Shown here one piece after another: positions 1-25,403 of a stretch of 25,403 nt of DNA. The DNA comes from a virus: positions 1 to 25,403 of IMG/VR virus record IMGVR_UViG_3300023175_000181; one strand, 5' to 3'. Every line of letters begins with the position of its first letter. The first letter of the stretch is position 1. The notes beneath the pieces were generated by a model. It did not search any database and was not told the origin of the DNA. It worked only from the letters and a program-made list of their open reading frames with translations. The translations under genes were made by a program, and so were the position numbers.

Positions 1-2354
1 TAAGCAGAAGCTGTTCTCCAAAGATAGCCAATGCCAATCTTTGTGGGAACTAAAACGTCTTCAAAGGTATTGTTTCCAACCTGTCCGTACTCGTTAGACC
101 CCCAAGCGAACATTTCTCCTAGAGAATTTATTGCTATGTTGTGAGAAGTGCCACAGAAAACTTTTTCCCAATTCTTGGCAACACCAATCTTTTTGGGTTT
201 TATGTGACTTATTCTAGTTCCATTGCCTAGCTGGCCATTAAGATTTCCTCCCCAAGTATATAATTCGCCATCCATAGAAATAGCAGCGCTGTGGTAAGAT
301 CCAGCAGCTACCATCTTCCATCTTATAGTATCATTGATTACTCTAGGATTGATGATATCAGTTTTAGTTCCATCGCCAAGCTGACCATCAGAGTTCCAGC
401 CCCATCCGAATAATCTACCAATAGAATCTATAGCAAGCGAATGAAAATCGCTAGAAGCTAATGATGCAATATTTGGCACATTAATTTGAGTTAGAGCGGA
501 AGAAGAAGTTCTAGTGGTATCAAACCCTAATTGGAAGTTTCCGTTATAGCCCCAAGTAAAAACACTATTGTAAGTTGGTTCTGGCTCTAAAGTGGTTGTA
601 GTTGTGGTACTAGTAGTAGTGCTAGTAGTTGTCGTTGTTTGGCAATCACTATAAATTGGACAGCCATCATAAGTACCACCATCGTTAATGATGTCTGTTA
701 TAGTTCTCACTTGTCCCTGAGAACAAGGCGCAGGAGTTGTGCAGTCTGGAGGCCAAGTCGTGGTCGTTGTTGGCTCAGGAGTAGTTTCAAAAGATTGTAT
801 TCTTACGCGCTTCCAACCCTCTGAGGTTTTAAAGTAAGCCCAATAATCATCGATAGCAAAAGATCCAACATCACCGGCAGACAAGGGATCAGAAATTGTG
901 TTATACTTTGCGTAGGAATTTCCACTAGGAGCAAATATGAGATTTTGTAGAGAAATATTTTTATACTTCGAATCACTACTATCCCAAATAACCAATGTGT
1001 CTGAACCATCTGTTTCTTCTGGGCTAGAGATGTCATCGTAGGAATTATAAGAGGTTATATTAATATCAGACGTATAAATAACGCCAGACATGGTTGTTGA
1101 GCTAGAAGAAGAGTAATATAGAACGTCTGGAGCGTCTTGTGGGACGGTAAAAAGTATAGCGCCACTATCTGTGCCGTTATTAGCAACTCCGCTGTTGTAA
1201 ATATTTAGATTATCTGCGCTGGGACTGGTTTTAATGAAGAAGGGATAGCCATTTGTATCAACATTAAAAATGTATTTCAAGCCTTTTTGTAAATTTATGC
1301 TTGGATTTACTGAAGAGTTAGTTCCAGCGCCAGAGAAAACATATTCTTCGTTGATTTGATTTATGTTAAAAGAATTTAAGCCATCGTCAATGGCAGAGCG
1401 TAAAGAGCCTGAAGCTGTTATTAAGTTTTCATTTTGTGAAATATCGCCAGCTTCAAAGTCGGAACGAAGTAGCCCAGAAGCCTCTGTAAGATCATTTCGC
1501 AGAACGCCAGAAACATCATTAAGGTTTGATATGCTTACATATAAAGAGCTGAGATCTGGGATATCATCAATATTTATTGTTCTAAAAATTGGATAATCAT
1601 CGGCGCATGGACCACTACAAGTGCCGCTTCCGGGTCCAGCAAGAAAAGTTCCCTCTGGCTGTCTTTTGAACAATATGATATTATCAACAGTACCGCTTAA
1701 TTCAATTACGTCGTGAATTAAAGTATTATTGTCTAATTGGTTTGGCTCAAAGTGAACCAGCTGACTACCGCCAGTATAGTTAATATCTCCGTCGTTTGCG
1801 GGAGGAAAAACAACACCGCTAGGCCCAACATAAAATCCAGAAGCTTGAACAGAAGATTCGTTAACGCTACCTCCGATATCTATAGCGTAATCAGGGTATG
1901 ATTTTTTTATACCTAAGCGCTTATGGTTAAAATCCCAAATAATCTCGCTATCATAGTTTAATATGTTTGAAGAAGACCAGAATGCTAGACCACTACTTTG
2001 AGGAAAATTTAAATCAGCAACCCCAGAGCCAATATAAACAGAATGAGTAGAAGGATAAGTAACATAAACTTCTTTTGCGCCATCAGTAAAGGGAACCTTT
2101 GCGTGGTTTGGTTCACTGCTCTTAAATGGCATTCTAACAATGGACTGGCTAGATAGTCCGACGCTAAAGATACCTGAACCAATTTCATAGTTTATTCCAT
2201 TGGTGGCTGCGTAAAATAATATATCTCCATCCTGATATGCGGAGCCAAAAGAGCTAAAGCCATTAGCAGCGCCAGATAATTCAAAGTCTGAAGTACCTGT
2301 GGTCCAGCTAATTTCTTTAATTCTGTCTGAAAGTATAATAAGATTATCTGACAT
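1..2354 (-). CDS. RCC1-repeat virion/tail-fibre protein, C-terminus cut off by window edge
   Basis: An open frame runs leftward from ATG 2354 (AGGGG 7 bases upstream) to the window edge without a stop, giving at least 784 residues. Residues 1-110 match the N-terminal region common in phage tail fibres (DRIKEISWTTGTSDFEL, then GDILFYA, then VYVTYPS). Residues about 265-320 repeat an asGxLRsD pattern typical of trimeric coiled coil. Residues about 334-430 look like a small beta-sandwich resembling a cupredoxin-like fold (KYIFNVDTNGYPFFIK). Two Thr-rich linkers, near 531 and 570-588, flank a short Cys-containing segment. From about 595 onward there are at least four RCC1/BLIP-II-type blade repeats (WGWNSDGQLGDGT, WGGNLNGQLGNGT, WGSNEYGQVGNNT). 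These repeats build beta-propellers that bind proteins or other ligands. I infer a virion surface or receptor-binding role. The family recognition is firm; the binding target is unknown. Confidence 0.8.
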   Translation of the reverse strand, partial: MSDNLIILSDRIKEISWTTGTSDFELSGAANGFSSFGSAYQDGDILFYAATNGINYEIGSGIFSVGLSSQSIVRMPFKSSEPNHAKVPFTDGAKEVYVTYPSTHSVYIGSGVADLNFPQSSGLAFWSSSNILNYDSEIIWDFNHKRLGIKKSYPDYAIDIGGSVNESSVQASGFYVGPSGVVFPPANDGDINYTGGSQLVHFEPNQLDNNTLIHDVIELSGTVDNIILFKRQPEGTFLAGPGSGTCSGPCADDYPIFRTINIDDIPDLSSLYVSISNLNDVSGVLRNDLTEASGLLRSDFEAGDISQNENLITASGSLRSAIDDGLNSFNINQINEEYVFSGAGTNSSVNPSINLQKGLKYIFNVDTNGYPFFIKTSPSADNLNIYNSGVANNGTDSGAILFTVPQDAPDVLYYSSSSSTTMSGVIYTSDINITSYNSYDDISSPEETDGSDTLVIWDSSDSKYKNISLQNLIFAPSGNSYAKYNTISDPLSAGDVGSFAIDDYWAYFKTSEGWKRVRIQSFETTPEPTTTTTWPPDCTTPAPCSQGQVRTITDIINDGGTYDGCPIYSDCQTTTTTSTTTSTTTTTTLEPEPTYNSVFTWGYNGNFQLGFDTTRTSSSALTQINVPNIASLASSDFHSLAIDSIGRLFGWGWNSDGQLGDGTKTDIINPRVINDTIRWKMVAAGSYHSAAISMDGELYTWGGNLNGQLGNGTRISHIKPKKIGVAKNWEKVFCGTSHNIAINSLGEMFAWGSNEYGQVGNNTFEDVLVPTKIGIGYLWRTASA

Positions 2355-2367
2355 TATTGCCCCTTAG

Positions 2368-3321
2368 TTATGGTGCGGATGTCGTTGTTGCTAGTGAGTC
2401 TGGCTGTTCGTTGTCGTGAGACAGGCCGAATATGACTAAATCATTAACTTTAGAGTTTACGTATTCGCCGTTGTCATTTCTTACGACGAACGTGACATAG
2501 TTAGTGGCTCTTTCAATCACTCCAACTGTGTTTAAATCGAAGTCAACATTGCTTGAATTGTCAGTTGTACTATTGCTGGAACCAATCGCAACGTAAGGAA
2601 GTGGAATGCTGTCTTTAAAATAAATAACAAACTTTCCATCACCAGTAGATTGAATATCAGCGATGTTAAAAGAAGCATTAACAACAATTGGTCCCGGAGT
2701 TGGGTCGCTAAGAGCGTGAGCGTCGAAAGTAACCCAAGCTTTGGCTACCCCCTTGGAGCTGCGCATTTGAGAGTTGTCATGATCAAACTGAGTATTGGTT
2801 TTATAACCAACGTGTAGAGTTTCATTATTGTCATCAACTGATACAAACTTTAAGCCTTTATCTGAACTTGAATTGCTGCCATCGTTACCCTCAGAATTTA
2901 ACCAGTAATTGTCTAAACCAAGGTTTCCCTGCATTTGTCTTTGCCCGTTTACATTTAAATACTGAGTATGCACATCTCCGATAGTCAAGTTAGCAAGTAA
3001 ATTGTGGTCAACGGCATCATTTCCGGGATATGGAACGAGCTGTATATTGTCACCCTCTTGATTGCCTCCAACGCTGGAAAACTGAACCCCAGACTCTGCT
3101 ATAAAAAGACCCTGAGCGCTACCAACAATTGCAGCTCTAACACTTGTTTGAAATGGATTAACGCTATTAAAATTGCTATTAGCAACGATGTGAGCTATGG
3201 ACTCAACTGTATTATCCATGTTCTCTCTAACGTCAGCTGCCGATATCAATCCAGCGTTGTTGTCTGCCAAATCGGCCCTTATAGATGCTTGCAAAACACC
3301 TTTGTCTTGAACTGTCGCCAT
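2368..3321 (-). CDS. Tail-fibre-like virion protein (317 aa)
   Basis: The start is supported by AAGGAG 8 bases before ATG 3321. Residues 8-42 share a pattern with the N-terminus of the 1038-aa fibre (I-x-ADLADNNAG-x-ISAADVRENM), which suggests a common docking segment. Residues 115-141 carry the HTQYLNVNGQRQMQGNL motif seen repeatedly in phage fibres. Residues 194-250 resemble the fibre module that begins KAWVxFD and continues ASFNIADIQSTGDGKFVIYF. The C-terminus ends in a short Thr-rich tail (LATTTSAP). It lies between a small possible connector gene and the RCC1-repeat fibre, 13 bases upstream of the latter, so the two are probably co-transcribed. I infer a structural fibre or baseplate-associated protein; no enzymatic motif is visible. 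Confidence 0.7.
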   Translation of the reverse strand: MATVQDKGVLQASIRADLADNNAGLISAADVRENMDNTVESIAHIVANSNFNSVNPFQTSVRAAIVGSAQGLFIAESGVQFSSVGGNQEGDNIQLVPYPGNDAVDHNLLANLTIGDVHTQYLNVNGQRQMQGNLGLDNYWLNSEGNDGSNSSSDKGLKFVSVDDNNETLHVGYKTNTQFDHDNSQMRSSKGVAKAWVTFDAHALSDPTPGPIVVNASFNIADIQSTGDGKFVIYFKDSIPLPYVAIGSSNSTTDNSSNVDFDLNTVGVIERATNYVTFVVRNDNGEYVNSKVNDLVIFGLSHDNEQPDSLATTTSAP

Positions 3322-3334
3322 TTAAAATCTCCTT

Positions 3335-3847
3335 TTATCTGAAATAATTTCCCCTATGATCATAATCGCTGTGAGTTCTTGCGACCACATCACTTCCGGG
3401 ACTATATGGACCAAGAATAGCTTGTCCACCCAAGCTTTTACCAGCAGTGTAATCTAGTGAAGCTTCTTCATACTTTGAACAATACTCTTGAAGTAGAATG
3501 TTTAAAGTGGAAGAAACGCCACGAAGATCTATTGAGGAAGGGCCGTCTTTTATTGCTATTGAATTTCCAGACTCCGCTTTGATTTCACTGCCAAGAATTA
3601 CGCAAGCTGTTTTTAGGCACAAGAGGGTAATAAAGTCATTATCTGATTTTTCTACTGGGTCGGGCGAAATCGTGCTATTTGGTATATCTATAACGTAATT
3701 TTCAGAAAATTCATTCTTGGACAAAACAAGCTGCGCCGAAACAGTAGCTGCTTGCTGTAGTCTTGAGTCTGTATATTTGTAGTTATTACTGTCTAGGTCA
3801 TTAAGCATATGACGAAGCATAATAGTTATATTAGTTTGCCAAGGCAT
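3335..3847 (-). CDS. Conserved-looking virion protein, possible head-tail connector (170 aa)
   Basis: This is a soluble 170-aa protein with no membrane segment and no catalytic motif that I recognise. Its N-terminal half is helical in character (TNITIMLRHMLNDL, LQQAATVSAQLVLSK). The middle has another helix (DFITLLCLKTACVILGSEI), and the C-terminus is Gly/Pro/Arg-rich (GGQAILGPYSP). A mostly helical protein of 150-200 aa in a structural module is typical of head-tail adaptor proteins, but that is an analogy from size and context only. The Shine-Dalgarno is weak (AGGG, 9 bases). A candidate promoter with TATAAT on the minus strand lies 33 bases upstream, so this gene may start a new transcript with the 317-aa and RCC1 fibre genes downstream. 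Confidence 0.6.
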   Translation of the reverse strand: MPWQTNITIMLRHMLNDLDSNNYKYTDSRLQQAATVSAQLVLSKNEFSENYVIDIPNSTISPDPVEKSDNDFITLLCLKTACVILGSEIKAESGNSIAIKDGPSSIDLRGVSSTLNILLQEYCSKYEEASLDYTAGKSLGGQAILGPYSPGSDVVARTHSDYDHRGNYFR

Positions 3848-3878
3848 GTATTTAATCCCTAAAAAGTGGTTTGTAATA

Positions 3879-3905
3879 GATTATACACTGTTTTTCGCTA
3901 AAAAC
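3879..3905 (-). promoter_or_regulatory. Candidate phage (late) promoter, AGTGTATAATC type
   Basis: Read on the minus strand, the site contains GCGAAAAACAGTGTATAATC, with the -10-like TATAAT at 3885-3880. It is nearly the same as the site at 21185-21213 (GCGTTAAAATAGTGTATAATC). Both lack a good -35 hexamer and both sit just before a leftward gene. It overlaps the stop codon of the 1038-aa fibre gene. Recognition by the phage sigma factor is an inference. Confidence 0.5.
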
Positions 3906-6900
3906 TTACAAGCGCGTTGAATTCGTTACTGACCCATATTGGCCTGTATTCTGAGCCAATTCTAATCGCAACAACATAATCTCCCTTTTTTATTGTTAGA
4001 TTAGGATCTCTGTTATGCACGGTAATTAAAGATCCTTGCAAGTCCATTATGGACCCATATGTGGGCATATTAATACTTTCTGGCCTAGAAATCGTAGAAG
4101 TACAAGAACCTTCAACTAAAAGTGACTGTAGAGAGGAATTTATATCAGATTGTTTGGATTCTAAATCTTGTATTTTATTTGAATCTGAAGAATTCATGAA
4201 ACTTCCATCGCTGAAACAAATCCCTCCTTTTAGCTTGAGATTTCCAGAAAGTTCAGCAAATGGACCATCAACCTCAATATATGAAGTTGGATTTGTCATC
4301 GCTGGATCTTCGTGGTTTAGCTCCAGTAAAGTTTTGCTGAAATTTCCCGAAAAATTAAACTTAAAAGAATAGTCTGGATAATTAGATCCGCCAATATCCA
4401 TAACTTCTATTGAATTGGAGTTAATTTTTAAGGATTCGCTATTAGTTGAATTATTGATCTCTAATAATCCATTGTTTGGCAATTGTAGCTTTTTATTTTC
4501 GTTATTTGGACCAAGAATGCCTTTGAGAAGAATATGATCATCGTCTAGTCCTAGTAGAAAATTAAAATCACTGTTAACACTAAGACCTACTCCGTCTGTA
4601 CCTATGCATATATTGTGTCTAGAATTTTTATTATTCATCAAAGACTGATATCCGATGGCGACGTTGTTGCTTCCTGTCGTGAGAGACTTTCCGGCTTCGG
4701 AGCCATATGCGGTATTAAAAGAGCCTTCTGAGATTTGATTTAATGAATTAAAGCCTAAGCCAGTATTGTTATTAGAAGAATGTTCTTTTTTGTTGTCAAA
4801 AGAGTTTAAGCCGCCAGCAACATTTGTATTATTGATAAAAAGAAGACCATCAGAAGAATTCATGCTAGTAGTAATCATATCAAAAATATTTCCACTACTA
4901 TCTATGAAAAACAAGCTTGACGATTGAATATCTCCTACTATCTTCTCTTTTGTGAAAATTGCGCCATAGCCAGAAGCTGCAACGGGACTAGAAGCAGAGT
5001 GAACAAGCCCAATAGAAGAAGATTTGTTCACCAAATCTCCAATATTAACAGAAAAATTGTGAGTACCGCTAGTATTATTAAATAAATCTAAATTATGATC
5101 AGTTAACCTAGCGGCTGTAACGTCATTGTATCTCAAATGTAAAGCGTTGTTGCAAATGATTTCTGATGATCCTCGATTGTTGGTCTCTAATTGTAATTTG
5201 GCAATCTTATTTGGACCAGTAGTATTTACTCTAACTGCGCATGAATCTTGAATGGAAAAATCTGCCGTAGATTTAGGTATATAATTTTCTTTATCTGTTA
5301 TTGCAAATATATTAGAAGAGCTATCTCTATTTACTACTAAGTGATTGATGGGAACCCTTCTGTAAACGCTTGTGGAAAAATTTCCGTTAGAATCAACAGA
5401 AGTCATTGAAGATTGTACTTGGTCAGAAAATGGTGAGAATGATTTTATGGAAAAGCAAGACCTTGAAGGAGAATTTACGACTGAGTTATTAATGATGGAA
5501 GATGTGGCTGATTTGTTTTCGTACTCAAGCTCAAATCCAATATAATAGCCCTCGTTGGCGGCGTTGTCGCTGCCATATGCGCTGCTGAAAAATCTTTGAG
5601 CAATGACAGAATTTTCTTGAGCAGGTGTTAGAAAAGAAGTTATAAGGCTTGAACCCTGAGAAGCAAAGTTGTAGTTACCAAAACCAAGTGTATTGTTATC
5701 GCCATAAGTCTTTTCCCCAAAATAAAAATAATCATCACGAATGGATAGAATATTATCTGATTCTGGTTTTTCTAATTTAATTTCAAAAGACTCGAAAGAA
5801 TGTAAATTATTAGCTTTTATGTAAGCATCTGGTGGAAGTTCTAAGCTAATATTAGATTTCCAGAAAGGTATATCAGAAGACTTTGTGTCTAATAATAAAT
5901 CAAAAGTATCTCCAGAATCAACATGTACTCTAAGGCCAGCTCCATCTACTTGCCTTTTTGTTAAATATGGTATAAGGTTGTTAGAAGTTTCTGCTAAAAA
6001 ATAATCATAAAGAGAATAAGAGCCGCCAGCATCTAAAATTACTTCTTCTGGCTTCGCAGCTAAATTTATGGTCTTATTAAGATAATGAGACTGATGAATA
6101 AACTCAGCATTCTGTATAACTGCGGTATTATTTACAAGTAAATTATCGGTGTATAGGTAATTAAGGCTGTTAGAGAGAGAGCCAATATTATAATTGCTAT
6201 CATGCTCTGGAACTAAATCAAAATTAAAGTATACATTGTCACTATTAGAAAACTTCCGAGTAGAGGACAAGAATATGTTGGAAGCAAACAGATTTTTCCA
6301 AATGAGTTCATGAGAGCCAATATCAAAATCTTCATTAGTTGAAGGAGAAATAGATCCGCTAACCTGTAGCTTGGCATTGCCTACAAAGTCGTTAGTATTA
6401 ATTGCAAGGATATTTTGCTGCAAATCTCCACGAAGCAATGGAGTAAAATTTGAGCCATCAACATCGCTGCATAAAACTCCACTATCAATAGGCGCAGAAC
6501 CTAAATAAAACTGATAGCTGTCATTTCCTGATATGTAATAACCAGCCCCGTGGCCAATGGAAATGTTGAAGTCGCCCTCTTTATTAGAAATAAGACCAAA
6601 ATTTCCAATAGAAACGTTACCAGAACCAGAAACATTAGCGGCTAAAGTGTCATGGCCAACAGAAACGTTATCAGATCCGTAAATATTTGTACGAAGAGAC
6701 TGGGAACCTATAGCTGTATTTCTGTGGCCCTTAAAGTTTAATCTAAGAGCAGAAAAGCCAAAAGCTGAGTTGTCTTCACTTTCGTAGTTTGGGAAACCAG
6801 ATCTTTCTATAGCCCTCTGACCAAATATTGATGTTCGCGTATTTGGGGTTTTGGCGTTTTTGGATCTAATATCTAAATCAGAAAATAATTCTGGTAAAGA

Positions 6901-7014
6901 ATCTAGAACGTCTAAAAGATTATGCCTTACATGGTAGGGGGTTATAGACTCGTTGGAATTATCACTAAGCTCATTTAATATATTATTAACCAACTGTGGC
7001 TTGGATAGAAGCAT
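3898..7014 (-). CDS. Large tail-fibre protein with two blocks of YadA-head-like repeats (1038 aa)
   Basis: ATG 7014 is preceded by AAGGAAG. The first 45 residues share the docking-type pattern of the 317-aa protein (ILNELSDNSNESITPYHVRHNL). Residues about 70-175 and about 740-820 are two blocks of a short repeat built on GxxNxxIG or NTAIGSQSL (RNTAIGSQSL, DNVSVGHDTL, GNVSIGNFGL; then FNTAYGSEAG, NNVAIGYQSL). Such repeats form left-handed beta-rolls in trimeric adhesins and are also found in phage fibres. Between them are Ser/Asn-rich beta-type sequences. The last about 100 residues include a possible trimeric coiled coil (NKIQDLESKQSDINSSLQSLL) and a small globular end. The gene is 17 bases downstream of the 230-aa tail protein. 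I infer a trimeric fibre or appendage; the ligand is unknown. Confidence 0.75.
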   Translation of the reverse strand: MLLSKPQLVNNILNELSDNSNESITPYHVRHNLLDVLDSLPELFSDLDIRSKNAKTPNTRTSIFGQRAIERSGFPNYESEDNSAFGFSALRLNFKGHRNTAIGSQSLRTNIYGSDNVSVGHDTLAANVSGSGNVSIGNFGLISNKEGDFNISIGHGAGYYISGNDSYQFYLGSAPIDSGVLCSDVDGSNFTPLLRGDLQQNILAINTNDFVGNAKLQVSGSISPSTNEDFDIGSHELIWKNLFASNIFLSSTRKFSNSDNVYFNFDLVPEHDSNYNIGSLSNSLNYLYTDNLLVNNTAVIQNAEFIHQSHYLNKTINLAAKPEEVILDAGGSYSLYDYFLAETSNNLIPYLTKRQVDGAGLRVHVDSGDTFDLLLDTKSSDIPFWKSNISLELPPDAYIKANNLHSFESFEIKLEKPESDNILSIRDDYFYFGEKTYGDNNTLGFGNYNFASQGSSLITSFLTPAQENSVIAQRFFSSAYGSDNAANEGYYIGFELEYENKSATSSIINNSVVNSPSRSCFSIKSFSPFSDQVQSSMTSVDSNGNFSTSVYRRVPINHLVVNRDSSSNIFAITDKENYIPKSTADFSIQDSCAVRVNTTGPNKIAKLQLETNNRGSSEIICNNALHLRYNDVTAARLTDHNLDLFNNTSGTHNFSVNIGDLVNKSSSIGLVHSASSPVAASGYGAIFTKEKIVGDIQSSSLFFIDSSGNIFDMITTSMNSSDGLLFINNTNVAGGLNSFDNKKEHSSNNNTGLGFNSLNQISEGSFNTAYGSEAGKSLTTGSNNVAIGYQSLMNNKNSRHNICIGTDGVGLSVNSDFNFLLGLDDDHILLKGILGPNNENKKLQLPNNGLLEINNSTNSESLKINSNSIEVMDIGGSNYPDYSFKFNFSGNFSKTLLELNHEDPAMTNPTSYIEVDGPFAELSGNLKLKGGICFSDGSFMNSSDSNKIQDLESKQSDINSSLQSLLVEGSCTSTISRPESINMPTYGSIMDLQGSLITVHNRDPNLTIKKGDYVVAIRIGSEYRPIWVSNEFNALVSF

Positions 7015-7031
7015 AAATCACTTCCTTTTTT

Positions 7032-7724
7032 TTAGTGAATGCTAATTTCAAGAGAGTTGGTATCAAACTTAATGCTATCTCCAGCAAAAACGTATCTAGG
7101 GTTATTAAGTTCCGCATAAAGTAATAGATTTCCAGACTGATGATCTGGGCTGTCCAAAATAGCTACTCCAGAAACCCAACCCCAGTCAGTCAGAGCGGTG
7201 TCGAATACTAACTGTGTAGTATTTTTAATAAACCCATTACCTTCGTACATTGTATAGCCCGGATTTGACTCACCGCTTGCTGTTAAGCTGTGAGGACCAA
7301 AAAATGAAATTCCGGGATATTCTGAAAAAGTGTATTCGTCTGCCGTTTTGGCATTATTGACTGCATCTATGTCATTATTTGTAGCGGTAGATTCAGATAA
7401 GTAAAGAGGATAAAAATAACCAGAAGATGGTACATCCTCAGTAAAAACTGTAAAAGCTGTAATGTCATCGAAACCAGATCTTCCCCAATGAGAATTTCCA
7501 TTGACAGAAGGATTTCCTAGACTTATTCTGTTATAATTCGTGCTAACAGAAACAGAGTCAAGCTGACTTGAAACTGGAATTTCTGGAATTGTAGATCCAG
7601 AGTCGTTGTCTTGCGGTACGCCACTAGTTAAAGCTATGGAAATATTTTCAGGCTTAGAAAAAACTTCCGTCCTAAATAGATGTGTCAATATGCCAGATTC
7701 TAAATAATCTGATAAAGCTGCCAT
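7032..7724 (-). CDS. Minor tail / structural protein (230 aa)
   Basis: The N-terminus (LSDYLESGILTHLFRTEVFS, then ENISIALTSG) matches a pattern common in phage proteins annotated as minor tail or fibre-associated, where an SxYLExxLLxHxF helix is followed by a beta strand. The rest is beta-rich and Gly/Ser/Asn-rich (YNRISLGNPSVNG, GFDDITAFTVFTEDV, WGWVSGVAILDS). The C-terminus (FAGDSIKFDTNSLEISIH) also fits that family, in which the last strand often reads as an AGDSIxF element. It is the first gene after the hairpin that follows the capsid gene and just precedes the 1038-aa fibre, so it may join fibre to particle. The structural assignment is fairly safe; the exact position in the virion is not known. 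Confidence 0.65.
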   Translation of the reverse strand: MAALSDYLESGILTHLFRTEVFSKPENISIALTSGVPQDNDSGSTIPEIPVSSQLDSVSVSTNYNRISLGNPSVNGNSHWGRSGFDDITAFTVFTEDVPSSGYFYPLYLSESTATNNDIDAVNNAKTADEYTFSEYPGISFFGPHSLTASGESNPGYTMYEGNGFIKNTTQLVFDTALTDWGWVSGVAILDSPDHQSGNLLLYAELNNPRYVFAGDSIKFDTNSLEISIH

Positions 7725-7775
7725 ATTTTAGCTCCAATTCATGATTCCTTTGGTGATAAATGCCCATTAAGGAAT

Positions 7776-7802
7776 AAGCCACCCCCTGACCGAAGGTGGC
7801 TT
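7776..7802. terminator. Hairpin terminator after the capsid gene (bidirectional-looking)
   Basis: A perfect 8-bp stem, AAGCCACC (7776-7783) and GGTGGCTT (7795-7802), encloses an 11-base loop. On the plus strand it runs into TTTTT; on the minus strand it is preceded by AAAAA and followed by TTATTCCTT. It sits 38 bases past the capsid stop codon, so it probably ends or attenuates leftward transcription there. Confidence 0.7.
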
Positions 7803-7839
7803 TTTCCATATGATAACAAGAAAAGAAATAATGATTCTA

Positions 7840-8847
7840 TTAGAAAGAACCGAGAATAACTCTTCTGTTGTCAAGAACACCAAAGCCAAGTTCGGCCCAG
7901 CCGTAATAGCCAGCTCTTTGCTGACGATGCAGGGTTGGGTCTTCAAAAACTTGGAGCTGTTCTTTAACTGGCATGACGAAGCTATCATTCGACGACTGGT
8001 CTAAGCCAACGACTAATTCAGCATCGTTGCTTTCGACGGAACCGCCAAGGTCGCTGGTAAAGAACGACTGATACTCTTGGCCTTCGCCAAGTTCGTCAAG
8101 GTCATGAACATTAACGCCAAAGATTCTAGTCAATGGAGCGCCGCCTTCTGGTGCGGAATAGATTTCACGACGAGTAACCTCGTCAACCTGATCCAAGCCC
8201 CAGTTTCTGATGTCTTCCAAAGCTTCTGGCGAAACGTAGAGGTCAGTAAGACGACCACGACCAACAGATGCCGAGTTTCCACCGGAATTACGACGCATGA
8301 CAGTTTGCATTAATGAAACAAGCCTCTTTGTGAAGAGGCCTTCGGTTGCATCACCATCATAAACAAGAATGTTACGATCAACGCCAGCTGCAAGAAGCGT
8401 GTGCCAGCCGTCGTCGTTCATCTTCTTTACGAAGCCAGCTTCCATGACCTGCATGGCACGACCAACAATATCCCAACGAGCTTCACGAGCGTAACGCAGA
8501 AGATAATCTACGGACGAGGCAATGCTATAAGTTGGAATCATCACATAGTCGCCTTCAACCGAACGCTCTGGAATTCTACCATGACCGGGATTTGTATAAG
8601 CGACATGTTCGCCTTCAAGGCCCGGGCTGATAAGATCAAGAGGGAATTCAGTTGTTGAGCCTGACTCAACATTGATGGTTTCGAAAATATTACCAAGGAT
8701 GTTGCCAACCAAGACACCCTTACGAAGAGGTAATTCTAAAGCTTTGGCAAACTCTCTCTGAGCAGCCTGAGCTACGTTAACATCGGCATCACCTGATTTA
8801 CGCAGGAGATTGATGAATTCATCACTAGGTCTTTCTGTAATAGGCAT
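7840..8847 (-). CDS. Major capsid protein, HK97-fold type
   Basis: At 335 aa this has the usual size of an HK97-fold coat protein. It also has the usual layout. A helical N-arm (residues 1-40) comes first, followed by a strand pair in the FETINVESGSTTEFPLDL region. An E-loop-like stretch follows around VAYTNPGHGRIPERSVEGDYV. A long spine helix then runs through DYLLRYAREARWDIVGRAMQ and VMEAGFVKKMNDDGW, and the C-terminal part has beta-rich P and A domains. AAAGGAG lies about 9 bases before the ATG at 8847. It comes directly after the decoration protein and the protease-scaffold, which is the standard head-gene order, and is followed by a terminator. No long cleavable N-terminal delta domain is obvious, consistent with the separate scaffold. 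The family call rests on gene order and overall pattern, not on a database match. Confidence 0.85.
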   Translation of the reverse strand: MPITERPSDEFINLLRKSGDADVNVAQAAQREFAKALELPLRKGVLVGNILGNIFETINVESGSTTEFPLDLISPGLEGEHVAYTNPGHGRIPERSVEGDYVMIPTYSIASSVDYLLRYAREARWDIVGRAMQVMEAGFVKKMNDDGWHTLLAAGVDRNILVYDGDATEGLFTKRLVSLMQTVMRRNSGGNSASVGRGRLTDLYVSPEALEDIRNWGLDQVDEVTRREIYSAPEGGAPLTRIFGVNVHDLDELGEGQEYQSFFTSDLGGSVESNDAELVVGLDQSSNDSFVMPVKEQLQVFEDPTLHRQQRAGYYGWAELGFGVLDNRRVILGSF

Positions 8848-8875
8848 ATTAAATGTCTCCTTTATTTTTTATTAA

Positions 8876-9355
8876 TCAGGGAAGGTTTACTTCGACTTTA
8901 GCGTAGCCGTCAGCATCCTTAGCTGATAAGAATCGGCCTACTACCTTGCCATTAGTACCAACGGCGTTGCTAAGATAACCAACTTCAGCGCCGCTTGTAG
9001 CGTCTGAAAGATAAGCAACATCACCAACACCGGGGGTAACACCAGTTTCAATGGCGTTAGTTACGACATAACCCTTGCGGAGTATCGTAACTTTACCACC
9101 CTTTTGAACCTCGTCCTTGTGCTGGTTGAGGTGAGTTCTGGTAAGGTCTTTGTTAACAACATCGTTAAGCAGGATTCCAGCTGGAACGCTATCAGCGTCA
9201 GCAGCTTCGGCAGCAACGAGGGCTACACCCTGATCCATAGCAGCGCCAGAACCAGTACCGTCTTGATAAACTACGACAAGACCACGATCAAGCACGGTGT
9301 CGCAGAAAAAACTAATATCTGTCTGGAGTTCATATCTGTCTGATTTTAAAGCCAT
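8876..9355 (-). CDS. Capsid decoration / cement protein
   Basis: This 159-aa, Gly/Ala/Val-rich, mostly beta protein lies between scaffold and capsid genes. That is the normal place for head decoration or stabilisation proteins such as lambda gpD or the DUF2190-like group. The central pattern resembles DUF2190-type proteins: an AGILLNDVVNKD segment, a KVTILRKGYVVTNAI strand pair, GVTPGVGDVAYLSDA and KVVGRFLSAKDADGYAKVEV. The start at 9355 is preceded by AAAGGAG. It should bind the outside of the capsid lattice and be made in amounts similar to the coat protein. The role is inferred from position and composition; no catalytic residues are evident. Confidence 0.75.
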   Translation of the reverse strand: MALKSDRYELQTDISFFCDTVLDRGLVVVYQDGTGSGAAMDQGVALVAAEAADADSVPAGILLNDVVNKDLTRTHLNQHKDEVQKGGKVTILRKGYVVTNAIETGVTPGVGDVAYLSDATSGAEVGYLSNAVGTNGKVVGRFLSAKDADGYAKVEVNLP

Positions 9356-9373
9356 AATTAATTTCTCCTTTAA

Positions 9374-10042
9374 TTATTTGCTAAGTACGTTGGTCTCAAG
9401 CCACTCTGCTACGCTAGCTCTTGTGGCCAATAATTCATCTTTTTCTTCCGAAGCGTCCACTAGAGTGGCCTCAGACGTAGAAACTTCTTCTAAGATTTCT
9501 GCAACGGTTTCTTCCGAAACCTCTTCTGCTTCTTCATTAGCTTTTGCTTCTGCTTCTTCAGCCTTTGGTTTTTCTTCTTTGTCTTCTTCTGTTTTCTTGT
9601 ACTTGTCGGCCATTTTCTTCATGGCGGCAAGAACAGTTTCAAAAGATGCATCGTCTAACTCTTCGTATGAAGCGAGTGATTCTTCAGCTTCTTCAGCTTC
9701 TAAGCCAAGGTCGAGAAGAGAAGCCTTGCGGGCTTCTGTTTTCTTTTCCTTCTTCATCTTCTTGAGTTCTTCCATCTTTTCCTTCATGTCTTCTTCGTTC
9801 TTAGCTATAGAATCCTGAAGTTCTTTGATGGTTGATTCTTTTTCTGAAACAGAAGCTTCAAGGTTATTGATAAGTTCTTCTTTTTCAGCAACAGTTGTCT
9901 CAAGAGCAGCGATTGATTCAAGCGCTTCTTTGGAAGCGGCTGCCTCTACCTGCGACTTGAGTGCTGTGTTTTCTTCTTTTGCAGATGCTAGCTGATCTTT
10001 TAACTCTGCAAGCTGCTGCTCTAAAAGATTTGTATCTGACAT
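9374..10042 (-). CDS. Nested scaffold protein from an internal in-frame start (222 aa)
   Basis: Inside the protease-scaffold gene, at residue 269, an in-frame ATG (10042-10040) has AGGAG exactly 8 bases upstream. This is as good as the ribosome sites of the separate head genes. Translation from here would give only the coiled-coil scaffold (MSDTNLLEQQLAELKDQL onward), ending at the shared stop. Lambda C/Nu3 is the known precedent for making a protease-scaffold fusion and free scaffold from one gene. The start falls exactly between the protease-like and coiled-coil parts. The Shine-Dalgarno and frame are seen directly; use of the start is an inference. Confidence 0.7.
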   Translation of the reverse strand: MSDTNLLEQQLAELKDQLASAKEENTALKSQVEAAASKEALESIAALETTVAEKEELINNLEASVSEKESTIKELQDSIAKNEEDMKEKMEELKKMKKEKKTEARKASLLDLGLEAEEAEESLASYEELDDASFETVLAAMKKMADKYKKTEEDKEEKPKAEEAEAKANEEAEEVSEETVAEILEEVSTSEATLVDASEEKDELLATRASVAEWLETNVLSK

Positions 10043-10846
10043 ATCATTATCTCCTTTTGGAAAACTAGTTATAGTTATATCGTTTAGTGAAAATGCCCTA
10101 CTTGAATCAAGTATAACACTACGAGGGTTTGCAGGCTTAGAAACAAGTCCTTTGCCAGAAAATGAAATTTCTTTTAAAGATCTTCCAATTTTGTATCCTT
10201 CATATTCACCAGTACCACCGTAAGCTCTAAGGTGTTTAGTTAAAAACGCAGAGCCTTCATTTCTTTCTAAAAGCTTTGCTTCACCAGACTCACTAAGTAA
10301 AGCATAGTCAAATCCAGCAAATAAACACTCCATAGAAACAAACCATTTGCCTTCTTCAATTTCAGCAATAATTTGATTCATCCTCTGTCTATTTTCTGGA
10401 TCAGTCCAGCTATTATAAAGAACTGCTTCTGTAACTATATCAAACTTGGGTGGCATTTCTTCGGAAAGAACTCTTTCGCCGCTCTCGTTAATGATATAAC
10501 TACCAGTAATATGACCGATGATGTCGTTTTCATCGTGCATAAAATTGAATTGTTTATCTTCCGGTGTGCTTCTAGCCGCCCAAGTTTCTGACGGATTGAA
10601 CACATCATCATTTTTATTCCAGCCAGTAGAAACTAATACTGACTTTAGATAATAAAGATCTATTTGTTCGGGATTAGCATTAGAGGCTTTAATCTTATCG
10701 ATAGTAAAGCTGAACTTTTCGTCAAAATTTTGTTCTAACGACTCTTCTTTGGATTGCAAAACAGCGGGCGCACAGTAGGCTATACTGGCACTTGATTGCA
10801 CAAGTTCAGCTACACCGTCTAAGATTTCTTGTTTATGTATTTGCAT
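9374..10846 (-). CDS. Prohead protease fused to scaffold/core protein
   Basis: This 490-aa product has two parts. Residues 1-250 look like a prohead maturation protease. They contain LVSTGWNKNDDVF, FMHDENDIIGH (candidate catalytic His), then WFVSMECLFA (candidate catalytic Ser) and the ending SFSGKGLVSKPANPRSVIL, a phrase typical of this class. Residues 269-490 form a highly charged Glu/Lys/Ala coiled coil (LAELKDQLASAKEENTALK) typical of an internal scaffold. The protease would cut the scaffold and capsid proteins during maturation. The start at 10846 has GAGG 7 bases upstream. The scaffold half has its own start site, listed separately. The catalytic residues are assigned by pattern and spacing only. 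Confidence 0.75.
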   Translation of the reverse strand: MQIHKQEILDGVAELVQSSASIAYCAPAVLQSKEESLEQNFDEKFSFTIDKIKASNANPEQIDLYYLKSVLVSTGWNKNDDVFNPSETWAARSTPEDKQFNFMHDENDIIGHITGSYIINESGERVLSEEMPPKFDIVTEAVLYNSWTDPENRQRMNQIIAEIEEGKWFVSMECLFAGFDYALLSESGEAKLLERNEGSAFLTKHLRAYGGTGEYEGYKIGRSLKEISFSGKGLVSKPANPRSVILDSSRAFSLNDITITSFPKGDNDMSDTNLLEQQLAELKDQLASAKEENTALKSQVEAAASKEALESIAALETTVAEKEELINNLEASVSEKESTIKELQDSIAKNEEDMKEKMEELKKMKKEKKTEARKASLLDLGLEAEEAEESLASYEELDDASFETVLAAMKKMADKYKKTEEDKEEKPKAEEAEAKANEEAEEVSEETVAEILEEVSTSEATLVDASEEKDELLATRASVAEWLETNVLSK

Positions 10847-10870
10847 ATAAGCCTCTAGCTAAAGAAATAT

Positions 10871-10879
10871 ACACAAGAT
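10871..10879 (-). promoter_or_regulatory. Weak candidate promoter ahead of the protease-scaffold gene
   Basis: In the 48-base gap between the portal stop and the protease start, the minus strand reads TTGTGTATATTTC. This resembles the GTGTATAAT core of the two better sites at 3879 and 21185. There is no -35 element. It could let head genes be made at a higher level than the portal, but one variant core in AT-rich DNA is thin evidence. Confidence 0.25.
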
Positions 10880-10894
10880 TAAAAAAAAAGTAGA

Positions 10895-12925
10895 TTATTG
10901 CATATATTCTGAAAGAAAAATACCAATTGAATTATTCTTAAATTCATCAACAGACATTATATCCAAGGAAAGTTTTTTGCTTTTGACCTTCATTTGAAGG
11001 TCTTTTGGTATACCAAGGTTAGATTTTAGTATAGAGAATACATCAGAGTGCGAAAAATCGCTTAATGGATCTAGGTTTAAGAAAACCTCTAGCTTTAAAA
11101 GCTCTAAGGTGTTAGCTTCAGACTTCGTTAGTTGCCTTAAATTCTTCTTTCCTATTGATCCTAAGAAAGCTTTATTGATAATAGAGCCGGATTTTTCCCA
11201 AGTTTTTTCAGCCCAGTTAAGAAACTCGGCAACTCCGGGGGTTGATTTTGGCTTTGTTGTTCGTTGTTTTCTTGGGACAGAATCTTGAGAATTGTTGGGC
11301 CTACCAACGGGTTTTATATCCGTGTTGGTGTTTTGTTTTTGTGAGTATTTTTGTTTTTCTTTTTCTTGTTTTAAGTTAATTTGCCCCTGTTTATCCATTT
11401 TTTCAAGGTCTTGCTGATGATTTGGATTGTGATAAGGGCTAGCTTTTGGTGGACCAGAATCTTCTCTTTTGTTAACCTCTCTTTTGATTCTTATGTTTTC
11501 TATTTGTGGTATTTCCTTAAATCTCTCTAATAGTGTCTCGTGGCTGATTATATCTCTATCTGCTAACTGAATCAGCAAATTCTTTTCCGAAGCTTCGTCA
11601 GATAGAGTCATTTGATCAAACTGAATGTGAGCTTTGTATCTAAAGCCCATAGCCTGTCTCACAAGCTCAAGCTCTTTTTCCCAGAATCTAATGAGTTGGT
11701 CTCGTCCGTATTGTAATCGTTCAACCAAGGTCTTAAGCGAAATAAAGTTATTTGTAAAGCCTCCACCGTTTGTGGCCATTCCAGTAAGAGTTGGTGGGAC
11801 ACCCAGTCCAGCATAAATACTATTCAACACGGAGGTATACTTCTCGGAACCTAGAAATTTGTAAACCTCGCTATGAGATTCTTGAAAAGATAGTTCTGGA
11901 CCCCAAACGAGTTCCATAGTGCCACCACCAACGTTACTGGCAAGAATGTCTCTAAGCTTGTTAATAGCTGCTTTATTGGGCAAGATTTTATGCTCAAGAT
12001 TGCCCAATGTCCACAATCTAATATTAGATATAGCGCCATCTAAGGCTGAAAGATCAGCAAGTCGCATTTTTTCTAACATAATAATATCATCTAATATTGC
12101 ATAGATCATCGGATTTGCCCATTGCCTCCAGTCGTCTTTCTTGTAATAGAACATGCTTAATCTCTCTGGATCTAATGGGATATCCTTTTCTCCTCTGATT
12201 AAGCTTTGTTTTATTGCTGGAGGTAAAGTGTCTAATACATGATTAGGAATATCACCGGCCTTGAACTTGTCAAAAAATGAATTCGTTGTAATAGTGTAGT
12301 TTTGTAAGCCCATGAACAAGGATAGATTTCCTTCTTTATTTTTGACTGTTAGAGGGTTAAAGAAGTTATACCTCCAAGGTATTTCGTTTGGCGAAGCAGA
12401 TGGTAGCTCGACCTTGATATCAGAAGAAAGAGCCTTCATGTAATCCTTCAATTTAGGTGTTATTTGAGCGTAGCTACGGTAAATAATAACATTGCCGGTT
12501 CTATAAAGATTGTTTAGAAATCTTTCTGAACGCTCTTTGCCATTAACGCTTCGGAACCACTGTTGGTAGAATTTTTCAACACTCTTGTCTCTGTGAACAA
12601 TCTGAATACCCTGACTTCCAAAGTCACCCATGAGATCGATAATATTTCTAATGATACCAACCTTATCGTATGCATCCATGCACATTTTGATAATTCTACG
12701 CTGCTGAGTGGGAACGGCTTCCTCTGGGCGAAAAGAATAATAATCGCTATGCTGGAATCCCGGTCGCACTGACCTGTTCGGTTCTATATCTATAAAGTGG
12801 CGATAGTGATTGCCCTGAGATTTACTTAGTCCGCTATAAGATTCTACATTTTTAGAGAATTGAGACATAGCGTTGGCTTTGCCTTGATCGTCGCCATCTC
12901 CCCACGTAAGCATATCGTCATTCAT
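10895..12925 (-). CDS. Portal protein
   Basis: This is a 676-aa protein directly after the large terminase, where phage portals usually lie. Residues about 40-470 have portal character: PTQQRRIIKMCMDAYDKVGI, FLNNLYRTGNVIIYRSY, the stem-type DDIIMLEKMRLADLSALDGA, then LGVPPTLTGMATNGGGFTNN and a long helix (LKTLVERLQYGRDQLIRFWE). The last about 170 residues are an extension: a Gln/Lys/Pro-rich disordered stretch, then a small helical domain (VAEFLNWAEKTWEKSG). I chose ATG 12925 over a TTG 12 bases upstream because GAGG sits 6 bases before the ATG. The protein forms the dodecameric ring for DNA entry and binds terminase. Confidence 0.85.
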   Translation of the reverse strand: MNDDMLTWGDGDDQGKANAMSQFSKNVESYSGLSKSQGNHYRHFIDIEPNRSVRPGFQHSDYYSFRPEEAVPTQQRRIIKMCMDAYDKVGIIRNIIDLMGDFGSQGIQIVHRDKSVEKFYQQWFRSVNGKERSERFLNNLYRTGNVIIYRSYAQITPKLKDYMKALSSDIKVELPSASPNEIPWRYNFFNPLTVKNKEGNLSLFMGLQNYTITTNSFFDKFKAGDIPNHVLDTLPPAIKQSLIRGEKDIPLDPERLSMFYYKKDDWRQWANPMIYAILDDIIMLEKMRLADLSALDGAISNIRLWTLGNLEHKILPNKAAINKLRDILASNVGGGTMELVWGPELSFQESHSEVYKFLGSEKYTSVLNSIYAGLGVPPTLTGMATNGGGFTNNFISLKTLVERLQYGRDQLIRFWEKELELVRQAMGFRYKAHIQFDQMTLSDEASEKNLLIQLADRDIISHETLLERFKEIPQIENIRIKREVNKREDSGPPKASPYHNPNHQQDLEKMDKQGQINLKQEKEKQKYSQKQNTNTDIKPVGRPNNSQDSVPRKQRTTKPKSTPGVAEFLNWAEKTWEKSGSIINKAFLGSIGKKNLRQLTKSEANTLELLKLEVFLNLDPLSDFSHSDVFSILKSNLGIPKDLQMKVKSKKLSLDIMSVDEFKNNSIGIFLSEYMQ

Positions 12926-12964
12926 CTTTAACCTCAATTGGAATGTAATTGGAATGTATACGTA

Positions 12965-14941
12965 TTAATACACATCTTTCATCTGATCTGCAAACCAACT
13001 TGGACCATTGTATAATTTATCGTCTGTTTTAGGCATATATCCACCAGTTGCAAAACCTCCATAAAATTGATACTCTGCCTGAGTTGGTAGTCTTTGTAAA
13101 GTTCTTGCGGCCATGTTTGCCATCAGTAAAGCTGAATATCTATCCTTTCTTATTTTACTTTTTTTGCCAGTTCCAACAACTACTTCTGGCGTATCCCATC
13201 TATCTCTACCAGCAGAAGTTTGAGTCATCTGAATCATAGCTAATTCATCTTTTAGCTCTTCGATGTCTAAGACGCATTCTTCAAGGGTGTCAAACATCCT
13301 TCCCTTAGTGCCGTCTTCATGGCCAGAAATTGTTAATGTCAATGGGTCGAATCTTGGAAATAATAAAGCTTTATCCTCAAAGTCTTTTCTCATGCCGTGG
13401 TTTGATTCGGCTAACCAATCGTATTTAGCGAATTGGCACATTTCTAATATGTGTAGACCACGTTCTCCGTCTGTATCTTTTGGCTTGTCGTCATCTATAA
13501 CTGGCCAAATAGGAGCCTCTCCATCTTTAATCTTATCATTGTCATGAAGGGATTCCATTACAGCAACGCCGCCCCCCTGAGCGTCCATTGCTATATGTAT
13601 ACATGGAAATAACCTCATTAAATCTCTTATTTTCCTAGCACAATAAGCATAAAAATCTGTTTCAGTAGAATATCCGCGCTTAACCTTCTCTTTATGTTCT
13701 GATCGTGTCGTTGTCCAGCAGTGAACTATCCTGCGATGCGAAGGGTGTACTTCTAAAACAACAATGCTAAAATTGTCAACTTCAGATGCGGGGTCAACAC
13801 CGAATATATAACGCTTGTCTTTGTTTCCTAGCAAAACCGCTTCAAAAAGTATATCATTACCATTTTCATCTTTTATAGCAGAGTCTTCAGAAACAACGCA
13901 AGACTCAATCAAAGAACGCTTGAAAAAGCCTTGAGAGTCTCTTGTAAAACAAGCGCCGTACTCCATTTGGTAAATTCCAGTATGAACGGTGGCCTTAGAT
14001 CGAGCTACTTGGTCGGCATCCATAAATCCCTTTGGTAGAAGTTCATATGGCATTCGTATTATAGAATATTGAGTCCAATCAAAACTGTCTGGTGGATCTT
14101 CCCCGAATATTTCTCTAAGCCTAGATATATCTCCTCGGCTTTTAATAATAGACTTCCACTTCTTCCAGTATGTGGCAAAATGATTAAAATCATAATAAGC
14201 TGTTCCTGAGAGAATAATCTGATTGTCTTTCTTAACTTCTTTCTCTTCTGTGTGAAAGGATACACCAAGCTCTTCTGCTTTCTTTTTCGCTGCTAACCTT
14301 TTAACGTTTTCTACTGGATCTGCACTAACAGCCGCAAAGCCAGCAACAACGTTTTCAAATATCTCTCTAGGTATAGACGCAAATTCGTCGGCAATAATAT
14401 CGTTAGCTCTTTGACCTCTAATCTTCTGGCCGTCGCCAAGAGGCAAACAAGTGACTGTACTATCATTAAGACGAAGGGTGCATCTATCAGTATCCCTGCG
14501 CGGGCCACTGTCTCCGTCGCAAATATCTCTTAACATTGGAGAATTGCGCCACATAGTCTCCATGTACTCAAAAAGAACCTTGGACTGTCTGAATGCCGCT
14601 CCGACAACAACTACCTTTCTACGGGGCAATATGAGCGCCCTAAGTACTGCATAGAGAGAAAGCATGAATGATTTACCAAAACCTCGGCTGGCAATGAGCA
14701 TTGGGAATTTTCTATTCCATATTTCCCTGAGAAATAAAGACTGGGATGGTAGAAGTTGTATATTCAATATTTCTCTAGTAATAAACGACAGATATTCCGG
14801 CCTAGTCATTAACCAAGCAAGTTTAATATTAAAATCGTCATCTGAAGCGGTAAGTATAGACATTGGGTTAAAGAAGTCTGTTTCCGCACTGTCTAGCCCC
14901 AACCAAGCTTCATCAATTGTTTTTAGTTTAGATTTTGCCAC
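12965..14941 (-). CDS. Terminase large subunit (ATPase-nuclease)
   Basis: All the key motifs of a two-domain packaging motor are present in this 658-aa protein. The Walker A site is ASRGFGKS (84-91). Walker B is DIIADEFA (181-188) with the catalytic Glu at 186. The coupling motif is ILSGTA (243-248). The RNase H-like nuclease domain has acidic residues at D383 (IFGVDPASEVDNFSIVV), D453 (IAMDAQGGG) and D600 (KDRYSALLMANMAAR). It cuts concatemeric DNA and drives it through the portal. The start is GTG 14941 with AAGG 10 bases upstream; it overlaps the end of the ClpP-like gene by 19 bases, so translation is probably coupled. Long inserts between Walker B and the coupling motif include a Lys/Glu-rich stretch. 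The gene looks intact. Confidence 0.95.
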   Translation of the reverse strand: MAKSKLKTIDEAWLGLDSAETDFFNPMSILTASDDDFNIKLAWLMTRPEYLSFITREILNIQLLPSQSLFLREIWNRKFPMLIASRGFGKSFMLSLYAVLRALILPRRKVVVVGAAFRQSKVLFEYMETMWRNSPMLRDICDGDSGPRRDTDRCTLRLNDSTVTCLPLGDGQKIRGQRANDIIADEFASIPREIFENVVAGFAAVSADPVENVKRLAAKKKAEELGVSFHTEEKEVKKDNQIILSGTAYYDFNHFATYWKKWKSIIKSRGDISRLREIFGEDPPDSFDWTQYSIIRMPYELLPKGFMDADQVARSKATVHTGIYQMEYGACFTRDSQGFFKRSLIESCVVSEDSAIKDENGNDILFEAVLLGNKDKRYIFGVDPASEVDNFSIVVLEVHPSHRRIVHCWTTTRSEHKEKVKRGYSTETDFYAYCARKIRDLMRLFPCIHIAMDAQGGGVAVMESLHDNDKIKDGEAPIWPVIDDDKPKDTDGERGLHILEMCQFAKYDWLAESNHGMRKDFEDKALLFPRFDPLTLTISGHEDGTKGRMFDTLEECVLDIEELKDELAMIQMTQTSAGRDRWDTPEVVVGTGKKSKIRKDRYSALLMANMAARTLQRLPTQAEYQFYGGFATGGYMPKTDDKLYNGPSWFADQMKDVY

Positions 14942-15567
14942 GAATTAATAACCTTGTCTGCAAAGCCATAGTGAACTGCCTCATGTGCTGTTATGTACCA
15001 ATCTCCAGATTTTAACTTTGTGCTTAAATAGTTTTTTACTTTTGTTACTGCATTCTTGCCGTATTTTTCGATAAAGAAATCTCCATTACAGCATTGATTT
15101 GCATATATATCAAGCATCGTATCGCATATTTGTGTTTCGTATTTTATCCAGTTCTGAACATTTAGGTAATCACCGCCTGCGCTCGTGCTGCCGTAATGAG
15201 ACATAAAATATGTGTGAGGAGTAATCAGCCTAGTGTCTGCCGCTTGAAATATAATGCTACTCATTGACTCTGCTTGTCCATAAGCAATTATTGTAACATG
15301 AGATCTACACATTGTAATTGCATCATATATCGCCATGCCATCGGGCCATGCTCCACCAACGCTTTGCATGTGAATTATAATTGGTTTATCTGACTTTATA
15401 TCTAGCGCACGTATATTCTTAATAAATGTATTCGACATTTTATATTCAACTCCGGGATTCTCATCATCTCCAGAGCTATAATAATTGTGTAAGAAAATTT
15501 CCCTAGAGTCTATATTAGATCCATGATTGTGAAAATCGTAGAGAATGTCTTTATCATTGTTGTTCAT
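14923..15567 (-). CDS. ClpP-like serine protease
   Basis: The protein has the ClpP/crotonase fold pattern and a full candidate catalytic triad: Ser101 in AESMSSIIFQAADTR, His124 in YFMSHYGS and Asp189 in SGDWYITAHEAVHYGFADKV. The first conserved glycine-rich segment is MQSVGGAWPDGMAIYDAI (67-84). I start it at ATG 15567, one base after the stop of the upstream nuclease, because an earlier in-frame start at 15687 would lie wholly inside that gene. The product is 214 aa, near ClpP size. It lies next to the large terminase, where ClpP-type proteases in phages often process heads. However, a separate prohead protease seems to be encoded downstream, so its target is open: capsid proteins, or host proteins via a host Clp ATPase. 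Confidence 0.85.
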   Translation of the reverse strand: MNNNDKDILYDFHNHGSNIDSREIFLHNYYSSGDDENPGVEYKMSNTFIKNIRALDIKSDKPIIIHMQSVGGAWPDGMAIYDAITMCRSHVTIIAYGQAESMSSIIFQAADTRLITPHTYFMSHYGSTSAGGDYLNVQNWIKYETQICDTMLDIYANQCCNGDFFIEKYGKNAVTKVKNYLSTKLKSGDWYITAHEAVHYGFADKVINSWQNLN

Positions 15568-15568
15568 C

Positions 15569-16072
15569 TTATGTCTTTCTCCCGATAGTATACATTTCGT
15601 TAATTCGCTTGAAAATGCTGCTAACAGCAAGGAATGCTGTATGCTTGTCTCCGCAGAAGAGTACGTGTACGTCATTGTATAACTCAAATTCTATTAAACA
15701 TTTTAGCATATACTTACCGGTAATTTTAAGCGATGCTTTATTCTTTACTGGTATTCTTGTGTCTTTAGGGAATTTAATTAGATCTTCAAGAGAAAATTCT
15801 AAAACTAGATACTTATGAGGAAAGGGTTCCATTCTTTCTATTTCATTCAAGAAGGCGTATTTCTTTTGTCCTAGATTTATAGCTAGCTCTTCAACACAGC
15901 CTTTTCTTTCTATGCATATTTTGTCTTCCATGCCCTGTATTGAATAATCGCCAGTGTCAAGCTTCTGGTCTATCATGCCAGCACAAGTGTTGAATTTACT
16001 AAAATAATATCCATCCTGCTCTCTAGTGTCTTTGAGAACAGTGAAGTCAGGAGCTTTTTTATACTTTGCCAT
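15569..16072 (-). CDS. ERCC4/XPF-fold nuclease
   Basis: This is a single-domain 167-aa protein with the ERCC4 nuclease signature: DTRE (15-18), LDTGDYSIQG (38-47) and CIERKGCVEEL (53-63). This family cuts branched or structured DNA using metal bound by the Asp and the ERK motif. The usual acidic residue after ERKxxx is Glu here. No helicase or helix-hairpin-helix domain is attached, so it is the minimal form. It overlaps the HNH gene upstream by 14 bases and ends one base before the ClpP-like gene. The location suggests trimming of replication or recombination intermediates so that packaging can proceed. The fold call is confident; the packaging role is an inference. Confidence 0.85.
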   Translation of the reverse strand: MAKYKKAPDFTVLKDTREQDGYYFSKFNTCAGMIDQKLDTGDYSIQGMEDKICIERKGCVEELAINLGQKKYAFLNEIERMEPFPHKYLVLEFSLEDLIKFPKDTRIPVKNKASLKITGKYMLKCLIEFELYNDVHVLFCGDKHTAFLAVSSIFKRINEMYTIGRKT

Positions 16073-16322
16073 TTATAATCTCTCTGAATAAATTTTCGTA
16101 GTGGGACTCTTTTCCGGTGATTGATTTATGGCAATGGCGACAAAGGGTAATACCATTTGATGGTTCATATCTTAAAGCGGAAGCGGTTGACCAAGTTTTT
16201 ATGTGATGTACATTTAGATCTTTTCTGCTCTTGCAATTTGGCATTTGGCATTTAAAACGATCCCTATTCAGGACAGACATTCTAAATTTCTTGTATTCTG
16301 GATCTTTGTAATCTCTTTTCAT
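16059..16322 (-). CDS. HNH endonuclease
   Basis: This 87-aa protein has a textbook HNH motif with zinc-binding cysteines: C25 and C30, His39-His40 (LNVHHIKTW), Asn56 (PSNGITLC) and C61-x2-C64-His65 (CRHCH). It is a metal-dependent nicking or cutting nuclease. Free-standing HNH proteins of this size next to terminase genes are known in many phages to stimulate terminase cutting at packaging start, and that is the likeliest role. The alternative is a homing endonuclease, but the protein lacks extra DNA-binding repeats and fits tightly in the operon: its ATG overlaps the preceding stop (ATGA), and its end overlaps the ERCC4 gene. Confidence 0.88.
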   Translation of the reverse strand: MKRDYKDPEYKKFRMSVLNRDRFKCQMPNCKSRKDLNVHHIKTWSTASALRYEPSNGITLCRHCHKSITGKESHYENLFREIINGKV

Positions 16323-16567
16323 AATGCATATACTTTATCTATGCGTAAGTGTTTTCTAATTTTCCTACAAATAATCCTAGTTGAAATAGAATCTTCTTGC
16401 TTCATAATTAATCTCATTAATCTTAACATAGCAATGTTACAAGCGTCGTCAGGATCTGAGGCCTCAATGAAAATAATTGTAAAAGGTGAGTGGAATTCAT
16501 ATAAATCAAAACGCATTAAATAAGGAAATACATCAAAGAAGTCTATGAAAATCTTATAGTTCTGCAT
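16319..16567 (-). CDS. Conserved-looking hypothetical protein (82 aa)
   Basis: I do not recognise this protein. The first half is rich in aromatic and hydrophobic residues (IFIDFFDVFPYLMRFDLYEF, then SPFTIIFIEA). The second half is a basic amphipathic helix (ACNIAMLRLMRLIMKQ, then ISTRIICRKIRKHLRI). The phrase EASDPDDACNIA looks like a conserved turn and helix start. I place the start at ATG 16567 rather than the TTG one codon earlier. The gene overlaps the end of the GDP-mannose dehydratase gene and its stop overlaps the HNH start. This packing on both sides is the best evidence that it is real. It could be a small nucleic-acid-binding partner of the HNH protein, but nothing in the sequence proves that. 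Confidence 0.65.
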   Translation of the reverse strand: MQNYKIFIDFFDVFPYLMRFDLYEFHSPFTIIFIEASDPDDACNIAMLRLMRLIMKQEDSISTRIICRKIRKHLRIDKVYAL

Positions 16568-17591
16568 CAATCATAAGTTTTACTAACCCCTCCAAGTCGG
16601 TCTTTGGCTGCCAACCAAGATTATTTTTAGCCTTTGAAAAATCTCCTCTTAGATAATCTACTTCTGATGGTCTATAAAATTCTTTGTCTATTAGATAAAG
16701 TTTCTTATAATCTGTTATTCCGGCGCTATAGAAGGCTATATTTAAAAACTCTGCTATTGTATGAGTTTTTCCTGTACAAACAACGTAATCGTCTGGTTTA
16801 TCTTGCTGTAACATTAACCACATGGCTTCTACATAATCGCCAGCGTAACCCCAGTCTCTATAGGCTTCTAGATTGCCAAGTCTTAGCTTTGGAAACTTGT
16901 CGTTATTTATGCTAATGTAGTCGTCGCTGAAAAACAGTATTGGGTTTTCGTAAGAATTTCTCCAGTGAATAAAATCGGCTATCCATTTGATAATTTTTTT
17001 AGTGACAAAGTTTTCGCCCCTGCGTGGACCTTCGTGATTAAATAATATACCGCAGCTAGCGTGTAAGCCATAACCATCGCGATACAAACCAACGGCATAA
17101 TGCGCAGCACACTTAGAAATAGCATATGGAGACTGCGGCATGAATTTAGTGTTTTCATTTTGGTATTTATTTCCATTTTTGTCTACGTCATAAGAACTTC
17201 CAAACATTTCGCTGGAAGAAGCTTGATAAAACTTAACATGTCGCCTATTTAGGTCTACGAGGCTCTGTAATAAGTTTAGGCAGCCTTTCCCGGTAATATC
17301 CCATGTAAGTGCTGGTTGCTTAAAGGAAGTTGCCACATGCGACTGTGCCGCTAGATTGTAGACTTCATCAACATCTTCGTTATCTTTGAATATATTAATT
17401 ACACTACTAACATCTGTGATGTCTCCCTCGACTAGCTTGAACCTTTCGTTATGTAAAATATGTTTTATTCTTTGTGTATTGTCTGTGCTGCAACGTCTGG
17501 CGACACCAACAACTTCATAGCCTTTTTCTAAAAGAAAATCTGCAAGGTGACTTCCATCTTGTCCTGTAATACCGGTTATTATTGCTTTCAT
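16554..17591 (-). CDS. gmd: GDP-mannose 4,6-dehydratase
   Basis: This is a short-chain dehydrogenase/reductase-fold sugar-nucleotide enzyme, 345 aa, the normal length. The NAD(P)-binding glycine motif is TGITGQDG (6-13). The catalytic residues are S126 and E128 in QASSSEMFG, and Y156/K160 in SPYAISK. The family-specific stretch FNHEGPRRGENFVTKKI follows. It converts GDP-D-mannose to GDP-4-keto-6-deoxymannose, the precursor of GDP-fucose, rhamnose, colitose or perosamine. No second-step enzyme (fucose synthase or reductase) is in the window, so the product may feed host enzymes or genes elsewhere. It starts 2 bases after the glycosyltransferase gene and lies in the packaging operon with a sulfotransferase. 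A role in decorating virion or cell-surface glycan is inferred. Confidence 0.93.
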   Translation of the reverse strand: MKAIITGITGQDGSHLADFLLEKGYEVVGVARRCSTDNTQRIKHILHNERFKLVEGDITDVSSVINIFKDNEDVDEVYNLAAQSHVATSFKQPALTWDITGKGCLNLLQSLVDLNRRHVKFYQASSSEMFGSSYDVDKNGNKYQNENTKFMPQSPYAISKCAAHYAVGLYRDGYGLHASCGILFNHEGPRRGENFVTKKIIKWIADFIHWRNSYENPILFFSDDYISINNDKFPKLRLGNLEAYRDWGYAGDYVEAMWLMLQQDKPDDYVVCTGKTHTIAEFLNIAFYSAGITDYKKLYLIDKEFYRPSEVDYLRGDFSKAKNNLGWQPKTDLEGLVKLMIDAEL

Positions 17592-17593
17592 GT

Positions 17594-18331
17594 TTATTTC
17601 CTTAATTCATTTAGTGATATTTTTTCTTCTTCTTCTAGAATTTTTTTATTGTATCTTTTACCGCCTTTCGGATGCCAAGCAGATAATGCTAAATGAGAAG
17701 AAACAGTGTGTCCGGGCTTTGGCGGTCTTAGAGAAAAAAACATATCATTGTAATCCAAGTAAGTGTCTTTTCTTTTTGATAAAGTATTTATTATGTCTGA
17801 CTTTGTGATTTTTATTCCTTCGGTGTATCTATGAAGCCACCTCATTACGCCATTAGTGAAAAGAATAGGCGCTGGAACAAAGCTTGGTCGATAAAAAGAG
17901 CTTATGTGTTTTACGAAGGGTTGATCTGGAGAATAGCCAAAAATACCATCAGTAATCCAATGAGAACCTTTTTCTGGTATTACAAAGAAAAAATCTTTTG
18001 AAAGAATTTTATCTGGTAGCGGCTGGTGAAATCTAATGTCACAATCAACATAAAATCCACCAAAATAATTTACTAATTGGACTCTGAAAACGCCAGACAT
18101 TAAAACATTTAGATGGGTTTGATTGTTAGTAATTCTTTTTTTGAGTATCTCTATACCAGACATCTGCTCTTCCGTTAATATGGAAAAAAGAAAATCAAGA
18201 TCTGAATAAGACCACATCTTATGTTCAAATTCTGGATTTTGATTTATTGAAGACGATATACATTCAAAAACAGTTTTTGGCACTGCTTCTGATTCGTCTA
18301 GCCATATATGATGTATTATTTTTGGTATCAC
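17594..18331 (-). CDS. GT32-type glycosyltransferase (DXD motif)
   Basis: The N-terminus MIPKIIHHIWLDESEAVPK and the GVFRVQLVNYFGGFYVDCDI region are hallmarks of the Gly_transf_sug (Och1/capsule-synthesis) family. The DXD metal- and nucleotide-sugar-binding motif is D96-C-D98. Such enzymes move a sugar, often mannose or galactose, from a nucleotide donor to a glycan or protein. No membrane segment or signal peptide is seen, so it acts in the cytoplasm. The start is GTG 18331, which overlaps the sulfotransferase stop (GTGA), and the stop is 2 bases before gmd. This three-gene block looks like one sugar-modification unit. The acceptor could be a virion glycoprotein or a host surface polysaccharide; the sequence does not say which. 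Confidence 0.88.
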   Translation of the reverse strand: MIPKIIHHIWLDESEAVPKTVFECISSSINQNPEFEHKMWSYSDLDFLFSILTEEQMSGIEILKKRITNNQTHLNVLMSGVFRVQLVNYFGGFYVDCDIRFHQPLPDKILSKDFFFVIPEKGSHWITDGIFGYSPDQPFVKHISSFYRPSFVPAPILFTNGVMRWLHRYTEGIKITKSDIINTLSKRKDTYLDYNDMFFSLRPPKPGHTVSSHLALSAWHPKGGKRYNKKILEEEEKISLNELRK

Positions 18332-18939
18332 TTTTTATAACCAAACAGTTTGAAGTCTTCTTTGTAAATAGAATATACTATGTCTTTTGTTTTTTGAGTG
18401 TAAGCATCTAGGGGCGATTTGTATTTTCTGGTTTTTCCAGTTTTAGAATAATGATAGGGGGTTGATAGGCCAATCTTTTTTAAATCTGCCTTAAAGTTTT
18501 CAAGGTGTACTACTGAGCTTACGGTATAGTCATTATCTTGATAATAAAAATTTTGTCCAGCGAAATGACCTCTTGAGTATTTAGCACTACTAGCTTTGAA
18601 GCGTCTTTCTAGAGTATTTAAAACGAAGGTTTCGAAGTCCATGTTTTTGGAATGTCCATTGTAAAAATAGGAAGACAATATTCTTTCGTATGGTCTTCTT
18701 ACAGTAACTATGGTGTCATACTCTTTTAAATTTATGCCCAGAATGTTGTATAGCCTGATGTCGGCGTGTTGAAGATATACGTTAAATTCTCTATCTATGC
18801 CAAACATTATGTCTCTATTTGCAACCTTGGCGTTGAGTGTAACGTTTGGCAAATACTGGTCACGCAGAGCGTGTTCTAAGGAAGTTCCTCCGGTTTTGCC
18901 GGGATGTAGTAGAATTATTTTGGGCGATTCGATTTTCAT
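18328..18939 (-). CDS. Carbohydrate sulfotransferase-like protein
   Basis: The protein (203 aa) has both PAPS-binding signatures of the sulfotransferase family. The 5'-phosphosulfate loop is HPGKTGGTSLEHAL (12-25), and the 3'-phosphate motif is TVRRPYERILSSYFY (79-93). The order and spacing are closest to the Sulfotransfer_2 / heparan 2-O-sulfotransferase group, which sulfates sugars. A His at residue 58 (YLQHADI) may be catalytic. It has no signal peptide. The ATG overlaps the stop of a 32-aa membrane peptide gene (ATGA), and the stop overlaps the GT32 start. It would use host PAPS. Next to a glycosyltransferase and gmd, it most likely sulfates a glycan made or changed by the phage. The fold is confident; the substrate is unknown. 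Confidence 0.85.
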   Translation of the reverse strand: MKIESPKIILLHPGKTGGTSLEHALRDQYLPNVTLNAKVANRDIMFGIDREFNVYLQHADIRLYNILGINLKEYDTIVTVRRPYERILSSYFYNGHSKNMDFETFVLNTLERRFKASSAKYSRGHFAGQNFYYQDNDYTVSSVVHLENFKADLKKIGLSTPYHYSKTGKTRKYKSPLDAYTQKTKDIVYSIYKEDFKLFGYKK

Positions 18940-19034
18940 TTAACGTTTCTTACTATAAATCCAAGTATTAATAGTTCAACACCTATAGCCACCGACCAGC
19001 AGGGTAATATAACCGATAGGGATTCTGGGTCCAT
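18936..19034 (-). CDS. 32-aa single-pass membrane micropeptide
   Basis: A short gene fills the gap between the coiled-coil HTH gene and the sulfotransferase. It starts at ATG 19034, one base after the upstream stop, with AAAGGA about 7 bases before it. It ends at a TGA that overlaps the sulfotransferase ATG. The peptide is MDPESLSVILPCWSVAIGVE followed by LLILGFIVRNVK. It has an acidic N-terminus, a 22-residue hydrophobic helix and a basic end, so the expected orientation is C-terminus inside. It might anchor the sugar-modifying enzymes, act in lysis, or change the host membrane. Coupling on both sides supports it as a real gene; the function is unknown. Confidence 0.65.
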   Translation of the reverse strand: MDPESLSVILPCWSVAIGVELLILGFIVRNVK

Positions 19035-19035
19035 G

Positions 19036-19821
19036 CTAATCCTTTACTGTTTCTGGACTTAAGAATGGTTGATCGACTGTTCCATCTTCATACTTATGGA
19101 AAGATGACAATCTTTCCTCTTCTTTCTTCATCGCTATTCTCATCTTTTCCATCTCGATGCCGTAACGCTTCATTCGTTCTGGATCTTGCATCATTGCCGC
19201 AACCCAGCTTGTGAAGCTCTGCTTGCTATCTTCCAACCTTTTGATTCTTTGTTCGCGGGTTCCTTTCATTTCACGCAACATGCTGGCTTTTTTCGCTTGC
19301 AGTTCTCTGTAGTCCCGATTGAGGCTTTCTTGTGAAGCTCTTAGTGAAGCAACTTGTCGTTCTAGGTTAATAATGTAATCGTGATCCTGCTGATCCTTGT
19401 CTCTAGAGCGTTCGTCCTTGATCATTTTATCGTATACGTTAATTTGTTCGATATTCTCCTTGTTACCCTTCAGGCATCTATTCATGAGTATCTCTAGCTT
19501 AATAACATCAACAACTTGTAATTCTTCTGTTGGGAATACATCATCCTTGAACTGTGAGATGATTCTGGACCAGTGATATTTAAACAACTCTAATTCGTGG
19601 TCAGTGAACTGGGCCTTTAGTTCAACCCAGTAGGGGCGGTCTTCAAGTGAATACGCAGCGAACTCTTCATTCGTAAGCCCTACCTTGAACTTGCGCTTAA
19701 TAAAACTTTCTACAGAAGAAGTATCTCTGTTGAGTTTCTTCGCAATGTCTTCTGGTGTCATACTATCGACCAAGCGGGCAATTGTACGCTCTTCGTCTTT
19801 AGATATTCTACCTTTCTTCAT
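19036..19821 (-). CDS. Helix-turn-helix plus coiled-coil protein, candidate small terminase
   Basis: Residues about 5-50 (numbering from ATG) look like a helix-turn-helix: ISKDEERTIARLVDSMTPED is followed by IAKKLNRDTSSVESFIKRKF. The middle (YWVELKAQFTDHELELFKYH) is helical. Residues about 145-215 form a long charged coiled coil (INLERQVASLRASQESLNRD). A DNA-binding N-terminus with an oligomerising coiled coil is the build of small terminase subunits, and no other candidate lies near the large terminase. Against this, the protein is long (261 aa) and six to seven genes away from the large subunit. I choose ATG 19821; a TTG two codons earlier has better Shine-Dalgarno spacing and is possible. 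The start overlaps the sigma gene by 14 bases. Confidence 0.6.
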   Translation of the reverse strand: MKKGRISKDEERTIARLVDSMTPEDIAKKLNRDTSSVESFIKRKFKVGLTNEEFAAYSLEDRPYWVELKAQFTDHELELFKYHWSRIISQFKDDVFPTEELQVVDVIKLEILMNRCLKGNKENIEQINVYDKMIKDERSRDKDQQDHDYIINLERQVASLRASQESLNRDYRELQAKKASMLREMKGTREQRIKRLEDSKQSFTSWVAAMMQDPERMKRYGIEMEKMRIAMKKEEERLSSFHKYEDGTVDQPFLSPETVKD

Positions 19822-20275
19822 TGTCAATAAAGCTCCTTATGAAATCTAAAAGCTTGTCTTTTCTATTTTTCTGTATAGATACGCCATTGCAAAGTTTTAG
19901 ATAATCTTCTCTTAAGCTAAATGGAATTTTCTCATCTATTTTTTCCAGTATTTCTTTTTGTATTATATAGTCTTCTAGGTTGTAAGAATCATTTGCTATA
20001 TTGTCATCTAAGATATATTGGGGAGATTTTATTTTTTTCTTGTGCTGATTTTCTTTAACGTAATAGTTGTCCCTTACGAAATTCTTAAGCCTATTAGACA
20101 AATGCACAGACATAAAATTCTCTAAAGGTCTGTCGTTGTCGTATCGAGAAAGGGCTTCGTGGCATATGATGAAAGCTTCTTGCTTAATGTCTTCTAAGTC
20201 GTAATCTCTAAAAGTATACTTGTGCGCGATTTTGTTTATTACCTTCTCTATAATTTTGTAGGTTTGTTCATCCAT
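19808..20275 (-). CDS. Small sigma-70 family factor resembling phage T4 gp55
   Basis: Residues 24-75 carry sigma region 2 (YDLEDIKQEAFIICHEALSR, then the FMSVHLSNRLKNFVRDNYY helix), the part that binds the beta-prime clamp helices and the -10 DNA. Nothing like a full region 3 or 4 follows. The C-terminal 60 residues are charged and end in a short hydrophobic-acidic helix (KLLDFIRSFIDNEER). T4 gp55 and relatives have this same shape: they recognise only a -10-like sequence and use a C-terminal segment to contact the sliding clamp. This would be the factor that turns on the late, leftward genes. There is no Shine-Dalgarno; the ATG is one base after the upstream stop, so translation is likely coupled. 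The sigma fold is confident; the gp55-type role is an inference. Confidence 0.8.
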   Translation of the reverse strand: MDEQTYKIIEKVINKIAHKYTFRDYDLEDIKQEAFIICHEALSRYDNDRPLENFMSVHLSNRLKNFVRDNYYVKENQHKKKIKSPQYILDDNIANDSYNLEDYIIQKEILEKIDEKIPFSLREDYLKLCNGVSIQKNRKDKLLDFIRSFIDNEER

Positions 20276-20276
20276 A

Positions 20277-21038
20277 TTATTTATCTAATAATGTCTTCCA
20301 TTTATCACCATCATAGTATTGAAGGCAATTAGAAGATTTATTGTAGAAAATCGTGCCAGTTTTAGCATCTGGAGCATCGTGCGGCGACAATAGAAGTTGT
20401 TTAGTTTTTATTTTTCTGACATCAAGCTGAGAGCTTTTTAAGATGAGTTGCTTAGTATATGATTTTATGCTTTCGTTAACAGTCTCTGATATCGGCAGGG
20501 ATTCTATTAAGCCTTCTTTTCTTCCAAGTAAAGAATTTTCTTCAATATATGCTGGAAATGGTGTGAATTCTTGTTCTCCACAAACTATAACGGAGTTTGG
20601 TTGTATAAAAAACTCTGATAGATTTACAGGTACATAATTTTTTATAATTAAATATGTGCCATCTGTGTCGCTATAAAATTTTGTTGGGCCATTTGTAACA
20701 GGGCTAAATTTCCCGCTTGATGAAATAGTATAAAGCGGCCTCTTTCTAAATAATGTATTATGGTCTTTAGAGATGCTTGCGATTCCAACTTCGGCTAGTA
20801 TTGTCTTATAATCTGGGCCATTCATCTGTACAATATACATAAATTCATCATCGCTACTAAAGCTTTGATAGAAATGGCTTTTTGAAAGATCAACTGAATT
20901 ATTGTCAAATGCCGATTTAACGAAAATATCGTGTTTCGCTAGATTTTTTGTTCCAAATAGGGATATGTCGTCAGAGTCTTGCTTTTGTTTACCTAATTCA
21001 ACTATCCCGTGAGTCGTCGTTTTTATCCTCTGGTGCAT
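20277..21038 (-). CDS. Virion-like protein with a fibre-type C-terminal motif (253 aa)
   Basis: This is a beta-rich, soluble protein with no membrane segment. The C-terminal 25 residues (TGTIFYNKSSNCLQYYDGDK then WKTL) carry a motif found at the ends or domain borders of many phage fibre and structural proteins, where a GTxYYN element leads to a Y-x-G-x-x-W strand. The N-terminal region has no recognised domain (SHFYQSFSSDDEFMYIVQMN, LYTISSSGKFSPV). It starts inside the end of the 55-aa gene (41-base overlap, AGAGGAAG before ATG 21038) and its stop is one base before the sigma gene ATG. A structural protein here, far from the other tail genes, is a little unexpected. Confidence 0.6.
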   Translation of the reverse strand: MHQRIKTTTHGIVELGKQKQDSDDISLFGTKNLAKHDIFVKSAFDNNSVDLSKSHFYQSFSSDDEFMYIVQMNGPDYKTILAEVGIASISKDHNTLFRKRPLYTISSSGKFSPVTNGPTKFYSDTDGTYLIIKNYVPVNLSEFFIQPNSVIVCGEQEFTPFPAYIEENSLLGRKEGLIESLPISETVNESIKSYTKQLILKSSQLDVRKIKTKQLLLSPHDAPDAKTGTIFYNKSSNCLQYYDGDKWKTLLDK

Positions 21039-21165
21039 TTTCTTCCTCTTGTATTAATTTAGCCAAACATTTGTCTTTTTTGCAAAGATCTTCAGCAACA
21101 GACTCTTCTAGGCTTCCCTTTGCTTTGCATTTCAATTGGCATTCTAACTGTTTAGGTTCATTCAT
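20998..21165 (-). CDS. 55-aa Cys-pair protein, first gene of the leftward set
   Basis: ATG 21165 has AAGGAG at a good distance (7 bases) and lies just downstream of a TATAAT-bearing promoter, so this is the first gene of the leftward operon. The peptide begins MNEPKQLECQLKCKAKGSLE and has cysteines at 9, 13, 28 and 33 (C-x3-C then C-x4-C), which could bind one zinc ion. Its C-terminus is strongly acidic (EEENAPEDKNDDSRD). A small Cys-pair protein might be a zinc-bound helical hairpin or a disulfide-linked one; I do not recognise the family. The last 41 bases overlap the 253-aa gene. Confidence 0.6.
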   Translation of the reverse strand: MNEPKQLECQLKCKAKGSLEESVAEDLCKKDKCLAKLIQEEENAPEDKNDDSRDS

Positions 21166-21184
21166 ATTGTTTCTCCTTGTATTT

Positions 21185-21213
21185 GATTATACACTATTTT
21201 AACGCAAAAAACC
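21185..21213 (-). promoter_or_regulatory. Leftward promoter, AGTGTATAATC type
   Basis: On the minus strand the sequence GCGTTAAAATAGTGTATAATC ends 20 bases upstream of the first leftward ATG; TATAAT is at 21191-21186. There is no good -35. A near-identical site lies at 3879-3905. The shared part extends beyond the -10 to the upstream GCG and A-rich block, which suggests one recognition protein, perhaps the gp55-like factor. Confidence 0.6.
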
Positions 21214-21399
21214 ACTGGATAATTTTATTCGGCAGATGGCAAGCTTGCGAAGAAGCTGGGGCTTATTTGAGGAGATCGGGTAATACATTTAAATAAATTT
21301 TGATGATTGTGTTTTGACCACCCACGGTTTTTTATGGGGAAATAGTAAGAGCGTTTTATAAGTTATAATTGGGCATACCTAGTAAGTGGGGTGTCAGTT

Positions 21400-21426
21400 G
21401 GGCCACGGCCCCCTCGAAAGAGGGGT
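21400..21426 (-). repeat. GC-rich hairpin repeat, inverted half copy (R5)
   Basis: On the minus strand this reads ACCCCTCTTTCGAGGGGG followed by CCGTGGCCC, matching the first half of the repeats at 22384 and 23776. On the plus strand it forms CCCCTC-GAAA-GAGGGG, a 6-bp stem with a GNRA tetraloop. It is the only copy in the opposite orientation and lies at the divergent junction. Confidence 0.65.
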
Positions 21427-21445
21427 ATTAAATAAAAAAGTTTTT

Positions 21446-21461
21446 TGGCATGATATTTGCA
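21446..21461 (+). promoter_or_regulatory. Sigma-54-like -24/-12 site, copy 1
   Basis: TGGCATGATATTTGCA has GG and GC separated by exactly 10 bases, the spacing required for sigma-54 promoters (consensus TGGCACG-N4-TTGCW). Nearly the same 16 bases occur at 23237. It is 50 bases upstream of the sigma-70 -35 for the same gene. A phage-specific operator is the alternative. Confidence 0.45.
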
Positions 21462-21495
21462 GTAGAAAAAATCCAAAAATTTTTCAAGAAAGTAC

Positions 21496-21524
21496 TTGAC
21501 AACTGACGATTAGATGTATATACT
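21496..21524 (+). promoter_or_regulatory. Sigma-70 promoter for the first rightward gene
   Basis: TTGACA (21496-21501) is followed after 17 bases by TATACT (21519-21524). The gene starts 40 bases further on. The -35 is perfect. Confidence 0.75.
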
Positions 21525-21564
21525 TAGGACATAAGAAACAAACACTAACCAAAAGGAAAAGGAC

Positions 21565-21759
21565 ATGACCAAGTTTATCCCCTACTTCGAAGCAAATGGC
21601 GTTCGATACACTATCCTCAATAAGATGCGAATTTTCCTTTCGCAGAACAATCAAGTTCTTGCTGTTCAATCAGCAGACACCTTTCCTGCTAAGGTTTCAC
21701 AAGATCCGCTCTTGGTTCGCTTCTGGCAAAATGAACTGAATAGGACTTATAGCAACTAA
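21565..21759 (+). CDS. Small hypothetical early protein (64 aa)
   Basis: This is a basic, soluble peptide starting MTKFIPYFEANGVRYTILNK. ATG 21565 has AAGGAAAAGG ahead of it and a strong sigma-70 promoter 40 bases upstream, so it is very likely expressed. The sequence suggests a small alpha/beta fold: two strands (GVRYTIL, MRIFLSQNNQVLAVQ), then a helix (DPLLVRFWQNELNRTY). I do not recognise the family. The position as first gene after the divergent region and the host-type promoter point to an early host-takeover protein. No membrane segment or Cys cluster is present. Confidence 0.7.
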   Translation: MTKFIPYFEANGVRYTILNKMRIFLSQNNQVLAVQSADTFPAKVSQDPLLVRFWQNELNRTYSN

Positions 21760-21832
21760 GGGAAGGGAAGGGCAGGAATTGCCTGATTCTACCACAACAA
21801 CCACAATTTTGACAAAAAAAAGATTTTAGGAC

Positions 21833-21861
21833 TTGACAGCCGGTTGCCGATACTGTAGAAT
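21833..21861 (+). promoter_or_regulatory. Sigma-70 promoter for the four-gene micro-operon
   Basis: TTGACA (21833-21838), 17-base spacer, TAGAAT (21856-21861). The first ATG is 24 bases downstream, with AAAGGAG between. This is a close match to consensus. Confidence 0.8.
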
Positions 21862-21885
21862 AGAGACAACAAAGGAGAATTGACG

Positions 21886-21978
21886 ATGAACGAATCAGAT
21901 CAAGAATTACTGTTGATTTTGGGTTTTCTAGTTGTGACGATTGTTTCTGTTTTCTGCCACTACACCCCTATCTGCTAA
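21886..21978 (+). CDS. 30-aa membrane micropeptide
   Basis: ATG 21886 has AAAGGAG about 8 bases upstream and sits immediately after a near-consensus promoter. The peptide is MNESDQELLLILGFLVVTIV plus SVFCHYTPIC: a short acidic N-terminus, one hydrophobic helix of about 17 residues, and a short end with two Cys. It is the first of four tightly spaced genes (10-base gap to the next ATG). The family is unknown. Peptides like this in phage early regions often act on host membrane proteins or superinfection, but that is only analogy. Confidence 0.7.
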   Translation: MNESDQELLLILGFLVVTIVSVFCHYTPIC

Positions 21979-21988
21979 GGTGAAACCA

Positions 21989-22129
21989 ATGGGACTTGAT
22001 TTTGACTACTTCGCTGAACTTGAGGCATACGAGGCACGGGCTGAATACGAGGCTTGGCTTGACGAGCAAGAGCAGGAATTTTTGGCAACGATTGACGATA
22101 ACCCATACTGTGAAGAGGTGGTAGAATGA
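21989..22129 (+). CDS. 46-aa acidic protein
   Basis: I take ATG 21989, which has AAGGTG 7 bases upstream, over an earlier in-frame ATG at 21941 that lies inside the preceding gene. The peptide (MGLDFDYFAELEAYEARAEY, then EAWLDEQEQEFLATIDDNPY) is very rich in Glu/Asp, Tyr and Ala, and is predicted mostly helical. Its TGA overlaps the ATG of the next gene. Highly acidic small phage proteins often mimic DNA to block host nucleic-acid-binding proteins; this would fit but is not shown. Confidence 0.7.
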   Translation: MGLDFDYFAELEAYEARAEYEAWLDEQEQEFLATIDDNPYCEEVVE

Positions 22130-22200
22130 GCGGAGAAGATAAGTTTCTTCTGGTGTTTGCGTTTCTTGTTGGCTGTTTCACTGTACTTTTCATCAACTGA
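22126..22200 (+). CDS. 24-aa membrane micropeptide
   Basis: The ATG overlaps the previous stop (ATGA), with GAGG about 8 bases upstream. The whole product is MSGEDKFLLVFAFLVGCFTV plus LFIN, essentially one membrane-spanning helix with a short polar N-terminus. It is among the smallest coding units one can support by sequence alone. Support comes from its start/stop coupling on one side, the Shine-Dalgarno, and its similarity in layout to the 30-aa peptide two genes earlier. Confidence 0.55.
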   Translation: MSGEDKFLLVFAFLVGCFTVLFIN

Positions 22201-22207
22201 GGATAGT

Positions 22208-22372
22208 ATGTACAATTTTGAGAATTGGGAAACTAGGGAAATTCAGTCTTGGTTGAAGAATGGGCAAATTGCCCTAGATACTGCAACTGGAGCAAGCAGG
22301 GAAATCTGGTTGTGCATCATCCGTGGTGCTGCAAAAGAGTTGCAATTCCGCTGGAAATACAATCTACTGTAG
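22208..22372 (+). CDS. 54-aa small soluble protein, last of the micro-operon
   Basis: ATG 22208 has GAGGA immediately upstream (overlapping the previous TGA), so I prefer it to an in-frame ATG at 22157 inside the 24-aa gene. The peptide starts MYNFENWETREIQSWLKNGQ and is predicted as three short helices with an aromatic-rich start and a basic end (IIRGAAKELQFRWKYNLL). The family is not recognised. The double-hairpin repeat R1 begins 12 bases after its stop, which may end the transcript. Confidence 0.65.
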   Translation: MYNFENWETREIQSWLKNGQIALDTATGASREIWLCIIRGAAKELQFRWKYNLL

Positions 22373-22383
22373 TGTACAAATGT

Positions 22384-22436
22384 CACCCCCCTTCCGAGGG
22401 GGCCGTGGCCCGCCGCGAACCCCCCATTAGAGGGGT
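22384..22436 (+). repeat. GC-rich double-hairpin repeat R1
   Basis: The first hairpin is CCCCCT-TCCG-AGGGGG (UNCG-type tetraloop). A GC spacer follows (CCGTGGCCCGCCGCGAA), then a second C-run/G-run pair (CCCCCCATTAGAGGGG). Copy R3 at 23776 shares it almost fully, including the preceding ACAAATGTCACCCC. There is no T-run after it, so it is not a classic intrinsic terminator. Confidence 0.8.
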
Positions 22437-22585
22437 GTGTATTACACGATCTATCCCGCTACGGCCAACCCCCCAAAGGGGTGGCGCAAAATGCAATGCA
22501 AAATGCAAAAAACGTAGCAGAATGCAGCACGGTCACAATGGGGGGTGTATACGAAAACCCCTTGTTTTATAGACTCAAAAATATT

Positions 22586-22615
22586 TTGCGAATGGCACGG
22601 TATATGCATTATATA
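22586..22615 (+). promoter_or_regulatory. Promoter region with a sigma-54-like site, copy 2
   Basis: TGGCACGGTATATGCA (22593-22608) has GG and GC exactly 10 bases apart and matches the -24 half of the sigma-54 consensus perfectly. A weaker sigma-70 reading of the same DNA is TTGCGA (22586-22591) with TATATA (22610-22615). The gene starts at 22659. Confidence 0.45.
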
Positions 22616-22658
22616 TAGGTATTGAAATTGGAAAACTTGACTCTGGAGAATCAGAAAA

Positions 22659-22862
22659 ATGGAAAATTACGCTAAGAATTTCGATATCCTCGCCAACCTT
22701 CCTCGTATCCGCAAGCGGAAAATTTGGGAAGTGATCATGGATGGCAAGGTTGTCCAGTTGGTCGGTGCAACCGACAACCGCAAGATTACCGCAGAGCGGT
22801 ATATCGCCAACAAGTATCCCAACGCTCAGTTCACGCTGAAGTTTCTGGAATATCGCATCTAG
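22659..22862 (+). CDS. Small basic protein (67 aa)
   Basis: ATG 22659 has GGAG about 11 bases upstream. The sequence MENYAKNFDILANLPRIRKR continues as KIWEVIMDGKVVQLVGATDN and ends in a helix and strand (KITAERYIANKYPNAQFTL). Strands plus a basic patch (RIRKRK) suggest a small nucleic-acid-binding or protein-binding fold. I do not recognise the family. Its TAG is one base before the CCCCC-AACGT-GGGGG hairpin that runs directly into the -35 of the next promoter. Confidence 0.7.
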   Translation: MENYAKNFDILANLPRIRKRKIWEVIMDGKVVQLVGATDNRKITAERYIANKYPNAQFTLKFLEYRI

Positions 22863-22863
22863 T

Positions 22864-22906
22864 CCCCCAACGTGGGGGTTGACAAGAAAACTTTTTTTGG
22901 TAGACT
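22864..22906 (+). promoter_or_regulatory. Hairpin-promoter cassette, copy 1
   Basis: CCCCC-AACGT-GGGGG (22864-22878) is immediately followed by TTGACA (22879-22884), 16 bases, and TAGACT (22901-22906). The same order and much of the same sequence recur at 23469-23512. The hairpin could end the upstream transcript while the promoter restarts transcription. Confidence 0.75.
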
Positions 22907-22933
22907 GTTAGGAAAGAGAAGGAGAAAGAGACT

Positions 22934-23152
22934 ATGGAAGATTTTGGATTTTGCGGCGGTTGCGACGACATCCCCACGCCTGCGGTTCAGCCGATGGCTG
23001 TTGAACCAATGGTGGTTCAGGAGTCGCAAGGCGACCGCTCTCACCCCGCCGATTGGGGTTGGCCCGAATGGTGGGGGTCGTTCGGCTATGGGGATTCCTA
23101 CATCCCACCACGCCACGAATGGCCGGAAGGCTGGAAGCCCAGTAGGGGTTAA
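22934..23152 (+). CDS. Trp/Pro-rich small protein (72 aa)
   Basis: Two other frames are open here; this one is chosen because ATG 22934 has AGGAG 9 bases upstream and lies 27 bases past a strong promoter. The peptide starts MEDFGFCGGCDDIPTPAVQP and has a CGGC pair. Its second half is rich in Trp, Pro and Gly (DWGWPEWWGSFGYGDSY) and looks disordered or aromatic-ladder-like. The family is unknown. Repeat R2 begins at its stop codon. The local GC content is much higher than in the neighbouring genes. Confidence 0.6.
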   Translation: MEDFGFCGGCDDIPTPAVQPMAVEPMVVQESQGDRSHPADWGWPEWWGSFGYGDSYIPPRHEWPEGWKPSRG

Positions 23153-23204
23153 CCCCCCTTTCGAGGGGGTCGTGGCCCTCCCCGCCCCCCCATTAGAGGG
23201 GTAT
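23151..23204 (+). repeat. GC-rich double-hairpin repeat R2
   Basis: The first hairpin is CCCCCT-TTCG-AGGGGG, a UUCG tetraloop with a T-A closing pair. The spacer is TCGTGGCCCTCCCCG and the second pair is CCCCCCATTAGAGGGG, identical to R1 in that part. It overlaps the stop codon of the 72-aa gene. No T-run follows. Confidence 0.8.
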
Positions 23205-23236
23205 AGCAAACACTGTGCCAAATAGAAAAAAACTTT

Positions 23237-23252
23237 TGGCATGAAATTTGCA
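23237..23252 (+). promoter_or_regulatory. Sigma-54-like -24/-12 site, copy 3
   Basis: TGGCATGAAATTTGCA differs from the site at 21446 at one base of 16, and again has GG and GC 10 bases apart. It lies 42 bases upstream of the sigma-70 -35 of the same gene, after a hairpin repeat, the same general arrangement as copy 1. Confidence 0.45.
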
Positions 23253-23278
23253 CACCAAAAAAATAATTATTTTTCTAC

Positions 23279-23315
23279 TTGACATTCAAGAATAAGTCTG
23301 TATAATGTCGATATA
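23279..23315 (+). promoter_or_regulatory. Sigma-70 promoter with GTCGATATA leader
   Basis: TTGACA (23279-23284), 16 bases, TATAAT (23301-23306): perfect consensus hexamers. GTCGATATA follows directly (23307-23315) and recurs after the promoter at 23986 and at 25026, so it may be a start-region or operator element. Confidence 0.85.
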
Positions 23316-23341
23316 AGGAATAAGGAAAAGGAGAAATAAAA

Positions 23342-23488
23342 ATGGAAATTCAAATCCTCTACATCTCAGACTGTTGTGGTGCTTATCTTGATGATGCTCA
23401 GATTGAGCATGGTATCTGCAACGATTGCGGTGAGCATTGTGAAATAATCACCGAAGAATATCCTGCCACCCCCGTTTGTGGGGGTTGA
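23342..23488 (+). CDS. 48-aa zinc-ribbon-like protein, paralogue of the last gene
   Basis: ATG 23342 has AAGGAG 9 bases upstream. The peptide MEIQILYISDCCGAYLDDAQ continues IEHGICNDCGEHCEI. Cysteines at 11, 12, 26, 29 and 33 fit a small zinc ribbon (SDCCGA, then GICNDCG). The same SDCCGA...G-[IV]-C-x2-CG pattern occurs in the partial gene at 25290, so the two are a family. The TGA overlaps the -35 of the next promoter, and the CCCCC/GGGGG hairpin lies in its last codons. A nucleic-acid-binding or protein-binding role is a guess from the zinc-ribbon shape. Confidence 0.75.
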   Translation: MEIQILYISDCCGAYLDDAQIEHGICNDCGEHCEIITEEYPATPVCGG

Positions 23489-23512
23489 CAAACACAAAAA
23501 TTTTGGTAGACT
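23469..23512 (+). promoter_or_regulatory. Hairpin-promoter cassette, copy 2
   Basis: CCCCC-GTTTGT-GGGGG (23469-23484) runs directly into TTGACA (23485-23490), 16 bases, and TAGACT (23507-23512). The match to copy 1 covers the hairpin, the -35, the TTTTGG run and the -10. Here the hairpin lies inside the preceding coding sequence. Confidence 0.75.
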
Positions 23513-23538
23513 TTGGAATAACTAAGGAGAAAAACGAA

Positions 23539-23718
23539 ATGATGATTTACCCTACTCAGAACGACTATCGCCAGTATTTCGCCACGATGAGCAAGGAATT
23601 GCTGGCAGTGTGGATCGAAGTTGCAGAACGCAAACTGCCACACTATACTAGGATCGAAGAGGTCGAAACCGTAAAGGCCGCTCTAATCGCGGCTCGTTGT
23701 GCATTGGCTGCTCGATAG
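23539..23718 (+). CDS. Small helical protein (59 aa)
   Basis: I use ATG 23539, with AAGGAG 9 bases upstream and a strong promoter just before; the longer frame from 23476 would begin inside the promoter. The peptide MMIYPTQNDYRQYFATMSKE continues with LLAVWIEVAERKL and ends in an Ala-rich helix (VETVKAALIAARCALAAR). It looks like a two- or three-helix bundle with amphipathic faces. The family is not recognised. It is followed by about 300 bases without a gene. Confidence 0.7.
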   Translation: MMIYPTQNDYRQYFATMSKELLAVWIEVAERKLPHYTRIEEVETVKAALIAARCALAAR

Positions 23719-23775
23719 GAGAGAGATCACCTACGTTCCAAAGTGTCCACCGCTACCGTGGCAGTGGTGAACAAA

Positions 23776-23830
23776 TGTCACCCCACTTCCGAGGGGGCCG
23801 TGGCCCGCCGCGAACCCCCCGTTGGGGTGG
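23776..23830 (+). repeat. GC-rich double-hairpin repeat R3
   Basis: It is nearly identical to R1 from ACAAATGTCACCCC through CCGTGGCCCGCCGCGAA. The first stem has one mismatch (CCCCACT versus CCCCCCT) and the second pair is changed to CCCCCC-GTT-GGGGTGG. The shared length with R1 is about 55-60 bases, the best-matching pair in the set. Confidence 0.8.
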
Positions 23831-23963
23831 TGAACGGTTGTGTACTACCGGAACCGTCCCGGTAACGACTAATGAGACAGCCAGCAAACGCCATGCCAAA
23901 CGCACACAAAATGCTGAAAAGTTGTGTCAAAATCTCTTGACATAAAAATACTTGGAAAACCTC

Positions 23964-24000
23964 TTGACTTCTAAAGAATATCTGCTATAATGTCGATATA
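23964..24000 (+). promoter_or_regulatory. Sigma-70 promoter with GTCGATATA leader
   Basis: TTGACT (23964-23969), 16 bases, TATAAT (23986-23991), then GTCGATATA (23992-24000) exactly as at 23307. The gene starts 19 bases later after AAGGAG. Confidence 0.85.
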
Positions 24001-24019
24001 GAAAGTAAGGAGAAAGAGA

Positions 24020-24214
24020 ATGAGAAAACCTAGTTTCAAGACCGTTGAGAAAAATCTGGCACAGTATGCTAGAAAGATGGATTGCGAAATCGTCAAACAC
24101 CACGACGGTTCCTATTCACTGTACGACCGTAAAATGGATTATGTATCCATTACCAAAGCAACTCGACAGCGTGTTGCAAACGAAGTTTACTATTGGGTTA
24201 GTGCTAGTAAGTAA
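24020..24214 (+). CDS. Small basic protein (64 aa)
   Basis: ATG 24020 has AAGGAG 9 bases upstream. The sequence MRKPSFKTVEKNLAQYARKM continues as DCEIVKHHDGSYSLYDRKMD, then YVSITKATRQRVANEVYYWV. A helix, a beta hairpin (CEIVKHHDGSYSLYD) and a second helix are expected, with excess Lys/Arg. A small nucleic-acid-binding protein is plausible but not shown. It is the first gene of a five-gene rightward unit in which each following gene is close to or overlaps the previous one. Confidence 0.7.
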   Translation: MRKPSFKTVEKNLAQYARKMDCEIVKHHDGSYSLYDRKMDYVSITKATRQRVANEVYYWVSASK

Positions 24215-24226
24215 GAAAGAGTGAAA

Positions 24227-24517
24227 ATGAACGATAACCCGCGACTCTGTTTTTTTGATGTTGACCCCGTAAAGTTTTCTGGTATGATGGATGAACTGTT
24301 GAAGAAAGGTGTTGTTGATATGGCGAATTACCATGATGATGAATGGAATGACATTGACGATGGAATGATTGACGTTGAAAGTTTTAGGGAGATGATTGAG
24401 GATTTTCATGAGGATGATTATTACGATGATAGCATGGATGGGGATTTTGATACGGCCATGCGTGATGCAGGATTCGGAACTGATGAGGACTATGGTTACT
24501 ATGGGGAGGACTATTGA
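24227..24517 (+). CDS. Strongly acidic protein (96 aa)
   Basis: The peptide starts MNDNPRLCFFDVDPVKFSGM. From about residue 30 it is dominated by Asp, Glu, Tyr and Met (YHDDEWNDIDDGMIDVESF, then FHEDDYYDDSMDGDFD and a Tyr-rich tail). The net charge is very negative, which fits a DNA-mimic protein that occupies a host DNA-binding site; known phage examples share only this property. I prefer ATG 24227; GTG 24221 two codons earlier is also possible. The Shine-Dalgarno is weak. The stop TGA overlaps the start of the next gene (TGATG). Confidence 0.7.
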   Translation: MNDNPRLCFFDVDPVKFSGMMDELLKKGVVDMANYHDDEWNDIDDGMIDVESFREMIEDFHEDDYYDDSMDGDFDTAMRDAGFGTDEDYGYYGEDY

Positions 24518-24723
24518 TGAAATACTATAAGTGTAACAATATCACAACTGTAGACGGTGGAGTATATAATCACTGTGTTGTTGGAATTGAGGATATACAG
24601 CCTAGCGGTGACGCTGCATTAGATCGTCAGACTATCCGCGACGATGTAATGACAGCCCTAGAATATTCGCTGGCTGGTGAAGTAGAAAGTTTTTATAACA
24701 TGGAGGAATTACAGTGGGAATAA
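24517..24723 (+). CDS. Small acidic protein (68 aa)
   Basis: ATG 24517 overlaps the previous stop and has GGGGAGG 7 bases upstream. The peptide MKYYKCNNITTVDGGVYNHC continues CVVGIEDIQPSGDAALD, then a helix (RQTIRDDVMTALEYSLAGEV). A strand-loop-strand start with Cys at 6 and 20, then one helix, suggests a small alpha/beta fold. The family is not recognised. Its last codons overlap the GTG start of the next gene by 10 bases. Confidence 0.7.
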   Translation: MKYYKCNNITTVDGGVYNHCVVGIEDIQPSGDAALDRQTIRDDVMTALEYSLAGEVESFYNMEELQWE

Positions 24724-24917
24724 TTCAAGTTGACCCCGCTAGTTTGGCGATAGGATATGTAGCCGGTACACTGTTGTGCTGGTACTTACAAGAAATGCTT
24801 TACGGAGAAAGCACAGATGACAGAGAAGCAAAGAATGACCGTGAACGTATGTATACTAGCCTTTATTCTAGGCACAATGATGTGTCTATTTGTACACCTA
24901 AGCGAAACAGCAAGTAA
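24714..24917 (+). CDS. 67-aa membrane-anchored protein (GTG start)
   Basis: GTG 24714 has GGAGG 8 bases upstream. The peptide begins MGIIQVDPASLAIGYVAGTL, has one membrane helix at about residues 11-29 (LAIGYVAGTLLCWYLQEML), then a charged hydrophilic tail (DDREAKNDRERMY). A second gene in another frame overlaps this tail from 24817. The arrangement, a membrane-anchored charged protein with a second membrane gene inside its end, recalls Rz/Rz1 lysis pairs, but the protein is short and no lysis gene is nearby. Confidence 0.65.
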   Translation: MGIIQVDPASLAIGYVAGTLLCWYLQEMLYGESTDDREAKNDRERMYTSLYSRHNDVSICTPKRNSK

Positions 24918-24945
24918 TCCCGCAACCTTTGCTCCCCCCTTCTGA
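24817..24945 (+). CDS. 42-aa membrane peptide overlapping the previous gene
   Basis: ATG 24817 has GGAG 9 bases upstream, inside the 67-aa gene but in another frame. The peptide MTEKQRMTVNVCILAFILGT continues MMCLFVHLSETASNPATF and ends APPF. It has a basic N-terminus and one hydrophobic helix (VCILAFILGTMMCLFVHL), as in a signal anchor; the Cys at 23 is not in a standard lipobox. The TGA is inside the first stem of repeat R4. About 100 bases overlap the neighbouring gene. The Shine-Dalgarno and membrane helix support it, but real translation is uncertain. Confidence 0.5.
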   Translation: MTEKQRMTVNVCILAFILGTMMCLFVHLSETASNPATFAPPF

Positions 24946-24983
24946 GGGGGACGAGGCGCTCCCCGCCCCCCCATTGGAGGGGT
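24933..24983 (+). repeat. GC-rich double-hairpin repeat R4
   Basis: The first hairpin is CCCCCT-TCTG-AGGGGG. The spacer ACGAGGCGCTCCCCG is related to that of R2. The second pair is CCCCCCCATTGGAGGGG. The sequence after it (TAAAAAATATTTC) has no T-run of terminator type directly after the stem. It overlaps the end of the 42-aa frame. Confidence 0.75.
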
Positions 24984-25025
24984 AAAAAATATTTCTATTT
25001 TCTTTTCAAGTATTCCCGCCAGAGT

Positions 25026-25034
25026 GTCGATATA
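25026..25034 (+). promoter_or_regulatory. Third GTCGATATA leader element
   Basis: The same nine bases follow two strong promoters at 23307 and 23992. Here the -10 position reads CAGAGT and no good -35 is present, although an upstream TTCAAG is shared with the 23279 promoter. It may be a weak or activator-dependent start. Confidence 0.45.
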
Positions 25035-25070
25035 TAGAGTAGTGGACAGGATAACCTACTCTGGAGAAAA

Positions 25071-25226
25071 ATGATGTTGACACTCTACACTATTTTTGGT
25101 ATGTTCGTGGGCTTTGAGGGATACGACAATGGCAAGGTGTACATTGGTGTATATACCCCCCAAACTGAGTACGGCTACGTTCTCACACAAAATGAAATTT
25201 ATTTGGATACGGTGCTTGACAAGTAG
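25071..25226 (+). CDS. 51-aa small protein
   Basis: ATG 25071 has GGAG 5 bases upstream. The peptide MMLTLYTIFGMFVGFEGYDN continues GKVYIGVYTPQTEYGYVLTQ and ends NEIYLDTVLDK. It is beta-rich with a hydrophobic start, suggesting a small barrel or sheet; the N-terminal 15 residues are not long enough for a clear membrane helix. The family is unknown. The -35 of the next promoter lies in its last three codons, so transcription units are packed with no spare DNA. Confidence 0.7.
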   Translation: MMLTLYTIFGMFVGFEGYDNGKVYIGVYTPQTEYGYVLTQNEIYLDTVLDK

Positions 25227-25243
25227 ATTTTGTTCTGTATAAT
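25216..25243 (+). promoter_or_regulatory. Sigma-70 promoter for the last gene
   Basis: TTGACA (25216-25221), 16 bases, TATAAT (25238-25243), both perfect. The -35 is inside the end of the 51-aa gene. The downstream leader is purine-rich and has no GTCGATATA. Confidence 0.85.
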
Positions 25244-25289
25244 AGCGGGAAGAGAGCAAGAGAGAAAACAGGAAAGCAGGAGGATGAAG

Positions 25290-25403
25290 ATGAAAACGGA
25301 AGTCAAGTACGTCTCGGATTGTTGTGGAGCAGATGACCCAAGGCCAACTCTGCGTCGTATCGTGGGTGTTTGCCGTGCTTGCGGCTGCACATGCAGGAAG
25401 TTG
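25290..25403 (+). CDS. Zinc-ribbon-like protein, cut off by window edge
   Basis: I choose ATG 25290 because AGGAGG is 6 bases upstream; ATG 25284 is too close to it. The visible 38 codons read MKTEVKYVSDCCGADDPRPT, then LRRIVGVCRACGCTCRKL, still open at the window end. SDCCGA and GVCRACG match the pattern in the 48-aa gene at 23342, so these are paralogues. Six cysteines (11, 12, 28, 31, 33, 35) could hold one or two zinc ions. The exact length is unknown. Confidence 0.7.
   Translation, partial: MKTEVKYVSDCCGADDPRPTLRRIVGVCRACGCTCRKL

Follow-up and report, generated by a model that had tools for sequence, protein, structure and literature searches.

The question raised by this locus is what kind of signal is formed by the GC-rich palindromes that recur between its small early genes. 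The window, which is the whole stretch of DNA analyzed here, is a 25,403-base virus record from an uncultured aquatic phage. Late genes, oriented leftward, occupy the part up to ~21,165, and small early genes oriented rightward begin at 21,565. Palindromes of the form C4-N3..9-G4 occur 13 times in the window compared with 0.6 expected from Markov shuffles, and all of them lie in the rightward early region, within 21409-24966. Four full copies of a composite element are present, each consisting of a C-run/G-run palindrome, a spacer that contains GGCCCGCC or a variant of this core, and a second C-run/G-run palindrome. The copies and related palindromes of the window are as follows.

21400-21425, + strand: half copy in direct orientation, half core GGGCCACGG plus palindrome 2, at the divergent late/early junction
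22386-22435, + strand: full copy 1, 13 nt past the stop codon at 22370-22372; by sequence comparison, the junction of a cassette indel relative to L085 and L089
22386-22402, + strand: palindrome 1 of copy 1, CCCCCC-TTCCGA-GGGGG
22407-22414, + strand: core of copy 1, GGCCCGCC
22420-22435, + strand: palindrome 2 of copy 1, CCCCCC-ATTAGA-GGGG
22469-22484, + strand: extra second-half copy, half core ACGGCC plus CCCCCC-AAA-GGGGTGG
22864-22878, + strand: single C-run palindrome CCCCC-AACGT-GGGGG, with a stop codon on one side and abutting the -35 box TTGACA
23153-23201, + strand: full copy 2, directly 3' of the stop codon TAA at 23150-23152; the other end of the cassette
23469-23484, + strand: single C-run palindrome CCCCC-GTTTGT-GGGGG, abutting TTGACA
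23781-23830, + strand: full copy 3, 90% identical to copy 1 plus flanks over 69 bp
24934-24982, + strand: full copy 4, corresponding to an empty site where L085 has a cassette

An earlier note on this DNA had described a family of five repeats that is restricted to the rightward region, lies at the ends of gene units and lacks T-runs. The repeated intergenic family is confirmed, as is its restriction to the rightward region, and no T-run follows any of the 13 palindromes. The four full copies also stand, but the list was incomplete, omitting 22469-22484, 22864-22878 and 23469-23484. Placement at unit ends applies to most copies but not to the one at 21400, which separates two divergent units at a point without a gene end. 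This copy had been described as inverted. Instead, it runs in the direct orientation, and the homologous site in the relative L086 (5715-5768) possesses both palindromes. The half copy matches in both orientations owing to the near-palindromic character of the complete element. The palindrome at 22469 corresponds to the second half of copy 1 in L086 (L086:6946-6995), and the arrangement in the window therefore looks recombinant.

Related terminases are encoded by 444 viral-contig stretches, and the comparison covered 48 non-redundant early arms. The GC core, GGCGGGCC/GGCCCGCC, is common to the relatives and is centred between the paired palindromes. While the window and its close relatives possess C-run arms only, the same slots in most of the distant relatives hold an unrelated 29-bp palindrome, CGTAARYC-N13-GACTTACG, which is found in at least 120 viral-contig stretches, some of them from clearly different phages. 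Within this second family, the gap between half-sites is exactly 13 in 144 of 158 pairs, and the period of paired palindromes is exactly 53 bp in 74 of 79. Such rigidity applies to the CGTAARYC family; in the window, the arm spacing of the C-run copies varies by about ±2. A C-run element of L085 (~9035-9050) and the CGTAARYC (CUUAC) element L114:14706 share the identical core string GGGGCGGGCCGCG, and hybrids that combine a C-run arm with a CGTAARYC arm are found at L192:3295 and L170:3480 and in L205. The core is C-rich on the + strand in 17 unique spacers and G-rich in 40, so that either orientation is used. At the level of sequence, these comparisons demonstrate that the flanking palindromes are interchangeable modules, of the C-run or the CGTAARYC-N13-GACTTACG type, placed around a core that is common across lineages.

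Close relatives also differ in the genes that lie between the elements. Window positions 22439-23151 (about 713-714 bases, with two small genes) are extra relative to L085 and fall exactly between copies 1 and 2. The single L085 element at this site is identical on its left to window copy 1 and resembles copy 2 on its right, and L089 has the same empty site. Reciprocally, L085:6998-7784 (787 bases, one gene) lies between two elements and is extra relative to the window, where copy 4 is like L085:6946 on its left and like L085:7751 on its right. Because the junctions at which cassettes came in or dropped out fall inside the element, these alignments demonstrate that the element is a seam for the modular exchange of gene cassettes. 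The 48 early arms yield 65 indel junctions. Elements overlap 19 of these compared with 7.9 expected, the events not being fully independent, and are found at both ends of the extra DNA in 11 junctions. Such an enrichment at seams could also arise simply because the elements are repeats located at unit boundaries.

The same intergenic regions contain promoters of two types, which are listed below for the window.

21446-21461, + strand: sigma-54-type -24/-12 box TGGCATGATATTTGCA, located 3' of the half copy at 21400
22486-22506, + strand: two GCAAAATGC palindromes, candidate activator (UAS) sites ~90-110 bp upstream of the box at 22593
22593-22608, + strand: sigma-54-type box TGGCACGGTATATGCA; no other promoter was seen to serve the gene at 22659
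23237-23252, + strand: sigma-54-type box TGGCATGAAATTTGCA, between element copy 2 and the sigma-70 promoter at 23279
23279-23306, + strand: sigma-70-type promoter TTGACA-16-TATAAT, for the unit behind element copy 2
23883-23898, - strand: sigma-54-type box TGGCATGGCGTTTGCT, facing left
21496, 21833, 22879, 23485, 23964 and 25216: other sigma-70-type promoters

The early part of the window has four TGGCAYGN4WTGCW boxes compared with 0.003 expected, and 21 records contain 25 compared with one in the reversed control. A scan of the arms with TGGCAYR found 106 sigma-54 boxes compared with two in the control. The -24 to -12 offset equals 12 in 144 cases, while any other offset occurs at most eight times and the control gives three. 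Just over half of the rightward sigma-54 boxes (36 of 67) have no sigma-70 promoter just downstream. Palindromes resembling GCAAAATGC lie upstream of 19 of these 36 boxes compared with 2 of the 31 others. Copies of GCAAAATGC number 82 compared with two in the control; they are situated 75-175 bp upstream of promoters that have a sigma-54 box alone. The phages encode no recognizable sigma-54 or sigma-54 activator, and therefore host factors would be needed. Among the leftward genes of the window are those for a sigma-70 region-2 protein and a D5-like regulator. No precedent for phage early genes that answer to host physiology through sigma-54 boxes was found in the literature searched, and the boxes with their upstream palindromes are possibly more surprising than the element itself.

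The earlier note had also proposed that the element forms paired hairpins whose loops and stems change while the pairing is kept, and that it may function in RNA stability, processing or termination. Predicted RNA folding is indeed strong, with energies of -27 to -37 kcal/mol and z down to -3.6, but the minimum-energy fold is not two hairpins; it is a single rod in which the first C-run and the final G-run pair with each other. Arms exchanged between copies fold no worse than the true pairs (z -0.3). The loop-closing pair shows no covariation in a set of 76 unique C-run palindromes from intergenic regions of the group, with 22 Watson-Crick pairs compared with 26 in shuffled sets. Compensatory changes that keep the stems were not found in the C-run copies, and the test is uninformative for these nearly invariant C/G stems because they hardly vary. 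For the CGTAARYC palindromes (68 and 71 unique copies of P1 and P2), pairing at the paired positions does not exceed independence except at one position. Likewise, Rfam 15 contained no match to the element above the gathering score. The order of the arms is constrained. C-first palindromes number 75 compared with 10 that are G-first, where ~3 of each are expected, and both orders fold equally well as RNA. Additionally, 17 single palindromes adjoin the -35 hexamer TTGACA, 15 at 0 nt and 2 at 1 nt. The rod-like fold, the absence of a T-run and of a general pairing excess, the C-first order and the abutment on the -35 box favor recognition as duplex DNA. The fixed gap and period of the CGTAARYC family, together with the hybrids of both palindrome kinds and the use of the core in either orientation, likewise point to sites that act at the DNA level, and the element is unlikely to function mainly as a hairpin in RNA.

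These observations bear directly on the alternatives. Under a strict promoter early stem-loop (PeSL) model, hairpins in the upstream transcript would act as U-less terminators or insulators that end or shorten this transcript ahead of the following promoter. This model accounts for the order of stop codon, palindrome and promoter as well as for the strong predicted fold, and it retains some weight because many elements abut stop codons, which lie within 20 nt of the element in 24 of 59 cases. In the relative L096, moreover, GTAAGTC..GACTTAC at 14144 is followed by T7, and a title cited in PMC4503421 terms PeSLs composite promoter-terminator motifs. However, the combination of GC hairpin and T-run that defines an intrinsic terminator is absent from the window copies, whereas T-run terminators are present elsewhere in the relatives, including the convergent gene-block ends G003:69766, G004:29569 and G007:63764. 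The model also does not explain the lack of covariation, the requirement for C-first order, the rod-like best fold or the copies in the divergent junction, and it appears rather unlikely. Hairpins that process RNA or stabilize its 3' ends would fit the very stable GC structure at gene ends. They meet the same objections, and the rigid joining of a single palindrome to a -35 box would be needless for a 3' stabilizer, so this role is quite improbable.

A role in DNA could also take other forms. The two palindromes might serve as enhancers (UAS) for a sigma-54 activator, since they stand upstream of a box: sigma-54 boxes follow 29 of 74 CGTAARYC pairs, and three elements of the window precede such boxes. 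Yet no box follows the other 45 pairs or the window copy at 24934, and the GCAAAATGC palindrome, by its abundance and position, suits this function better. A UAS role for the element is therefore improbable and was set aside. The earlier note further suggested a REP-like mobile repeat, and an element of the REP/BIME kind spreading in phage or host would share the layout of intergenic palindromes paired around a linker and could be expected at cassette indels. The copies are indeed seams of cassette gain and loss, but the indels bear whole genes, consistent with recombination between repeats, and neither insertion of the element alone nor any movement of its own was seen. Nor was a genuine copy of the C-run element with its core found in the genomes of 84,980 bacterial and archaeal species. 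The sole match lies in coding sequence of an Acidobacteria genome of 70% GC and is attributed to chance. Very little probability can thus be given to a mobile repeat. No similar DNA was found in isolated phages, and matches of short queries in plasmids and phages were at chance level only. Within 308 kb of planctomycete plasmids scanned, one perfect CGTAARYC-N13-GACTTACG is present in pISOP01 of Isosphaera pallida at 44421, and this single site offers a lead only toward a host among the Planctomycetota.

Overall, the element seems, on balance, to be a PeSL-like boundary of early cassettes of a new modular kind, which would act as a module for control and exchange at the DNA level. The module of palindrome, GC core and palindrome would sit between the stop codon of a small early unit and the next promoter or promoters. 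Its palindromes would be recognized as double-stranded DNA by a putative phage or host protein, which in turn may control or insulate the adjoining early promoters. The near-identical copies would provide the homology for recombination, by which cassettes of promoter and gene could be swapped with control left intact, as has been proposed for the PeSLs of T4-type phages. All of these functions we infer from sequence alone. Only tentatively can a wider claim be advanced, namely that a new class of phage operator, built as palindrome, GC core and palindrome with interchangeable types, marks the early cassettes in an extensive group of uncultured phages from aquatic sources, acting in concert with host sigma-54 promoters that have UAS of their own. 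If this operator reading were true, the early genes would be wired to the sigma-54 network of the host, possibly that for nitrogen, and would be swapped as complete regulated units.

Aquatic metagenomes contain hundreds of contigs related to these phages, and for them this account suggests that early genes are assembled and swapped together with their own control sites, a common boundary module forming the seam. Since palindromes of two unrelated types surround one core, they represent a natural experiment on what the module requires. From the sigma-54 boxes in the same regions, it further appears that early genes of these phages may be responsive to the physiology of the host.

Several known systems resemble parts of this arrangement. 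The operators of CsoR/RcnR-type metalloregulators are palindromes of a C-tract followed by a G-tract. They resemble the element as C-first G/C-tract palindromes read in duplex DNA, but by analogy only; the arrangement in pairs around a core differs, and no CsoR-family gene (PF02583) was found in 13 phage records. NtrC/NifA-type sigma-54 promoters have a consensus with upstream activator sites and depend on RpoN and an AAA+ activator being present in the cell. The boxes that neighbor the element carry GG at -24 and GC at -12 at a fixed spacing, and they match this type in their TGGCAYGN4WTGCW form, in the strict offset of 12 nt and in having palindromes on the upstream side at 75-175 bp. They differ in belonging to phages with neither factor recognizable, and they are neighbors of the element and not part of it. 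BIME/REP elements, with GTAG- and CGTC-tagged REPs, belong to bacterial chromosomes (PMC3733652). Like the element, they are short extragenic palindromes paired with a linker between genes. In contrast, the present copies are confined to phage early regions and are strictly spaced to promoters, and genuine host copies of the C-run element with its core were not found. REP elements are also linked to tags and to a RAYT transposase, a link that the present copies may lack.

The closest likeness is to the PeSL cassettes of T4-type phages, reportedly described by Arbiol et al. in 2010 and Comeau et al. in 2014. Such cassettes are depicted, in a passage of PMC4503421, as sites where genes are gained, lost and shuffled. 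Here too, a repeated intergenic palindrome is combined with an early promoter in a variable early-gene region, and genes are gained, lost and shuffled between related phages, as in the two reciprocal indels with L085. The phage of the window, however, is not of the T4 type: its terminase best matches those of Bacillus siphophages and Microcystis phage MaeS (25-27%), the capsid search matches phage G only, and the match to a T4-type terminase N-domain is weak. For the terminator part of the PeSL no clear support is seen here, and T-runs are lacking. The element possesses two palindromes around a fixed GC core, its two unrelated palindrome kinds are interchangeable, and sigma-54 boxes with UAS-like palindromes share the same regions.

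A 29-bp palindrome unrelated to the C-run type, CGTAARYC-N13-GACTTACG, occupies the slots between early gene units in most distant relatives. It is paired with a period of exactly 53 bp around a GC core (viral contigs L114, L152, L164, L194 and others, and L214-L293), and many aquatic phages carry it, including clearly different ones (L221, L248). In the L152 lineage, TGAACANNTGTTCA replaces the single C-run palindrome 3 nt upstream of TTGACA (L152 positions 2961, 3202, 4467 and 4820). A perfect copy of CGTAARYC-N13-GACTTACG also lies upstream of a replication initiator on plasmid pISOP01 of Isosphaera pallida (L336:44421), and this match may be a lead to the phage host.

Several early promoters carry TGTCGATATA directly 3' of the -10 box, as do relatives. 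The cassette at L085:6998-7784, between two elements, is missing from the window; judged by eye, its protein is possibly an endonuclease. Phage tmRNA genes lie at L090:4570-4908 and L109:19178-19529, the tags being ADTSVLALAA and GETHLALAA; several tRNAs are encoded as well.

The window features are as follows.
19036-19827, minus strand: conserved D5-like transcriptional regulator (phrog_323), adjoining the early junction
19808-20275, minus strand: sigma-70 region-2 protein, adjoining the early junction
21446, 22593 and 23237, plus strand: sigma-54 -24/-12 boxes, strict motif matches
22486-22506: two GCAAAATGC palindromes
23883-23898, minus strand: sigma-54 -24/-12 box, strict motif match
23300-23315, 23986-24000 and 25023-25037: TGTCGATATA

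The sigma-70 region-2 protein is a candidate late sigma factor. Upstream of the leftward late operon, the conserved inverted motif GGGTAATACATTT...ACCACCC (21278-21335) probably serves as a late promoter or operator, and a sigma-54 box facing left lies next to it in L103 and L148.

Strict sigma-54 boxes number 106 in the early regions of relatives versus 2 in the control (290 kb scanned), frequently in divergent or convergent pairs. The phages carrying them have no genes for sigma-54 or its activator. GCAAAATGC palindromes, whose full form is TGTAGCAAAATGCTACA, also recur in these early regions (82 versus 2 in the control), where they sit upstream of sigma-54-only promoters at a distance of 75-175 bp. 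They are candidate activator sites for these promoters, and resemble the NtrC consensus.
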